A DNA stretch of 64,000 bases from Acidicapsa acidisoli (GTDB lineage Bacteria > Acidobacteriota > Terriglobia > Terriglobales > Acidobacteriaceae), in contig NZ_JAGSYI010000002.1 in the NCBI RefSeq assembly GCF_025685625.1, positions 1,798,001-1,862,000 on the forward strand. Direction: 5' to 3'. The notes beneath the pieces are model-generated. The model saw only the letters and a list, made by a program, of their open reading frames with translations, did no database searches and was not told the origin of the DNA. Positions 1 to 64,000 of the stretch are shown here, piece after piece. The position numbers and the translations under genes were made by a program. How positions within the stretch are numbered: the stretch's first letter is position 1; every line of letters starts with the position of its first letter.

Positions 1-535
1 AATTGGAGGTGAAGTAGACGCGCCGCCCTTCTGTTGCCTTGATCTTCTTCAGCTTGGCAATCCAGTCGTCAGTGTCCAAATCAAACCAATGTCCGGCCAT
101 AGATGAGATATCCCTACCTTCTTCCACAAATTGAGGATCGCTCATCCGATCAGGCTGAGATTGAGTCTTTAGGCGGCCCTTCCCGGTCCAGAGGAACGCA
201 TGTGCAATGTCTGAGTGTGCCGCTAGGAAAGTCGAGAGTTCGTCACCTTGCTCCGCATCGGGAAATTGCGTGCTGGCTTCCTCGGCGATCTCATAAGCGC
301 GCGCATCAATCCGCTTTTCGGCGATAGCTAAGACTTGTTGAAACTCCCGTTGAACGACGGCCTCGATCGCTCTGTCACGCTGTATAGTCCTGAGATGCCA
401 CACGCCGGCCACGATGAGCGCGGTCGCAGGCAGCATAACTCCAAGCATGAATACCAGCATGCGTGGACGCTCGGACCAACGTCGAACAAGAAACTTCAAC
501 ATATGTACGCTTTCGGAGGGAAGCGCCACTTCCAT
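1..535 (-). CDS. Membrane sensor protein, N-terminal part (probable histidine kinase), runs off the left edge
   Basis: The minus-strand frame is open from an ATG at 535 to the window edge, giving about 178 residues without a stop. The upstream in-frame TGA lies near 570. After a short basic cytoplasmic start there is one hydrophobic helix at about residues 23-45, followed by a soluble, charged, helix-rich segment (ERQ/EKR/EEAS stretches). This is the layout of the extracytoplasmic sensor region of a two-component kinase. A second in-frame ATG at 502 (MLKFLV...) starts closer to the helix and may be the true start; neither has a clear Shine-Dalgarno site. The kinase core would lie outside the window, so the kinase assignment is an inference. 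The coding status itself is well supported by codon-level continuity and the membrane-anchor layout. Confidence 0.65.
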   Translation of the reverse strand, partial: MEVALPSESVHMLKFLVRRWSERPRMLVFMLGVMLPATALIVAGVWHLRTIQRDRAIEAVVQREFQQVLAIAEKRIDARAYEIAEEASTQFPDAEQGDELSTFLAAHSDIAHAFLWTGKGRLKTQSQPDRMSDPQFVEEGRDISSMAGHWFDLDTDDWIAKLKKIKATEGRRVYFTSN

Positions 536-1402
536 CGGATTGAAGAATAAGCCAGGAAAGTCGGCAGCATGTCACAACAATGCAACAAATTGCAAAAAGT
601 TGTGAACTTACAAGATCATCGGAAACGGATGCCCCCGGGTAGGATGTTCCACTCAAACCTCTTTGCAAGATTAGAGAGCCCGTATCGGAGAATTTAAAAG
701 GAATAGTGAGCCGAGTGAGGCGCAAATCACTCACCTCAACACAACTTGAAAGGTGCCCACTCGTGCACAACCAAGCGGTAAAGAAAGAGTTGGGGTCAGC
801 CGTCCAGAATTCGATTTCTGGCTTGGTGAGTGACTCGGCGATTTACCACTCGTCGAGGAAATCGTAGCGGGTCAAATGGCAAAGATCACTTGTCCGATAT
901 GCCGGTTATACATCCACCTGAACTAGAGTCAATCCGTAAATAGAAGCCGACATTCGGGGAGCAATCATAAGGAGAACCTGTAACGAGCAGAAAATACTAG
1001 CGTTATTCAGATTCTAGTTTTACTGCATGCATTGGCTGCACGATTCTGGCTGGAATCAATTCTGCCTCCCAGTAGGGTGAATTGCTCCTTCCAAGACTGT
1101 CGTTGCACCCAGCACGGCTACCGTACCGGAGACGTGTTGGGTAGTTCACAAGTGCTAACTGCCGAACAGCCAGCCATACGAACGGAACTCGAACATTTGG
1201 GCATGCTCTGCCTGCTGTCGCCAATGAGTGGCTTCGCGAGGATGCACCGCGTATCTTCAGACAGTGCGTCAATTGGCTATGGCGAAAAGTTCTGACTCGT
1301 CGCAGCCAACGCCTGGATACGCCTTTGGAGTGATTCCGTTGATTCCGAAGGCCCATTGATCGGAGGTCCCCACCCATCATTTAGCAGTGGGGTTGCAGCG
1401 AA
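536..1402. other. Non-coding stretch, no gene supported
   Basis: About 870 bases separate the left-edge sensor gene from the 3' end of the OmpA-type gene. Short open frames exist on both strands (for example near 1003-1380), but their translations have unnatural composition and no recognisable motif. I see no tRNA, terminator or clear promoter here. The stretch near 730-830 has short CACTCACC / GGTGAGTG inverted matches that may be chance. Confidence 0.5.
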
Positions 1403-3139
1403 CTACCGTTGACGCTTTCCGGTTGTGCGTGGATGAGCGTTGACTTGGCCTTCATCTACGGAAGTAGCGCCGACGGTATCGAAGGTTGCACCAGCCGGAA
1501 TCAGAACCGCGGTTACCATCTTTTCATCCTGAGAGCCGGTGTAGACGGCAATTCGCGATGAATCGATGCCCTTCTCGCCGACGAGGTAGGCCTTGGTGTT
1601 GACTGCGCGCTCGGCACTAAGCTTCTTGTCGCGACTCTCCCCGCTGGACACATTTCCGATGAGGGCAAGTTTCGCATCGGAGGTCCTTTGCAGATTGAGC
1701 GCGATATCGTCGAGGCACGCCTTCGCTTCGTTATCCACGCGAGATGGGCGACGGACGTCGCGCTCAAAATGAATGGAGCACAGCGAGCTGGTCACAGGCT
1801 GGGGGGCGATGGCCGGAGCCTGCACTGTTACCGAAGTTGGGGCGGAAGCAGTCTGACCCTTGTCATCTACGACATTGCAGGTCACGGTGACGATCCCCGG
1901 CGCTACGCCTGCCGCAGAAAACATGGCGGTCGAGCCGGTTCCGCTCACCGAACCGGAAGTCGAGCTATAGCTGTAAGTCAAAGGACGGTTCTGTGGGCTT
2001 ACGCCGATGGCTGTGATCGTGGCGGAGCCGTCGGTGAGCATAGAAGGGGGGTTGGCAGAACAACTAACCGTCGGCGGTTCAAACGCCTTCACCGAATACG
2101 GAGTTGTGCAATCCCCGGTCTCGCCCGGCTTGTCTCCCTCTGAGACATGGCCCTTGAGCGTATAGGAGCCGGCAGCAAGATTTGCCGTGTCGATCTTGGC
2201 GGTGTTCGAAACTCCAGCTACCGTTCCGCCATCCACAGACCACGTATAGACCGGCGTCCTCGCGGGATTAAGATTCTGAGCCGTGCCGGACACCGCAATC
2301 GTCTCTCCAGGGAATACAGCAGATGGGTTGACCGAGCAAGAATAAGCCACCGGCAGCGTTGGAAGTGGAGGCGGGCCTCCGCCGAACCGAAAGACAATTC
2401 CCGAAGAGAGTCGGATGTCATTCTGTGTCGCCGTTGCTCCAATGGTGTGATTTTCGAACCTCGTCCCAAGGTATTCGGCTTGAATGATCCGGAGAGCAAA
2501 ATGCCGGTGTATTTTGATGTCCAGTCCGCCACCAGCGGCCATCGAGAACGTATCTTCGGCAGGTAGCAGCGTGCAGGCAGCGCCGGAGCAACTGGAGAGC
2601 GTCACCTCGCTTGCGTGCACGCCTCCAAATAGAACCTGAACAAAGGGGGTAATTCTGTCGTACTTCCTGAAAGAGAACCGCGGACCAAAGAGATAAGTGA
2701 AGACAGTCCCGCTGGAGTCTGGCGTGGTGGACGGATTCGCGCCGAGAAGATTGAGTTCCGTGTCATTGAAACCGCCAAAGTCCCCAACGATTCCCAGGTA
2801 CCGGTTCAGGTTGAAAGCGATGGATGTGCTGCCGCCATTGAGCCAAGCCAGCCGGTTCCCGGAACTCGGCGACGGCACCGCTCTTAGATACGAGTACCCC
2901 AGAAACAGTTCAATCTTGGGAGGACCATATTGCATACCTCCCGAAGGGGGCATCGGGGCTTCAAACAAAGCCGCAGTTACGGGAGCAGAGGTCACAGGCC
3001 CAGCCGGGTCGGCGCTGGACGCGACAGTCTTGTCCTCATTGGCAACTGCCGACGGTTGCGACGTCGCGCCCATTAAGAACGTGGGCATGAGAAGAAAAGT
3101 AAATGCCGCTGTAGCAATCATCCTTGCACTCGATCTCAT
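1403..3139 (-). CDS. OmpA-family outer-membrane protein with Ig-like/PKD-type middle
   Basis: The 578-residue product starts with a signal peptide (residues about 1-27). A segment of alternating strands at about 70-255 fits a small OmpA-type beta-barrel. Two bacterial Ig/PKD-like modules follow (about 265-440, with CSVNP and CSANP starts). The C-terminus, about 450-555, is an OmpA-like peptidoglycan-binding domain, with the typical region containing SAERA and then KGIDSSRI. Such proteins link outer membrane to murein and stabilise the envelope. The ATG at 3139 is preceded by GGGAGGCAATA, a good ribosome site. It lies 134 bp downstream of the Ig-repeat lipoprotein gene on the same strand, so the two surface genes may be co-transcribed. 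Assignment to the OmpA family is secure; the ligands of the Ig-like part are unknown. Confidence 0.85.
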   Translation of the reverse strand: MRSSARMIATAAFTFLLMPTFLMGATSQPSAVANEDKTVASSADPAGPVTSAPVTAALFEAPMPPSGGMQYGPPKIELFLGYSYLRAVPSPSSGNRLAWLNGGSTSIAFNLNRYLGIVGDFGGFNDTELNLLGANPSTTPDSSGTVFTYLFGPRFSFRKYDRITPFVQVLFGGVHASEVTLSSCSGAACTLLPAEDTFSMAAGGGLDIKIHRHFALRIIQAEYLGTRFENHTIGATATQNDIRLSSGIVFRFGGGPPPLPTLPVAYSCSVNPSAVFPGETIAVSGTAQNLNPARTPVYTWSVDGGTVAGVSNTAKIDTANLAAGSYTLKGHVSEGDKPGETGDCTTPYSVKAFEPPTVSCSANPPSMLTDGSATITAIGVSPQNRPLTYSYSSTSGSVSGTGSTAMFSAAGVAPGIVTVTCNVVDDKGQTASAPTSVTVQAPAIAPQPVTSSLCSIHFERDVRRPSRVDNEAKACLDDIALNLQRTSDAKLALIGNVSSGESRDKKLSAERAVNTKAYLVGEKGIDSSRIAVYTGSQDEKMVTAVLIPAGATFDTVGATSVDEGQVNAHPRTTGKRQR

Positions 3140-3273
3140 TATTGCCTCCCGAACTGCTCGCCGCGATTGTGATTCACTCTCATCGCTGGATAAACTAACC
3201 GCGGATACAACCTATCGAACACCGCTTAGGCCGAAGCTTGCTGTGACCACCCGAGAGCGGCCGCAGCAAGGCC

Positions 3274-5784
3274 TTACGGTACGTTGATAACGGTGTTTAC
3301 GATTGTGACCGACGCATCCAAGTCCAGCAGTCTGCCGTTGATCGTCGTTATCGCGGCAACACCAGCGGTTGAAACCGAGATCCCAGCCTTTGAGATGATG
3401 GTTCCCTGCATCGTCCCGCCGCCCAGAACCCCGTTGATCGCCGTAGCGCTTCCGACCTGCCAGAAGACATTTTTGGCCTGGGCTCCGTTGACCAGCAGGA
3501 CACTGCGATGCGCCGACGGCGTGCCCACAGTGAGCGAGGTTCCCATCTGAAAGACCCAGGAAGCATTGGGATCTCCCTTAGCGTCGAGAGTAAGATCGCC
3601 AAGTGTTATTCCATAGCTGTCGGCTGCGGACTTATAAACGCCGGGAGCCAGGGTTCGATTGCCCAACTCTCCGGCGGTTCCCCCCCCGCATCCGGGGCAG
3701 ACCGACACATCCAGCCCGTTCGGGATAGCAGCAAGGGTGTTGTAAGCTGTCAGAGCTTCCAATGCTGCTTCAGTTGCGATGGCGAATGTCACAGCGGTCC
3801 CTTCGTTGGGACACCCGACAGTAGGAGGTGGCGGAGCTGTATCGATCGTTCCATTTACCAACGCAATATTGAGCGGCGTCTCGGTGTACGTGCATTCCGC
3901 CACGCTGCCGACCATGACGCTGGTATCGTGGAATCCGGTGATAAGCGTAGAAACACCGGTTGTTCCGATATCTCCATTGATGACTGACTGGGTTCCCTGG
4001 TTGGTCAACCCGGCACCACCGCCAAAGCCGCCAAACAACGAAATCGTTGGTCCTAACACGACTGGCGGTACAACCACCGCAGTACCTGTTGTAAAGGTCC
4101 AAGGATTCGGAGCGCCCGTGGTCCCGAGCGCAACTCCTGCCAGGTTTGTTACTCCGTTGCTCACCGTTGCCGTATAGATTGTGCTCGCGATCAGCGGAGC
4201 CGTCGGCGTGAAAGTGGCAATGAAATTGATAGCGTCATAGGACACTGTTCCAGCGATAGCAGTTCCACCCGGTCCCGTAAGCGTGAATGTCCCTGTAGTG
4301 ATAGTCAGCGGATTCATCGCCTCGCTGAAGATCGCGCTTACCGCCTGATTCAGCGGTACGTCGGCAGCGGTGTTCACTGGGACCGTCGAGACCAGTTGAG
4401 GTGGGGTCGTGTCCACGGTTGTGCCCGTTGTAAAGGTCCAGACGTAGTTGGTAGCCAGCGGATTTCCGGTGAGATTCGTCGCCCCGGTTGTAATCGTTGC
4501 TGTAAACAGGGTGCTCGGCGCCAGATTCGCAGTAGGCGTGAAAGTCAGCGTATTCCCAATCGCCGCGTAAGCAACCAGGCCGGCCACGGCAGTGGTGCCC
4601 GGTCCCATCAACGTAAAGGTTGTCGAGTTGATCGTGGCAGGGTTCATCGCCTCACTGAAGGTGGCGCTGACAATTTGATTGAGCGGCACCGACGTTGCTC
4701 CATCTGCGGGGACCGTCGAATTCACCGCTGGCGGCGTGCCAATGACTGCGGCAGCAGTGGTGAAGATCCAGACATAGTTATTCGCGAGCGCTGTACCTTG
4801 CAGGTCCGTAGCTCCAGTGGTGATCGTAGCTGTATATACCGTGCTTGATGCCAGGTTGGCAGCGGGTGTAAACGTCGCCACCGAACCGGCTGCGACATAA
4901 GTAACGGCACCTGTCACGCTGGCTCCGCCCGGTCCTCTCAAAGTAAAGGTTGCAGTGTCGATCGTGGACGGAGTCATTGCCACACTGAAGGTCGCACTGA
5001 GAGCCTGGTTGATCGGAACAGCAGTTGCCAGATTGACGGGTACGGTGGAGATAACGATTGGAGGAGTAGGAGCAGGAACCGTTCTGAAGGTCCATACAAA
5101 ATTGGCGGCGAGGGGAGTGCCTGCCAGATCCTGGGCCCCGGTGGTAATCGTAGCGGTGTAAACGGTGTTCACTGCAAGGTTGGCTGTCGGCGTGAAAGTT
5201 GCGACAGCGCCCGAGCAGCTTACTGTGCCTGCCACCGTTGTCGCGCCAGGACCGGTGACTGTAAAGGCTGCCGCAGGAGACGCGAGCGTCGCGCAGCTCA
5301 TTGCTTCATTGAAGGTCGCACTGAGCACCTGATTGATAGGTACGCCAGTCGCTCCATTCACTGGAACGGTGGCCGTCACCACTGGCGGCGGGGTAATCGT
5401 AGTAAAGGTCCATACATAACTGGCAAGCAAGGGAGTGCCGCCCACATCTTTGGCACCGGTAGTAATCGTTCCCGTATAGACCGTTCCGTTTGCGAGAACA
5501 GCCGCAGGCGTAAATGTCGCAGTGACTCCGCTGTAAGTCACAGCTCCAGCGACCGCTCCGCCTGGTCCCGTCACAGTAAAAGTTGTAGTAGTAAGCGAAG
5601 CTGCATTCATCGCCATGCTGAAGGTTGCGCTGATCGGGGTACTGACTGAGACATTTGTAGCGCCATTGGCGGGGATTGTAGATACTACGGCTGGAACTGT
5701 CACCACTTCCTGGCCGCATCCAGTTACAAAGACGACGAATAGAGCCGCCAGCCAATACGTGATTCCAAACCTGTATTTGCGCAT
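3274..5784 (-). CDS. Lipoprotein with five Ig-like repeats and a C-terminal ice-binding-like (DUF3494) domain
   Basis: The start at 5784 (MRKYRF) is chosen because GAGGG precedes it at good spacing; a longer reading from 5826 lacks this. The N-terminus is a lipoprotein signal peptide ending in a VTGC lipobox. Five tandem Ig-like modules of about 105 residues follow (SbsA/Big_5 type). Each begins with a VPVNxATxVPINQ-like stretch, then an SATFSEAMN-like stretch, and ends VWTFTT. The last 240 or so residues form a Gly/Ala/Thr-rich beta-solenoid-like domain typical of DUF3494, the type-1 ice-binding or adhesin fold (TISLFGGF..., NGDIGTTG, LAPGVYKS, WVFQMGTSLTVG). In known members this domain binds ice or acts as an adhesin head. 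Here it is probably a surface-anchored adhesin on an Ig stalk. No cognate transport system is nearby. Confidence 0.82.
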   Translation of the reverse strand: MRKYRFGITYWLAALFVVFVTGCGQEVVTVPAVVSTIPANGATNVSVSTPISATFSMAMNAASLTTTTFTVTGPGGAVAGAVTYSGVTATFTPAAVLANGTVYTGTITTGAKDVGGTPLLASYVWTFTTITPPPVVTATVPVNGATGVPINQVLSATFNEAMSCATLASPAAAFTVTGPGATTVAGTVSCSGAVATFTPTANLAVNTVYTATITTGAQDLAGTPLAANFVWTFRTVPAPTPPIVISTVPVNLATAVPINQALSATFSVAMTPSTIDTATFTLRGPGGASVTGAVTYVAAGSVATFTPAANLASSTVYTATITTGATDLQGTALANNYVWIFTTAAAVIGTPPAVNSTVPADGATSVPLNQIVSATFSEAMNPATINSTTFTLMGPGTTAVAGLVAYAAIGNTLTFTPTANLAPSTLFTATITTGATNLTGNPLATNYVWTFTTGTTVDTTPPQLVSTVPVNTAADVPLNQAVSAIFSEAMNPLTITTGTFTLTGPGGTAIAGTVSYDAINFIATFTPTAPLIASTIYTATVSNGVTNLAGVALGTTGAPNPWTFTTGTAVVVPPVVLGPTISLFGGFGGGAGLTNQGTQSVINGDIGTTGVSTLITGFHDTSVMVGSVAECTYTETPLNIALVNGTIDTAPPPPTVGCPNEGTAVTFAIATEAALEALTAYNTLAAIPNGLDVSVCPGCGGGTAGELGNRTLAPGVYKSAADSYGITLGDLTLDAKGDPNASWVFQMGTSLTVGTPSAHRSVLLVNGAQAKNVFWQVGSATAINGVLGGGTMQGTIISKAGISVSTAGVAAITTINGRLLDLDASVTIVNTVINVP
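4090..5695 (-). repeat. Five diverged tandem repeats of about 320 bp coding for Ig-like modules
   Basis: The same protein motif recurs five times with a spacing of about 105 codons: a VPxNxAT start, an ATFSEAM-like strand, a TPTANLAxxTVYTATITTGA strand pair and a VWTFTT end. At DNA level, phrases such as the VYTATITTGA codons recur with many third-position changes, so the array is old or selected at protein level. Confidence 0.75.
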
Positions 5785-5849
5785 TTTATCCCTCTTGTTT
5801 AACCGTGGTGGCATAGTGCCTGACAATCATCTGCCAGGTAGCTCAGTTT

Positions 5850-5969
5850 GAAATGACACTGAGTAACCGCCCAAAGGTAACAAGTCCGCGTTTTGCAGGT
5901 CTGAGCGAAATAGCTCGTTTTTCCAGAGGTCTAACAATGAGTTATTTTGAGCCCCGAAATGACATTGAG
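5850..5969. repeat. Pair of near-identical 14-base direct motifs
   Basis: GAAATGACACTGAG at 5850-5863 recurs as GAAATGACATTGAG at 5956-5969, 106 bp apart with one mismatch. The first also sits in an inverted repeat, CTCAGT at 5842-5847 against ACTGAG at 5858-5863. This lies in the 494-bp space between two divergent genes, so it may be a regulatory site. Alternatively it may be a relic of insertion-sequence ends. No gene is visible in 5785-6278. Confidence 0.35.
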
Positions 5970-6278
5970 CATTTTTCAAGGATTAGGGGCGTAAATGCAC
6001 CAGGTTCGGATGTTTGCAGTCCAGTTGAATAGCCGGCAAGTCGTCAGTTATATTTACGCTAATAACGCATGAACAAATAGATACATTGAAGAACAGGGGC
6101 ACTCTTTCACGCGCCACGACGGCCATGGGGAGAGCGTTATCGCCCGATGGGCCAAAATCTAGCAATGTTCAGCCGGCTTCGCAGAATCGGTACCGGAAAA
6201 CACCGTTGTCGTCATTAGCACGGCTCCTCACGTCATTCAGTTTTTGTAGAGGTTGCGTTCTCCTGCCATACTGGTGTT

Positions 6279-7145
6279 ATGGCACGGATTGCAATTGTCG
6301 GAGTCGGCGCTATCGGAGCTGTCATCGCGGCGTTACTACAGTCCATCGAACAGCACGAACTTCTATTATGCACCCGACGTCCTTTGCCGCACCTCAATGT
6401 TGAGACTCCTGAAGGTAATGTCCACATCAACTACACGAACATTACCGCCCCTTCACAGGTGGAGTCAGTAGATTGGGTCATAGTTGCCACCAAGACGTAC
6501 GATGCTCCTGGCGCCGGTGCATGGGTCGAACATCTCTGCAAACAAGGTGCTCCCGTCGCGGTAATTCAGAATGGGGTTGAGCATCGCGAACGCTTTGCCC
6601 CCTATGTGTCAGTAGAGCAGATCGTCCCTGTCATTATCGATTGCCCGGCTGAGCGACGAGCACCTGAGAGCGTACATCAGCGCGGGCCCGCTGAGCTTTT
6701 CATACAGTCAGACGTACTCGGCCGTTCTTTCGCTGCCCTGTTTCATAGTTCAGCCGTGCAGATCACCCTGACCGCTGACTTTCTCTCCGCAGCTTGGCGC
6801 AAACTTTGTATCAACTCCGCCGGTTCGATCTCTGCGCTTTTGGGCAAACCTGCTGGTGTCTTTCAGAATGAGGCGATCGGTCGGGCAACACTCGATGTCG
6901 TGCGTGAGTGTGCTGCCGTCGGCCGCGCTATGGGAGCAATCCTCGATGAGGATCTTCCGCAGAAAGTGCTCGCTCAATACCGCAATTACCCTGCCGACTC
7001 GGTGAACTCGCTTTTGGCCGACCGCCTTGCTGGTCGCCCGATGGAAACCGACGCTCGCATCGGCGCGATCGTTCGCTTTGGACAGCAGCACAACATAGCG
7101 ACACCACTAAATGGCCTATTGCTCTCTCTTCTTGAAGCTATATAG
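6279..7145 (+). CDS. 2-dehydropantoate 2-reductase family (ApbA/PanE) oxidoreductase
   Basis: The 288-residue product matches the usual length of ketopantoate reductases. It opens with a Rossmann nucleotide-binding motif, GVGAIG at residues 8-13. Two residues known to be catalytic in the E. coli enzyme are present at matching positions: Lys175 (in RKLCINSAGS) and Glu256 (in METDARIG). The family reduces 2-dehydropantoate to D-pantoate with NADPH for pantothenate and CoA synthesis. Many genomes carry paralogues acting on other 2-keto substrates. No pantothenate genes adjoin it here, so the exact substrate is uncertain. It is followed 116 bp later by a broken recombinase gene. The cytoplasmic location follows from the absence of signal or membrane segments. 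Confidence 0.82.
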   Translation: MARIAIVGVGAIGAVIAALLQSIEQHELLLCTRRPLPHLNVETPEGNVHINYTNITAPSQVESVDWVIVATKTYDAPGAGAWVEHLCKQGAPVAVIQNGVEHRERFAPYVSVEQIVPVIIDCPAERRAPESVHQRGPAELFIQSDVLGRSFAALFHSSAVQITLTADFLSAAWRKLCINSAGSISALLGKPAGVFQNEAIGRATLDVVRECAAVGRAMGAILDEDLPQKVLAQYRNYPADSVNSLLADRLAGRPMETDARIGAIVRFGQQHNIATPLNGLLLSLLEAI

Positions 7146-7261
7146 AAGGAACCGAGAGTCCGCGAAGTTTCAGAACCTAAAGATTGCTCCTCATAAACGG
7201 CCTAGGTTCGAGATTGAGGCTTGGATCATGCTATTTGCCACGGCTGTTGGAGGCCGTTTCA

Positions 7262-8214
7262 ATGGCAAAGAGCAAGATGAAGCGTAAGCGAGCACCAAAA
7301 TCCATTCTTAAGCTTCCCGATCTTGAACACTCGAAGAGTGCCGTCCTGAACAGCCTGACTTCACCCAGTTCTCAGCGGACCTACGATCATGCAATCAGAG
7401 AATTCATCGAGTGGTACTGTTCGGAACCAAGGCTAGCCTTCAACAAGACCGTGGTTAGCCGGTACCGGATCTCACTCGAACAGCAGCATTATGCATCTAC
7501 CACAATCAATCTGCGGCTCGCGGCAGTGCGAAGACTCGCGTACGAGGCAGCTGATTGCGGGCTTCTTAGCGCCGACCTGGCTGCTGGAATTCGACGCGTG
7601 AAGGGCGCCAAACGACTGGGTATGCCGGTTGGCAATTGGCTTTCCGCGGAGCAGGGAAAGCGTCTTCTGCGGACGGTAGACGTTGGCAGTCTCCGTGGCA
7701 AGCGAGACTACGCCACGCTCCCATTCTCTTGGGATGCGGTTTGCGGCGCGCCGAACTGACGGCGTTGAGAGTTGAAGATATCCAGCAAAGAGAGGAGCAC
7801 TGGGTCATAGCCGATCTTATTGGCAAGGGCGGCCATATACGCACCATCCCGGTTCCGAACTGGGTTAAAGCGGGAATTGAGGCGTGGACGGCGGCCTCCG
7901 GAATCGCGGGTGGCATTCTGCTTCGGTCAATCAACAAAGCTGGCCGAGTCTGGGGTTGCGGCTTCAGTCCCAAGGTCATCTGGGGCGTGGTGAAGGAGAA
8001 AGCAAACGTCTGTGAGATTCCTGCTCTGGCGCCCCACGACCTCCGCCGGACCTGCGCCCGTCTCTGTCATCAGGCAGGCGGTGAGTTGGAGCAAATCCAG
8101 TTCCTATTGAGACATGTCTCTGTGCAAACAACCGAGCGATACCTCGGATGCAAACAACGCTTCCACAACGCGGTCAATGATCGGATCGGGATCGAACCGG
8201 ACCCGCCGGGATAG
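7262..8214 (+). pseudogene. Tyrosine recombinase/integrase (XerC/D-type), split by a frameshift
   Basis: Two overlapping frames together encode one complete phage-integrase-family protein of about 315 residues. The first part, from ATG 7262 (with GGAGG 8 bases upstream), holds the SAM-like core-binding N-domain (SPSSQRTYDHAIREF...). It runs to RGKRDYA near 7712 and then loses homology. The -1-related frame picks up at LLGCGLRRAEL near 7730 and carries the catalytic domain. The full set of family residues can be seen: Arg in GLRRAEL, Lys in GKGGHIR, His-x-x-Arg in HDLRRT, His in LLRHVS and Tyr in TERYLG. The break lies within about 7710-7730. Either this is a recent pseudogene or the base sequence has one indel. 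No tRNA or obvious attachment repeats flank it. Confidence 0.8.
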
Positions 8215-8365
8215 TCATCGAATTCGCCTCACTCGCCGACATTGCTGTACCGACAGCCCATGAAGAAGACGCTCACTATGTGCCCCGAAGCTGCAGCGCG
8301 CGACGGACGCAGGCATTCTCTCTACACAGGTGCTATAGTTTCTTCCATAGCTCCACGATGGGGTC

Positions 8366-9241
8366 ATGCATACGATGAATCGGAGGATGTTTCTCATGGG
8401 AGGGGCTGCTGCTTCGGCTCTTCTGTCCGGCACGCGATATCTATTCGCTAATCCGCTTGGTCTGCCGATCGGCTGTCAGACCTATCCTGTGCGCAAGTCG
8501 ATCCGTACCGACTTCGCGGGTACCATGAAGGGATTACGTGCAGCCGGGTTCACTCAGATTGAGCTGTGCTCGCCATACGGTTACGATGAGTTTTCCAGCC
8601 TCCAGAAATACAAGCCACAGGAATTGCGGCGCATGCTGGAAGACTGGGGACTCGGCTGTATCTCCGCGCACTGGTCGGCAAATGAGCTCTTTCAAAGGGC
8701 GGATCAGAGCATCGCCTATGCGAAGGAGTTCGGTATGACGCAGATGGCGATTGCCGCGCTCGGGCCTTGGAGCCCGAGGACGACGGAGACAGTCAACGAT
8801 GTGAAGCGCTACGTCGAGCCTTTCAACGCCTTCGCCGAAAAGGCTCACGCCGCAGACATCATCGCATTGCTGCACAATGAAGGCTTCGTCTCCGAACACA
8901 TTGATGGCAAGCCGGTCTACGACATGATGATCACCGACCTCAATCCCGCCACCACCAAGTTGCAGTTTCAGGTCTCTACCTTGCAGCAGGGCTACGATCC
9001 AGTGACCTACTTCGAGAAGTACCCCGGCCGCTTTCTCTCCATGCATTGTCAGGACTGGGTGAAGGACCCCTCCACCAAGTCCGGCTTCCGCCAAGTTCCG
9101 TTGGGCAAGGGCGTCGTGGATTGGAAGGGAGTATTTGCGGCCGCAAAAACAGGTGGCGTAAAGAACTACTTCGTTGAACTTGAAGAGGATCCATCGCTGA
9201 TGCCGCTGAGTGTGCCTTACCTGAAGTCTCTGAACGTGTGA
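8366..9241 (+). CDS. Exported sugar phosphate isomerase/epimerase-like TIM-barrel protein
   Basis: The product has 291 residues. It begins with a twin-arginine-like export signal (NRRMFLMGGAAASALL), after which the mature chain starts near residue 30 with LGLPIGCQTYPVR. The rest matches the xylose-isomerase-like/AP-endonuclease-2 TIM-barrel family: a GFTQIELCSPYGY strand, an ISAHWS strand, a LLHNEGF strand, an LQFQVSTLQQG strand, SMHCQDW and a final VELEED. These acidic and His residues usually bind a divalent metal. Family members isomerise or epimerise sugars or inositols; exported members are common in acidobacteria and their substrates are mostly unknown. An internal ATG three codons later (8375) is an equally good start. 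It stands alone, with no same-strand partner nearby. Confidence 0.78.
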   Translation: MHTMNRRMFLMGGAAASALLSGTRYLFANPLGLPIGCQTYPVRKSIRTDFAGTMKGLRAAGFTQIELCSPYGYDEFSSLQKYKPQELRRMLEDWGLGCISAHWSANELFQRADQSIAYAKEFGMTQMAIAALGPWSPRTTETVNDVKRYVEPFNAFAEKAHAADIIALLHNEGFVSEHIDGKPVYDMMITDLNPATTKLQFQVSTLQQGYDPVTYFEKYPGRFLSMHCQDWVKDPSTKSGFRQVPLGKGVVDWKGVFAAAKTGGVKNYFVELEEDPSLMPLSVPYLKSLNV

Positions 9242-9402
9242 GGCGAGCGGGATCTCTCGATCGGAAACCGAAGTTCACGAAAGGAAATGCGAGAATTCAA
9301 CAATTTGAGCGACAATAAGCCGACTTTTCATTAGTAATCCGGCGTCGTTGAGCGCACAACATAGAGATGACGCGCGCCCGAATGACGTTCAACCTCTCGC
9401 TT

Positions 9403-10800
9403 TCAGAAACATTTCAGATCCCAGATGAGCGTCTTCGCGAACTGATTTGCGGAGATCGCCACGGCGCATGAAGCCGCAGCACCGCCCGGAATGCCCGCCG
9501 TAACGGTCCAAGTGCCTGGCGCCATATTTCCGAACAGGTGAGTGGCGATGCAGCCGGATGTCTGCTGTCCCGACACGGTTACCGGGCTCGCGAGTCCAGA
9601 AAACGAGAGTTGACTCTGCAACGCCGTCGTTCCGACATTGCCGGAGACATGTTGCGGCTGGACGGCGACCCCTACCGGTCCTCCCTGACATGTTTCGCCC
9701 TGTCCCGCAGTAAAGCCGAAGCTAACCGTCAAGGCTCCCACTTGCGGGGTAGGAGGAGGCGGCTGCGTTGTCAAAACGAATGGTGTTGTTTCGCCGCAGA
9801 CGCTGTTCACTTGTGAAACGTTAAAAGTGCCACTCACCAACGCTGTCGCGGTAAGCAAGGTAGGGCTCACCGAAGTCCATTCTGCTGGAGACAGGATGGG
9901 GTCCGCGTCCGGCCCCCCTCCCCTGTCAGTTGAATACTGCCCCACACGGGTGACCCAGACGAGATTCGTTCCCGTGAGGGTAACCTTGGTATCCACTGGA
10001 CCGGACGTCGGGGAGATCGAGGTGATGGTGCAATGAGGGATCGCGTCCAAACCCGCGAATCCTGGGTGCTGTTGGTCCGCATAGCCGTTCGCATAGATGG
10101 CGAGGATCTTCCACCAGTTAAAGACGTTGGGGTTGAGACCCGTCACATCAATCGACCATCCGAGTGTCCCTTGGTGCAACGCCGGGTCCATGGGGCTCGC
10201 AATCGACGAGTAGCCGTTCTGGGGGGTATAGGTTCCCACTGTAAAGGTTTCGCCCACGTTTGGAAGACCTGAGCCCCATACGACATAGGCGATCACTGCG
10301 GTCGCTGGAGCCCAGCTTACGGTTGCGCTCGTTGGGTCATTGCCGCGCGTTGCCTGGCCCGAAGGGTTCGCCAGGGTGAACGGGCCCAGCAGGTAGCTGG
10401 TCGTTCCATGACAGCCGATAGCTTTTCCGTTAGCGGGCGGTTGCATCGCAGTCACGCTGTACTTGTACGCCACACTCGGATCCGGCGGCACATCCCAGAC
10501 ACCCACCCCCGAAGCATCCAGCGTCAGTCGGACCGGCGTCTGGTTAGGGGCGGCTCGATCTATTATGTACGAGACGGCGCCTGGGACCGGATCCCACCAG
10601 AAGTGAACCTCATTCCCGTGCGATGAGAACGTGGTCGAGGGCCATGGCCCGGTATTGCAACTCGGCGTGGGTCGCCCCACAGGTTTTTTAATCGGAAGTG
10701 GCGTCTTGGGTACGGTGTGCGGCGGTCCAGTCTGTGCAACACCCGGGTTGCACAATGAGAATGCAATCGCCAGGAACAGTAAATGTTTGATTTGAGACAT
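9403..10800 (-). CDS. Secreted protein with Fn3-like and IPT/TIG-like domains, function unknown
   Basis: The 465-residue product has a clear Sec signal peptide (residues 1-22, ending GVAQ), followed by a proline-rich linker. A fibronectin-III-like segment (about 55-130: EVHFWWDPVPGAVSYIIDR) comes next, then a second such segment (about 150-240: SATVSWAPATAVIAYVVWG). A short IPT/TIG-like fold follows (about 262-350, beginning ITSISPTSGPVDTKVTLTG). The C-terminal domain has paired cysteines and no recognised family. The start is supported by AGGAGT upstream of the ATG. The protein is presumably extracellular or outer-membrane associated and may bind a polymer or protein. It is transcribed away from the following coiled-coil gene's 3' end with a 225-bp gap and could be part of the same surface locus. 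Confidence 0.7.
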   Translation of the reverse strand: MSQIKHLLFLAIAFSLCNPGVAQTGPPHTVPKTPLPIKKPVGRPTPSCNTGPWPSTTFSSHGNEVHFWWDPVPGAVSYIIDRAAPNQTPVRLTLDASGVGVWDVPPDPSVAYKYSVTAMQPPANGKAIGCHGTTSYLLGPFTLANPSGQATRGNDPTSATVSWAPATAVIAYVVWGSGLPNVGETFTVGTYTPQNGYSSIASPMDPALHQGTLGWSIDVTGLNPNVFNWWKILAIYANGYADQQHPGFAGLDAIPHCTITSISPTSGPVDTKVTLTGTNLVWVTRVGQYSTDRGGGPDADPILSPAEWTSVSPTLLTATALVSGTFNVSQVNSVCGETTPFVLTTQPPPPTPQVGALTVSFGFTAGQGETCQGGPVGVAVQPQHVSGNVGTTALQSQLSFSGLASPVTVSGQQTSGCIATHLFGNMAPGTWTVTAGIPGGAAASCAVAISANQFAKTLIWDLKCF

Positions 10801-11025
10801 GGTTGTTACTCCTAAAGACCAGGGATCCGGCTATTTGCTGCACCCAAACATGCGCCTCTCTTGCCTACGGTTCAGCGCGTTGAATCGGTCCAAAACGAAG
10901 TGAGGTTCCCAGAAGCGATGCCACTTCAAAAAGTTCGTTTGCGGAGTAGCTTTCCCGACTGGAAATGAGACAAAGTCGCGCGTCCAGGAGCCGAGCAAAT
11001 CGATGCATCGGACGATCCAGGGCTC

Positions 11026-11700
11026 TCATGTTCTTGTTTCCAAGCTGCTCACCTCGCCAGACAAAGAACTTAATTGGCCCGAAAGTTCGTCGACTTGGCC
11101 CTGAAGTTCGCCGAGCCCCGCATTCAATTGCGCGCTGACGCCAGTAATGTCTGCGCTAAGTGCACCAGAGTTCGCGGTAAGCGCTTGAATTTGAGCCTCG
11201 AGAGCGTCAATTCGCTGTTGCAACTGGTCAATGGTAGGGCTCTGAATCGTCCCGGCTGAAAGCAGGCCATCGGCCCGGACACTGAACCTGACCAGCCCAT
11301 TTGGCGGTGCAGCTCCTATGTCGCTCGCGATGATGAAGTAACTTTGGCTCAGGTTAGCCGGCACTGCGAAGCTGGCGGCATTTACTGTCAGAACATTGAA
11401 TGGCTGCGGAGAATTCGGGCCGGTAATCTTGATTATCCCCTCAGCCTCGATTGATTTGCTGCTGACGAGGCCATCGGACGCCCGCACGCTGAAAATGCCG
11501 ATGGGAGGCGGCGGAGGTGTCTGGGGACCACCAACTACCGGCCGATGAAAAGCCGTTTCCCGAATGGCAATATAGTTACTTTGTTCGAGGGCTCCCGATG
11601 GAATGATTCCGGCCCTGACGTTGATCGTGAGCGCGTCAAATGCTGTCGGTGGGGTTGAAGTTTCGATGTCCAGTGTTCCTTGAATGACTTGATTAGGCAT
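11026..11700 (-). CDS. Repeat protein with C-terminal coiled coil, tail-fibre-like, function unknown
   Basis: The 224-residue product has no signal peptide and one of the best ribosome sites of the window (GGAGGTGAT, 5 bases before ATG). The first 145 residues contain two copies of a module that pairs a phrase like FDALTINVRAG...SNYIAIRE with one like FSVRASDGLVSSKSIEAEG (second copy FNVLTVNAASF...SYFIIASD and FSVRADGLLSAGTI). A glycine/proline-rich loop separates them. From about 150 to the end it is a continuous heptad-type coiled coil (IDQLQQRIDALEAQIQALTA..., then LSGQLSSLSGEVSSLE). Such a head plus coiled-coil layout is seen in trimeric fibres. I do not recognise a named family. The gene lies between a secreted Ig-like protein and a divergent regulator. 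Confidence 0.65.
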   Translation of the reverse strand: MPNQVIQGTLDIETSTPPTAFDALTINVRAGIIPSGALEQSNYIAIRETAFHRPVVGGPQTPPPPPIGIFSVRASDGLVSSKSIEAEGIIKITGPNSPQPFNVLTVNAASFAVPANLSQSYFIIASDIGAAPPNGLVRFSVRADGLLSAGTIQSPTIDQLQQRIDALEAQIQALTANSGALSADITGVSAQLNAGLGELQGQVDELSGQLSSLSGEVSSLETRT

Positions 11701-12031
11701 ATCACCTCCGCTTGGTTGACGAAGTTATGACGGTGGCTCGTTCAGTGGCTTTGAACAGGTCCGCTGTCGACGTGCTGCTAGATCCGTAGGAAAAAGTCCG
11801 GAGCGGGCAGCTGATTGCGGTCGAAACCGAGGATGAGCTGTCCGAAGCGGCTAACCACTCCGTTCATTTCAGGCAAGGTAGCTGATGCGGGCATTCACGT
11901 CAATGAATCGGCCACGAGGCTCCATGAGGCTTCAATGAGGGTCTTATGAGGGAAGCTAAAGCGAGATATTGTGCGGGTTATTCGACTTCAGATATACTCG
12001 TGCCTCCCAGCCTCATGCGCGAGGTTCCCCC

Positions 12032-13882
12032 GTGGCGACCCAGTCAAATACTCCTCCAGACCGCCTCAGTTTCAAGGAGTTTGATTTCGACTGCAGCACC
12101 CGCGAGCTAAAGAAGGATGGCCAGAAGGTCCGGCTCGAGCCTCAGCCAGCAAAGGTGCTGACGGTGCTACTTCGCAACGCCGGAGAGATCGTCACACGCC
12201 AGGAATTGATCCGGGAGGTCTGGGGATTTGAAACTTTCGTCGATTTCGACCAAGGGCTGAACTACGCGATTCGACGCATTCGCGCCGCACTGGACGATGA
12301 TGCTGACCTCCCTCGTTTTCTGGAGATGGTTCCAAAACGAGGGTATCGTTTTGTTGCAGCAGTCAGCAGGGTTCCCGGGCATAACCCACCAGAGATGCCC
12401 TTGCCCTACGAAAAGAAACCAGGGCGGCGTATCGCAGTCGCGATCAGCGCAATCATCGCGTTAGCGCTGATAGCGGCAGCTGTAGCCGTGATCTACAATC
12501 GGCGGGTGCCGGCGACCCAAAATAAGATCAACTCCCTAGCGGTCCTTCCTCTCCGCAACCTCTCTAAAGATTCCGACCAGGAATACTTCAGCGACGGAAT
12601 GACTGAGGAGCTGATTACTGATCTGTCGAAAGTGACCGGGGTGCGTGTGATTTCCCATACCTCAGTGGAACGGTATAAGAATACAAAGCGTCCGCTGGCC
12701 GAGATTGCGCGGGAGTTGGGGGTCGATGCCATCGTCGAAGGCGCGGTTATGCGCTCGGGGGAGCACGTCCGAATCACAGCTCAGCTCATTGACGCACAAC
12801 ACGATCAGCACGTCTGGGCCGAAAGTTATGAAGGCGATCTTCGAAATGTCCTCGGGCTTCAGGATGAGGTGGCTAGGAAAATCGCGAATGAGATCGGAAT
12901 CAAATTGAGCGATGCCGGCGCGATCGGAACCGGCGTGCCGAAGCCCACGGTTGATCCTGTCGCCTATGAATCGTACTTAAAAGGGCGCTCTTACTTCGAC
13001 CACATGAGCTGCCATGATTTTGAAGACGCTCTCGCCTATTTTCAATTAGCAGTTCATAAAGATCCGAAGTTCGCGGCGGCATACTCCGGTATGGCTGACG
13101 CGTACTTTACGCTTGGCGACTGGCGTTGCGTTCATGAGGAACATTTTGACGAGGCAGAAATTGCAGCTACGAGGGCAATCGAGCTTGAGCCGGGCAACGC
13201 TCACGGTTATGCAGTACTCGCAGAGGTCGGCTTTTCTCGCGACTGGAACTGGATTGGACCGGTGAAGCAGTTTACAACCGCGATCGATCTGGATCCCAAT
13301 GACCCCAACATCCACGCTTACTATGGGATGTTCCTGGTTGCTATGGGAAAGGCGGAGGAAGGTATAGCCGAGGAGCGGAAGGCTCAGGAGTTAGATCCAT
13401 TCTCCGACCGGACAAATCTTATGTACACGTGGACCTTGTATTTGGCACATCGTTTCGACGACGCGATTGCGCAGGCAAATCATGCCCTGTCCATTTCCCA
13501 GTCCTATGGCGAATATTATTGGCTGGGACAGTGCTATGAGAATAAAGGTATGCCTGATCAAGCGATTGCGTTTTATCTGAAGACCATGTCCGGAGTGCCG
13601 GAAGAGAATTCGATTCGACTCGCCGCATACCGAAAAGGCGGCCTTGCAGAATACTGGAGAGAGGACGAGCTGATCCGGAACAGGAATAACCAAAAGGTCG
13701 ATCCTATTCGCCAAGCCATGTACTACGCCCATACGGGAGAGAGAGGAAAGGCCATTGAACAACTCCAACTGGCCTACCGCCAACACACCAATGGGCTACA
13801 GTTTCTGAAAACCGAGCCCGTCTATGACGGCCTCCGCGACGATCCTCGGTTCAAAGAACTCCTCGTGAAGTTGGGGTTATAA
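12032..13882 (+). CDS. Winged-helix / TolB-N-like / TPR transmembrane regulator
   Basis: The N-terminus (about residues 8-108) is an OmpR/PhoB-type winged helix (FKEFDFDCSTREL, then QELIREVWG, ending VPKRGYRFVA), as in CadC. A single membrane helix follows at about 125-148. Next is a domain like the N-terminal part of TolB/FlgO, also seen in adenylate-cyclase-associated proteins (LAVLPLRNLSKD, DGMTEELITDLSKV, VDAIVEGAVMRSGEHVRITAQLID). The rest is a TPR superhelix of about seven repeats. The design implies DNA binding on the cytoplasmic side with sensing by the exported TPR region. The GTG at 12032 is preferred because GAGG lies upstream and the homology begins just after it. An upstream in-frame start at 11969 adds 21 unconserved residues. 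Targets are unknown; the divergent coiled-coil gene is one candidate. Confidence 0.82.
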   Translation: MATQSNTPPDRLSFKEFDFDCSTRELKKDGQKVRLEPQPAKVLTVLLRNAGEIVTRQELIREVWGFETFVDFDQGLNYAIRRIRAALDDDADLPRFLEMVPKRGYRFVAAVSRVPGHNPPEMPLPYEKKPGRRIAVAISAIIALALIAAAVAVIYNRRVPATQNKINSLAVLPLRNLSKDSDQEYFSDGMTEELITDLSKVTGVRVISHTSVERYKNTKRPLAEIARELGVDAIVEGAVMRSGEHVRITAQLIDAQHDQHVWAESYEGDLRNVLGLQDEVARKIANEIGIKLSDAGAIGTGVPKPTVDPVAYESYLKGRSYFDHMSCHDFEDALAYFQLAVHKDPKFAAAYSGMADAYFTLGDWRCVHEEHFDEAEIAATRAIELEPGNAHGYAVLAEVGFSRDWNWIGPVKQFTTAIDLDPNDPNIHAYYGMFLVAMGKAEEGIAEERKAQELDPFSDRTNLMYTWTLYLAHRFDDAIAQANHALSISQSYGEYYWLGQCYENKGMPDQAIAFYLKTMSGVPEENSIRLAAYRKGGLAEYWREDELIRNRNNQKVDPIRQAMYYAHTGERGKAIEQLQLAYRQHTNGLQFLKTEPVYDGLRDDPRFKELLVKLGL

Positions 13883-14104
13883 GAATGCCGAGAACATGGC
13901 GGAGGATATTGCTATCGATTGTCTCGTTTCCTACTACAGTGATCGCGCTCATATCCTCGATGCGTTTGGCCGGCGTTTCGCACTCTCGGCGAAGAATTCG
14001 GAGCCCGCAATCTCCTGGAGGAAGTACCCGGGAGCCAATCGAAAACGGCGCATCGAGGTGTAGCTCCTTGAATTCCGAACCGCTGGGAACAAAGAACTTT
14101 GACA

Positions 14105-14140
14105 AATGAGCAATTCCACAAAAATGAGCAATTCCACATT
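14105..14140. repeat. Tandem duplication of an 18-bp unit
   Basis: AATGAGCAATTCCACA occurs at 14105-14120 and again at 14123-14138, so two copies sit exactly 18 bp apart. This is a simple local duplication in non-coding DNA. Confidence 0.8.
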
Positions 14141-14292
14141 TGGCATCACGAGATGTGTAGGCGTCAACTGGCCATGTGGTGTCGGCGATAATCCAAAAGT
14201 TCGGCCTTAAGGGGCGAAAGACAGCTTAACAGTTAACCTAAGATCAGTTGGGATTGCGTCCCGAGATAGGTAATGGAAAACGCGCTTCCCGT

Positions 14293-14330
14293 CACTTGGA
14301 CGTGTAGTCGCTAATCGGACAAATGGCCTG
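14293..14330 (+). repeat. Dispersed intergenic motif, copy A
   Basis: This copy starts CACTTGGACGTGTAGTCG and continues through TCGGACAAATGGCCTG. Its first 18 bases are identical to the copy at 27660. It lies in non-coding DNA about 320 bp before the nucleotidyltransferase gene. Confidence 0.6.
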
Positions 14331-14647
14331 ACCTGTTTCGAGTTTGCCACCCCAAGTGGCGAATAATAAAGGACGTTATCATTAGGGAAATCGGCTTGCC
14401 GGGATCTTATAACCATTAGATCCGGAAAATCAGACCTTGCGGCGATAGAAGCTATTTTCCGGTCTGTGAGAGGCCAGCGTACCCAGGAATCAGGAACAGA
14501 GCAATGCCAATGACTCGCGGAATAGGGGAGATGCATTGAATGTATACTTTTGGTTCTGCTCTGTTGGCCAGTAACCACGATGCCGATACACGTACCAGAA
14601 GCCGGCACCGGCAGTCTCAGGCACAAGGCATGAGCTGAAGGCGGAAG

Positions 14648-15502
14648 ATGGCGAGTAATGTTCAGCAATACATTGATGCGGTCGCGCAACTGGACGCCTG
14701 TGGCGAGAATTCGCTGGTCAGCGTGATTCTCTTCGGTAGCGCAGCGAGCGGCTTCTTCTCGGAGTCATCCGATGTGGATCTCATCCTTGTGCTGCCCAAC
14801 GAAGCGGCTCTGGATGATCGACGTCGCCTTCGCGAGGCGGTATCGGACCTCGAAATCACGCACGGCCTTCGATTGCCTGCGAGCCGACGAAAAAACCTGC
14901 TCGAAATGTTCGCTGAACACGCCGGGGGAGAGGCACACTCCTGCTTTCTTTGCACCCGAGACGACCTGATGTCGGGAGACGCAGCGAGAGTCTTCGGCTT
15001 GCGAGCAGTCGAAAAACTGCTCGTCGACCGTATCGTTCTTGCCAGCGTGATCGTTTCGGCTAAGACTGCCTGGGGCGAGGAGTTACTGTCCCTCATACCC
15101 CTGCCTCCCCTTCGGCGCCTTGACGTTTTCAAAGCACTTTGGGGATTGGCTGGCCTGACCCTATTAAGCGTCGTCGCCTTTCCGGTGCTCTACGACGCGA
15201 CGAGGTACGGGATGAGTGCACTCAAGCACTCGCTACACAGCTGCTATTTCTGCTATCACCTGAAGACGGCTCCCCTCAACGAAGAAGTTGAGTTCTTCAA
15301 CTCTCGTCTGGGTCGAAGCAAGACACTGCAGGACTTGTTGAACCAGCGGCGAAAGTATCATCGATCATTCCGTTTCGTGCTGCGCTGTGTACCGGTTCTC
15401 TTCCGACTCCACCTGCAGACCGCGTTGGATAACCGGTTCCCACGCGAGGTGGCCAGGAGAGATATACCAGGTTATGGATCTCATCCCCCAGCTCTGACTT
15501 AG
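14648..15502 (+). CDS. Nucleotidyltransferase-domain protein (minimal NTase fold)
   Basis: The 284-residue product carries the signature of the DNA polymerase beta-like nucleotidyltransferase fold near its N-terminus (about residues 26-50). The glycine-serine turn (LFGSAASG) is followed by the paired aspartates (SDVDLILVL), which bind Mg-NTP. The rest is helical. It includes a hydrophobic helix at about 165-185 (LWGLAGLTLLSVVAF) and a Cys-rich, basic C-terminus, parts of which I do not recognise. Stand-alone NTases of this type transfer nucleotides to antibiotics, proteins or RNA; some are antitoxins paired with a HEPN protein, but no HEPN gene is seen here. It converges with a methyltransferase gene 146 bp away. 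The specific role is unknown. Confidence 0.7.
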   Translation: MASNVQQYIDAVAQLDACGENSLVSVILFGSAASGFFSESSDVDLILVLPNEAALDDRRRLREAVSDLEITHGLRLPASRRKNLLEMFAEHAGGEAHSCFLCTRDDLMSGDAARVFGLRAVEKLLVDRIVLASVIVSAKTAWGEELLSLIPLPPLRRLDVFKALWGLAGLTLLSVVAFPVLYDATRYGMSALKHSLHSCYFCYHLKTAPLNEEVEFFNSRLGRSKTLQDLLNQRRKYHRSFRFVLRCVPVLFRLHLQTALDNRFPREVARRDIPGYGSHPPALT

Positions 15503-15648
15503 TCGGCAGTTGGATCTTTCTCTCACTGCTTCGAAATCTATGGAATCGTAGCTTGATCAGATACGGCAACGATTTCGCGACTCCCGGGGATAGGCTACGA
15601 ATGCGAAGAGTTTCCGCGCGATCCAGCAGTGTCGAAGGCTTCGGAGTC

Positions 15649-16497
15649 CTAGACGCGCGAAGAGTGCGGTATGCCCAGAAGATAGGTAAGGTGCGCGGCC
15701 GTTCCCTGAATTCCAACGCGATCCGCTTTCCAGTCATAATCAACGAAACCTTGCGTCATGGCCAACATCTCCGTGACCGTATACGCGCGGCATGCGGATA
15801 TGAGGCCGTCCCACCAGCAAGCGAGTGGGACCAAAGGAATTAGATAAGTCCACACCAGGCGTTGCAATCGAAATGGCCTTATGAAAGGCGTGGCCAATGC
15901 AACAAAAATAGGCGTGAAGAAGAACGGAACCATCATGAGCAAGCTGCGTTCCGGAATTTCAAATATGCCAATTGGTTGCCGCGCTTGAACTGCGCTTTCG
16001 AGCACCAGCCGGGCCAACCTCGGCGCAAAGTGATGGAACGCGTTGAACATGGTACGCAGCCCGATCAGGTCCTTTGGCACGTTTGTGGCATCGACCGGAC
16101 CAGCAATGTATTGAATGTCTGACGGGTACAGTGAGGAAAGACGTTGAAACGCAGTAACATTTGGGAATTTGTCCGTCAATTTGAAATGAACATAGATTTC
16201 GTTCGCTGCTAGAGCTTCGTAAATGGCCAGCACGGGGCCGCCTCCGCCCGAGCATAGATCCACTACGCATGACGTTCTCGAATTCTCGAGCATCCCCCAC
16301 AGAAGGGGAACTACTGGCTTGTGCAGAGCGAAGCGGGTCTCCATAAAGTGGAGATAATCTGTCGCAAGATCCCGGATCGTATGCGGAAACCACGTCAGAT
16401 CTTCAAGCTCGAATAGTTGTAACCTCGGTAGGGGCATGCCTTTCTCTGGTCCTCGAAGCTTTGATACCGCATTGGCGCCGCATAACGAAAGTGTCAC
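15649..16497 (-). CDS. Class I SAM-dependent methyltransferase-like protein
   Basis: The 282-residue product has the SAM-binding motif I of class I methyltransferases at about residues 77-87 (VVDLCSGGGGPVL), with an acidic residue ending the next strand (KLTDKFPN). The N-terminal segment (FELEDLTWFP...DLATDYLHF) is conserved in a group of uncharacterised bacterial proteins. Near residues 185-235 there are hydrophobic stretches (MMVPFFFTPIFVALATPF), so it may sit at the membrane and act on a lipid or quinone-like substrate. Translation may start at GTG 16497 or at ATG 16437, where the conserved part begins. It lies 34 bp after the (frameshifted) membrane protein gene on the same strand, so they form one operon. 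The substrate is not known. Confidence 0.7.
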   Translation of the reverse strand: MTLSLCGANAVSKLRGPEKGMPLPRLQLFELEDLTWFPHTIRDLATDYLHFMETRFALHKPVVPLLWGMLENSRTSCVVDLCSGGGGPVLAIYEALAANEIYVHFKLTDKFPNVTAFQRLSSLYPSDIQYIAGPVDATNVPKDLIGLRTMFNAFHHFAPRLARLVLESAVQARQPIGIFEIPERSLLMMVPFFFTPIFVALATPFIRPFRLQRLVWTYLIPLVPLACWWDGLISACRAYTVTEMLAMTQGFVDYDWKADRVGIQGTAAHLTYLLGIPHSSRV

Positions 16498-16531
16498 CTA
16501 CTCGCTACCGTAATGACGTCCGCGCCGACGA

Positions 16532-17043
16532 TCAAGCGCTTTCCCAAGGTCGGCGCGCCAGCCGATCTGCCGTGGCAGGTCCGGCCACAAGCCGCATCGT
16601 GCCGTGTCCGAGGATCCCAAGGAGGACATAGGCCGCGGCGATCGCCAGCATAGATGCAATTCCGGGTGCGTAGGAACCCCACTCCGGGAACCTCGCCATA
16701 AACCAGGAGTCCCGAAAGGGTCCACTGCACTGATGACCAGGAGAACGGCCAGACCCCGCCTCCCAAATCGGCGGGCAACTCTCCATGTGAGAAGAAAGAC
16801 GAATGCGCAAAGGACTACGTTGACCCAAAGGAGCAGGAGAAAATACGGCTCCCGCGTGATCGCGATGTGCCACCATCCGGCTCGCTCCGCGAAGACAACG
16901 ATGCCGAATGCAACCGGGCCGCAAACTGCCGCGCCTGCCAATGCGCCCACAATCCGTCGCGGAGTCGCTCGGGTGAGAACAGCGACAGCAGCCGTGAGGA
17001 CTAGGTACAGGCAGGTAAAGCCGTAGAGTTGCTGCTCAGTCAC
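16532..17043 (-). pseudogene. Small integral membrane protein, interrupted by a frameshift
   Basis: From ATG 17043 the first frame gives three hydrophobic helices (LYLVLTAAVAVL, GALAGAAVCGPVAFGIVVFA, FLLLLWVNVVLCAFVFLLTW) and a fourth starting LAVLLVISAV. It then changes to an Arg/Ser-rich sequence with no membrane character. Shifting frame near 16716-16732 restores a sensible C-terminus (SWFMARFPEWGSYAPG, then helix MLAIAAAYVLLGILG, ending ATADRLARRPW) that stops at 16532. So one indel splits an otherwise complete gene of about 170 residues with five membrane helices. Its neighbour 34 bp downstream is the methyltransferase, which suggests a two-gene unit. The break may be real or a sequence error. 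No function is known. Confidence 0.65.
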
Positions 17044-17107
17044 GGGGTGTTTATATCACGTGCTTGCAGCACCCGGAAATCCTATAGAACCTGTTGAAAT
17101 GGTAACG

Positions 17108-17125
17108 CTGGTTGCGTGCAACCAG
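17108..17125. promoter_or_regulatory. Perfect 18-bp inverted repeat, possible operator
   Basis: CTGGTTGC and GCAACCAG flank a 2-base centre. It lies 65 bp upstream of the membrane-protein gene start at 17043 (read on the minus strand), a typical operator position. No adjacent regulator gene is seen. Confidence 0.45.
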
Positions 17126-17227
17126 AGAACGGGCAAAATGGGAGTTGGTAGGTCAAATGGTGACTTACGTCCAGGTGGACTGGATTTGTAATACACTGAC
17201 CGACTTATGATTCCAAACATCAGTACC

Positions 17228-17260
17228 AAGTGCGGCGCTTTGGTTCAACGCGCCGCACTT
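17228..17260 (-). terminator. Hairpin terminator downstream of the HAF-repeat gene
   Basis: An 11-bp perfect stem (AAGTGCGGCGC with GCGCCGCACTT) encloses an 11-base loop, 16 bases past the HAF gene stop codon. There is no long T tract, so it may need Rho or act mainly as a 3'-end stabiliser. Confidence 0.6.
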
Positions 17261-17275
17261 CGCATCTGTGGTCTC

Positions 17276-18493
17276 TCATTCCGGCGATGCCCGGAAGGCA
17301 TGCAGTTGCGAACAATCGGGTAACACGCACGCCTGGCCAACAATCTCTCCGGAATTGTTGATCGAGTCGGCGGTTAGAAGGTACAAGGGCGAGTCTGACG
17401 GGATGAGGGTGTTGAGGTCCTTGATCTGCCTGTGAATCCAGACGACGGCGTGCGAACCATTGCCATCGACAGCGAAGCCATCCACATCGCCACGGTCATT
17501 GATGTTCCGGCAGCAGCCAGCTATAGTCGCGAAAGCACCTTGCAGAGGCTCCAGATCTTGCATGCCAGTATCCCGTGTCCACAAGAAGGTGTGAATGGTG
17601 CCGTCGGTGAACTGAGAGGTGCCGACGACTTCTCCACGATTATTGATGCTGGACGCGACGTTGAAGGCGGTGTGAGTCGCATCGCCCAAGGTGCCAAGGT
17701 AGGTCGGCGAGCCATCCCTCTCCCACAACACTGCATGAAGCCCGGTCACGTTAGCGGGCGGAAGCCCTTGTGTTGCGCAGGTGCCCGAAGAGCCAACGGT
17801 CTGGCCGAGGTCATTCATCCCCATCGCAAAGGCAACGGTATCGCCCTTGGTTGTGAGCGGGGACAACTCCCTGACTTCGCCATTCGGTTCCCACATCACT
17901 GCTTCAAAGCGGAAAACCTGAAATGGAGTTGCGCTGGCGCAGGTAGAATCGCGAACACCGTTTTCAGCAAAGCCCACAAGTTGGCCGAGATCGTTAATGC
18001 CGAATGCATTGGCGTTGCGGCCTCCTCCGGGAAGATTGCGAAGCGCAATGAGTTTCCCATTGCGCGACACGGCGCCGCGGCATTGCAAATGGGTGCCATA
18101 GGCGCAGAAGTCTTCTCCATCGGGATCTGGCGTGGAGATTTCTGAACCAACGGCAGACTCACGGAAGAGGTTAGGCCCGTCGGCTCCACTGTTGCACTTC
18201 GGACATGCTGAGCCGCCCAGAGTCCCAAGATCCTTCAAGGGGCCGTGGCCATACCAGGCGAAGGCATGCTGCGGGCCATCAACGACAAGATTCGACGAAC
18301 CGGCCACCCAACCTACATTGTTCATGTCAAAAGCAGAAGAATTGTTTCCGGCCGCGAGCGTGCCGAGGTCGGTGACGGTGTAGTGGGGAAAGCGAACGTG
18401 ATGGTCAGACGTCTGCGCGATGACAGGCAGCGACATCGCCAGAAGAGGGAATGAGGCAGCTATCGAAATTGTGAACAGCGATTTGAGGTTCAT
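17276..18493 (-). CDS. Exported HAF-repeat protein
   Basis: The chosen start, ATG 18493 (MNLKSLFTISIAASF), has AGGAGA just upstream and begins a good Sec signal peptide ending near VIAQ; a longer reading adds 78 unlikely residues. The mature part consists of repeated units of roughly 60 residues with the HAF pattern: a DLGTLGG- or YLGTLGD-like strand, then an xINxxGxVVGxS turn and an HAFxW strand. Examples are DLGTLAAGNNSSAFDMN, GINDLGQLVGFAENG, GMNDLGQTVGSSG, SINNRGEVVGTSQF and SINNSGEIVGQAC. Such proteins are predicted beta-propellers and are common in soil bacteria, but their role is unknown. Paired cysteines suggest an extracellular, oxidising environment. It is convergent with the membrane-protein/methyltransferase pair only through the terminator region and is transcribed alone. 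Confidence 0.8.
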   Translation of the reverse strand: MNLKSLFTISIAASFPLLAMSLPVIAQTSDHHVRFPHYTVTDLGTLAAGNNSSAFDMNNVGWVAGSSNLVVDGPQHAFAWYGHGPLKDLGTLGGSACPKCNSGADGPNLFRESAVGSEISTPDPDGEDFCAYGTHLQCRGAVSRNGKLIALRNLPGGGRNANAFGINDLGQLVGFAENGVRDSTCASATPFQVFRFEAVMWEPNGEVRELSPLTTKGDTVAFAMGMNDLGQTVGSSGTCATQGLPPANVTGLHAVLWERDGSPTYLGTLGDATHTAFNVASSINNRGEVVGTSQFTDGTIHTFLWTRDTGMQDLEPLQGAFATIAGCCRNINDRGDVDGFAVDGNGSHAVVWIHRQIKDLNTLIPSDSPLYLLTADSINNSGEIVGQACVLPDCSQLHAFRASPE

Positions 18494-18531
18494 ATGTCTC
18501 CTTCGTTTTTTCGCAGCCGTGGAAGCCGCAG

Positions 18532-18801
18532 TCAGTTGGGTTTGGTCTTCTGCACCATAGCGACCAGTGAATTCAGACAGATCTGGGCTGAGCCACCGGT
18601 CGTCTCCAGCCGATGAAGCTCCTTCGAATTGAGCCATTCCTGGAGTGCTGGTTGGTCCAGGTTCGAGATCACCCCGGTACATTCCATAGCGATCCACTCC
18701 ACCTCGGCCGCGCAAATCGAACACCATCCACGCAGGGAACTCCGTCCATGCAGGATCAACAACGAATCGGTTTCAATGGTGATCTTGGTCTGCTTGGCCA
18801 A
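18532..18801 (-). CDS. Small CxxC protein, hypothetical
   Basis: This 89-residue frame starts at a TTG (18801) with AGAGGG a few bases upstream. It begins with a strand pair (TKITIETDSLLIL), has an arginine-rich turn and then a WCSICAAEVEW knuckle that could hold a metal with further ligands. A helix-turn-helix-like stretch follows (VISNLDQPALQEWLNSKELHRLE), and it ends with ICLNSLVAM. I have seen this pattern as short uncharacterised acidobacterial proteins, but I cannot name a family. It lies 38 bp upstream of the HAF gene on the same strand and is divergent from the second winged-helix/TPR regulator, so it may share that promoter region. The open frame continues upstream without a better start, so the N-terminus is uncertain. 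Confidence 0.55.
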   Translation of the reverse strand: MAKQTKITIETDSLLILHGRSSLRGWCSICAAEVEWIAMECTGVISNLDQPALQEWLNSKELHRLETTGGSAQICLNSLVAMVQKTKPN

Positions 18802-19014
18802 AGCGCCCTCTTTTCCAAGTGGAGCGAAATATGGAACGAGCGCAGATTGCCGCTTTGGTGCCTGAAAAGTCCTTCCATCCGGCTTGAAATCTTCTGATAA
18901 TTTCTCGCATCGATGTAAGCGGCTGAAGATAGGAGGCTTACGGGCATAGGGATCCAATGTCGAAATCTCAGCCTGCTTTGAATTGCTGGTAAGATTCGAG
19001 GACCGAGGAGGTGG

Positions 19015-21345
19015 GTGTTTCCAATGGCTGCCAGCCAAAATCAGAAGGAACTTTACGAGTTCGGACCTTTTCGAATTGATCCCGAAAAAGAGACCGTGAT
19101 CCGGGCCGGCGAAATTGTTTCTATTACGCCGAAGAACTTCCAGATCCTTCTGGTGCTGATTCGCAGCAACAAACAGATCGTTACCAAGGACGATCTGATG
19201 AAGACTGTTTGGCCTGACACGTTTGTTGAAGAGGCCAATCTCAGCCGCAACATCTTTATGCTCCGCAAGGCGCTGGGGGAAACGGCGCAGGATCACCGCT
19301 ACATCGTTACTGTGCCCGGGCAGGGTTACCGCCTAGCTGAAGATGTGCGACTGGTTCCCGAGCAGGAACTTACCGTCGTCGCGGCGAGCCGTTCCCGATT
19401 AGAAGTGGAAGTCAAGGAGACGAAACCGTGGTGGTGGATTGCGGTGGCGGCGGTTCTGCTCCTAGCACTCGCAGTTGGCGTTTCGCGATACATCTTCCGA
19501 GGCAAAGCCGTTCTCGGACCAACAGACACCGTCGTGCTGGCGGATTTTGTCAACTCCACCGGCGACCCCGTATTTGATGGAACGCTCCGTCGCGGGCTCG
19601 CGATACAACTGGAACAGTCACCTTTTCTTAGTCTCATCTCAGATCAGCGGATTCAGCACACACTTGGCCTCATGGGACACTCTGCGAATACGAAGCTCAC
19701 TTCGGAGGTCGCTCGCGGAATTTGCGAACGGACCGGCAGCGCTGCCCTTCTGGAAGGATCGATTGCGCCGCTCGGAAACCAGTATGTGTTGGAACTGCAG
19801 GCGAAGAACTGCCGTAACGGCGAGGTCCTCGATCAGGAGCAAATACAGGCGGCCAAAAAAGAAGATGTACTGAATGCACTGGATCAGATGGCTATCCGGT
19901 TCAGAAAGCGCGTGGGTGAATCTCTGGCCACAATTCAGGAACGAAGCACTCCGCTGGCTGAGGCAACCACGCCCTCGCTTGAAGCGCTTGAAGCCTATAG
20001 CACTGGCTGGAAGCTCCACACCACAACAGGGTCCGTCGCTGCATTGCCATTCTTGAAGCGTGCTGTGGAGATCGATCCGAGATTCGCACTTGCTCACTCC
20101 ACACTGGGCCGCGAATATGCCAACCTTGACGAGTTTGGTCTCTCTCTGGAGAGCACCACAAGGGCCTGGCGGTTACGGGAACGCGCTAGTGATCGTGAGA
20201 AGTTTTTCATTGACGCTAATTACCAGATTCTGGCGACGGGGAACCTTGAACAGGCGCGCCAAACCTGTGAGGCTTGGGCACGAGCGTATCCACGAGATGC
20301 TGTGGCCCGCACGATGTTGTCGGGTCTCCCAAACAAAGCCGCAGCGCGTTACGAGCAGGCAATCGTATCCGCGCGGCAAGCAATCGAGCTTGATCCCGAC
20401 TTCGCGATCGCATACTACAACCTGGCCGTGAACAACGCCTATCTGGGGCGCTTTGATGAAGCCGAGAATGTTCTTCGACGTGCAGCCGGCCGAGGACTCG
20501 AAATTGACGAGTACCTGATGTTGTATTACGACCTGGCGTTCCTCAAAGGAGACATTGCGGACATGGCGCAGGCGGCAACCAGGGCGCGAGATAGATCCGG
20601 AGCCGAAACCTGGATTGCGGACAAAGAAGCATCGGCTCTCGCCTACTCTGGCCACCTGCGCCAAGCCAGAGTCTTGACTCAACGTGCAATCGATCAAGGA
20701 ATGCAGGCACAACAGCCGGAGCGAACCTCGCTGTGGGAGGCAGGGGAATCGGTGCGAGAAGCTTTTTTCGGAAACGCCGTTGAAGCCCGAAAGAGAGCGA
20801 ATGGCGCACTGAAGCTTTCTAACAACTCCGAAGTGGAGTATGGCGCTGCCCTGGCGTTGGCGGTCGTTGGAGATGCACGCGCTCAAGCGCTAGCCGATGA
20901 CCTCGAAAAACGATTTCCGGAGAACACTATCGTGCAGTTCAGCTACCTGCCAGTGATTCGAGCGCGCATTGCTCTGAATAACAACGACGCTTCAAAAGCA
21001 TTCGAGATTCTGCAAGTTGCTGCTCCCTACGAATTCGGCTCTCCTCACGAACTCATCGGAGCCCTGTATCCCGTTTATGTGCGGGGCGAGGCTCATTTGG
21101 CAGCGCCACAGGGTAGTGAGGCGGTCGTCGAATTTCAAAAGATTCTCGACCATCGCGGAATCGTCGTAAGTGATCCGGTCGGAGCATTGGTGCACTTGCA
21201 GCTTGGGAGAGCCTATGCGATGTCGGGAGATACTATGAAAGGCAAAGCTTCCTATGAGGACTTTTTCAGGCTTTGGAAGGATGCTGACCGCAACATTCCA
21301 ATCCTGGTCCGAGCCAAATCTGAATACGCCAATCTGAATCACTAG
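19015..21345 (+). CDS. Winged-helix / TPR transmembrane regulator (second copy in the window)
   Basis: The 776-residue product starts at GTG 19015 or ATG 19024, both close to a strong GAGGAGG. Residues about 12-110 form an OmpR/PhoB-type winged helix (FGPFRIDPEKETVIRAG, DDLMKTVWPDTFVEEANL, VTVPGQGYRL). A membrane helix (WWWIAVAAVLLLALAVGVSRY) follows at about 140-160. The next domain resembles the TolB-N/FlgO type seen in similar regulators, although diverged (VVLADFVNSTGDPVFDGTLRRGL... ICERTGSAALLEGSI). The C-terminal two thirds is a long TPR array (for example HSTLGREYANLDEFGLSLES, AIAYYNLAVNNAYLGRFDEAE). This is a one-component membrane-bound regulator with an exported protein-interaction region. 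It shares design, but little sequence, with the 12-kb gene. Its target may be the divergent small CxxC protein or HAF genes. Confidence 0.82.
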   Translation: MFPMAASQNQKELYEFGPFRIDPEKETVIRAGEIVSITPKNFQILLVLIRSNKQIVTKDDLMKTVWPDTFVEEANLSRNIFMLRKALGETAQDHRYIVTVPGQGYRLAEDVRLVPEQELTVVAASRSRLEVEVKETKPWWWIAVAAVLLLALAVGVSRYIFRGKAVLGPTDTVVLADFVNSTGDPVFDGTLRRGLAIQLEQSPFLSLISDQRIQHTLGLMGHSANTKLTSEVARGICERTGSAALLEGSIAPLGNQYVLELQAKNCRNGEVLDQEQIQAAKKEDVLNALDQMAIRFRKRVGESLATIQERSTPLAEATTPSLEALEAYSTGWKLHTTTGSVAALPFLKRAVEIDPRFALAHSTLGREYANLDEFGLSLESTTRAWRLRERASDREKFFIDANYQILATGNLEQARQTCEAWARAYPRDAVARTMLSGLPNKAAARYEQAIVSARQAIELDPDFAIAYYNLAVNNAYLGRFDEAENVLRRAAGRGLEIDEYLMLYYDLAFLKGDIADMAQAATRARDRSGAETWIADKEASALAYSGHLRQARVLTQRAIDQGMQAQQPERTSLWEAGESVREAFFGNAVEARKRANGALKLSNNSEVEYGAALALAVVGDARAQALADDLEKRFPENTIVQFSYLPVIRARIALNNNDASKAFEILQVAAPYEFGSPHELIGALYPVYVRGEAHLAAPQGSEAVVEFQKILDHRGIVVSDPVGALVHLQLGRAYAMSGDTMKGKASYEDFFRLWKDADRNIPILVRAKSEYANLNH

Positions 21346-21446
21346 CGGTCGGTTCTCATTGCTTCGTTTTGCAGCTCAGGCAATACGGAGCCGTGCATCT
21401 GTCGATAAACGGGCTCGTGTTCACTGACTGCCAGCGGGGACTGTCC

Positions 21447-21480
21447 ACTTGAGCGAATAGTCGGCATCTCGTACAGTTGG
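21447..21480 (+). repeat. Dispersed intergenic motif, copy B (diverged)
   Basis: CACTTGAGCGAATAGTCGGC followed by ATCTCGTACAGTTG aligns over its length with copies at 14293 and 27660 (shared CACTTG, TAGTCGGC, TCTCG and ACA blocks). It lies just before a 40-codon frame. Confidence 0.45.
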
Positions 21481-21485
21481 GAGCC

Positions 21486-21608
21486 ATGAACTACGTCACA
21501 AGCACTTTAAGGGATAGCCGGTTATACGGCCAGGTGCTGAAGACATTGAACAACTTGGATAGCTCAATGAGCGCCATGACCTATCGCCTGTCGGAACTGG
21601 CTCGGTAA
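21486..21608 (+). CDS. Possible 40-residue small protein
   Basis: ATG 21486 has GGGAG three to four bases upstream and leads to a TAA at 21608. The peptide (MNYVTSTLRDSRLYGQ..., ending YRLSELAR) is predicted to be one amphipathic helix or short coiled coil, without signal or membrane segment. It sits in the 273-bp space between two convergent genes and directly follows motif copy B. Natural-looking composition and a ribosome site support it. No family is recognised, and it may also be a fragment of a longer lost gene. Confidence 0.3.
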   Translation: MNYVTSTLRDSRLYGQVLKTLNNLDSSMSAMTYRLSELAR

Positions 21609-21618
21609 CTCAAGCCGA

Positions 21619-24552
21619 CTAATGCGCCCCGAAAATGAATCGCGCGCCATACTGCATCTGGCGCGGGTTATTAGCTGTGTTCCGCTCCAGGAAGTCCGGC
21701 GAACTGATTGTGGCATTTGGCGCCTGAAAGCTCGGCGTATTGGTAATGTCGTACATTTCCCAAAACAACTCGAGGCGGTATCGCTCCCCCATGTTGAAGC
21801 CTTTGGTGAAGCGAACATCAATCTTCTTGATGCCATCATGCTGGTTGAGCTCTGCCATCGTCACAGGGGCAAAGCAGGCGCCGGAAGGTTCTGAACCGGG
21901 GTTTGCGCAGCCTGAGGGATTCAAAGCCGGAATCACCAACCCTGAAGGCAATGTCGCCGATTGGTAAGAAGTACGGGCCGCATTGATGATCGCCAGGTCG
22001 GAGGAATGCCCACGGCCTCCGATATCCTTGGCAAGACCAGCGGGTCGATCCTGGGTGTTTCCATCCCCGTCAAAATCCTTACCGTAGGTGATGTTCCACG
22101 GTGTGCCGGTCATTAGGGTCACGATGCTTGAAAGCTTGAAGTTCCATGGCAGACTCACAAGAGGCGAAACCGTCAGATTGCTCCGCCGGTCCTCCTCGTC
22201 AAAGCCGCGATCATTGTTCCCGTATTCGTGGAACGGGTCGGAGATGGCGGAGGTGTTGTCGTCCAGCCCGTCAGAGATGCTTTTCGACCAGGTGTAGGAG
22301 GCTAGCACCGATGCCTTCTTGAACCGCGACTTCAGCTGCACATCCAGAGCCGAATAGTAGGCGCTCGTCGTGCCGTTGAATGACGTGACAGAACCGAATC
22401 GCGGCAGCGGCCGGGGATGGATTGAGACTGGTCCGACCGCTGGCAGGTTTGCATCATGCCCTGTCTGCAGGTAGGTTTGAATCTGCCGGATGCCATCGAC
22501 CGTCAGCACTGTGTCTTTTGCGAGGGCTTTTTCGACGCCAAGACTTGATTCATAGACATAGGGGATATTGAGATGGTCTCCGACGAGGTAGAGCGCACGG
22601 TTGCCGTTCTGCAGCGCATATTGCTCGACAGAGATGCCGCCCAATACCGCTGTCTGGCTGGGGTAGCCGGCAAGCAGTGTGGGATTGGTGACGATGACTT
22701 CGAAGTTTGTATCCTGAGCCTGCATCTGCGCATCGAAGAACGGACGATTACGAGCGACCATGCCGCCAAATCCAGCGCGCAGGATTGTGCGTCCCTTTCC
22801 AGTCAGGTCCCACGCCAGGCCAAGCCGTGGCTGAATGCCGTCTAAGTAGTTTCCGCGCGACTTCGACACGAAGTTGTCCACGCCGGAAAACTGGGGATTA
22901 TCAATGAGTTCGTTGACAAATCGATCGTCGCGCAGGTTGGTCTCGGCGTCGTAGCGCACACCGGCATTGAGGGTTAAGCGCCCCGATAGTTCGATGTTGT
23001 CTTGCACGAAGTAGCTCAGCTCGGCATTCCTGTAAAGGACGGTGGACGGACCGGAACCAGCCTCGTACTGGATCGGATATGTTGCCGGGTCGCCGGCGAC
23101 AAACGGGCTATTGGTGTTGAATGTCCAGACACCGGATCCGTAGAAGTTTGCCTCCTGGTAGAGGCGCTCATAGGCCATCCGAGCTCCCACTTTGATTGAG
23201 TTGCGTCCCTTGATTGAGTAAAGCGTGTCGTTGAACGCACCGCGGTGGCGCGGGTACCCTTGAGGCAGATTAGGCGCCGAGCCAGAGGTAAACGACGGAC
23301 GGATAATTTCCGGGCCGCTTACTGTTTGATAGTGAGTCGTATTTTGATCCAGGTATTCAAGCTGGCCACTGTTGATCGTCGAGCGCGAGAAGACGTGCGC
23401 CCAGCTGAGAATGCCGTCATGAAACAAAACAGGATTGTAGTTCTCGTAAAGAGAATACGAAGAAATAATCGACTGATCTTCCAACAAATAACGGAGACTG
23501 AAGTTGTCTCTCGCACCTTTTTCCATATCCAGCTTGGCTTGAACCGACTTTTCATCGGTTAGCCCGGTGTAGACCCCGTTGTAAGTAGCTGCAAAAGGGT
23601 TGGAAGCCGGTAGCGATTCGATGACAGGACTGTTCTGCTTTAGATACTCGTCAGACGCAAAGAAATGCATCTTGTCTTTGATAATCGGTCCGCCAAAGGT
23701 TGCACTCGTGATGGTTTCAGTGAACGGAGATTGAGCTGTGTGCACGAAAAAATTACGGGCGTTGAGCGATTGGTCCTGACCGAAATAAGTGAACATGCCC
23801 GCATAGCTGTTCGTTCCGGAGCGGGTCACTGCATCTACCACCGCAGTCCCGGCGCGTCCGTACTGCGCGTCGTACTGGTTGTGATTTACGCGAAATTCCT
23901 GCACGGCATCCTGGTCGACGTCCACAATGGCAATGCCATAAATGGGATGGTCAACATCAGCGCCGTCGATCAGTACGGAATATCCGCTACGTACATTCGC
24001 TCCGCCAAACGCTGTCTGAATCCCGAAGCGCGCGTCCGCGGGCAGAGAGGGAGCGCCACCTGGCGACAACTGTGCCAACCCAATAAAGCCACGGTTGATC
24101 ACCGGCAGTTGATCGAGTTGCTGGCGCTCCACGACGCTAGACACGTCCGCGCTCGTCGCTTCAATCTCCGGTCCCGCGTTCTGCAGGACTTCCACGGTCT
24201 GGGGCGCTGTAGCTGCCTTCATCGCGAATCGCACCGCAGCAACCTGCCCGACTGTCAGTGTGAGAGTCTGTTCCTGAGTCCCAAATCCATTGATCGAACC
24301 CGAAACCTTGTAACGCCCCGGCGGCAGAGCCGGGGCGACGGCTAGGCCCGCGCTATCGGATGTTAAAGACTTGACGTCCCCTGTGTCCACGTCGGTGACC
24401 ACGACTGAAACGCCCACCAGGATAGCGCCGGAGCCGTCGGTAGTATCCACACTGATTTCTCCTGTCTGGGACCAGCCGTTCCCAGGCAGCGCCAGGAGTC
24501 CAAAAACAGGGAGGAGAAACCAGGCAGCCGGGGCTATTGATCTATTACCCAT
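21619..24552 (-). CDS. TonB-dependent receptor, Oar-like
   Basis: The 977-residue outer-membrane protein starts at ATG 24552 with GGGAGG upstream and a signal peptide of about 28 residues. Residues about 31-113 are a carboxypeptidase-regulatory-like/Ig domain (SGAILVGVSVVVTDVDTG ... PPGRYKVSGSINGFG). A plug domain follows (VVERQQLDQLPVINRGFIGLAQLSPG ... NQYDAQYGRAGTAVVDAVTRSG). The C-terminal part is a beta-barrel rich in alternating aromatic strands, ending GARFIFGAH. Oar-type receptors import large substrates across the outer membrane with energy from TonB-ExbBD, which is not encoded here. In acidobacteria they are abundant and often serve polymer uptake. It converges with the regulator and lies alone, so the substrate cannot be read from context. 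Confidence 0.85.
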   Translation of the reverse strand: MGNRSIAPAAWFLLPVFGLLALPGNGWSQTGEISVDTTDGSGAILVGVSVVVTDVDTGDVKSLTSDSAGLAVAPALPPGRYKVSGSINGFGTQEQTLTLTVGQVAAVRFAMKAATAPQTVEVLQNAGPEIEATSADVSSVVERQQLDQLPVINRGFIGLAQLSPGGAPSLPADARFGIQTAFGGANVRSGYSVLIDGADVDHPIYGIAIVDVDQDAVQEFRVNHNQYDAQYGRAGTAVVDAVTRSGTNSYAGMFTYFGQDQSLNARNFFVHTAQSPFTETITSATFGGPIIKDKMHFFASDEYLKQNSPVIESLPASNPFAATYNGVYTGLTDEKSVQAKLDMEKGARDNFSLRYLLEDQSIISSYSLYENYNPVLFHDGILSWAHVFSRSTINSGQLEYLDQNTTHYQTVSGPEIIRPSFTSGSAPNLPQGYPRHRGAFNDTLYSIKGRNSIKVGARMAYERLYQEANFYGSGVWTFNTNSPFVAGDPATYPIQYEAGSGPSTVLYRNAELSYFVQDNIELSGRLTLNAGVRYDAETNLRDDRFVNELIDNPQFSGVDNFVSKSRGNYLDGIQPRLGLAWDLTGKGRTILRAGFGGMVARNRPFFDAQMQAQDTNFEVIVTNPTLLAGYPSQTAVLGGISVEQYALQNGNRALYLVGDHLNIPYVYESSLGVEKALAKDTVLTVDGIRQIQTYLQTGHDANLPAVGPVSIHPRPLPRFGSVTSFNGTTSAYYSALDVQLKSRFKKASVLASYTWSKSISDGLDDNTSAISDPFHEYGNNDRGFDEEDRRSNLTVSPLVSLPWNFKLSSIVTLMTGTPWNITYGKDFDGDGNTQDRPAGLAKDIGGRGHSSDLAIINAARTSYQSATLPSGLVIPALNPSGCANPGSEPSGACFAPVTMAELNQHDGIKKIDVRFTKGFNMGERYRLELFWEMYDITNTPSFQAPNATISSPDFLERNTANNPRQMQYGARFIFGAH

Positions 24553-24988
24553 TGCTACGCCTCCCGTGGCTGCTAGAAGCTTGAGGTCAATTTTCGGTCC
24601 ACACCGCTTCGAAAAGAGGATCTAAGCCTTAATCAACGGAAAACAGCGCGTTCTGATGCTGGGCGCTTCTGTGGGGCGGCCAGAGACGCTTTTCAACCGC
24701 TACGGAGGAATTCATCAATCACCGTCGTTTCGGTTATGCCAATGCTACCAAAGCAGACCGAGCGTTTCCGTCCGCCGATTTCGCGGGAAGAAACTGTCTA
24801 TCGCGAGCGACCACGGGAGCAGCGCTCGATAGCTGCGCGCGACTTCCCGGCGTGCGAGCGGCGATGCTAACTTAAGGGTACCGGGCCTCGATGCCAGCAG
24901 GCGTCAGCCGGCCAGTGGCCTCCGCCCCGTCTGTGCGAATCGCCGTGCATTCCCGGCCGATGCCACGAATCGACGATGAGGTGCGCGA
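24553..24988. other. Divergent intergenic region, no gene
   Basis: The 436 bases separate the TonB receptor gene from the histidine kinase gene and must hold both promoters. Open frames here are short and unconvincing. I see no clear operator. Confidence 0.5.
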
Positions 24989-27484
24989 GTGGAACCGTCT
25001 TCTCGATTGAGCTTGGATGGATTGGGCGCTGCCGACTCTCAAATTTCCCTGGCCAATCTGCCACCGACACCTCGGCAGACACGGTCAGCGCGCGTCAGCG
25101 CCGCAGTTTTAATCATTGGATTAGTAGTTCTCGCTCCTTTCGCCGCCAGGCCGCTGCCCGGGATCATCGGTTTCATTCCAGTCCTGGATACGATTATTTT
25201 TGTCACTGACCTCATTACGGCTGGCCTTCTTTGGGCGCAGTTCTCGATCACTCGTTCGAGAGCGATCTGGGCGCTCGCATGCGGTTATCTCTATTCGGCG
25301 GCGATTGTCGTCGCACACGCACTTACTGTCCCGGGCGCTTTTTCGCCGAGGATAAATTTCGGCGTAAGTCACCACATCAATTTTAGAATTTATCTGCTTT
25401 GGCATCTTGGCCTTCCCGTGGCCATGCTTGCTTACGTATGGCTCAGAGACAAAGGCCCCGCGAAGGTGCGTGCGCATATCCGAAGGGAGATTGCGGCCAC
25501 CATTGTCGGCGTGAGCGTTGTCGCTCTGGTCAGTTGCATCGCGTGGCTCGCCTTACTGCCGCCCGTGGATCCGGTAGCGGGCAGGTGGCTCACTGTTATC
25601 GCAATCTTGATATGCGCGGCTGCGCTTTCCGTGGTGTGGCTTTTCAAGCGCTCAGTACTCGATCAATGGCTCATCATTGTCGCACTTGCCACAATTATCG
25701 AACTGGCGATCACAGCGCTGATCGGTGGACTCGTGCATGCAGACCTCCTGGGCGCTATTGATCAGCCGCGCATGGCCACTCTCGGTTTTTATGCCGGCCG
25801 CCCGTTTTCGCTCGTCACCTCAACATTCGTTATGATCGCTCTGCTGGCAGAAACGTCCAAACTATACGCCGGGGTTGCCCGCGCGAATACGCTGGCAAGC
25901 GCTGCAAAAGCCGCTCAGTCTCTATCCGGCGAGATTAAGTTGCCCAAGTTGATCGAGCGGCTTATGGCGATCACGCTCGAGAGCGCGGGAGCTGATCGTG
26001 GTCTTTTGATTCTGCCGTCAGGGAGTGAATCCGTGGTTTGCGCCGAGGCGCGCGCGACGGATGATCTGGCCGAAGTTTCGATGTGCCGTGAGCCGGTTAC
26101 GACCTATGATCTACCACAGTCTGTTATCCGGAATGCGATACGCAACCAGGAGCCTGTACTTCTGGATGATGCCTCGGCGGACAAAATGTATTCCAAAGAC
26201 GAGTATGTCCGGAGAAAGCGCTCACGGTCTGTATTGTGCCTGCCAATCGTCAAGCAGGCGCATCTGGTTGCCGTGCTTCATTTGGAGAATAACCTGGCTC
26301 CGTTCGTCTTCACACCCGATCGGGTTGCGGCGCTGCAGTTGCTGGCTTCGCAAGCTGCAATTTCGCTGGAGAATGCGGCCCTCTATGCCGACCTGCAACT
26401 CCAGGTTGGGATATTGCAGAGTCTTCCGGTATCCGCCTGGACGCTCAAACCTGACGGGACGCCGGATTTCGTAAATCAAGTTTGGCTCGATTTCGCTGGC
26501 CATACCCTTGACTTTGTCCGGTCGGGTCCCGAGGCTTGGATGGGCGCGGTCCACCCTGAGGATCGCGATTTAGCAGCCAGGAACTTTTGGGAGGGCGTGC
26601 GTTCGGGGCACGATTTTGCGATGGAAACCCGAAATCTCCGCGCTCAGGACAAGGTATATCGCTGGCATCTCAATCAAGCTGTAGCCGTACGAGATTCCGA
26701 AGGAAAGGTCCTCAAGTTCGTCGGTACGACGACCGACATCGATGACCGGAAACGAACTGAAGAAGCGTTACGTCAGGCGCAGGGCGACCTCGCACGCATC
26801 AACCGAGCCACGACCATGGGCGAGTTAGCGGCGTCACTGGCTCATGAAATCAGTCAGCCGATCAGTGGCGCCATCATCACTGCCAACGTCGGTCTGCGAA
26901 AGCTCGGGAGCCATAATCCCAATCTCGATGACTTGCGCGTAGCTTTTTCCAGAATCTTAAGAGATGCACAACGTGCTACCGAGATTATCAGCAGGATCCG
27001 TTCTCAATTTGAGAAGGGTGCCCCGAATCAAGAGAGAGTCATCGTGAACGAGATTATTCCAGATACAATTGCCCTCCTGCGTGACCAAACCATTCGACAC
27101 AACATATCGGTCCGAACCGAACTCGCACCCGACCTACCTCAGATCATCGGAGATCGCGTGCAATTGCAACAGGTCGCGATGAATCTGATTATCAACAGCA
27201 TTGATGCGATGAAGGACGTTGATGGAATTCGGGAGATGATCATCCGGTCGCAGCGCGCCGAAGATAAGCAGATTCTTGTTTCAATTAGCGACACTGGTGT
27301 GGGGATCCCGCCGCAGATCTTGGAACAGATCTTCGATCCGTTCTTCACAACGAAAGCTCACGGCACCGGCATGGGGCTTCGCATCAGCCGGTCGATCGTA
27401 GAGTCGCATGGCGGGCGTTTGTGGGTCGAAAGCGTTCCTGGACGCGGCGCAACCTTTCACTTGTGCCTGCCCGCCGAGATTTGA
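24989..27484 (+). CDS. Membrane histidine kinase: MASE4 - GAF - PAS - HisKA - HATPase
   Basis: The 831-residue protein starts at GTG 24989. Residues about 35-290 form eight membrane helices with the MASE4 pattern (RPLPGIIGFIPVLDTIIF, DLITAGLLWAQF, ACGYLYSAAIVVAHALTVPG). A GAF domain follows at about 320-460 (SVLCLPIVKQAHLVAVLHLEN), and a PAS/PAC domain at about 470-590 (GTTTDIDDRKRTEEAL). The HisKA box has the phospho-acceptor near residue 618 in LAHEISQP. The ATPase domain has an N box (MNLIINSIDAM), G1 (DTGVGIPP) and G2 (GTGMGL). All parts needed for autophosphorylation are present. No response regulator adjoins it, so it is an orphan kinase whose partner is elsewhere. The MASE4 part suggests sensing at or within the membrane; the ligand is unknown. 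Confidence 0.88.
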   Translation: MEPSSRLSLDGLGAADSQISLANLPPTPRQTRSARVSAAVLIIGLVVLAPFAARPLPGIIGFIPVLDTIIFVTDLITAGLLWAQFSITRSRAIWALACGYLYSAAIVVAHALTVPGAFSPRINFGVSHHINFRIYLLWHLGLPVAMLAYVWLRDKGPAKVRAHIRREIAATIVGVSVVALVSCIAWLALLPPVDPVAGRWLTVIAILICAAALSVVWLFKRSVLDQWLIIVALATIIELAITALIGGLVHADLLGAIDQPRMATLGFYAGRPFSLVTSTFVMIALLAETSKLYAGVARANTLASAAKAAQSLSGEIKLPKLIERLMAITLESAGADRGLLILPSGSESVVCAEARATDDLAEVSMCREPVTTYDLPQSVIRNAIRNQEPVLLDDASADKMYSKDEYVRRKRSRSVLCLPIVKQAHLVAVLHLENNLAPFVFTPDRVAALQLLASQAAISLENAALYADLQLQVGILQSLPVSAWTLKPDGTPDFVNQVWLDFAGHTLDFVRSGPEAWMGAVHPEDRDLAARNFWEGVRSGHDFAMETRNLRAQDKVYRWHLNQAVAVRDSEGKVLKFVGTTTDIDDRKRTEEALRQAQGDLARINRATTMGELAASLAHEISQPISGAIITANVGLRKLGSHNPNLDDLRVAFSRILRDAQRATEIISRIRSQFEKGAPNQERVIVNEIIPDTIALLRDQTIRHNISVRTELAPDLPQIIGDRVQLQQVAMNLIINSIDAMKDVDGIREMIIRSQRAEDKQILVSISDTGVGIPPQILEQIFDPFFTTKAHGTGMGLRISRSIVESHGGRLWVESVPGRGATFHLCLPAEI

Positions 27485-27659
27485 AGCCATGGATAAGTCC
27501 AGTCTGCGTTTTTGGCAAGAATCGTAATTGTCTTTAGCATGAGTTAACAACGGCTTTCTGTTTTGCCCCGGCTCATTATTGAAGCCCGGACAAATTAGGT
27601 TAGCGCGTATGTCAATGAGCGCACAATCGCCATGCGGTTAGCAACGACAGCACGTGAGC

Positions 27660-27698
27660 CACTTGGACGTGTAGTCGGCTTCTCGGACAAGTGCCCTG
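27660..27698 (+). repeat. Dispersed intergenic motif, copy C
   Basis: This copy reads CACTTGGACGTGTAGTCG, then GCTTCTCGGACAAGTG and CCCTG. The outer CACTTG and CAAGTG make an imperfect inverted repeat. It lies 47 bp before the ATG of the small basic protein. Confidence 0.6.
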
Positions 27699-27745
27699 CT
27701 ACGTCGGAAGTGATGGGCTCAAGATACGCTTGATAGACTTCCGCC

Positions 27746-27970
27746 ATGAGTATCAAACAGATAATCGCGGAACTCGATATTGAAATAGCACGTCTCGAAC
27801 AGACCAAGAATGTTCTGGCGGGCGCAACGGTGAAATGCGGACCAGGTAGACCAAAGCTAAGTACCGATACCGGCATTAAGAAAAAGCGCAAAATGCCGGC
27901 TGAGGGTCGCGCAAGGATTGTCGCAGCAGTTAAAGCACGGTGGGCGAAGGCAGAGAAGACGTCAAAATAG
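27746..27970 (+). CDS. Small basic protein, possibly DNA-binding
   Basis: The 74-residue product starts with a short predicted coiled-coil helix (IKQIIAELDIEIARLEQTKN). It passes through a CGPGRPKL segment and ends in a strongly basic tail (KKKRKMPAEGRARIVAAVKARWAKAEKTSK). GPGRPKL resembles an AT-hook core, and the helix-plus-basic-tail layout recalls small H-NS-like or ribbon proteins. I know similar short proteins from acidobacteria but not a characterised one. It stands alone between the kinase gene and a gene-poor stretch, and is preceded closely by one copy of the dispersed motif. The natural composition supports a real gene. Confidence 0.65.
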   Translation: MSIKQIIAELDIEIARLEQTKNVLAGATVKCGPGRPKLSTDTGIKKKRKMPAEGRARIVAAVKARWAKAEKTSK

Positions 27971-29495
27971 TATCGCTTGATCGAACTGTATTAGACTGCC
28001 TGATTGTCGAAATGTGCAGAACTTAGTGAGACACGGATAGGGCAAAAAACCTGCTCAGTCCTAATGGAAATCATGCGAAGTCGTTGCAAGCTCGCTATCT
28101 GAAAGCAACATGAGATCGGAGGCCAGGATATGAATCACGCCGACCTCGTTTTGCATGCGATGCGATCGGTTAGATCGAGGTCTTATTCATGTCCTTAGTG
28201 AGCCCCAAAAGGGCGACGAAGTGTGCGACAACAGAATTCCGGATGCAAAACATCAGCGGGTCGACTTGCATATAGCGTCACTAAATGCAACTTGACTTGC
28301 GTTTAGTTCACGCGCCCCCAATCCTCAGTCCAAGGCGCCTATGGGCTTCATGGCGTACCCCAATAATCGAATCGGGGCCTGGTCAGCAGTTTGGAGAAAT
28401 CGAATTTAGATGAAAGACCGCAAACTCTACATCGTTGGAAATGGATTCGAGGCTCATCTATTCGATCCCGAAATGTGCGGTGGGTGACTCTTCGCCCCGC
28501 AGGTCCTCGGCGGAAAGAATTTCGAGAGAGATACAATACGGACACATTTTGGATATCCGCTCGACCTCCTTCGCACATTTGGATTCTTCAAAGTCTTGAT
28601 CGCATACTTTACCTGCTTCCAGTGACCTCTTTCATTGTGGCTATTCTCGCGACAGGTTGGATGGGGGAGCCGTTGCGGCATGTCCGCGTGAAAGACAAGT
28701 TCTTTATCTAGGCAGCTGTTCCAATCATTATCTAGGTTGGCTTTGGACTACATCATCAGAGTCCGATGCATCGTTTCCTCGGTTTTTGATTAGTACGGTG
28801 TAGAGCACACGGCGGAGCGCGAGGGCATCAGCAGCCAGCGTCGTCGTTAAAGCGTTAACCCCGAATGGTTATGGTGCCTTGGGCTACAGTTGTTCTTCAT
28901 ACGAACGCGCTGACAGTCCCACCAAGACGTGCCTCTCGCCGTCCAAGATCCTGGCTCGGCACTCCGAAAGAAGGTCGCCTGTCACGCTGCGTTCGTCATG
29001 TATGAAGGTTCAAGTACACTTCAGCGTACTCGGATGGCGAATTCCGGTTGCGAGGTGTGGGAATGTTTCTAGAAGGGGGCAGGTTCCGAGCGCGAGGCCA
29101 TTTTGTGACCGGATTGTGCCAAGATCTGAAAATGATGCGAATCATGACAGATTTGAGCTTCGCAGAATCAATAGGTTGCTTAGATTGAGGTGGTGGTGTC
29201 GGGCCGCCTCCACCAATACCAAGTTACTTAAAATAAGATATTCACAGCGCCGAAGGCGCGAGTCGCAATCGGGCGAGATTGATCCTCCAACCGATCGACT
29301 CATCGAAGTACGATGGTTGGACTGAATTCATGGCATTCGCGACACTTGTGATAGCCTGTTTTCCGTGAGTTTTCGAGACTGAAGGGATCTTGATGTTCGA
29401 TCCCTCGACCACCCGAACCGAGCGTAGCCACGTTCGCGGCTCTTCTTTTGTCACACACAGGAACCGTGGCGCTATTCGTGGATGGGAAGACGCGA
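27971..29495. other. Gene-poor 1.5-kb stretch, possibly with decayed gene fragments
   Basis: No complete gene is supported. From ATG 28410 a 25-codon frame reads MKDRKLYIVGNGFEAHL and stops at 28487; its start resembles the N-terminus of AbiH-type proteins (xLYIxGNGFD). The following frames do not continue that family. Longer frames at 28391-28711 and 28879-29325 have unnatural composition. The stretch is visibly richer in A/T than its flanks and holds an inverted repeat at 28281-28306. Confidence 0.45.
28281..28306. promoter_or_regulatory. Inverted repeat of unknown role
   Basis: CTAAATGCAA and TTGCGTTTAG form 10-base arms (one mismatch) around a 6-base centre. The arm is typical of a dimeric repressor operator, but no regulator gene is adjacent. 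Confidence 0.35.
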
Positions 29496-30284
29496 ATGTC
29501 CCCCGAAAAGACGACTGACACCGAGATCTCGCAAGTTATAACGCTCTCCGGCACAGCGGGGCAATCGCGGGAACGAGTCTTTCTTGGCACCTCTGGTTGG
29601 GCGTATACGAGTTGGAGGCCCGGATTCTATCCTGAAGCGCTTCCTCAAAAGAAGTTCCTGGAATATTACGCAACTCAATTGAACTCGGTTGAGGTGAACT
29701 ACACCTTCCGCCAGTTGCCGACCGAGGGGACGCTGACGGGCTGGCTGGCGGCGACCGGCGACCACTTTCGCTTTTCGTTTAAAGCGCCGCAGCGAATCAC
29801 TCACATCCTTCGACTCAGCGACTGTTCAGACGCAGTCGCCGCGTTGTCGCGTGCACTCGCCCCGGTCGCGGCTGCTGGACGCATGGGTGTGCTGCTCTTC
29901 CAGCTTCCGCCTAATTTCAAGGCCGACGTACTTCGTCTCGACTCCTTCCTTGTGGATGCGAATCCGTATGGTTTGCGGATGGCTTTCGAGTTTCGGCACA
30001 GCACTTGGTTTTGCGACGAAGTGTATGCTGTGCTGCGGCATCATCGGGCCGCGCTCTGTGTTGCCGAGAGCGAAGATCTGGTGACTCCGGATATTGTGAC
30101 CGCTTCCTTCATGTGCTATCGATTGCGTAAGAGCGGATACTCCGCAGAGCAGCTCGACGCGCTTCAGAATACCCTGCGCAGGCGGCGTTCCGAGGGCGAG
30201 GTATTTGCCTATTTTAAGCACGAGGAGCAGCCGACCGGGGCTATCTGCGCGGTGAATACACTCCGAAGACTCCAGCTTCCATGA
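29496..30284 (+). CDS. DUF72 (YecE-like) protein
   Basis: The product has about 262 residues from ATG 29496, which has GGGAAGA upstream and lies just before the conserved start; an in-frame TTG at 29448 is less likely. DUF72 signatures are present: FLGTSGWAYTSWRPGFYP at the start, a LNSVEVNYTFRQLP strand, FRFSFKAPQRITH, an LLFQLPPNFKAD turn, an AFEFRHSTWF strand and, near the end, VFAYFKHEEQPTGAICAV. This TIM-barrel-like family is widespread, has conserved acidic and histidine residues suggestive of an enzyme, and has no established reaction. It precedes the sigma-54 activator by 164 bp on the same strand, but nothing shows functional linkage. Confidence 0.85.
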   Translation: MSPEKTTDTEISQVITLSGTAGQSRERVFLGTSGWAYTSWRPGFYPEALPQKKFLEYYATQLNSVEVNYTFRQLPTEGTLTGWLAATGDHFRFSFKAPQRITHILRLSDCSDAVAALSRALAPVAAAGRMGVLLFQLPPNFKADVLRLDSFLVDANPYGLRMAFEFRHSTWFCDEVYAVLRHHRAALCVAESEDLVTPDIVTASFMCYRLRKSGYSAEQLDALQNTLRRRRSEGEVFAYFKHEEQPTGAICAVNTLRRLQLP

Positions 30285-30448
30285 GCAGCCTTGGTAGCGG
30301 CTATACAAGCAAACGTAGCCACTGCGACGTGCTGAATGTATGGCAATCCAAAAGCAGCTAAGCCCATTGATAATGGTTAGACTCGGCACTGCAATGCAAT
30401 CTACAAGCCGGGTAAGTCATCCGGTTTTGTAGGATAGACTCTGGATAA

Positions 30449-33037
30449 ATGACGCAGATGATCTCCCCATCCAAATGCGAGATCAGCGGAGATGTCTCCG
30501 TCCTGCAGCGGAGCGCTGGGAGACGGTACGAAGCGGTGCTGTGCCTTAGCGAAATCCTCTCCCAGTGCCGCGAACCCGAGGATCTTACGAAGATCCTCTC
30601 TGATCAGCTGCGAGAATTTCTCGAGTTCCTGCAGTTCTACATCATTGTCTACAAAGAGAACTCGACGGAAGTCGAATGGATGGTGGTCGGCCAAGAAAAG
30701 AGCCTCGTAGCCGGCTATGCGGATGTACCCGTCGAACAGCGGCCGTCATGGCAGGCATACACTACCCAGGAGCCGTTTCATATTCGCGACTGGAACACGG
30801 ATGAAAGAGTACCGGCACGCCTCAAGGATGGAATTTCCGCTCAAGGACTCGACGTCGGCCCGCTTGTTTTTGTTCCCCTCACTACGCCGCATCGTCGTCT
30901 GGGCGCGTTGGGCATGTCCGGCTCTCCTGGAACCGAATACAGCAGCGATGACATTGGCTTCTTGCGACTCATTGGCCGAGTCGTCGCATTCGCGATTGAC
31001 GACAATTTCAATCTTCGCCAGGCGCAGGCGGCTCGCGCGGAATTAGAGCGTCAGAATGAAAAGCTCCAGCGCAGTGAACGCGAGCTGCGCGATGTTATCG
31101 AATCGATTCCATCCATGGCGTGGTCAGCCTCGGCAGACGGAGCGGCTGAATTCTTCAATCGACGCTGGTTAGATTACGCTGGGCTTACGGCGGAGCAGGC
31201 ACAGGGTTGGGGCTGGACAACTGCGGTCCACCCTGACGATCTAAAAATTCTGGTGGAGTACTGGCAGGGGATGTTGGTTTCCGGCAAACCGGGTGAGATC
31301 GAAGGGCGTCTGCGCCGTTTCGACGGAGTATACCGGTGGTTCTATTTCCGCGCGACTCCGGCCTTCGACGAAAGCGGAAAGGTTGTCAAATGGTACGGAA
31401 CGAATACCGATATTGAGCTACGAAAAAAAGCTGAGCAGAATCTCGCCGTCCAGAACACTCGACTTCAACTCCTTCTGAAGCTCACCAACCAGATCACTTC
31501 CGATTTGGAGCTTCGGAAAGTGCTGCGTGCAATCTCTGCCAGTATTCGGGAACTGATGCATTGTGATCTAGTACACATCTCGTTGCCTGATGCAGCATCG
31601 GGAAAATTCCGGGTGCACGCATTGGATTTTCCGGACGGCAGAGGCTTTGTTAAAGAAGAACTACTCATCACTCCGGCGGGCGTCGCCAAACGAGCTCTTG
31701 AAACCCTGGAGCCAGCGGTTAGACGCATAGGCAATCGCGAGGATTTTCCTCCCGATTATTACGAGTTACTGCTCGCTGAGGGAGTGAAGAGTCAATGTGT
31801 GATACCTCTCGTGAATCAGGGGCGAGTAGTCGGAGTCCTGGCAATTGCCCGGACCACAGACAACGGATTTACGCCTGAGGATATCGACTTCCTTAAAGAC
31901 GCGTCCGGGCAAATAGCGATTGCCATTGAGAATTGCCTCGCGTTTCGCGAAGTTACCGAACTCAAAGAAAAACTTGCTCAGGAAAAGCTCTATCTTGAAT
32001 CAGAGATCCGGGGCGACATGGAGTTCGGGCAGATTGTGGGGCACAGCCCGGCGCTGAAGCGCGTTCTGCAATTGGTCGAAACCGTCGCAGCCGTCGATTC
32101 AACCGTCCTGGTACTCGGTGAAACGGGCACGGGCAAAGAGTTGATTGCCCGTGCGATTCACGATAGCAGCCGCCGGAAGGATCGCACCTTTGTGAAGGTG
32201 AACTGTGCCGCCATTCCGACGGGCCTGCTAGAGAGCGAGTTGTTTGGTCATGAAAAGGGAGCCTTCACGGGCGCGATTATTCAAAAGATCGGCAGGCTGG
32301 AACTTGCCGATCAAGGCACCCTGTTCCTGGACGAAGTTGGCGATATTCCGCTTGAAATCCAACCCAAGCTATTGCGGGCGTTGCAGGAGCGGGAATTCGA
32401 ACGGCTCGGAAGCACGCGCACCCGCAGGGTGAACATTCGACTCATCGCCGCCACCAACCGCGATCTCGAAAAAATGATGGCTGAGCATGAATTCCGCAGC
32501 GATCTGTACTACCGCCTGAACGTGTTTCCGATCCGAATACCGCCGCTGCGGGAGCGCAAGGAAGACATTCCTCTACTCGTGAGCTATTTCGTTGAGAAAT
32601 TCTCCAAACAGATGCAGAAGAAAATCGACAGCATTCCTACGGCTGTAATGAAGAGCCTGAAGATATGGGAGTGGCCCGGAAACATCCGCGAACTTGAGAA
32701 CCTCGTCGAACGCGCGGTAATCCTTACGCGCGGCAGATCGCTGGAGGCTCCGTTATCGGAGCTACGCAAAGTGGCGGTTGATAATGGTGAGCGCACCCCG
32801 GCAGATCAAGACAACATTGCCCGCATTGTGAAAGAGACCATCAAAGCACTACATGCGAACAGCGCCGTGGCGGATCAGGATACGAAGAAGCAGAGAGACG
32901 CGATCGTGCGCGCGCTCACTGAATCGAATGGGCGCGTGGGTGGCACCGATGGAGCCGCCGCGTACATGGGCCTCAACCGCACTACTCTCCTCGCCCGAAT
33001 GAAAAAACTCGGCATCGATGCCCGGGACTATGCCTGA
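30449..33037 (+). CDS. Sigma-54-dependent transcriptional activator: GAF - PAS - GAF - AAA+ - Fis HTH
   Basis: The 862-residue product is a complete bacterial enhancer-binding protein. Residues about 35-190 form a first GAF domain, 212-325 a PAS/PAC domain ([15 protein letters not shown] ... [14 protein letters not shown]) and 345-505 a second GAF. The AAA+ domain has Walker A GETGTGKE near 557, the sigma-54 contact loop GAFTGA near 605, Walker B LFLDEVGD near 625 and an R-finger region. A Fis-type helix-turn-helix is at about 827-862 ([20 protein letters not shown]). There is no receiver domain, so control is probably by ligand binding to the GAF/PAS part, as in FhlA or NorR. Directly downstream lie two sigma-54 promoters, each with an inverted repeat upstream, so the following STAS-like/SDR/hydrolase/reductase genes are the likely targets. 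Confidence 0.92.
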
Positions 33038-33052
33038 TGCACTCAGCATAAG

Positions 33053-33071
33053 TGTCAAAGCTGCTTTGACA
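33053..33071. promoter_or_regulatory. Inverted repeat, probable activator binding site (UAS 1)
   Basis: TGTCAAA and TTTGACA, perfect 7-base arms, flank a 5-base centre. Its centre is 78 bp upstream of the -24 GG of the next sigma-54 promoter. It begins 16 bp after the activator stop codon and lacks a T tract, so a terminator is less likely. Confidence 0.65.
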
Positions 33072-33137
33072 GTCTCAACTCTCGTCAGCCGAGCCCTATT
33101 CCGTACTGAAAACAAAAGTACTTACCGCTCCGAGCGT

Positions 33138-33155
33138 TTGGCAGCCGCCTTGCTT
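33138..33155 (+). promoter_or_regulatory. Sigma-54 promoter (-24/-12) for the STAS-like gene
   Basis: TTGGCA, then GCCGCC, then TTGCTT gives GG at 33140-33141 and GC at 33152-33153, exactly 10 bases apart, matching TGGCAC-N5-TTGCW well. A start site near 33164 would leave a leader of about 17 bases before ATG 33181. Confidence 0.75.
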
Positions 33156-33180
33156 CCTGACGCCTTAGGGACAGGTGCGC

Positions 33181-33507
33181 ATGTTGAAGATATCGCTTGT
33201 CGATGGCCAACGCGAACGCAAGCTCATTGTGGAGGGCACACTAGTACCCCCCTGGGTCAGTGAACTCGAAATCGCCTGCGAAAAAGCAGGAGATGATCTT
33301 GATGGCCGCAAACTCGTCGTTGACCTGAGAGGCCTGACGCGAATCGCTCCGGAGGGAGAGCGTGTGCTCTTGCAATTGATAAAAAACAAGATCAAGCTCC
33401 AATGCGGCGTCTTTGTGAAGGAGCTTCTGAGACAACTTGTTCGCAGCACTCATCAGAACGCATCGGCCGCGACAGATGTCCTAAATGATGTGGATTCGGA
33501 AGGATGA
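33181..33507 (+). CDS. Small STAS-like protein
   Basis: The 108-residue product starts at ATG 33181 (MLKISLVDG); a GTG two codons earlier is possible. The pattern fits a STAS-like fold: an N-terminal strand pair (RKLIVEGTLVPPWVSELE), a helix, a central hydrophobic strand (KLVVDLRGLTRIAPEG) and a helix (ERVLLQLIKNKI), followed by another strand and helix (GVFVKELLRQLV). STAS proteins are anti-anti-sigma-type or ligand-binding modules. Similar single-domain proteins occur next to catabolic genes in acidobacteria with unknown role. The gene has its own sigma-54 promoter and upstream repeat, between the activator gene and the SDR operon, so it is probably co-controlled with the catabolic genes and may modulate the response. 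Cytoplasmic. Confidence 0.7.
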   Translation: MLKISLVDGQRERKLIVEGTLVPPWVSELEIACEKAGDDLDGRKLVVDLRGLTRIAPEGERVLLQLIKNKIKLQCGVFVKELLRQLVRSTHQNASAATDVLNDVDSEG

Positions 33508-33541
33508 GTGTAAGGTCAGCCCGAGATGGGCCTGGAGCGAC

Positions 33542-33570
33542 TGTCAACGCCCTCGATAACAGCCTTGACA
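33542..33570. promoter_or_regulatory. Inverted repeat, probable activator binding site (UAS 2)
   Basis: TGTCAA (33542-33547) and TTGACA (33565-33570) flank 17 bases. The half-sites equal those of UAS 1 but lie 10 bp, about one DNA turn, further apart. The centre is 87 bp upstream of the -24 GG of the SDR operon promoter. Confidence 0.55.
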
Positions 33571-33640
33571 CCTTCCTCCTTGTCTCGATGCTTCGAATGC
33601 GTCACCACCCTGTTTTCAATCGCTTACCGGAAGCTGAGAG

Positions 33641-33658
33641 TTGGCACGCTGATTGCAT
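33641..33658 (+). promoter_or_regulatory. Sigma-54 promoter (-24/-12) for the SDR operon
   Basis: TTGGCACG-CTGA-TTGCAT is nearly the ideal sigma-54 consensus. GG at 33643-33644 and GC at 33655-33656 are 10 bases apart. A start near 33668 gives a leader of about 35 bases to the GGGAGG-preceded ATG at 33702. Confidence 0.85.
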
Positions 33659-33701
33659 TCCTGCCAGCGCAGGCCAACTGCCACAACCATGGGAGGTAGT
33701 A

Positions 33702-34541
33702 ATGAGCACCACAACCGAGACGACTCTTCACATTCCTAATCCTGCAAGCCATGCTGCGCAGAAGCCTCGCGCAGCGCTGAATCACGTAGGCGCCAAGCGG
33801 CTCGCGGGCAAAATCGCGGTCATCACTGGCGGCTCGACTGGGATGGGTCTGGCCACAGCAAAGCGATTTGTACTGGAAGGGGCGGATCACGTCTTCATCA
33901 CGGGCCGTCGCAAGGATGCGTTGGAATCTGCCATTGCTGAAATCGGCGAAAAGGTGACGGCCGTCCCAGGCGACGTCGCCAGCCTGAGCGACCTTGACCG
34001 AGTGTACGAGTTAGTCGATGGATATGGTCGAAAAATCGACGTGGTCTTCGCGAACGCTGGGATTTCACAAGTGGCACCGTTGGGAACTGTCGACGAGAAA
34101 TTCTTCGACCTTCACTTTGATGCGAATGTGAAGGGACTGTTTTTCACGGTGCAGAAGGCGCTTCCTCTGCTAAAGGATGGCGCGTCGATCATCCTGAACG
34201 CATCGATTGCCACCATCAAGGGCTTTCCCGGCATCAGCGTGTATAGCGCCACAAAGGCCGCTGTCCGATCCTTCGCACGCACATGGACCAATGAACTCCG
34301 CGAACGCCATATCCGCGTGAACGCGATTAGCCCGGGCCATATCGATACGCCGATATTCGAAAGCTGGCAGACCGGCGAGGCGCTCACTCAGATGAAAGAA
34401 GAGCTCGCAAAGAACGTTCCATTAGGACGACTCGGAGATCCGGATGAAATTGCCAAGGCCGTCGCATTTCTCGCATCGGACGAAGCAAGTTACATCTCTG
34501 GCATCGAGCTCTTCGTCGATGGCGGCGTGGCGCAAATCTAA
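33702..34541 (+). CDS. Short-chain dehydrogenase/reductase (SDR)
   Basis: The start at 33702 has GGGAGGTAGTA upstream; longer in-frame readings run through the promoter and are rejected. The 279-residue enzyme has the classical SDR set: TGGSTGMG dinucleotide-binding turn near residue 41, NAGIS, an active-site Ser in LNASIAT, and the YSATK catalytic pair (Tyr and Lys). A DVAS-type turn and the VDGGVAQI end also fit. The Arg residues of TGRRKD after strand 2 suggest NADP(H). Family members interconvert alcohols and ketones on many substrates. As first gene of a sigma-54-controlled operon followed by a putative diketone hydrolase, it may oxidise a hydroxy-ketone to a 1,3-diketone; this is an inference. 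Cytoplasmic. Confidence 0.9.
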   Translation: MSTTTETTLHIPNPASHAAQKPRAALNHVGAKRLAGKIAVITGGSTGMGLATAKRFVLEGADHVFITGRRKDALESAIAEIGEKVTAVPGDVASLSDLDRVYELVDGYGRKIDVVFANAGISQVAPLGTVDEKFFDLHFDANVKGLFFTVQKALPLLKDGASIILNASIATIKGFPGISVYSATKAAVRSFARTWTNELRERHIRVNAISPGHIDTPIFESWQTGEALTQMKEELAKNVPLGRLGDPDEIAKAVAFLASDEASYISGIELFVDGGVAQI

Positions 34542-34646
34542 TCAGCCGCATGCTTTCATTCCAGTCCGATCCTGAGTCTTCCGAGACTATAGGACAGAGG
34601 CGGAGGATTCAAGCTCAACAATCAAAAACCGAAGATGGAGAATCCT

Positions 34647-35453
34647 ATGCAAACCGCTCAAGCGGATTACTTCACCGCATATCACAATCTGAAGCTGACT
34701 CGCGATGCCGATGGCGTGCTGGTTGTCGAGTTCCATAGCAACGGAGGGCCGTGCATTATGAACGCGCAGGGTCACACGGAGTTTGTCGATGCGTTTTACC
34801 GGATCGGACAAGACCGCGCCAACAAGATCGTTATCCTCACCGGCGCGGGAGGGGACTTCATTATCGATGTTGACTGGTCATCGTTCGGCGACGTTTCTGA
34901 TCCCGGCGTCTGGAGCCAGGTTCACGACGAGGGCGTTCAGGTTCTGGAAAACATCGCTAACATACGTGTGCCGGTGATCGCGGCGATCGAGGGACGCGCC
35001 TACGTGCACTCCGATTATGTACTGCTCGCCAATGTCATTGTTGCGGGCGATGGTGCGACCTTTCAGGATGTTGCGCACTACGCCGTAGGGGTTGCGCCTG
35101 GGGACGGCATCTTTACGACGTGGAGTTATCGCGCCGGCGCAGGAAGAGCCGAAGCGTTCCTTCTAAATCCGCAACCATTGAAGGCGCGCACCGCACAGGA
35201 ATGGGGAGTCGTGGCTGAGGTTGTGCCGAACGGTAAGACTCTCGCCAGGGCACGCGAATTGGCCGCGCTCTATTTGAAGGCCCCAGAGGTAACTCGGCGT
35301 AACACGCGGGTTCACTTTATCCAGCCCCTGAAAGAGCGCGTTGCGCGGGAAGTCGGGTATGGGCTATCGCTTGAAGGAGCGTCAGCGGCCGACCTAGTGA
35401 AGTCGATGCATTCAAACACGGAACCCGAAGCTGCGACGGCAGGTGTTGCATAA
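34647..35453 (+). CDS. Crotonase-fold C-C hydrolase, 6-oxocamphor-hydrolase-like
   Basis: ATG 34647 is preferred over 34635 because GGAG lies six bases upstream. The 268-residue product has the crotonase fold (KIVILTGAGGDF, VPVIAAIEG, ATFQD, GVVAEVV). It differs from CoA-thioester enzymes and, as far as I can align from memory, follows 6-oxocamphor hydrolase of Rhodococcus. The three catalytic residues of that enzyme (His122, His145, Asp154) correspond to His121 (RAYVHSD), His144 (QDVAHYA) and Asp153 (APGDG) here. Flanking blocks such as RENKVVILTG versus RANKIVILTG also match. That enzyme cleaves a cyclic 1,3-diketone by retro-Claisen hydrolysis without CoA. A generic enoyl-CoA hydratase call is therefore less apt. 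It is the second gene of the operon, 105 bp after the SDR. Confidence 0.78.
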   Translation: MQTAQADYFTAYHNLKLTRDADGVLVVEFHSNGGPCIMNAQGHTEFVDAFYRIGQDRANKIVILTGAGGDFIIDVDWSSFGDVSDPGVWSQVHDEGVQVLENIANIRVPVIAAIEGRAYVHSDYVLLANVIVAGDGATFQDVAHYAVGVAPGDGIFTTWSYRAGAGRAEAFLLNPQPLKARTAQEWGVVAEVVPNGKTLARARELAALYLKAPEVTRRNTRVHFIQPLKERVAREVGYGLSLEGASAADLVKSMHSNTEPEAATAGVA

Positions 35454-35564
35454 GTGCGTCTGAAACGACTACTCTGGCCCGGCGGCGCAGTGGATCGCGG
35501 CGCCGACTGGAGGATTCTGCGTTTATTGAATCATCACAAACAAACCTTTCTCCGGAGGAATTGC

Positions 35565-37073
35565 ATGAACAACACCAAGAACGAAACCACGAGTGATACC
35601 AGGGTCACTTCATCCGGACAATTGCCGAAGGAGCCGCTCGTCGAAGAGCTTGATCTCCTCATTCTAGGCGGTGGCACCGGATCAACAATCGCCGCGTGGA
35701 CGTTTGCCGCGGAAGGCAAGCGTGTCGCCGCCATCGACCGCAAATACATCGGTGGATCCTGTCCAAACATCGCGTGCCTTCCAAGCAAGAACATCATCCA
35801 CAGTGCCAAAGTCGCGTCATATTTCCGCCACAGCAACGAGTTTGGAATCACTCATAACGGCTTCACAATCGATATGTCAGGAGTTCGTGAACGCAAGCGC
35901 AAGATGGTGCGCAGCTTGAACGAAATGTATTTGAGCAATTATGAGAAGACAGGCGCGGAGTTCATTCCAGGAACGGGGCGATTCATTGCTCCCAAAACGG
36001 TGGAGGTCGTCCTCGCCGACGGGACCATCCGTCGACTCCGCGGCATGAACGTAATCGTCAGCACCGGGACGCGCGCCAAGCTCGAAGCTATTCCTGGTCT
36101 CGCTGAAGCGCAACCGCTGACGCACATTGAGGCTCTGGAACTCGACCAGATTCCCGAACACCTGGTTGTCGTTGGCAGCGGCTATGTCGGAGTTGAGTTT
36201 GCGCAGGCGATGCGCCGTTTCGGCAGCCGTGTGACGGTAATCGGACGCAGGCCACGCTTGATGCCCCAGGAAGACGAAGACGTGAGTGAAGCTCTTCGCG
36301 GTCTACTGGAAGACGAGGGCATCGACGTTCTTCTGAATACGCGGATCAAGCGCGTATCAGGAATATCAGGAGACTCGGTGAGAGTTCTCATCGAGCAAAA
36401 CGGAACGGAAAAGATTCTCGACGCGAGCCATCTGCTAGTAGCTGCGGGACGCACTCCGAATACCGAGGGGCTTGGACTCGAGTTGGCCGGTGTGGAACTG
36501 ACGGATCGCGGATATATCAAGGTCAACGAACGGCTACAGACAACCGCGCCGGGCGTTTGGGCCATTGGCGAAGTTGCAGGCAGCCCGCAGTTCACACACA
36601 TCAGCGTCGACGATTTCCGGGTCGTACATAACAACCTCAATGGAGTTCACCATGTGACCACCGGAAGACAGGTTCCTTATTGCCTGTTCACGGACCCTGA
36701 ATTGGCCCGCATTGGATTGAATGAGAATGAGGCCAGAGCTCAAGGCACTGCGTATCGCTTGTTCAAAGTTCCAATGGAATCCAATCTGCGAGCGCGCACC
36801 CTCTCGGAAACGCGCGGGTTCGTGAAGGCGCTGGTCGAAGCTGATAGCGATCGCATCCTCGGCTTCACGGCATTCGGTGTCGGAGCTGCGGAGATTATGT
36901 CATCCGTCCAGATCGCGATGAATGCCGGAGTGCTCTATACGGCCTTGCGCGACGCCATCCTGACACACCCAACATTGGTCGAGGGGCTGATACCACTGTT
37001 CTCTTCCACGCCATCAATTCCAAGAATGGAATCGGAAGTGACGACCTCGCAGGCACTGACAGCAACACGCTAA
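35565..37073 (+). CDS. FAD-dependent pyridine nucleotide-disulfide oxidoreductase (class I)
   Basis: ATG 35565 follows GGAGGAA at good spacing; an in-frame reading from 35454 is unlikely. The 502-residue flavoprotein resembles mercuric reductase and dihydrolipoamide dehydrogenase. It has an FAD dinucleotide-binding motif GGGTGS near residue 35 and the redox-active pair Cys66-x4-Cys71 in GGSCPNIAC. The NAD(P)-binding motif is GSGYVG near 204, the second FAD motif (VWAIGEV) is near 350, and the C-terminal dimer interface carries the catalytic HPT...E (THPTLVEGL). The MerA-type extra N-terminal metal-binding domain and C-terminal Cys pair are absent. Third gene of the sigma-54 operon. Its place in the pathway is not evident; it could regenerate a thiol cofactor or reduce an unknown disulfide or quinone. 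Confidence 0.85.
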   Translation: MNNTKNETTSDTRVTSSGQLPKEPLVEELDLLILGGGTGSTIAAWTFAAEGKRVAAIDRKYIGGSCPNIACLPSKNIIHSAKVASYFRHSNEFGITHNGFTIDMSGVRERKRKMVRSLNEMYLSNYEKTGAEFIPGTGRFIAPKTVEVVLADGTIRRLRGMNVIVSTGTRAKLEAIPGLAEAQPLTHIEALELDQIPEHLVVVGSGYVGVEFAQAMRRFGSRVTVIGRRPRLMPQEDEDVSEALRGLLEDEGIDVLLNTRIKRVSGISGDSVRVLIEQNGTEKILDASHLLVAAGRTPNTEGLGLELAGVELTDRGYIKVNERLQTTAPGVWAIGEVAGSPQFTHISVDDFRVVHNNLNGVHHVTTGRQVPYCLFTDPELARIGLNENEARAQGTAYRLFKVPMESNLRARTLSETRGFVKALVEADSDRILGFTAFGVGAAEIMSSVQIAMNAGVLYTALRDAILTHPTLVEGLIPLFSSTPSIPRMESEVTTSQALTATR

Positions 37074-37548
37074 AGACCAACCGCGCCCATCTGGGCCGCA
37101 TCTTGCCTGGCCCCTTGCCTGAACCCACTCGCGTTCCCTTACATCCCGTCACGTTCACAGGTTTCAGGCAAGCAATCTCGTAACTCAGACAGCTGACACT
37201 GCGATCTTGCAGCGTCTTTGAAGGCTTGTCCGCGATGTAGAGGCTCCTCCAGAGCCCCGTACGCAACTAATCGCACAAAAAGCAAGTCTGGTGAGTGCGG
37301 TTTGCTTGAAGCATTCTTCCGATGGCTCCGGTTGTCGGAGAGCGAAAAATCGCAGATGCGGTCATCGGCGAAAGGCACTTCTGCGTGCAACGCGATCGCT
37401 TATTGCAACCTGACTTCGAGCGCTAGGAGCCGTTGTCACTATTGTTTCAACCGCAGCGATAGCTCGATGGACCACCAGATTCGTACCGCATGTTGGAGGT
37501 TTTTGGAGTACTCCCTCTTTTAGGCCACATGAATTTCCCATGACGATC
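37074..37548. other. Intergenic region, no gene
   Basis: The 475 bases between the flavoprotein gene and the Fur-type promoter contain only short, compositionally odd frames on both strands. A weak GCCCA/TGGGC hairpin at 37085-37096 is too short for a confident terminator. Confidence 0.45.
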
Positions 37549-37577
37549 TTGTAATCCGACAAAATCTGTCGTATATA
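37549..37577 (+). promoter_or_regulatory. Promoter of the Fur-family gene
   Basis: TTGTAA (37549-37554) and TATATA (37572-37577) are separated by 17 bases, as expected for a housekeeping promoter. The first operator palindrome fills the spacer. Confidence 0.6.
37557..37571. promoter_or_regulatory. Operator palindrome 1 of the Fur-family gene
   Basis: CGACA-AAATC-TGTCG, centred at 37564, sits between the -35 and -10 elements. A bound repressor here would block RNA polymerase. Confidence 0.5.
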
Positions 37578-37583
37578 GGTATA

Positions 37584-37598
37584 GGACTAATTTAGTCC
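37584..37598. promoter_or_regulatory. Operator palindrome 2 of the Fur-family gene
   Basis: GGACTAA-T-TTAGTCC is a perfect 15-bp palindrome centred at 37591, around the predicted transcription start and 27 bp from palindrome 1. Confidence 0.65.
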
Positions 37599-37607
37599 GA
37601 TATCAGA

Positions 37608-37628
37608 AGTTGCGACTCAGTCGCAACT
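37608..37628. promoter_or_regulatory. Operator palindrome 3 of the Fur-family gene
   Basis: AGTTGCGAC-TCA-GTCGCAACT has 9-base perfect arms centred at 37618, again 27 bp from the previous palindrome. It ends just before the ribosome site GGAGA at 37629. It resembles the GCGACTNAGTCGC-like boxes of some Fur-family proteins. Confidence 0.65.
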
Positions 37629-37639
37629 GGAGACGCCCT

Positions 37640-38092
37640 TTGCTTCTACGTTGCCAGCTATTGAGTGAAGTGGAAGCCAGAGGGGTACGGCTGACTGCGC
37701 AGCGCCGCGCACTGATTGAAACCATCCAGGAGGCGACGACTCATCTGGACGCGGCAAGCCTGCTGGAGCTGGCGCACAAACGAGATCCGAACATCAACCG
37801 GGCTACGGTCTACAGAACCATCGAACTACTCAAGCAGTTGGGCTTAATCGACGAACTGGACCTCATGCATCTCAACGGCGAAAAGCATTATTACGAGGTC
37901 AAGACGGAGAAGGAGCATCTGCATCTGGCCTGCTTTAAGTGTGGAGAGATTGTAGAGTTTGCGACTCCCGCATTTGAGCGGTTGAAGCATGAGATTGCAG
38001 CGAAGAACCAGTTCGAGATTCAGGCAATACGGCTTGAAGTTGGAGGACTTTGCGGCCTGTGCGCTGCAAAGAAACAGAAGCAATTGCAATAG
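37640..38092 (+). CDS. Fur-family metal- or peroxide-responsive repressor
   Basis: TTG 37640 is chosen because GGAGA lies six bases before it and an upstream TTG at 37610 falls inside an operator palindrome. The 150-residue product has the Fur-family winged helix (RLTAQRRALIETI ... NRATVYRTIELLKQLGLI) and the dimerisation domain with the His-rich metal site (KEHLHLACFKCGEIVEF). The structural zinc site is formed by CFKC and CGLC. Fur, Zur and PerR types cannot be told apart with certainty. Three evenly spaced palindromes over its promoter and leader point to autoregulation. The next gene is a small secreted-type peptide and then a large TonB receptor, which could be part of the same metal response, though no operator is obvious directly before the receptor. 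Confidence 0.88.
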   Translation: MLLRCQLLSEVEARGVRLTAQRRALIETIQEATTHLDAASLLELAHKRDPNINRATVYRTIELLKQLGLIDELDLMHLNGEKHYYEVKTEKEHLHLACFKCGEIVEFATPAFERLKHEIAAKNQFEIQAIRLEVGGLCGLCAAKKQKQLQ

Positions 38093-38272
38093 CAGATGGA
38101 ACCAGGCCCTCGCGGGTATCTCTTGGCGGAGACCACGGGGACCTGAGAACCACAGCCAAATAGTCTGCGGGCTGCCCTCACTATAGGGTTCCTGCCGCAG
38201 AGATTCAACTCCATTTTGGGCCGGCAACTCATGCCGCTGACTCGAACGATGAATGGTGTTTCTTGTGAGGCA

Positions 38273-38404
38273 ATGATGAAGGGTATAGCACTCTCTGTGT
38301 CTTGGCGAATTCGTGTCCTTCCCTTGGTTCTTCCAGTTCTTTTCCTATTTGTAGTTCCGTTCCAATTCCAGACCAGCGTCAATGTTCCGATCACCGTCCA
38401 GTAA
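38273..38404 (+). CDS. Possible 43-residue membrane/exported peptide
   Basis: ATG 38273 is preceded by TGAGG at suitable spacing. The peptide starts MMKGIALSVSWRIRV, has one hydrophobic helix (LPLVLPVLFLFVVPF) and ends in a short polar tail (TSVNVPITVQ). This is the shape of a single-span or signal-anchored microprotein. Its stop codon is 36 bp before the TonB receptor start, so the two would be translated from one transcript. I do not recognise a family. The leader position, ribosome site and clear hydrophobic core argue for it; its short length argues for caution. Confidence 0.4.
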   Translation: MMKGIALSVSWRIRVLPLVLPVLFLFVVPFQFQTSVNVPITVQ

Positions 38405-38440
38405 GGGCTTCTGCCCCACAGAAAGAACAGGAGAGAAATC

Positions 38441-41400
38441 ATGTCGAGCAGAGCCATTCAGTTCTTAAGCAGTATCGGGAGGGCGGTTTGCGTTGCCGGA
38501 GTTCTATCCGCCGCATTGGCGTGGGCCAGCGTGGGAGGAAGCATCTCGGGCACGGTGAAGGATCCGTCGGGAAGCGTTGTCGTGAATGCTCACGTGGCGG
38601 TGAAGGAAACCAGTACAGGGATTTTGCACGAGACGAAGACGGATAGCAAAGGGTACTACACCTTCCCGGTTTTGCCCGTCGGTCACTATGTGCTCGACGT
38701 GGAAGCTCCGGGGTTCGGTCAGTACGAGCGTAAGGATATTGCTCTCGATACCAGCGCGGCGCTTACGTTGGATGCGCCGCTTGAAGTTGGAAGCGTCTCT
38801 CAAAACGTGTCGGTAACGGACAACACGCTGCACGTTGAGACAGTGAGCACGCAGATGGGACAGGTGATTACCGGCCGGCAGATGGCCGCGGTTCCGCTTG
38901 ACGGGCGCAGCTATACAGATCTTTTGTCTCTGCAACCGGGTGTCGCTCCCCAGACCGCGATTAGTGACACCACAGTGCAGGACGTGGGTGCAACGGTTCT
39001 CAATCCATCCGGCACACTGAACCCCGGCAACCTCTCCGTCAACGGACAGCGTGAGACGGCCAACTATTTCAGCGTGAACGGCAGTGACGTGGAAGAGGAT
39101 GTCAACGCCGGCACAGCCGTCATTCCCAACCTGGACTCGATCGCGGAGTTTCGGATTATCACCAGCAACTTCGATGCAGAGTATGGCGAATACAGCGGCG
39201 GCCAGATCAGCGTAGTCACGAAATCGGGAAGCAATGCGTTTCATGGCAATGCCTTCGAGTTCTTGCGCAACACCGACCTCGATGCGCGCAACTACTTCTC
39301 GCCCACCCGTGGCGACTTCCGGCAGAACCAGTTCGGTGGCACCTTCGGCGGTCCGATCCGCCGCGATAAACTGTTCTTCTTCGTCGACTATCAAGGCACG
39401 CGGCAGACCCAGGGCGTCGATACCGGCAACATCGCTGTTCCATCCAGTGCGGACCGCACCGGCGACCTCTCGGACTATACGACCGGTCCCGGTGGAAACC
39501 AACTGACTGGAATCGTCGGCGGCCCCTATTTCGCGAACATCCTGACCCAGAAGTTGGGTTATGAGGTGACAGCGGGCGAGCCGTACTATCTGCCTGGATG
39601 TATCTCTTCCTCCACTTGTGTTTTTCCCAATGCTGTAATCCCGCAGACGGCCTGGTCGGTTCCCGCGCAGAAGATGCTGCAATATATTCCCGCACCGAAT
39701 ACTACGCAGGGCACCTTTGCTACATCTTCCTATGACCAGACGGTACGCGACGACAAAGCCGGCGCCAGAGTCGATGCGAATACGCGGTGGGGACTGATGT
39801 CGGCGTACTACTTCATCGACGACTTCAACCTTGTCAATCCTTATCCTGTCGCGCAAAGCGGCGCTAACGTACCGGGCTTTTCCGCGCTGACGACCGGCCG
39901 TGCGCAACTACTCACTCTTGGTGACACGAAGAGCTTCGGCGCAACAATGGTCAATGAGTTCCACCTGAGCGTGATGCGCGACAACACCAATCTCGGCCAG
40001 CCCATCGGAGGCCGCAGTGTAAGCCTGGCGTCGCAGGGATTTGTGAATGCGGATGGAACCGACAGCATCGTGGCCCTCGATCCTAAAGGACAGAGTGTTG
40101 AAAATCTCAACTTCAATGCTTATTCGACCGGAGCAGCGGCTAATCAGCTGATTCAGGTGAACAACACCTACCAGGTGGCCGACAGTTTTTCGAAGGTGCT
40201 GGGCAATCACACCATGAAATTCGGCGCGGAGTTCCATGCCGATGAGGTCAATGCTTCTCCCATAGCGCAGTTCAATGGCAGCTTCGTCTTTGCCGGACAG
40301 GAGACTGGCGTTGACTTTGCGGACTTTCTGGTTGGCGTGCCCAGCCAGTACAACCAGAGCCAGTTGAATCCGTTTTATGCGCGCGACAAATACTTTGGAG
40401 TATTTGCGCAGGATAGCTGGCATGTTCTACCGAACCTGACGCTGAACTACGGGCTGCGCTGGGACCGCATCGCGCCCTGGTCGGAGAAATACAACCAGAT
40501 TTCGACCTTCGTTGCTGGCGCGCAGTCGGTTGTATTTCCCGGTGCGCCTCCGGGTATCCTGTATCCCGGCGATCCTGGCATTCCAAATACCCTGGCCCCA
40601 ATCGATTCGCTCGATTTTTCACCGCGTGTCGGCTTGGCTTGGTCTCCCCAGGCCGAGAATGGCAGCCTCTTCAGAAAGCTTTTGGGCGCTCCGGGCAACA
40701 CCAGCGTGCGCGCCAGCTTCGGCGAGTTTTATACCGCCATTGATGCGGTTGAGATCGGCGTTCTTGCCGCGAATGCTCCTTACGGCACAACGTATTCAAG
40801 TCCCGCGCCGCCGCTCTTTGCAACGCCGTTCATCAATGCGGCGGACGGAACCAACAACGGCCAGCCGTTCCCGTACAAATTCGCGCCGCTTAACTCCTCA
40901 CGAAGCAACCCCGATCCGAATATCAATTGGGCCACATACGAGCCCATCAGCGGCATCCCGGGATACGACATCCACAACCATACGCCGTATACGGAAGAGT
41001 GGGTGCTCTCAATCGAACGCCAGGCTGGTCCGAAGACCGTCTTCAGTGCGAGCTACATCGGCTCTGCTTCCCACCGGCAGCGTGTGCTGGTCGAATCGAA
41101 TGCGGGCAACCCTGCTCTCTGCCTGAGTCTGAGCCAGCCGAGCGATGTGATGTTTGGAACACTCACCTGCGGAGCCTTCGGCGAGGATACGACGTATTAC
41201 CCCGCGGGCGGGGGAACCGTGAACGGAACGCGCGGGCCGCTGGGACCGAACTTCGGCAGCAATGCGCTCCAGTCCAATATCGGCCACGCCAATTACAACT
41301 CGTTGCAGCTCAGCGCCCGGCATACCGCGGGACGGCTTGAGTTCGATGCTTCCTATACCTACGGCAAGTCGATGGATGAGTCGTCGAATATTGGCGAAGA

Positions 41401-42004
41401 GGTCAATCCCTTCAATCCTGCGCTCAGCTACGCGCTATCGGCATTCGATGTGAAGCACAATTTTGTCGTCAGCTATGACTATCAGTTGCCGTTCGATCAA
41501 TTCTTCCGTCCCAACCGGCTGACGAAAGGCTGGTCGCTTTCCGGCATCACCCGCTTTGCGAGCGGTTTTCCTGTGACTATGATCAACAACAATGACAACT
41601 CGCTGATCGGGACGAATCCAAACGGTGTGAACAACAGCAGCATCGACGAGCCGGACTACAACGGAGGCGCGTTGGGTTTGAATAAGAATCCGCGCAGAAA
41701 CGGCAACAATTACTTCGACACAACGAATTTCAGCATGAATGCGCTGGGAAGCCCGGGCACCGCCAAAAGACGTTTCTTCTACGGCCCGGGGGCCGACAAC
41801 TATGACATGGCGATCGCGAAGAATCTGGCGTTCACCGAATCGAAGAATCTGCTGTTTCGGATGGAGGCCTTCAATGTCTTCAACCATGCGCAGTTCAACG
41901 GTCCCCAGGCGGTTGATGGAAATATCGGCAGCTCTACTTTCGGAAACGTGATCAGCGCAGCGGCCCCACGCATTCTGCAAGGGGCGCTCAAGTTCTCATT
42001 CTGA
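38441..42004 (+). CDS. TonB-dependent receptor, Oar-like (large)
   Basis: The 1187-residue protein starts at ATG 38441 after AGGAGAGAAATC. A signal peptide (about 1-29) is followed by a carboxypeptidase-regulatory domain at about 30-110 (GSISGTVKDPSGSVVVNAHVAVKETSTG ... GYYTFPVLPVGHYVLDVEAPGF). The plug region has the typical VPLDGRSYTDLLSLQPGV, then NGQRETANYFSVNGSDVEE, then FRIITSNFDAEYGEYSGGQISVVTKSGSN. The rest is a long barrel with many aromatic strands, ending LKFSF as expected for outer-membrane insertion. Uptake is driven by TonB-ExbBD encoded elsewhere. It follows a Fur-family regulator and a small peptide gene. Metal-dependent control is possible, but polymer uptake is equally likely for this type. 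Confidence 0.88.
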   Translation: MSSRAIQFLSSIGRAVCVAGVLSAALAWASVGGSISGTVKDPSGSVVVNAHVAVKETSTGILHETKTDSKGYYTFPVLPVGHYVLDVEAPGFGQYERKDIALDTSAALTLDAPLEVGSVSQNVSVTDNTLHVETVSTQMGQVITGRQMAAVPLDGRSYTDLLSLQPGVAPQTAISDTTVQDVGATVLNPSGTLNPGNLSVNGQRETANYFSVNGSDVEEDVNAGTAVIPNLDSIAEFRIITSNFDAEYGEYSGGQISVVTKSGSNAFHGNAFEFLRNTDLDARNYFSPTRGDFRQNQFGGTFGGPIRRDKLFFFVDYQGTRQTQGVDTGNIAVPSSADRTGDLSDYTTGPGGNQLTGIVGGPYFANILTQKLGYEVTAGEPYYLPGCISSSTCVFPNAVIPQTAWSVPAQKMLQYIPAPNTTQGTFATSSYDQTVRDDKAGARVDANTRWGLMSAYYFIDDFNLVNPYPVAQSGANVPGFSALTTGRAQLLTLGDTKSFGATMVNEFHLSVMRDNTNLGQPIGGRSVSLASQGFVNADGTDSIVALDPKGQSVENLNFNAYSTGAAANQLIQVNNTYQVADSFSKVLGNHTMKFGAEFHADEVNASPIAQFNGSFVFAGQETGVDFADFLVGVPSQYNQSQLNPFYARDKYFGVFAQDSWHVLPNLTLNYGLRWDRIAPWSEKYNQISTFVAGAQSVVFPGAPPGILYPGDPGIPNTLAPIDSLDFSPRVGLAWSPQAENGSLFRKLLGAPGNTSVRASFGEFYTAIDAVEIGVLAANAPYGTTYSSPAPPLFATPFINAADGTNNGQPFPYKFAPLNSSRSNPDPNINWATYEPISGIPGYDIHNHTPYTEEWVLSIERQAGPKTVFSASYIGSASHRQRVLVESNAGNPALCLSLSQPSDVMFGTLTCGAFGEDTTYYPAGGGTVNGTRGPLGPNFGSNALQSNIGHANYNSLQLSARHTAGRLEFDASYTYGKSMDESSNIGEEVNPFNPALSYALSAFDVKHNFVVSYDYQLPFDQFFRPNRLTKGWSLSGITRFASGFPVTMINNNDNSLIGTNPNGVNNSSIDEPDYNGGALGLNKNPRRNGNNYFDTTNFSMNALGSPGTAKRRFFYGPGADNYDMAIAKNLAFTESKNLLFRMEAFNVFNHAQFNGPQAVDGNIGSSTFGNVISAAAPRILQGALKFSF

Positions 42005-42015
42005 GCAACGGAGTT

Positions 42016-42037
42016 GCCACGGTGTATTTACCGTGGC
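42016..42037. terminator. Hairpin between convergent genes, overlapping the peptidase stop
   Basis: GCCACGGT and ACCGTGGC form a perfect 8-bp stem with a 6-base loop, 12 bases after the TonB receptor stop codon. The last codons of the S9 peptidase gene lie inside it, so one element may serve both transcripts. Confidence 0.6.
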
Positions 42038-44583
42038 GGCGCGTTCTTTACGTATTTGTCGAACCAGCGAAGCATCTCGTAAACCAACTGCTCGTTCGAT
42101 TCCATCGCCGAATACCAATGCGGCTCGTGCGGGAGGACGACTAATCGGGCAGTGCCGCCATTACCTCGAATCGCTTCGTAGAGCTTATCCGATTGCAACG
42201 GTGTGGTGCCGGGATTTGCGTCTTCCCCTCCATGCACGATGAGTAGCGGTGTCTTCAGTTTGTCAGCGAAGAAGAATGGCGAGACCTTCTGATAGACGTC
42301 GGGCGCTTCCCAAACCGATCGCCGCTCGTTCTGGAAACCGAACGGCGTGAGCGTCTTGTTATAAGAGCCGCTGGTTGCAACACCAGCCCGAAACAGGTTA
42401 GAGTGGGCCACCAGGTTTGCGGTCATTAAAGCGCCATGGCTGTGGCCGGTGACTCCTATGCGGTCGGGATCGGCTACGCCTAGCTGCACAGCCTCGTCGA
42501 CTGCGGCTTTGGCGTCAGCGACGAGCTGATCCAGATATGTGTCGTAGGCTTTTTTCGGATCGCCGACGATGGGAAACGAAGCATTATCGATGATCGCGTA
42601 GCCCGCGAGAAGCAACAGCCTATATTGCCGCAGCCGGGTGAAGGTTTCCTGCGAGCCTACTACCTGGCCGGCTTTTGAAGCGTCGGCATAGTCCAGCGGA
42701 TAGGCATAAAGAATAGTGGGGACGCGCGTGCCCTCCTGATAGCCGGGCGGCGTATAGAGGGTGAACGAAAGGTCAAGCCCATCGGCCCGCTTGTACTTGA
42801 CCAACCGCTTCTTGATCGCTCGCACCTCCGGTGTTGGGTCGGGAATGTGGGTGACGGCTTGGCTTGTCGAAACAAAGACTGCTTCTCCGGCAGGAGCGTC
42901 GGCGGATTTTCCCAGCGTTCGCGCAAAGGCATTGGGCGGGTCGGACGGCGATTGATGCCAGGTGAGAAACTTTCGCGTGTCCGGCCCGGTGAAGGAAAGG
43001 AACTGCTCGTAGGATGTCTTATCGCTTCGAAACATACGTTCGTATCGCAAGGTCTTGAGATCGAGCCGATCGAGGAACGGCCGGTCTCCGTCGGACGATG
43101 CGCCGCGTCCTTCAAGGTAAATTGAGTCGCCGTCCTGGCGAATAACTCTTGATCCATTCGGAAGCTGGTGCCTCACTGGTTCGCCCGGATCGCCATAGCT
43201 TTCGTCCATGGAGAGATCCCAAAGCAGGCGAGGCTTTTTCTGTCGATCGTCGGCGTCGAGGATGAATGTCCGTGTCCAATGGCGGTTCTCATCGTATTCC
43301 GTGAGAAGAGCGACATCCTGGTGGTCACTCCAGAGGATCTCTGCATAACGCTGCTCGGTGCGCGTGATTTCGACGGCCGGTGAAGTGAACGGCGCCTTCT
43401 GAAGAAGTATTTTGTCGCGGGCTGGAGCACTCACATTCCAGTCGCCGCCATCCAACGCTTCCGCCCAGATCAGCGTCGCCGGCTCGGTGGCGCGCCAGGA
43501 AAAATCGCGGGGCCCAAGCGGCACGCCGTGGATTGGAACGCGATCCGCCAGCGGAAGCGACGCGATGGTATGAACACGAAGGTTTGAGGGTTCCGCAATG
43601 TCCCAGACTTCGACTTCTTTGGGAAAGCGATCATAAGTCGTGATATACGAGTAGGGTTTGTGGATCGCGGTGACGAGTATGTGCTGCCCATCCGGCGCGG
43701 GGTCGACGGATTGGTAGTTTCCAGGCGTACCCACAGGCCGGATCGCTCCGGTGGCCGCGTCGACTAGAGCGAGTTGTGAGGCCGCGAAGTAATTGAAAAG
43801 ATCCTCATCGTGCGTGTTGCGGAGCGTGTCGCGGTTTTCATAGGTACTGCTCTGACCTTTTTCACCCTCTGTCTCCTGAATGCTCGGACCAATTGGCGCG
43901 GTTGGTTCAGGAGGCGGCGCACCCATCTCCGCGGGAACTAGCTTGACCAAGAGCCTTTTCTGGTCGGGCATCCATTTCATTTCGTCGTTGAACATTGGGT
44001 TGAGACGCGCACCGGACACCTGATGAATTTCGCCGGTCTTCGCGTCGCCGATCCAGAGCTCGACCGCGTCCGGCGCTAGATTCACGAACGCGAATCGTTT
44101 TCCGTCAGCGGCCCAGATTGGCTGGCCTGGGCACGCACCCTCGGGAAGCGCGACGGGGATTTGCGCGCCGTCGGCGATATGCACCAACGCGAAGCTCCTG
44201 GCGCAGGGCGTGATGCCGTAGCCGCCAGGGGTGTCGTGCTTGCTGTGATTCTTCGGCTCGACGCGCACGCCGGCAAGGCGCAGGAAAGGTGTCGCCACCC
44301 GAGAAATCGATGGGTAGTCTTGCCAGGACACCAAGAGAATCGTGTCCTCTGTCGGGCTTACCAATGGAACTGGCGGGGAAGGCGCGTGCATTACGTCCAG
44401 AATGTATTTTGGCGGCTGGTTATATCCGGATGGGTGATCAATCGAGGCCGCCGGTCCTGAGGTCGCGGTCGATGAGGACGGATTCGATGAGGACGAGTTC
44501 GACTGCGCGATAAGGGGCGCTGACGCCGCACAGGCTACCATAACTCCGGCCAAAAGACGGTTCAAGGCGTTTCTGACTGGCAT
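42028..44583 (-). CDS. Secreted S9-family serine peptidase (prolyl oligopeptidase type)
   Basis: ATG 44583 (MPVRNALNRLL) has GGGAGGG upstream and starts a Sec signal peptide; the longer reading from 44658 is rejected. The mature protein of about 820 residues has an N-terminal beta-propeller-like region (about 60-560) with repeated blade phrases (ISRVATPFLRLAG, KRFAFVNLAPDAVELWIGDAKTG). The C-terminal alpha/beta-hydrolase domain carries the S9 triad: Ser in GHSHG near residue 713, Asp in HGGEDAN near 787 and His in PHEPHWY near 821. Family members cut proline-containing or other peptides. The protein is probably periplasmic or extracellular and works in peptide scavenging. The hydrolase domain is complete. 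It converges with the TonB receptor gene, with which it may share a role in nutrient uptake. Confidence 0.88.
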   Translation of the reverse strand: MPVRNALNRLLAGVMVACAASAPLIAQSNSSSSNPSSSTATSGPAASIDHPSGYNQPPKYILDVMHAPSPPVPLVSPTEDTILLVSWQDYPSISRVATPFLRLAGVRVEPKNHSKHDTPGGYGITPCARSFALVHIADGAQIPVALPEGACPGQPIWAADGKRFAFVNLAPDAVELWIGDAKTGEIHQVSGARLNPMFNDEMKWMPDQKRLLVKLVPAEMGAPPPEPTAPIGPSIQETEGEKGQSSTYENRDTLRNTHDEDLFNYFAASQLALVDAATGAIRPVGTPGNYQSVDPAPDGQHILVTAIHKPYSYITTYDRFPKEVEVWDIAEPSNLRVHTIASLPLADRVPIHGVPLGPRDFSWRATEPATLIWAEALDGGDWNVSAPARDKILLQKAPFTSPAVEITRTEQRYAEILWSDHQDVALLTEYDENRHWTRTFILDADDRQKKPRLLWDLSMDESYGDPGEPVRHQLPNGSRVIRQDGDSIYLEGRGASSDGDRPFLDRLDLKTLRYERMFRSDKTSYEQFLSFTGPDTRKFLTWHQSPSDPPNAFARTLGKSADAPAGEAVFVSTSQAVTHIPDPTPEVRAIKKRLVKYKRADGLDLSFTLYTPPGYQEGTRVPTILYAYPLDYADASKAGQVVGSQETFTRLRQYRLLLLAGYAIIDNASFPIVGDPKKAYDTYLDQLVADAKAAVDEAVQLGVADPDRIGVTGHSHGALMTANLVAHSNLFRAGVATSGSYNKTLTPFGFQNERRSVWEAPDVYQKVSPFFFADKLKTPLLIVHGGEDANPGTTPLQSDKLYEAIRGNGGTARLVVLPHEPHWYSAMESNEQLVYEMLRWFDKYVKNAPPR

Positions 44584-44807
44584 GAATTCCCTCCCCCTTA
44601 ATTCACCGGGAAAACGCGATAACCAAGACGATACATCGCAAATTGGATCAACATTCAAACCATAAACGCGGGCACTTCTTGAGGACTACCGCGTCCCATT
44701 GAGTCATCTTGATTTTCCGTTGAGCAGCCAGTATACTCGCGCAGTTTCCGCTGAGCGCATTTCTGTCAATCATTTCCTTCCAGAGGGCTCAGACTAGAGA
44801 CATCCCT

Positions 44808-45875
44808 CTACAAGGGGAAAAGCGATGGTTCCGCGCTCTCGCCTGGGTCACGGAAGTTGCCGAGCCCTACGCCCGCCAGGCGGAATCGTTGCCCGGGATC
44901 AGTTCCTACTTTTTGCAGCAGAGACAGAGCAATCTGAGTCAGCTCTTCCTGTGAGGCTGGCGGCTCCGGGGCCGTCTGGCTTCGGGTCATCACGCGGAAC
45001 TCAGCCGTCTTCAACTTCAAGACCACGGTGCGGGCGATTCGCGATTCCTTGCGGGAAGCGAGCCATGTTTTTTCGGCCAAACGCCGAATCATGGGTTCAG
45101 TTTCGGCAAGGAGTACATCCTGCTCAAACGTGTCCTCGGCTGAGATGGACTTTGTCGGCCGGTTAGGCACGACCGGATTCTCGTCGATTCCGCGAGCCAG
45201 TTCATACAGGCGTTGTCCGTAGCGGCCAAACATGCGTTGCAACTCGTTGAGCGGGAGGGTTCGTAACTCCCCGACCGTGCGCATTCCGAGCCTGACGAGC
45301 TTCTCTTCCGTGACTTTTCCAACTCCGGGGATGCGGCCCACAGGCAATGGAGTCAGGAAGCTCGCCACCTCCGCGGGCTGGATAACAAAAAGCCCATTCG
45401 GCTTACGCCAATCGGAGGCGATCTTCGACAGGAACTTGTTGGGAGCGACACCCGCAGAGGCAGTCAGGCTGAGCTCTTCGCGGATTTGCTGCCGGATTGT
45501 GCTGGCGACTTTCGTAGCCGTTGCGAGGCCGGTCTTATTCTCGGTGACATCCAGATATGCTTCATCGAGCGATAGCGGCTCGATGAGATCCGTGTGCCGG
45601 AGGAAGATCTCGCGCACGGCGCGTGAAACTGCCCGATAACGCGTGAAGTCGGGAGGGACAAAGACTGCCTCCGGGCACAGACGCTCGGCATGCGTCGCGA
45701 CCATGGCTGAGCGCACGCCAAAGTGCCTGGCCTCATAGGAGGCCGCGCAGACTACGGAGCGCTTTCCCCGCCAGGCAACGACAACCGGCTTCCCGCGCAG
45801 CTCCGGACTATCGCGTTGCTCGACGGAGGCGTAGAACGCATCCATATCCACATGAACAATCTTCCGTCCGTTCAT
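44808..45875 (-). CDS. dinB: DNA polymerase IV (translesion Y-family)
   Basis: The 355-residue protein shows all Y-family hallmarks. The first catalytic acidic residues are in HVDMDAFYASVE (Asp10, with Asp12). The second pair is in SLDEAYLDV (Asp104, Glu105). A helix-hairpin-helix thumb follows (LPVGRIPGVGKVTEEKLVRLGMRTVGELR), then the little-finger domain (ENPVVPNRPTKSISAEDTFEQD...). It copies damaged DNA without proofreading and is usually SOS-controlled; I did not identify a LexA box. There is no clear beta-clamp motif beyond the short C-terminal stretch PSLFPL, which fits the QLSLF/LPL type. It is transcribed downstream of the GntP permease gene, 75 bp away, on the same strand, but is functionally unrelated. 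Confidence 0.95.
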   Translation of the reverse strand: MNGRKIVHVDMDAFYASVEQRDSPELRGKPVVVAWRGKRSVVCAASYEARHFGVRSAMVATHAERLCPEAVFVPPDFTRYRAVSRAVREIFLRHTDLIEPLSLDEAYLDVTENKTGLATATKVASTIRQQIREELSLTASAGVAPNKFLSKIASDWRKPNGLFVIQPAEVASFLTPLPVGRIPGVGKVTEEKLVRLGMRTVGELRTLPLNELQRMFGRYGQRLYELARGIDENPVVPNRPTKSISAEDTFEQDVLLAETEPMIRRLAEKTWLASRKESRIARTVVLKLKTAEFRVMTRSQTAPEPPASQEELTQIALSLLQKVGTDPGQRFRLAGVGLGNFRDPGESAEPSLFPL

Positions 45876-45950
45876 CCCATATTCATGGTAGGCCGTTTTC
45901 GAGAGGGCTCTTTAAGAATTCAGGGACGCTATTCGGGAATATTGCGTCTA

Positions 45951-47318
45951 TTAGAGCGCAAGCGACAACGCAAGAGTGAGAAGCAACGCCGTGACCGAGA
46001 TGATGGTTTCGCAGATCGACCAGGTCTCAATCGTCTGCGCTACGCTCATGTTGAAGTACTCCTTCACAAGCCAGAAGCCGCCGTCGTTGACATGAGAGAA
46101 AATGAGCGAGCCAGCTCCGGTGGCAATGGCCAGCAATTCCGGTCGAACGCCAGTGCTATGCAAGGCGATTGGCGCCACAATGCCGGCGGCTGTCGTCATA
46201 GCCACAGTCGCGGAACCGGTGGCCAGGCGCATCAATGCGGCGAGCAGCCAAGCAAGCAGCAGCAATGGAATGTGGCTCTGCAACGCAACTCCGATAATGG
46301 CCTGAGAGACGCCGCTATCCTGCAATATTCTTCCAAAGCCTCCGCCAGCGCCAACCAGCAGCGTGATTGTCGCCGTAGGTGCGAGGCATTCATTGCTGAA
46401 GCGCAGAATCGTCTCTCTCGTAAAGCCGCGTAACCGGCCAAGTGTGAAGAAGCTGACCAACACGCCGATCAAAAGAGCCATGTCATCGTTGCCGGCGAGA
46501 TGAAGCGCCTCGTTCAACGCGCTCTTCGGCGTTGCGATTGCGTCGGCCCAACTGCCGATCAACATGAGAAGAACGGGGAGCAGGATGGAGAACACAGTAA
46601 GCCAAAAGCCAGGCAAGCTGCGCTCCGATCCGTGATCGACAAACTGCGCGGAGATGGAATTCTCCGTCGGAAGCTGGATGCGCGGAGCGATGAATTTCGC
46701 ATAGATCGGCCCGGCGATAACGGCTGTGGGCAAACCGACAAGCAGGGCGTAGAAGATCGTACGGCCCACGTCTGCTTTATAGATGGTTACCGCAAGCAGA
46801 GCTGCGGGATGCGGAGGAACTAGCCCGTGGACTACGGAAAGCCCAGCGACCATGGGTAGACCGACCATGATCAAGGATGTTTTTGTTCGCCGCGCAACCG
46901 TATATGCGATGGGAATGAGGAGGACGAATCCAACCTCGAAGAAGGCCGGCAGGCCAACGACGAGGCCGATGATGACCATGGCCCAGTGCACACGTTTCTC
47001 GCCGAAGAGGCGAATGAGCGTGTAGGCGATCTGATCCGCGCCGCCCGACTCCGCCATCATCTTCCCCAGCATGGTGCCAAGAGCCACGACGACTGCAATG
47101 TGACCAAGAGTTGCGCCGACTCCAGCTTCAAAGGAGTGAATGATGGTGGAAGGCTGCATGCCGGTGACCATTGCCAGACCAAGCGAGGCGAGCAGCAGGG
47201 TGATGAACGGGTTCAGCTTGAAGACTGCGATCAGCAGAATCAAGCCGATCACGGCAGCAAGAGCCGAGACCAGCAGAAAGAGACTGTGAGGGTCGATCGT
47301 GAAGGTGGTCAAGAGCAC
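45951..47318 (-). CDS. GntP-family gluconate:proton symporter-like permease
   Basis: The 455-residue protein has about twelve to fourteen membrane helices, the expected length, and the family's repeated glycine-rich loops (LASLGLAMVTGMQPSTIIHSFEAGVGATLG, GVGLPAFFEVGFVLLIP-like GLVVGLPAFFEVGFVL, VPPHPAALL, ATGSATVAMTTAAGIV, FSHVNDGGFWLVKEYF). GntP carriers move gluconate, ketogluconates, glycerate or D-serine with protons. The neighbouring genes (RidA-family protein, N-acyl-D-amino-acid deacylase and, divergently, D-serine dehydratase-like enzyme) argue for a D-amino acid or N-acyl-D-amino acid as substrate here. This is an inference from context. It is last in the three-gene minus-strand operon, 60 bp after the RidA-family gene. 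Confidence 0.85.
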   Translation of the reverse strand: MLLTTFTIDPHSLFLLVSALAAVIGLILLIAVFKLNPFITLLLASLGLAMVTGMQPSTIIHSFEAGVGATLGHIAVVVALGTMLGKMMAESGGADQIAYTLIRLFGEKRVHWAMVIIGLVVGLPAFFEVGFVLLIPIAYTVARRTKTSLIMVGLPMVAGLSVVHGLVPPHPAALLAVTIYKADVGRTIFYALLVGLPTAVIAGPIYAKFIAPRIQLPTENSISAQFVDHGSERSLPGFWLTVFSILLPVLLMLIGSWADAIATPKSALNEALHLAGNDDMALLIGVLVSFFTLGRLRGFTRETILRFSNECLAPTATITLLVGAGGGFGRILQDSGVSQAIIGVALQSHIPLLLLAWLLAALMRLATGSATVAMTTAAGIVAPIALHSTGVRPELLAIATGAGSLIFSHVNDGGFWLVKEYFNMSVAQTIETWSICETIISVTALLLTLALSLAL

Positions 47319-47378
47319 AGGATGAGCGCTTCTCCGGCAGCGGAACGGCTAGAAATCAAGATTGAAAGCCTTGCACGA

Positions 47379-47771
47379 TCAACGGTTGGGAGCCTTGTAA
47401 GCCACGCAATCAATTTCTACTTTGCAATCGACGACCATGCTCGATACAACGCATGCACGGGCAGGAGGATGCTCGCCAAAGTGCTCTTTGAAAACCGCAT
47501 TAAATGACGAGAAGTCGCGCGGATCTTCAAGCCATACGCCACAACGTACAACATGCTCGGTACCGTAACCGGCTTCTTCGAGAATCGATAAGAGATTGCG
47601 AATGGCCTGCTGGGATTGAGCAACGATATTGCCTGCTACCACCTCGCCTTTTACCATCGGAACCTGACCCGATACATATAACCATCCATCGGCCTCGACT
47701 GCGCGCGCAAATGGAAGATGCTGACCGCCCGTGCCCTTGCCGCCTTCTACTCCGTACCGCTTTATGCTCAT
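47379..47771 (-). CDS. RidA-family enamine/imine deaminase
   Basis: The 130-residue product has the RidA/YjgF/YER057c fold signature: ARAVEADGWLYVSGQVPM, a GNIVAQSQQAIRNLLSILEEAG helix, FSSFNAVFKEHFGEHPPARACVV and the C-terminal strand KVEIDCVAYK. The family's catalytic Arg (in PPARACVV) and the nearby acidic residue (VEID) are present. RidA hydrolyses reactive enamines and imines formed when PLP enzymes dehydrate serine or threonine, sparing other enzymes from damage. Such an enamine is the direct product of a D-serine dehydratase, encoded divergently close by, so the protein fits the D-amino-acid cluster. It lies 63 bp after the deacylase gene on the same strand. Subfamily is uncertain. Confidence 0.85.
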   Translation of the reverse strand: MSIKRYGVEGGKGTGGQHLPFARAVEADGWLYVSGQVPMVKGEVVAGNIVAQSQQAIRNLLSILEEAGYGTEHVVRCGVWLEDPRDFSSFNAVFKEHFGEHPPARACVVSSMVVDCKVEIDCVAYKAPNR

Positions 47772-47834
47772 CCTGCGCTCCTTGTCTAAGTTGAGTTATC
47801 GTTCGAGTTTCTGAACCCGGTTTCCGAATAAGGG

Positions 47835-49289
47835 CTATTGAATCCACGCCGTTTTGCCGCGTGGGAGAAAGCGCCCGGAACGATTCTGGGTAGCTCCGTC
47901 AGAAGTATACGAAAGAACGCCATTGACCCATACGCCTGCGATTCCCTGTGCGGGGCGTATGGGATCGGCAAATGTCGCTGTATCGAGGATCGTTTCTGGA
48001 TCGAAGAGCACGAGGTCCGCGCAATAACCCTCGCGTATCAAACCACGCTCTTCCAATCCGAATCTCCGCGCGGGCATGCCGGTCATCTTGTGAATTGCCT
48101 CAGGAAGCGAAAACAACTTTGCCTCGCGACTGTAACGGCCTAACACGCGGGGAAAGGTTCCCCACAAGCGAGGATGCGGCAAGGGATCGTTCGGCAAGCC
48201 ATCCGAGCCGATCATGGTTGCAGGGTGGCTAAGAATACGGCGCATATCTTCTTCCGAGATACTGTGATAGATAGCTCCGGCAGGCCTGAGCCGTTGTGCC
48301 GCTTCGTATTGCGTCACGCCCCAAGCTGCTGCAATTTGCGCCAGTGACTGGCCAGCCATCTCCGGGTGCGGCGTGCTCCATGTAATCGTAATTCTTACCC
48401 GCTCATCTACTTGCCGCAGATCGAGCGTACTCGATCCGGCTGCGTAAGGGTAGCAGTCACAACCCACCTGTTGCAGGGCTCGCGCCGTATCCAAAGCGTC
48501 AAGCACCTCGCCGCTTCGTCCCCAGTTGGCGATGCCAGCGCATTTCAGATGAGAAACAATGACCGGTACCTGGCTCATGCGGCCGATTTCAAATGCTTCC
48601 TGCATGGCATCGAGAATCGCGTCGGATTCGGTGCGCATATGAGTGGTGTACACCGCGCTGTGAGAGGCAAGCAACTCCGCAAGCGCCAGCACTTCTTCGG
48701 TCGAAGCGGCATTTGCCGAAAGATAGGCGAGGCCGGAGCTCAGACCCAATGCGCCCCCGTCGAGAGCTTCCTTGAACTGTGCACGCATCGCGTCGACTTC
48801 AGCATCCGTCGCGGTGCGGTCCAACCGATCCATGTGGTTATTGCGCAAAGACGTATGGCCAATAAGGGCGGCAACATTCACTGCCGGGTGCACTTGGCCG
48901 ATAGCCGTAACATAGGCGGCAAAGGTCGGATAGCGAAAATCTTCCACGCCGCCGAGCAGGTTCATGGGGTCAGGCGGTTCGCCGCGAAGCTCGACCGGAG
49001 AGGCGCTGATGCCACAGTTGCCCACGATGACCGTAGTTACACCCTGCGAAAGCTTGGGCAGCATCGCCGGCGTTCGGATTACACTGGTGTCGTCGTGGGT
49101 ATGTACATCGATAAAACCCGGCGTCAGCGCGAGACCTTCTGCGTCCATAACAACGGATGCGCTGCACTCAAGAGATGGGCCAATTGCACAAATGCGATCG
49201 TCGTGGATAGCAACATCGAGGACCTCGGAGGCGGCGGCGCTGCCGTCCAAAACGCTTGCGTTTCGTATGATGGTGTCGCAATTCAACAT
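47835..49289 (-). CDS. N-acyl-D-amino-acid deacylase (D-aminoacylase, amidohydrolase family)
   Basis: The 484-residue enzyme begins MLNCDTIIRNASVLDGSAA, the usual start of this family; a GTG at 49337 would add 16 residues and cannot be excluded, as no strong ribosome site marks either. It has the amidohydrolase barrel pattern: PGFIDVHTHDDTSV (metal HxH), GITTVIVGNCGISASP-like GVTTVIVGNCGISASP, HTSLRNNHMDRLDR, THMRTESD, VIVSHLKCAG and a GSDGLPND turn. D-aminoacylases release D-amino acids from N-acyl forms using zinc. The following RidA and GntP genes and the divergent PLP enzyme gene support a D-amino-acid catabolic role. It is first in the three-gene operon. Cytoplasmic. Confidence 0.88.
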   Translation of the reverse strand: MLNCDTIIRNASVLDGSAAASEVLDVAIHDDRICAIGPSLECSASVVMDAEGLALTPGFIDVHTHDDTSVIRTPAMLPKLSQGVTTVIVGNCGISASPVELRGEPPDPMNLLGGVEDFRYPTFAAYVTAIGQVHPAVNVAALIGHTSLRNNHMDRLDRTATDAEVDAMRAQFKEALDGGALGLSSGLAYLSANAASTEEVLALAELLASHSAVYTTHMRTESDAILDAMQEAFEIGRMSQVPVIVSHLKCAGIANWGRSGEVLDALDTARALQQVGCDCYPYAAGSSTLDLRQVDERVRITITWSTPHPEMAGQSLAQIAAAWGVTQYEAAQRLRPAGAIYHSISEEDMRRILSHPATMIGSDGLPNDPLPHPRLWGTFPRVLGRYSREAKLFSLPEAIHKMTGMPARRFGLEERGLIREGYCADLVLFDPETILDTATFADPIRPAQGIAGVWVNGVLSYTSDGATQNRSGRFLPRGKTAWIQ

Positions 49290-49358
49290 GCTGGCTGACT
49301 CAGAATATAAACTATTGGTCGCACGGTTCTCGAACACTTCCTTGAATGCTGGAAATAC

Positions 49359-50666
49359 ATGGAGATCTCATACGTGAACAACGATCAGCAAATGCAGCTA
49401 GTGCCCCTTACCGCAATCACCTCGTTGAACAAAGGCTTGGGGTTTTTCGAAGGTGCGCTCGATCCTGATGGGATTGTCCAACTCAATTGGAATCTGCTTC
49501 GCGAAGACCTGAGCCTGCCTTCAGCCGTACTCTATGAAGAAAGATTACAGCACAACCTCGATTGGATGCAGCAATTCATCACTGCTTATGGACTTAAACT
49601 CGCGCCACATGGCAAAACTGCGATGGCTCCCAAACTATTTGCGCGGCAATTACAGGCAGGCGCATGGGGAATAACGCTTGCGACTGCCCACCAGACACAG
49701 ATTGCGTATGCGCACGGCGTGCGCCGAGTATTGATGGCCAATCAACTGGTCGGCAAGGCGAATATGGCCACCATCGCACGCCTCATCAATGATCCGAGTT
49801 TCGAATATTACTGCCTGGTGGATTCAGCAGCGCAGGTCGAACAGCTTGGCGCATATTTTTCGCAGTACCGTCAGCGTCTGAACGTTCTGCTGGAATTGGG
49901 CGTTGCAGGAGGCCGCACCGGAGTGCGCGACAATGATCAATTGCAAGCGGTGCTGGCCTCGTTGTCGCGTTGGAGCGCATCCATAGCTCTGTGCGGCGTC
50001 GAGGTCTATGAAGGAGTCCTCGAAGAGGAACTGGCGATTCGTAAGTATTTGCAGAACGCAGTCGAAGTCACGCGTAGGCTTCTTGCCGAGGAGAGTTTCC
50101 GGCGTTCTCCTGCTCTCATCTCAGGTGCCGGTTCGGCTTGGTATGACGTCGTAGCCGAGGTTTTTTCCGCTGCCAATTTCGGCAATACGGTTGAAGCCGT
50201 ACTGCGCCCTGGTTGCTATCTTACCCATGATATTGGCGCGTATCAGAAGGCACAGACAAGGATCTTGCAGCACAATCCAATCGCACGAAGTATGGCTTCT
50301 GGACTCTTGCCCGCATTGCAAGTCTGGGCCTATGTGCAATCGGTTCCAGAAGCAAATCGGGCGATTGTAGCTTTAGGCAAGCGCGACGCAGCCTTCGACG
50401 CCGGTTTTCCTGTTCCTGCGCTGCACTTCAGACCCGGATTTAGATTCGGAGACGCTGTTCCGAAAAAGGCCGGCGAGCACTGGACTGTGACGAAGATGAT
50501 GGATCAGCATTCCTATTTGCAGATTAGTGCTGACGATGATCTTCGAGTGGGCGATATGATTGGCTTTGATATCTCGCACCCTTGCCTGACCTTCGACAAA
50601 TGGCGCACGCTGCCGGTGCTGAATTCCCAATACCAGGTTATGGATATCGTTCAGACATTCTTTTGA
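49359..50666 (+). CDS. D-serine dehydratase / D-threonine aldolase-like PLP enzyme (alanine-racemase fold)
   Basis: The 435-residue product has the fold-type III PLP domain. Lys86 in APHGKTAMAP is the likely Schiff-base lysine, and ATAHQTQIA, LELGVAGGRTGVR and SGAGSAW fit the cofactor pocket. The C-terminal domain carries the metal ligands of the eukaryotic-type D-serine dehydratase/D-threonine aldolase group, His407 and Cys409 in SHPCLTFDKW, with a DQHSYL motif before it. These enzymes dehydrate D-serine to pyruvate and ammonia or cleave D-3-hydroxy-amino acids. Substrate choice cannot be decided from sequence. It is transcribed divergently from the deacylase, about 70 bp away, so a shared regulatory region is likely. 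ATG 49359 follows GGAAA; GTG 49374 with GGAG is an alternative start. Confidence 0.88.
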   Translation: MEISYVNNDQQMQLVPLTAITSLNKGLGFFEGALDPDGIVQLNWNLLREDLSLPSAVLYEERLQHNLDWMQQFITAYGLKLAPHGKTAMAPKLFARQLQAGAWGITLATAHQTQIAYAHGVRRVLMANQLVGKANMATIARLINDPSFEYYCLVDSAAQVEQLGAYFSQYRQRLNVLLELGVAGGRTGVRDNDQLQAVLASLSRWSASIALCGVEVYEGVLEEELAIRKYLQNAVEVTRRLLAEESFRRSPALISGAGSAWYDVVAEVFSAANFGNTVEAVLRPGCYLTHDIGAYQKAQTRILQHNPIARSMASGLLPALQVWAYVQSVPEANRAIVALGKRDAAFDAGFPVPALHFRPGFRFGDAVPKKAGEHWTVTKMMDQHSYLQISADDDLRVGDMIGFDISHPCLTFDKWRTLPVLNSQYQVMDIVQTFF

Positions 50667-50786
50667 TTAATGAAAACATCAAGCCCAAGAGTTCTTGATT
50701 GGGCCGCATGTCCGATTGCCCTAACTGCTCTCTTCCTTAAGATCAGGCGTGCTTGCGTATTGTAGCTTCTGCACGAGACAATCCTG

Positions 50787-51983
50787 ATGGAGACGCATGT
50801 GAGATTTAGACAGGAGCATTGGGCGACTATCTCGCTGGTAATGTTCGTGGCGAGTATGGTCTCGCCTGTTCTGTCGCAGAGCAATCCAAGCGGAGTTGCC
50901 ATGTCTTTGGAACAACAGGGCAAGACGGCCGAGGCGGAAACAGCCTGGAGCGCCCTGGCCAAGGCATACCCTGCCAATCCTGAACCCCTGGCTCACCTTG
51001 GCCTGCTCGAAGCCCGGCAGGAACGCTACGCTGAGGCCATTCGTTTTTACCGTAAAGCCCTGGCGCTCAAACCCGCAATGCCCGGGCTCCGTTTGAACCT
51101 GGGCCTCGCGCTCTTCAAGAACGGCGACTACAAACAAGCTATAGAGATGTTTACGCCACTACTCAAAGCCACGCCGGAAGACCAGCGCCTGACAGTTCTG
51201 ATAGGGATGTCTTATTACGGTCTCGGCGAATATGCGGCGGCGTCTCCCTATCTGAAGCATGCCGCGGAGCAGGATTCACAAAACCTTACGTTGTTGCTGA
51301 CTCTGGCGCACAGTTGCTTACTGTCACATCAGTACCCGTGTGTCCTGGATGCATTTCATAGGATCGAGTCATTAAATGCCCAGTCCGCTGAGGCAGATAT
51401 GTTGGTGGGCGAGGCGCTCAGTGAGATGAAAGATACATACGGCGCTATACGTGAGTTTCGCGCCGCAGTCGCAGCCAATCCCAAAGAACCGAATGTCCAC
51501 TTCGGTTTGGGTTATCTATTGTGGACTGAGCGCCAATATCCAGAGGCGGCTTCGGAGTTTCAGACTGAGATCGACAATGACCCGCGGCACATCAAGGCGA
51601 TGCTCTATCTGGCCAATTCTGAGATCGAGTTGAACCGGATGGAGGATGCCAGGGCGCTATTGGAGGCAGTAGTAAAGAGTGATGCGGGGAGTTCCATGGC
51701 GCACCTCGATCTTGGTATCGTTTACGCCGAGGATGGCCGCAAGCAGGATGCTCTGGCGGAGTTTCAAGTTGCTGAAAAACTGGCGCCGTCCGATGTGGGT
51801 GTTCACTACAGGATCGGACAGCTGTATCGGTCCATGGGAAGAACTTCAGAAGCCAAGGCAGAACTTGAGAAAGCCAGCAGCCTCAACAAAGCGGCAAATG
51901 AAGGACTGCTGAAGATGATGTCGGGACTGCCCGGCAAAGATCATGCCCACGATGGACAGACCGCCGCACCGGAGCATAAGTAA
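50787..51983 (+). CDS. Exported TPR protein
   Basis: The 398-residue protein starts with a signal peptide (about residues 1-31, ending VLSQ) and is then almost entirely tetratricopeptide repeats, about nine in number. Examples are AHLGLLEARQERYAEAIRFYRKALALKP, NLGLALFKNGDYKQAIEMF, GLGYLLWTERQYPEAASEF and YLANSEIELNRMEDARALL. A His-containing low-complexity tail closes it. TPRs bind other proteins, so an assembly or scaffold role in periplasm or outer membrane is likely. In acidobacteria such genes often sit next to TonB receptors; here a receptor converges with it across a strong hairpin terminator. No enzymatic domain is present. Function otherwise unknown. Confidence 0.78.
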   Translation: METHVRFRQEHWATISLVMFVASMVSPVLSQSNPSGVAMSLEQQGKTAEAETAWSALAKAYPANPEPLAHLGLLEARQERYAEAIRFYRKALALKPAMPGLRLNLGLALFKNGDYKQAIEMFTPLLKATPEDQRLTVLIGMSYYGLGEYAAASPYLKHAAEQDSQNLTLLLTLAHSCLLSHQYPCVLDAFHRIESLNAQSAEADMLVGEALSEMKDTYGAIREFRAAVAANPKEPNVHFGLGYLLWTERQYPEAASEFQTEIDNDPRHIKAMLYLANSEIELNRMEDARALLEAVVKSDAGSSMAHLDLGIVYAEDGRKQDALAEFQVAEKLAPSDVGVHYRIGQLYRSMGRTSEAKAELEKASSLNKAANEGLLKMMSGLPGKDHAHDGQTAAPEHK

Positions 51984-52043
51984 TTCGGGCCACCGTGGAT
52001 CTTTGAATTACTACGCGTTGAGTACATAGTGCATTTATAACGA

Positions 52044-52073
52044 AGATGGCCTGTGCTTCCGCACAGGCCATCT
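52044..52073. terminator. Strong bidirectional hairpin terminator
   Basis: A 13-bp perfect stem (AGATGGCCTGTGC with GCACAGGCCATCT) and the 4-base loop TTCC lie 60 bp after the TPR gene stop and 23 bp after the stop of the convergent TonB receptor gene. Confidence 0.85.
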
Positions 52074-52095
52074 GTCTTGCGTGACGATCCTCAAG

Positions 52096-55000
52096 TTAGA
52101 AGTTAAGTTTCGCGCCGATCTGGATTCTGCGCGGTACGTGAGCGCTCGTCACCTGTCCGAAGTTGCTGTCGCTCACGACAGAGTCGACAGCGTTGAAGTT
52201 AGTGTGGTTGAACGCATTGAAGTACTCTCCGCGCAGTTGGAACTTGACGTGTTCCCCAAGATTTACATTCTTGATGCTCGCCAGATCCCAATCCTGCAGG
52301 CCGGGCCCAAGGAGCGAGCCCACACGCTCGGAGCCGAAGTGGCCCGCAGCCGTATTAAAGGATGAGGTCGAAAACCACTGCTGCTCGGTTTTGACCCGAT
52401 GAATGGGCGCAACCTGGTCGGGACGGATCTGAATGTCGGCGTCCTGAATCATTCCCAGACCATTGGGGCCAATCGCAGCAAATGGATCCGTTGTCTGGGT
52501 CACCGTAAAGGAGGCGCCGGAGACAAACGAGGAAATACCGGAGACCTCCCATCCGCCGAGAACATGCCCAACAAATCCCAACTGCTGCTTATAGAAGGGC
52601 AGTTGATAGATATAGTTGACTTCAAGAACCTGCGGCGTATTCGTGGTTGACGGACCGTAATCGTGCTTGAAGTCGTAGCTGTTGCTCGCTGACGTTCCGC
52701 GGTCATTGGAGTTCGTAGTCAGATCCTTTGACCACGTATATGCCGCGCCGAGAGTCAGCCCCTTCGAGGATCGGTGTTGCACCGTGACCTGCAGCGAGTT
52801 GTAGTTGTTGGTGAATAGCGGCGCTCTGGAATGCATAAAGCCATATCCCAGATAGGGGCGAAGAGCATTGACGTCAGATGTTGGATTCGCATCTCTCGCC
52901 GCTTCGGTGGGCTGATTCATGTCGAACTCGCCGAGCAAGTGACGCGCCACATTGCCGACATACGCTATCTCTAGTGTTGTGGTTGGCAACAGTTGGCGTT
53001 GCACGGAGAGATTGTAGTTGGCGTAATTCGGAACCTTGAAGATAGGCGTTCCTGTGACCGTCAGACCATTGGGACCGTAAGAAATGGCATTTGCGCCGGA
53101 GGGGTCGTCAAAAGAAGTATTGTTCACGGTTGTGGTCTGCAATAGCGGTGGGTTAGAGAAGGCGTTCTGCTCCCAGATGCCATTGAGGAGGCGGTCGTAG
53201 AAGATCCCGAATCCTCCGCGAATGGCCGTGATTCCGCGGCCATCAGGGTTGTAGGCGAATCCCAGGCGCGGCCCGAAGTTTGCGTTGTTATTTGGGTTGA
53301 TATAGCTGCCATAAGGCGAGCAGGTAACCTGCGAGGAAACGGCTTGCGCCGCGGTGCAGGCTGCGCCTTGGGGAAAGATGATTCCATTGGTGTACGTTGC
53401 TGGAATCAAAGCGGTCTGGGTGGGATCGAAATTGCCGGTTGTGGGATCGATGACGGGTGCGTTCGCAGAGTTATACAGCCGTGGATCAAAGTTATTCAGG
53501 GTATTCTTCACGTCCGTCGCAGATGGGAATCTGCTCCAGCGCACGCCGAGGTTGAGGGTGAGGCGCCTGTTGATCTTCCAGTCGTCCTGTACGTACGCTT
53601 CGCTGTTTATGTAGTGCAGGTCGGGAGTGATATCACGGCTCTGCTGTTGATAGACGAGAACGTTGCCCAGCAGGAAATCGCCCCAGGTGTTGAACTTAAA
53701 GTTTGGGCCGCCATCGACGGCATTTTCGGTCTTGATCATCTGCTGGAATTGAAAACCCGTACGAAGGGTATGTTTGCCGAGCGTGATCGCCAGATTATCG
53801 TAGTATGTGCGGTCTAGGTTGCGTTCTTTCCACGGCGCGGAACCTGGTGAATATCCCTGAAGCCCGCTGGCAATCGTGATCGCTGGGACGCGTCCGTATG
53901 GATCAGTGTAGGCCCAGTTATTCGTCATCGCACTGAAGGCTGCGGGTGACGTGGCAAATTGACCGCTCTGGATAGTGGAATTGTAAGTGCCTTGAGCCCA
54001 GACAAACTCCACTTCGTTGACGATTCTCGGCGAGATAGCCCAGGTCAGGTTGCCCACGACGTTTTTGCCGGGCGAGTCAACTGCCGTGTTCACCAGCGAG
54101 GGGTAATTGTTCCCCGCCCAGAGGCCCATGGGTTGGTTGTTCGGAAAATCATCGTTCATGCCGCGGGCGAAGAAATGCACCTTGTCATTGAAGTAGTGGT
54201 CGACGCGAACGATATCCTCGTGCTCGTTCTGCTTCGCAGAGTAGGAGAATTCGTAGTTACCACCGCTGTTGGCTGGATTCTTGGCGTAGACGTTGGTCAG
54301 ATAGACCTGGGAGTTCTTGCTGAAACAACTGGGTGCGATCGTGGTCGAGTTGGTACTCGCATCGTAACTCAGACAGTTTGCCGGTCCATTTGTAAATTGG
54401 CCCGGGACTACGCCGCCAATCTCAGCGGAAGTCGCAGCCGCAAAGCTGGCATTTCCAGGCTGAGTATTCTTAAACCACTCTTCTGACACGAAGAAAAAGG
54501 TCTTATTCCTGGACGTGTTGTACGCCTTCGGTATGAAGACGGGACCACCGATGGTAAAGCCAAAGTTGTTGTAGTGGTAAACCGCAGGCGTGTTCGGCTC
54601 TCCAGCGGCAATTTGCTGTTGCTTATTGAAGTAATCGTTGGCATTCAGAGCGGTATTGCGATCGAACTCATAGGCGCCGCCGTGGAAAGCACTTGTGCCG
54701 CTCCTGGTCGCCACGAGGACCTGGCCTCCGCCGCTGCGCCCGTAGCCTGCGTCATAAGATCCTCGCTGCAGCGTGATCTCCTGGATAGCATCGACACTGG
54801 GAACATTGGTGATGGTTGCGTTCGATCCGCTGTCATTAATATCAGCGCCGTCCACAGTCCAGTTATTCGCGGTAGTACGGGCTCCGTTTACCGAAATACC
54901 GGTGCTGCCGCCTCCGACAACGTTATCGCCGAGCGCATTGACTACGCCGGGCTGTAGAACGACAAGCTGTTCGAAGTTGCGGTTGGCCAACTCGAGTTCC

Positions 55001-55533
55001 CTAACCTGGGTTCCGGAGATGGTTCCAGCTTGAGCACTACTCTCCGTATCTACCGAAACCGGATTGTCTTCCACCGTAACCGTGGTCGCGGCGGAGCCAG
55101 CTTTCAGTTGCACATTCACAGCATGCTTTTCCGCAACGTCGAGGACAATGTCCTTGCCCTTGTAGGTCTCGAAACCCGGCGCTGCTACGGTTACCGAATA
55201 AGTGCCGGCCGTGAGATTGGTTGCAACGTAATTACCACTGCCGTCCGATTCAACTTGGCGGGCGATTCCGTTATCGCCATTGAGCGTAATCGTGACCAGG
55301 GCATGAGGTATCACCGCCCCGGAAGAATCGGTAACTACACCGCTGAGCGTTGCAGTGAGCTCCTGAGCCCGTCCTATCAATGGACATAACAGAAGTGCAA
55401 TCATCAACGTTGCGAGCAAAGATAAGCGGTTATTGATGCAGCTCCGCTCACGGGAACAACCTTGCGGCATACGGTTGAAACGCCGTGAAAGAAACCAACG
55501 ATTGTAAGCAGGCCTCATGTGAATCATTGCCAT
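52096..55533 (-). CDS. TonB-dependent receptor, Oar-like (large, third copy)
   Basis: The start is set at ATG 55533 because GAGAGGG lies just before it; the frame is open to 55575, and ATGs at 55527 and 55518 are also possible. The product of about 1145 residues has a long basic N-region before the signal helix (LSLLATLMIALLLCPLIGRAQ). The carboxypeptidase-regulatory domain follows (LSGVVTDSSGAVIPHALVTITLNGDNG ... AGTYSVTVAAPGFETYKGKDI). The plug has QVRELELANRNFEQLVVLQPGVV, then NGARTTANNWTVDGADIND, then QRGSYDAGYGRSGGGQVLVATRSGTS. A long aromatic-rich barrel ends RIQIGAKLNF. It imports unknown large solutes using TonB. It is preceded by a 515-bp gap before the DeoR-type repressor, and chitin-related genes lie beyond, which makes amino-sugar oligomers one possible substrate. 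Confidence 0.87.
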   Translation of the reverse strand: MAMIHMRPAYNRWFLSRRFNRMPQGCSRERSCINNRLSLLATLMIALLLCPLIGRAQELTATLSGVVTDSSGAVIPHALVTITLNGDNGIARQVESDGSGNYVATNLTAGTYSVTVAAPGFETYKGKDIVLDVAEKHAVNVQLKAGSAATTVTVEDNPVSVDTESSAQAGTISGTQVRELELANRNFEQLVVLQPGVVNALGDNVVGGGSTGISVNGARTTANNWTVDGADINDSGSNATITNVPSVDAIQEITLQRGSYDAGYGRSGGGQVLVATRSGTSAFHGGAYEFDRNTALNANDYFNKQQQIAAGEPNTPAVYHYNNFGFTIGGPVFIPKAYNTSRNKTFFFVSEEWFKNTQPGNASFAAATSAEIGGVVPGQFTNGPANCLSYDASTNSTTIAPSCFSKNSQVYLTNVYAKNPANSGGNYEFSYSAKQNEHEDIVRVDHYFNDKVHFFARGMNDDFPNNQPMGLWAGNNYPSLVNTAVDSPGKNVVGNLTWAISPRIVNEVEFVWAQGTYNSTIQSGQFATSPAAFSAMTNNWAYTDPYGRVPAITIASGLQGYSPGSAPWKERNLDRTYYDNLAITLGKHTLRTGFQFQQMIKTENAVDGGPNFKFNTWGDFLLGNVLVYQQQSRDITPDLHYINSEAYVQDDWKINRRLTLNLGVRWSRFPSATDVKNTLNNFDPRLYNSANAPVIDPTTGNFDPTQTALIPATYTNGIIFPQGAACTAAQAVSSQVTCSPYGSYINPNNNANFGPRLGFAYNPDGRGITAIRGGFGIFYDRLLNGIWEQNAFSNPPLLQTTTVNNTSFDDPSGANAISYGPNGLTVTGTPIFKVPNYANYNLSVQRQLLPTTTLEIAYVGNVARHLLGEFDMNQPTEAARDANPTSDVNALRPYLGYGFMHSRAPLFTNNYNSLQVTVQHRSSKGLTLGAAYTWSKDLTTNSNDRGTSASNSYDFKHDYGPSTTNTPQVLEVNYIYQLPFYKQQLGFVGHVLGGWEVSGISSFVSGASFTVTQTTDPFAAIGPNGLGMIQDADIQIRPDQVAPIHRVKTEQQWFSTSSFNTAAGHFGSERVGSLLGPGLQDWDLASIKNVNLGEHVKFQLRGEYFNAFNHTNFNAVDSVVSDSNFGQVTSAHVPRRIQIGAKLNF

Positions 55534-56048
55534 CGCACCCTCTCTTTTTCTTTTGAAATCCTGTCCTATCAACACTTGGTTGCTGACGGACGGGTGAGCT
55601 TTGTCGGGAGTTATTGAGTCTGGGATATTCAGGAAAAACAGTTAACTGAAGCCGTCGATCTCCAACCAGCGAGATCAGAAACAAACAACGACACAATGCC
55701 GGGACACCACATTGGACTTCTTCTATCCGCGTATCTATCCCGAAGTCATGCATATGAGGTTGACCGTCTTGTCGGACAGTCAGTCCTCCTTCTTGTTCCT
55801 TGCGACAAGAGCGGCATTCTTGGTTGCCTTGACCGTTTTGTGGCACAACAGCTATGAGCGAAATGAATATAGGAACAATAGGGCCAAATTAGATAGATTG
55901 CAAGAGGAAAATGATCACAATCGGCCAAAACGGTCAAAAATGCTTTATCCAGACGTTCAGATACTCCGAAGCGTCATCGAACGCGGAGTTCATTTAGACA
56001 ATAATCAGCGACTTTGCGACTGGCCGAATAGCCCGCCAAGTCCATGCT
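55534..56048. other. Intergenic region between receptor and DeoR-type genes, no gene supported
   Basis: It contains the promoter of the TonB receptor. A frame at 55712-56062 includes a hydrophobic run but has poor composition elsewhere and no ribosome site. Nothing else is recognised. Confidence 0.45.
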
Positions 56049-56834
56049 TCACACGCGGATAACTCGAATGCCGTGCCGCTCAAATGGGCTGAGAGCCGCT
56101 GCCGTCGCCCCGGCGTCGGTGATAAGTATGTGGATTTCGCTCGTCGGACAGATCAGAGCTGGCCCGACTTTGTCCAGTTTGCTGGAATCGGCTACCACAA
56201 TCACTTGCTTCGACTGCTTAAGCATCTTGCGGTAGACCAACGCTTCATCCTGTTCAAGCGAAGTGGCGCCACGCTCCACATCAAGACCTGTCACACTCAA
56301 AAAGACCTTATCCAGGTAAACATCATCCAGAAATTCAAGCGCTGCATTGCCCGTAAGAGAGAACGACCACGCCCACGGAACTACACCTCCGGTCAAATAC
56401 GTGCGAATTCCAGGCTGGTTGCACAGCTCCATACCTATATTGATAGCGTTGGTAATGATCTGAATCTTTTCCCTGTGGCGCAGGCTACGTCCGATGTATG
56501 TCGTCGTTGTTCCAGCAGACAGACCTACTGTTTCCCCGGCTTGTACAAGCTCCGCGGCTGCCAGCCCTATCTTGCGTTTTTCGGCAGCGAAGCGCTGCTC
56601 CCGTGCCAGAAAAGAACTGTCGTATCGGAACGGCTCATAGAGGAGCGGCTCGGCCAGCGTCGCGCCGCCGTGAGTGCGGCGAATCAGTCCCCGGTTCTCA
56701 AGTCTCGCGAGATCACGGCGAATGCTGGGCGCGGAGGAACCCGCCGCAGCGAGAATCTCTTCCATCGTTGCACTGCCGGCGCGCAGGAGGAGCTTGACGA
56801 TTTGTTCGGAGCGAAAATTAAGCGTTTCCGACAT
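56049..56834 (-). CDS. DeoR/GlpR-family transcriptional repressor
   Basis: The 261-residue product has the DeoR helix-turn-helix at about 20-55 (GSATMEEILAAAGSSAPSIRRDLARLENRGLIRRTHGGA) and then the sugar-isomerase-like sensor domain (IGLAAAELVQAGETVGLSAGTTTTYIGR, ITNAINIGMELC, YLTGGV, DKVFLSVTGLDVERGAT, VADSSKLDKVG). Effectors of this family are sugar phosphates. The gene is divergent from the GH20 hexosaminidase, so control of amino-sugar use (response to a GlcNAc-derived phosphate) is likely, as for AgaR or NagR types; this is an inference. Its start codon ATG 56834 lies about 300 bp from the GH20 start, with an AT-rich inverted repeat between them. Confidence 0.88.
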   Translation of the reverse strand: MSETLNFRSEQIVKLLLRAGSATMEEILAAAGSSAPSIRRDLARLENRGLIRRTHGGATLAEPLLYEPFRYDSSFLAREQRFAAEKRKIGLAAAELVQAGETVGLSAGTTTTYIGRSLRHREKIQIITNAINIGMELCNQPGIRTYLTGGVVPWAWSFSLTGNAALEFLDDVYLDKVFLSVTGLDVERGATSLEQDEALVYRKMLKQSKQVIVVADSSKLDKVGPALICPTSEIHILITDAGATAAALSPFERHGIRVIRV

Positions 56835-56950
56835 GTCGCACTGATTCTACACGGCTGGCAGGAAAAGCTTCGAAATGACGCGCGTAATTCAACAAAATGC
56901 GCAAATCTGGCGCTAAGCGAGATGTTCTGATCGAAAAAAATTGGGCAGAT

Positions 56951-56975
56951 TGATCTAATTATCGTTATATGATCA
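56951..56975. promoter_or_regulatory. Candidate operator between DeoR-type and GH20 genes
   Basis: TGATC (56951-56955) and GATCA (56971-56975) flank 15 bases that include TTATCGTTAT, in the A/T-rich part of the divergent region. Position fits a repressor site. Confidence 0.35.
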
Positions 56976-57134
56976 TGTCCACGGTGCCAATTTCCGCCTG
57001 GACGCAGCTTGTGACCCCTTGGAATAGGAATGCTGTCTCCTATAAGCCGTCACGCGAGCCTTATCCGGGAACGGCCGTTGCAATATCTACGCTTTCGCTG
57101 TTTTTGTGTTTTATACCCTCTAAAGGAGTACTTT

Positions 57135-59327
57135 GTGACGTCACGCGCATGGATCGCCGATTGTACTTTTCGTTCCCGATATAACCTCCGACTAAGAAGC
57201 ACCTTGCTTCCACTGCTGCTTGTAGTGTTTGGTATCTTTATCACCAATCCACTGCGGAGCGAAGAAACTGGCAAAGGCGTGCCTGCCCCGCTCAAACTGA
57301 TGCCGCTGCCACGCTCCGTAACTCCAGGCACAGGGCATCTGACCCTCGATGAGCATTTCACTGCAGCTTTCGCCGGTACTCACGACGCGCGCCTGAATGC
57401 AGCATTGGATCGAATGGTCAGACGTCTTGACCGGCAATGCGGAGGTGTACTCCGCTCACAACACCTGTCCGCATCTGGCGCGTCGCCGGTACTCACGCTC
57501 AAAGTCGCAGGGTCGCTCGACAACGTGCAAAGCATCGATGAGGACGAGAGCTATCAATTAAATGTCTCAGCAAGTCAGGCAACCCTCACCGCCACGACTG
57601 ACCTGGGAGCCATGCATGGCATGGAGACGTTCCTGCAACTGCTCTCAAGCGAGAACGGCTCGTGCCAGTTGCCTGTGATCGCGGTCGATGATGCACCGCG
57701 TTTCCGTTGGCGCGGACTCATGATTGATGTCAGTCGGCATTTTGAACCGGTAGAAGTGATTGAACGAACCTTGGATGGAATGGCCGTAGCCAAGCTGAAT
57801 GTCTTTCACTGGCATCTGAGCGACGACCAGGGATTTCGTGCGGAGAGTAAGAAGTTTCCGCGGCTCACAGAGGTCGGATCGGGAGGCGAGTTCTATACGC
57901 AGGATCAGATGCGCGAGGTTGTCGCCTACGCTCATGCGCGCGGAATACGCGTAGTCCCTGAATTCGATATGCCAGGCCACAGCTCAAGCTGGATTCTTTC
58001 TTATCCCGAATATGGATCGGGCGAACACATCACAGAGTTGCCTACCGTCTTTGGTATCCCGCACGCGGAGCTCGATCCCAGCAACGAGAAGACCTACAAA
58101 TTCATCGATGCCTTCGTCGGGGAGATGGCTGCGATCTTCCCGGATGCGTACTTTCACATCGGCGGCGATGAAACGAAAGGCACCGGGTGGCTGGAAAACC
58201 CTCGCATCGCAGACTTCATGCAGAAGAAAGGCTTCAAGACCCCGGCTGAACTGCAAGCGTACTTTAACCAGCGACTGCTGCCTATTCTGACTAAGCACGG
58301 GAAGAAGATGGTCGGCTGGGACGAGATACTGAACCCCGCACTGCCAAAAGACATCATGATCCAGAGTTGGAGAGGCGACGCCTCACTTTCTAGCGGAGCG
58401 ACACAAGGTTATCAGGGCATTTTGTCAGCGCCGTATTATCTAGATGCGCAGAAGACCTCGGAAGTTATGTTCCTGGCAGACCCCCTGCCCGCAGATACCA
58501 CGCTGACGGCCGCTCAACAGCAGTTGATCCTGGGCGGAGAAGTCTGTATGTGGGCCGAGCAGCTTGACCCCGAGACGGTTGACTCGCGGATATGGCCTCG
58601 AACGATTGCCATTGCCGAGCGATTCTGGTCTCCGCAATCTGATCGCGATGTTGCGGACATGTACCGCCGGCTGAACTTTGCATCCATGGAGCTGGAAGAT
58701 GTTGGCTTGACACATATTTCCGGACCGGAAAAGCTACGACGCAACTTGTTGGGCTCTCGGAATCCTGAGCCGCTGGATATTTTGGCCTCGGTCACTGAGC
58801 CAGTCAGTTTTCACGAGCGCTATCAAGGTCAGCACACAGACAGACTTACATCGCTTGACCGTCTCGTTGATGCTGTGGTGGCAGATCCGCCGCTTCGACA
58901 GGAGATCGCAAATGAGGTCGATGCCATTATCTCTCCATCCCACACAGAAGACTCGGAGCGCGCCAGGATAGAACTACGCAGGCGTTTTGCCCAATGGGAA
59001 CAGGCGGCTCCGATCCTCGAAGCGTGGGCTCGACGTTCCGGTCGCCTGTCGGATACAGAAATCCGCGCCCGGCAGCTTGGCGCCTTGGGACAGATCGGGT
59101 TGGAGTCGCTGGCCTACCTGGATACGCACACACCGGCACCCTCGGCATGGCTTGACAGCAAGATGGCAACGATTGCCGACACCGAGAAGCCCTCGGCGCT
59201 CGTGCGCTTTGTGTTTCTACCCTCATTGAGAAAACTGGCCCAGGCGGCATCCAATGTGCCGACGGCAGAACCGCAGACGCAAGCAGCCGGTGGGTTCACA
59301 CAAACCGGAGTTGTCAGCGCCCACTGA
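57135..59327 (+). CDS. Beta-N-acetylhexosaminidase, GH20
   Basis: GTG 57135 is chosen because AAGGAG lies six bases before it; the frame is open to 57030. The product of about 730 residues has a signal segment (about 15-35: RSTLLPLLLVVFGIFI). The GH20b domain is at about 55-170, and the catalytic GH20 barrel follows (RFRWRGLMIDVSRHF, KLNVFHWHLSDDQGFR, VVPEFDMPGHSSSW). The catalytic Asp-Glu pair is in HIGGDE (about residues 345-346), with WDEIL and WRGDAS further on. GH20 enzymes remove terminal GlcNAc or GalNAc from chitin oligomers or glycans by substrate-assisted catalysis. The C-terminal 190 residues are helical and of unknown function. It is divergent from a DeoR repressor and followed by a repeat glycosidase, so a small glycan-use group is suggested. 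Exported. Confidence 0.9.
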   Translation: MTSRAWIADCTFRSRYNLRLRSTLLPLLLVVFGIFITNPLRSEETGKGVPAPLKLMPLPRSVTPGTGHLTLDEHFTAAFAGTHDARLNAALDRMVRRLDRQCGGVLRSQHLSASGASPVLTLKVAGSLDNVQSIDEDESYQLNVSASQATLTATTDLGAMHGMETFLQLLSSENGSCQLPVIAVDDAPRFRWRGLMIDVSRHFEPVEVIERTLDGMAVAKLNVFHWHLSDDQGFRAESKKFPRLTEVGSGGEFYTQDQMREVVAYAHARGIRVVPEFDMPGHSSSWILSYPEYGSGEHITELPTVFGIPHAELDPSNEKTYKFIDAFVGEMAAIFPDAYFHIGGDETKGTGWLENPRIADFMQKKGFKTPAELQAYFNQRLLPILTKHGKKMVGWDEILNPALPKDIMIQSWRGDASLSSGATQGYQGILSAPYYLDAQKTSEVMFLADPLPADTTLTAAQQQLILGGEVCMWAEQLDPETVDSRIWPRTIAIAERFWSPQSDRDVADMYRRLNFASMELEDVGLTHISGPEKLRRNLLGSRNPEPLDILASVTEPVSFHERYQGQHTDRLTSLDRLVDAVVADPPLRQEIANEVDAIISPSHTEDSERARIELRRRFAQWEQAAPILEAWARRSGRLSDTEIRARQLGALGQIGLESLAYLDTHTPAPSAWLDSKMATIADTEKPSALVRFVFLPSLRKLAQAASNVPTAEPQTQAAGGFTQTGVVSAH

Positions 59328-59558
59328 TCAGGATGGAAAATTCGAGCCGGATGCGGCAACTTTGCGTAGGACTGCAATCGCAAGCTGCATCCGTTTTCGA
59401 AAAGAGTGTGCGCAACAATAGGCACTGCGGCTGACTCGCAGAACATTCGTGGTGCAGATCAGTGGATTGAGCCAGTTCGGCTCAAAGGCATCGGTGAAGC
59501 CATTGGGCGACGCGGCTCGCCAGAGGCGAAGACCGCGTCGCATCAACGGATGGTTTTC

Positions 59559-62063
59559 CTAGAACGCGCTGGAAGTCTCCAGGAGTATCGGACTGGTAGA
59601 GATTTCGACCGATCCTGACGCCGGGGTCACGCTGCCATTCAACTCGTGATATTGAACAAAGCCCTGGGGTACGGAGAAGGCTTTCTGCCCGGCAGTATTC
59701 CAGACTGCCAGTGCGGAGTAGCCATTCGACCGCGTATAGCCGCAGGTAAACGTGGTTGGGTCGGCGGCGGTTGCTGCGCAGGGTTGCGTCATCGTTGCGC
59801 CTTGGATCCACTTCGCAACTTGCTGATCGGCCTCACCTACCGGATTTAATCCTCCGGACGAACTCCAAAGGATTCCCCAGTTTGGGTTGTCGTACTCATA
59901 CCAGAATGAACCCTGCACTCCCATCGAATGCTCAAGCAGGAGGTGACGAGCGAGAAATGCTATCTGGTCGCTTTGATTCGGCAGAGCCGAATTCAAACCC
60001 CAACTCGATTCAGTGTCGAAGATGGGTAACGAGCTGACTCCATTCTGGTTCAACGCAATTTGGAACAAAGTAACTACGCCCTGTATCTGTTCCGGCGCTT
60101 CGCCCACCTCCGGATAGCCATGGAGTGCTACGCCATCGATATAATTCTTGCCGCCTGCAGCTAACCAGTTGTTCATCCAGTTGCTTCCGCAGCGGGGATC
60201 GTAGGTGGCGCACTCGAGTGGTGTGGCAAAGTTGATCGTGGTCGAAGGGCTGAGGATGATCGCCTTCGGATCGACGCTCTTGATTATCGCTTTGGCATCC
60301 GCAGCCATGGCGACCAAAGTATTCGGGCTTCCCCGCCATTGCTGAGTGAGATTCGCCTCGTTCCAGAGCTCCCAATATTGAATTACGCCCGGCCCCACGT
60401 GGTTGACAAGCTCCGTCACGAATTGATCCCAGCTGCTCAGGCTCATTGGAGCCTCGGAGCATCCAGCGGGCGCACCACCGCCGCCACAAACTGCGCTCAG
60501 GGAACCAGAGCTGGAAGTGCTGACTGAGCCGGTCTGAGCGTAGGTAAGTGAGTTGGTGGTGGGAGTACCGGTCAGCGCAAAGGTGCCATCGAAGCTGCTG
60601 TCGGAAACTCCAGAAATCGTGATGGTGCTTTGTTCGCTGGGTAGATAGGTGGGGTTGTAGTAGAGGTTGTGTGGCTGCTCGGTTGTGACCGTGACCACGC
60701 CGCCCGATCTGCTGATTGTGGAAATCTGCAGGCCCTTGGCGATTGCCCATGGCGGAGTTGCGACGAAGGTGTACAGAAGCTTTGCTCCGTTGGCACGCGC
60801 CAGGTTGACTTCCTGGTCAAGGCTGGTCCATTGATACGTTCCGGAGGCCGGATTTAGAGTGCTCCAATTCGTCTGAAGGCCCAGGATTCTGAAGGAACCG
60901 ACGGGAACGATCGGCCAGGGAGTTCCATCCAGGATACTGTTGACGCTCATGCCAAGGAAAGAAGCACTCGAGTTCACGCCGTGGACCGGTGCGGAGGTCG
61001 AAAGGATGGTATACGAAGCGGAGGCCGCCGAACTGGAGGGTCCGCCAGGGTAAACGGCTACGGCTTTGAGAGTCGTGGTGCTGCTGAAGGTGGTTGTGTT
61101 GCTGAAGGTTAACGGGCCAGCGTAAACAGCCGATGTCGTTGTCGGCGCAGCTCCGTTGGTGGTGTAGTGAATGACCGCGCCGGGAGTCCCATCGCTGATC
61201 GTTACAGTTACGGACTTGTTGTACATCCCGGAGGCCAGGCTCAGGACCGGAGTGACGGCCGGAATCACTGAATATGTCGCCGACGCCACTGCGCTCGACG
61301 GTCCGCCGGGGTAAACGGCGATGGCCTTCAGCGTAGTCGTGGTGGAAATCGTGATGGGAGCGGTGTAGACAGTCGAGGAGGTAGTTGGCGTCGTTCCGTT
61401 GGTGGTGTAGTGGATCACCGCGCCGGATGTACCGTCCACGATCGCGACCGTCGGCGGGGTGTGATACGTGCCTGTGCCCGTGCTGAAAGATGGTGTCATT
61501 GTAGGAGCGATCGTGAAGGTCGCAGTAGCCACCGCGCTCGGCGGACCGCCGGGATAGATCGCGATGGCCTTCAACGTAGTCGTTGCGGCAATCGTCATCG
61601 GAGCAGTATAGACAGCCGAAGAGGTAGTTGGCGTCGCTCCGTTGTTGGTGTAGTGGATCACCGCGCCCGATGTACCGTCCACAATCTTAACCGTTGGGGG
61701 GACGTGATACGTGCCCGTACCTGTACTGAAGGACGGCGCCACAGCGGGAGCGATCGTGAAGGTAGCCAAAGCCACGGCACTTGCAGACCCACTGGAGGAG
61801 ACGGCGATGGCTTCCAGCGTAGTCGTGGTCGAAATCGTGATGGGGGCGGTATACACAGCCGAAGAGGTGGTTGGCGTCGAACCATTGGTGGTGTAGTGGA
61901 TCACCGCGCCCGATGTGGCGTCCACAATCTTAACCGTCGGGGGAGCGTGATACGTTCCCGTGCCAGTGCTGAAGGACGGGGTTGCAGTCGCGGCGATCGC
62001 GAAAAGGCTGGAGGACAGAAAAAGGGCTACGCACAGGATGGCAGCTATGCTCTTAAATTTCAC
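59559..62063 (-). CDS. Secreted glycoside-hydrolase-like protein with four chitobiase-type C-terminal-domain repeats
   Basis: GTG 62063 (MKFKSIAAILCVALF) has GAGG six bases upstream and starts a signal peptide ending near AIAA; a longer reading from 62096 is rejected. Residues about 25-360 form four tandem modules of 83 residues of the chitobiase/hexosaminidase C-terminal type (SGAVIHYTTNGSTPTTSSAVYTAP, then ITISTTTTLEAIAV). The C-terminal half, about 375-834, looks like a clan-A glycoside hydrolase barrel. It has a likely acid/base Glu in YWELWNEAN, a likely nucleophile Glu in IFDTESSWG, and a HGYPEVGEAP strand between. A short insert (about 490-530) separates two barrel strands. The family (GH39/GH5-like) cannot be fixed from sequence alone. 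It is convergent with the GH20 gene. Exported, probably polysaccharide-active. Confidence 0.75.
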   Translation of the reverse strand: MKFKSIAAILCVALFLSSSLFAIAATATPSFSTGTGTYHAPPTVKIVDATSGAVIHYTTNGSTPTTSSAVYTAPITISTTTTLEAIAVSSSGSASAVALATFTIAPAVAPSFSTGTGTYHVPPTVKIVDGTSGAVIHYTNNGATPTTSSAVYTAPMTIAATTTLKAIAIYPGGPPSAVATATFTIAPTMTPSFSTGTGTYHTPPTVAIVDGTSGAVIHYTTNGTTPTTSSTVYTAPITISTTTTLKAIAVYPGGPSSAVASATYSVIPAVTPVLSLASGMYNKSVTVTISDGTPGAVIHYTTNGAAPTTTSAVYAGPLTFSNTTTFSSTTTLKAVAVYPGGPSSSAASASYTILSTSAPVHGVNSSASFLGMSVNSILDGTPWPIVPVGSFRILGLQTNWSTLNPASGTYQWTSLDQEVNLARANGAKLLYTFVATPPWAIAKGLQISTISRSGGVVTVTTEQPHNLYYNPTYLPSEQSTITISGVSDSSFDGTFALTGTPTTNSLTYAQTGSVSTSSSGSLSAVCGGGGAPAGCSEAPMSLSSWDQFVTELVNHVGPGVIQYWELWNEANLTQQWRGSPNTLVAMAADAKAIIKSVDPKAIILSPSTTINFATPLECATYDPRCGSNWMNNWLAAGGKNYIDGVALHGYPEVGEAPEQIQGVVTLFQIALNQNGVSSLPIFDTESSWGLNSALPNQSDQIAFLARHLLLEHSMGVQGSFWYEYDNPNWGILWSSSGGLNPVGEADQQVAKWIQGATMTQPCAATAADPTTFTCGYTRSNGYSALAVWNTAGQKAFSVPQGFVQYHELNGSVTPASGSVEISTSPILLETSSAF
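61250..61985 (-). repeat. Three to four tandem repeats of about 250 bp coding for chitobiase-type modules
   Basis: Three units are highly alike at DNA level (starts near 61480, 61727 and 61979, so about 250 bp apart) and the fourth, towards the barrel, is diverged and longer. Shared phrases include the SFSTGTGTYH and GAVIHYT codons. The array is prone to expansion or contraction. Confidence 0.75.
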
Positions 62064-62354
62064 GTCAAACCTCGCTGGATTAGAACAGTCAGTCAACCAA
62101 GGGCAGCGAATCAGTCTTTCGGTGCACGCGCGTTATGAAGAATTCGCGCGGTCGCGTAGGTCAGGTACGACTCCACTTCACACGGATGAACTTGAGGTCG
62201 ACTGAATCGATCCACTAAACAGTTCATCGACTGGATGCAGTGGTTACTTTGATTACTAAAGTTACAGTTTTTGGGTTACTTAAGTCAATACTCTTTTTTA
62301 CGGCGGGGCTTAAGCGTCAGGTGGGGTCCGGAACGCCATCGCCAGGCAGGGAAC

Positions 62355-62460
62355 CCCTGCATGTGCATCGTGCAGGGTTTCGTACCGGATGAATCTCTGA
62401 AGCAACTGATCAGACAAGCGTCGATGCGAGGATCGGCGCAACCCTGCATTTCGGGCAGGG
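62355..62460. repeat. Two nearby hairpin-forming repeats with the same stem
   Basis: CCCTGCA/TGCAGGG (62355-62377) and CCCTGC/GCAGGG (62442-62460) have the same stem sequence and different loops, 85 bp apart, in non-coding DNA upstream of the repeat glycosidase gene. 62097-62504 holds no gene that I can support. Confidence 0.4.
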
Positions 62461-62504
62461 TAAGCAGAAGGAGATGTCCCGGGGGGATCCGGAAAGGGCT
62501 GACT

Positions 62505-63270
62505 CTAGAACGCACGCAGCTTTTCGTCCAGTATAGCTGCCCCTACTCGCCTTGAGAAGATGCCTGACTGGACGACAACGCGGGTTCCGGGAAGCGAGTT
62601 GGCGTTTTCACTGCGGCAGGCGGGTATTTTGAAATATGATGTGTTGTAAATTTCGCACCATATGCGAAGCGCGTTGTCGAGAGCGCCATCGAACACCGAG
62701 GCCGGAGCGCGGATTTCTCAGACGTTGCCAATGGGGACGCGGCTCCTTGGAAAGGCCATGGAATGCGATCTTCTGGCGTCTTGCGACTAGTTCGACTTGG
62801 GCTCCGCCTTCATGCAAAAGGCCAGCTCATCAACCGCAGACGCTCCGGCTCCGATGACGGCAATTTATTCCGTGGAATCCGCTTAAGTCGTTGTGATGCG
62901 AGCTGTGGGTTACACACTCTCGCGGTAGATCGACAAGATACGGTGTGCGGATGTGATGTCGGTCTCTTCGAGGGTCGGCGCTAGCCGCTTTTGAAATTCC
63001 ACTACAAAGGTTTCAATAGGAACCGGCAAGCTGACGTCCTCGTAAGCGAGATTCATCTCCTGGTAATAATGGCGTAGGGTAAACAACGAATCCGGATCGT
63101 AGAGGCTGGATGCAAATCTATCTGACTTGAGCATCATGCTTTCGGTATTTGCATGCGTCAGCTTTATATGGGCGTGCCAAAGATACGGAAAGACAAATTC
63201 GTCCGCCTAAGATGCGCGGTGATGGAAACCCATAAGGTCGTGCCCCAATGATGATGGGATCGACGATCAT
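62505..63270 (-). pseudogene. Decayed FAD/NAD(P)-binding flavoprotein monooxygenase-like gene
   Basis: Fragments in different minus-strand frames line up, in order, with one known family of FAD-dependent oxidoreductases. From ATG 63270 there is an FAD-binding start (IIIGARPYG, where family members have GAGPYG). It continues as RIFGTPI, but then meets stop codons where Lys and Trp are expected, before RMQIPK. In another frame the conserved MMLKSDRFASSLYDPDSLFTLRHYYQE region runs to YRESV at 62910. A third frame gives the second dinucleotide motif IAVIGAGASAVDELA, ending early. After a one-base slip in a TTTT run near 62813 comes GGAQVELVARRQKIAFHGLSKEPRPHWQRLRNPRSGLG. At least three breaks are present, so the gene is dead. 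The remainder down to 62505 is poorly recognisable. It is divergent from the ATP-grasp gene. Confidence 0.7.
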
Positions 63271-63467
63271 AAATCGTCTCCGGTCTCTGGCAAGATTTGC
63301 TGTGTATATCAGCTGTCCCTGACTCCTGCTAGGAAACAAATAGCACGATTTAGCTATAGCCGCTGTGGGATACTCAATTGTATAAGGGTTCTGTTAGCTG
63401 AAAATCCTTCGCTACAAGAGAACTTTGACTACCCTGGAACGTCTGTAGCGAAAGACGGCGAGGCTTC

Positions 63468-64000
63468 TTGGACAAAGAGTCCCAACGACCGGTGTTGGTT
63501 TGTGCAACGTTGTGGTGGCCCTCGTCCGCACGATTGGCGATGGCGTTTCTCCGTCACGGCTGCGCCGTTTCGGCGCTATGTCCGCCTGGCCACCCTCTGC
63601 GCTACATCACAGGAGTCGGTGCCGTTTACACCTACGCGGGCTTTGCGTCGATGCTCTCCCTCAAGACAGCAATTCGCGCTGCCAATCCCAGCATCATTGT
63701 GCCTTGCGATGACGGAGTAGTATGGCAGTTGCACGCTCTACATGCAATCGAGTCCGACCTACGACCTTTGATTGAGCTCTCCCTTGGCGCCGCGGAGAAT
63801 TACCCGGCAATTCAAAAGCGAGGCGAGGTATTGCGCATCGCTGGCGAATTGGGTATTCGCGTACCTCTCACTCAGACAGTGAATTCAGTGGACGATCTGA
63901 AGGGTTGGTGCCAGAATGCGCCGGCAGTGCTCAAGATAGACGGAACCTGGGGTGGGGAGGGCGTGGCAATTTTACGATCCGCGCAGGAGACCATACAGGG
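63468..64000 (+). CDS. ATP-grasp-domain protein, N-terminal part, runs off the right edge
   Basis: The frame opens after a TGA near 63426 and is unbroken to the window end. TTG 63468 with CGAGG just upstream is the likely start (MDKESQRPVLVCATLWWPSSARLAMAF). The N-terminal part looks like a Rossmann-type pre-ATP-grasp domain (LRHGCAVSALCPPGHPL, NPSIIVPCDDGVVWQL). At about residues 135-160 the ATP-grasp domain begins, with its lysine strand and glycine-rich loop (AVLKIDGTWGGEGVAIL). Family members ligate a carboxylate to an amine or thiol via an acyl phosphate. The rest of the domain lies beyond the edge, so the substrate is unknown. It is divergent from the decayed flavoprotein gene, with about 200 bp between. 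Confidence 0.75.
   Translation, partial: MDKESQRPVLVCATLWWPSSARLAMAFLRHGCAVSALCPPGHPLRYITGVGAVYTYAGFASMLSLKTAIRAANPSIIVPCDDGVVWQLHALHAIESDLRPLIELSLGAAENYPAIQKRGEVLRIAGELGIRVPLTQTVNSVDDLKGWCQNAPAVLKIDGTWGGEGVAILRSAQETIQ

Follow-up and report, generated by a model that had tools for sequence, protein, structure and literature searches.

The 64,000-nucleotide stretch of Acidicapsa acidisoli DNA analysed here (the window) very probably carries a local FhlA-like sigma-54 switch, in which one activator drives the promoter of an adjoining STAS-domain gene and that of a short-chain dehydrogenase/reductase (SDR) operon. The sites, the promoters, the domains, their conservation in relatives and an RpoN gene in the genome are all apparent at the level of sequence. 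The activator would sense a small molecule via its GAF/PAS region, bind TGTCAA/TTGACA half-sites that precede two -24/-12 promoters by about 80 bp, and use its AAA+ domain to open RNA polymerase-sigma-54 at both of them. Promoter 1 would serve the STAS-domain gene, and promoter 2 would serve an operon for the SDR, a beta-diketone hydrolase and a flavin disulfide reductase. The system appears to be a variant of the well-known FhlA-like switch, to which it would add a clue to the recognition residue and a recurring set of STAS and sigma-like genes.

Upstream sites and sigma-54 promoters

The proposed activator site of the STAS promoter, UAS1 (TGTCAA-N7-TTGACA, 33053..33071, centre 33062), reads TGTCAAAGCTGCTTTGACA and is a perfect 19-bp palindrome with arms of 9 bp. 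A palindrome test of this kind (loop of at most 3) returned three other rows in the 64-kb window, two of which are one and the same site. The first -24/-12 element, TGGCAGCCGCCTTGCT (33139..33154, forward strand), carries 10 of the 11 consensus bases, and its expected transcription start is near 33164. The second site, UAS2 (TGTCAA-N17-TTGACA, 33542..33570, centre 33556), is more accurately a three-half-site array, the form that it takes in relatives; its middle half-site, ATAACA in the window, is degenerate here and in one genome of another genus (G119) and is good in a genome of a second one (G333). The element that follows, TGGCACGCTGATTGCA (33642..33657, forward strand), has all 11 consensus bases and an expected start near 33668, and its counterparts lie at L052:9529 in G119 and at L269:3313 in G333. 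A perfect palindrome, AGTTGCGACTCAGTCGCAACT, is also present at 37608-37628, at the start of a Fur-family ORF.

Both elements consist of GG-N10-GC in a TGGCAC/TTGCW context and are, by sequence, sigma-54 promoters. The centres of the repeats are located 78 bp (UAS1) and 87 bp (UAS2) 5' of the GG of the respective element. An earlier note on this DNA had claimed exactly this spacing and these distances, and the coordinates bear out both; its description of the sites as inverted repeats holds for UAS1, the perfect palindrome, and is amended for UAS2 to the three-half-site array recognizable in G333.

Judging promoters from the -24/-12 consensus alone proved uninformative, because matches with at most two mismatches number 35 in the window versus 33.8 in shuffles; the one at 33642 is the only match free of mismatches. 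Eighteen matches in the window score at least 9, and only the two elements described above have at least two half-site hexamers 30-140 bp upstream. Scans of the 7.1-Mb genome for one half-site plus a promoter came too close to their controls (34 versus 18 for TGACA, 69 versus 46 for CGACA), and two half-sites were therefore required in the genome pattern. This combined pattern, TGTCR-N4..24-YGACA-N45..75-TGGC-N8-TGC, occurs five times, versus two occurrences of the reversed control pattern. Two of the five are the UAS1 and UAS2 promoters, and the repeat part of the other three lacks both TGTC[AG]A and T[CT]GACA. The earlier idea of a self-contained regulon stands for this genome, and only within the reach of this combined-pattern scan.

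We also considered an IHF site as a defining part of the arrangement. Of 31 loci, 26 have a match to an IHF-like consensus, WATCAANNNNTTR, that lies between site and promoter and has at most two mismatches (8.5 in shuffles); the consensus was picked after looking at the loci. The match in the window is weak, with three mismatches, and the IHF site was rejected as a defining part on that account.

The adjacent activator and known systems

The activator gene (30449..33037, forward strand) encodes an FhlA-like, one-component sigma-54 activator of 862 aa with the order GAF, PAS, GAF, AAA+ and C-terminal HTH. Pfam recognizes two GAF stretches, the PAS domain, a sigma-54 activation domain and an AAA+ lid. 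The sigma-54 activation domain (PF00158) scores 243 bits, which places the AAA+ part among those of enhancer-binding proteins, and GAFTGA is intact in the translation; the domains and the translation thus confirm the earlier description of a complete activator with GAF and PAS sensors. No Pfam HTH family matches the protein at E 0.001; its C-terminus resembles the HTH of E. coli FhlA and can be assigned as a C-terminal DNA-binding HTH. The RpoN DNA-binding domain is matched once in the source genome. With regard to autoregulation, no half-site hexamers were seen by eye in 30250-30470.

The best NCBIfam match of the activator is the FhlA model NF011958, which spans residues 332-859. The score of 533 bits lies below the equivalog cut-off of 830, and the protein is accordingly not assigned as an FhlA equivalog. 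FhlA receives its input through GAF; the window activator differs in having a PAS domain as well. The likeness to the formate hydrogenlyase regulon of E. coli includes the AAA+ activator, a very similar HTH (GLKRTTLLSRMKR in FhlA) and the TGTC-type half-sites arrayed in the hyc-hyp region. However, the TGTCAA/TTGACA half-sites of the window are a one-base variant of TGTCGA/TCGACA and do not make up an FhlA-type array, and no hydrogenase gene is present among the identified neighbors. Inverted TGT/ACA repeats with spacers of 10-12 bp, similar to those of FhlA and NifA, precede sigma-54 promoters in 15 of 39 clostridial EBP groups, according to PMC6615313. The window differs from this NifA-like pattern in the TGT-N13-ACA layout of UAS1, in the three-half-site array of UAS2 and in its targets. 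The earlier note had called the regulon undescribed, a claim to be tempered, given that the activator, the layout of the sites and the type of promoter are all of the known FhlA-like kind.

In the open-licence literature, we found no on-topic paper on sigma-54 in Acidobacteria/Acidobacteriota and none on a STAS domain together with sigma54 and an enhancer binding protein, and a search for a STAS domain with RND efflux gave only metagenome papers without the term STAS domain. The main text of a 2025 comparison of sigma-54 regulons contains 0 occurrences of "acidobacteri" (PMC12316311).

Conservation of the arrangement in related genomes

Relatives of the STAS protein are encoded in 48 of 200 same-family genomes, at 62 places (the window is counted in both numbers), and in 17 of 297 genomes across the phylum, four of them same-family, with the own genome included. 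We examined 81 STAS places, namely these 62 and 19 further ones; another 14 new places with E > 1e-20 fall outside the 81, and STAS places found in other families were left out of promoter scoring. A same-strand activator ends no more than 900 bp upstream of the STAS start at 52 of the 80 places in relatives. It is located farther upstream at 5 places, and none was found in the DNA examined at 23, some of which are cut by contig ends.

Promoters were counted at the 79 of the 81 places that have at least 250 bp upstream. The close set comprises 34 loci (33 without the window) with an AAA+ identity of at least 75% and an Ala or Ser activator; it leaves out G107, in which the helix was not read, and G178_C606, which has Leu and a STAS promoter with TCGACA. 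A -24/-12 element scoring at least 9 lies between -75 and -25 relative to the STAS start in 24 of the 33 close relatives (shuffle mean 0.23), and at least two half-sites precede the STAS gene in 26 of them (shuffle mean 0.4). The combination of an element scoring at least 8 with two half-sites in the right geometry is present in 25 (shuffle mean 0.005, with a maximum of 1 in 200 shuffles), and the full arrangement is missing in 8. Only 5 of the 43 farther STAS places (AAA+ below 75% or none found) fit. In the 51-bp STAS promoter windows of the 81 loci, 32 occurrences of the geometry were counted, versus 42 in 1.84 million other strand-bases; among these 42 are the second promoters of G119, G333 and the window itself. 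Several relatives have three-half-site arrays as their sites, as does the E. coli hyc-hyp region.

Both promoters recur in the two other genera. G119 (locus L052) keeps the activator AAA+ domain (86%), the STAS gene (56%), the hydrolase (82%) and the reductase (71%). Its STAS promoter has TGTCAGGATCGCGTTGACA upstream, and its second promoter consists of TGTCAA...TTGACA followed by an 11/11 -24/-12 element and then by the hydrolase gene, with SDR genes coming later. G333 (locus L269) keeps the whole activator, including the sensor (74%), and two promoters, each with TGTCAA/TTGACA; no homologues of the SDR, hydrolase or reductase were found behind the second promoter in the DNA examined. The earlier note had suggested looking for the same repeats in related genomes. 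They are kept before related STAS genes, and the second promoter is kept in G119 and G333, so the in-silico refutation by non-conservation that the note had envisaged fails.

A recognition-helix residue varies with the half-site base

One position of the recognition helix varies among the activators, being Ala in the window and Ser in E. coli FhlA. For Ala or Ser activators with an AAA+ identity of at least 62%, window included, Ala activators adjoin TGTCAA/TTGACA in 22 of 24 hexamers (10 loci) and Ser activators adjoin TGTCGA/TCGACA in 74 of 79 (25 loci). The E. coli hyc-hyp region carries TGTCGA/TCGACA arrays, and we take FhlA to be their binder. Counted by locus, base and residue are associated at 8/9 against 1/26 (Fisher p=3e-6), a comparison that covers the 35 of 43 tree rows with sites and in which E. 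coli FhlA was coded by hand. In a tree of the AAA+ domain, from which the HTH and also G170 (with an AAA+ match of 56 aa) were omitted, the residue changed at least three times, in a direction that the tree leaves unfixed. The sites follow the residue in 2.5 of the 3 independent contrasts on average, and with only three contrasts the sign test, which has a floor of 0.25, cannot reach significance.

Discordant cases were also observed. G110_C29 has Ala with TCGACA at the STAS promoter, while further promoters there have TTGACA in one case and TCGACA in another; G092 has Ser with TGTCAA; an Ala-type activator in G161 lies beside a TCGACA/TGTCGA promoter; and the sites of G285 are mixed. Downstream of four Ala-bearing activators that are more distant, the 216-700 bp examined contain no hexamers. 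G037, which is outside all counts, has an Ala-type activator with TGTCAA/TTGACA sites, and no STAS gene was found there. Even with these exceptions, the covariation of helix and half-site supports the earlier proposal that the adjacent activator is the probable binder.

The critical third-helix residues in an alanine scan of LuxO include Ser423, Ile425, Tyr426, Arg427, Lys428 and Leu429 (PMC11407668). When aligned by eye from the residues named there, the variable position would correspond to LuxO Arg427.

We tentatively propose, with a confidence somewhat short of even, that Ser or Ala at this single helix position sets the reading of TGTCGA versus TGTCAA, that Acidobacteriota reused the switch to separate parallel activator-STAS modules, and that the ancestral output was a relay from sigma-54 via STAS to a sigma-70-like protein over efflux/detoxification operons. 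Activator and site can be paired over dozens of genomes, which offers a natural data set for the change of DNA specificity within one activator class.

The STAS gene and its sigma-like neighbors

The STAS-domain gene (33181..33507, forward strand) encodes 108 aa from an ATG at 33181, as in its homologues. An AF2 model of the protein has a pLDDT of 86, and its top Foldseek matches, the B. subtilis RsbV/RsbW complex and SpoIIAA complexes (TM about 0.6), identify the predicted fold as a STAS fold. At E 0.001 the window protein has no Pfam match; STAS_2 is reached at E 0.075, and 25 of 50 members of the STAS family match STAS_2 at E of at most 0.1. The predicted fold resembles that of the RsbV/SpoIIAA anti-sigma-factor antagonists. 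The window protein differs from them in having Glu, and no phosphorylatable Ser/Thr, at the position that we take, from an alignment by eye, to be the phosphorylated serine of SpoIIAA. Across the 50 members, the residue in this column is Glu in 20, Asp in 6, Ser in 4, Thr in 1 and another in 19. It also differs in that no HATPase kinase directly adjoins the STAS gene of the window; several HATPase_c_2 genes are present elsewhere in the source genome. We can only guess that the STAS protein may be a component of a partner switch or a feedback regulator.

Where at least 700 bp downstream are available (35 loci), a degenerate SigE/ECF-like (sigma-70-like) gene follows the STAS gene in 24; where at least 5 kb are (22 loci), an RND pump follows it in 11 (E 1e-5, window included in both). 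The sigma-like protein, encoded for instance at L091, L051, L253, L057 and L050, is about 200 aa long, and its gene often lies ahead of an RND efflux operon. Among these proteins, 8 of 13 scanned match Sigma70_r4_2 in Pfam at E of at most 0.01, and the NCBIfam SigE-family model matches both of the two that were tried. At L043:9557-10922, what follows the STAS gene is instead a gene with sigma region 2 together with one for an RsbW-like HATPase, in a partner-switching layout; L043 is the only one of the loci scanned for downstream genes with an RsbW-like gene near the STAS gene. The pairing of activators with sites across genomes gives a first handle on this recurring STAS/sigma-like module.

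There is no sigma-like gene beside the STAS gene in the window. A sigma-like gene was rejected as a part of the window module, the sole match in the genome (36%) being located on another contig (C1:2.33 Mb), in a 3.5-kb locus that contains just one TGTCGA hexamer.

Alternative explanations

The sites could be bound by a different FhlA-type activator of the same genome, the neighboring one being merely adjacent. Candidates exist, as the sigma-54 activation domain is matched 26 times in the genome, with 21 strong matches and the neighboring activator included. However, the half-site base tracks the recognition-helix residue of the adjacent activator over relatives, a same-strand activator ends within the same 900 bp at 52 of 80 related STAS places, and G333 retains the same sensor (74%) together with the same kind of site; we regard another activator as improbable. 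It is more improbable still that the repeats bind an unrelated repressor or a sigma-70-type regulator and that the -24/-12 likeness is accidental. Such an accident would fit the chance-level number of matches with at most two mismatches in the window, but not the combination of element and half-sites in 25 of 33 close relatives, versus 0.005 in shuffles, nor the 32 occurrences in the STAS promoter windows of 81 loci versus 42 in 1.84 million other strand-bases.

A more serious possibility, although one that we lean against, is that the conserved output is really the STAS gene, in a cascade from sigma-54 through STAS to a sigma-70-like protein, with the SDR operon recruited locally to the same activator. 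The presence of both promoters in G333 without the SDR operon would agree with such a cascade, as would the SigE/ECF-like gene and the RND pump found after the STAS gene (24 of 35 and 11 of 22 loci) and the sigma region-2 and RsbW-like HATPase genes of L043. The window itself fits it less well, having no sigma-like gene by the STAS gene and only one homologue in the genome (36%), on another contig and with a single TGTCGA. Glu at the SpoIIAA phosphoserine position likewise speaks against it. We favor the reading in which the adjacent activator drives both promoters of the window.

The second operon

The first gene of the second operon encodes the SDR (33702..34541, forward strand). It is followed on the same strand by a gene for a crotonase-fold beta-diketone hydrolase of 272 aa (34635..35453), which belongs to the 6-oxocamphor hydrolase (OCH)/Alr4455 group, and by one for an FAD-dependent pyridine nucleotide-disulfide oxidoreductase near RclA/MerA/lipoamide dehydrogenase (35565..37073, with the start codon assumed). 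The hydrolase matches 2j5g (E=2e-65) and 1o8u (E=2e-47), over residues 5-254 of its 272. In the alignment, counted by hand, its His125, His148, Asp157 and Glu247 coincide with His122, His145, Asp154 and Glu244 of OCH, which we take to be the catalytic residues. It differs from 6-oxocamphor hydrolase and Alr4455 in its setting, between SDR and disulfide-reductase genes and behind a sigma-54-type promoter. Of the 25 NCBIfam models among the matches listed, the reductase reaches the curated cut-off of none, and at 357 bits against the RclA cut-off of 740 it is not assigned to RclA; its best PDB match is 6kgy, presumably E. coli RclA. Judging from the enzyme families, the products of the operon probably oxidize a cyclic ketone or diketone and cleave it at a C-C bond, with an associated redox function. 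A beta-diketone hydrolase is thereby placed beneath a named, testable candidate regulator.

At E of at most 1e-40 the hydrolase is found in 17 of 300 same-family genomes, the own genome included. Within 3.5 kb of the hydrolase gene in 45 named loci (L290-L334, several of them cut by contig ends; L335, a 26% match, was left out), there is a same-strand SDR hit in 20, a reductase hit in 13 and an AAA+ hit in 5; for the most part, then, the hydrolase occurs with no activator of this kind nearby. These counts rule out that the SDR-hydrolase-reductase operon is regulated and conserved everywhere. Most of the named hydrolase relatives are Acidobacteria records. Relatives with 67-75% identity at L323 and L325-L331 come from six alphaproteobacterial records, four of them Erythrobacter, and two archaeal MAG records, possibly through gene transfer or misbinning.

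Residues 1-332 of the activator share 72% identity (332 aa) with part of a histidine kinase that the genome encodes elsewhere, at C1:67.9-70.4 kb; a second hydrolase gene (79%) lies about 13 kb away from the kinase gene. The proximity of this sensor-sharing kinase may loosely tie the sensor to the pathway. The region G000:C1:53985-72615 (L213, L056) contains this second hydrolase gene and the kinase gene along with an SDR gene, short broken pieces of hydrolase and reductase genes, and a gene for a sigma-54 activator of 349 aa.
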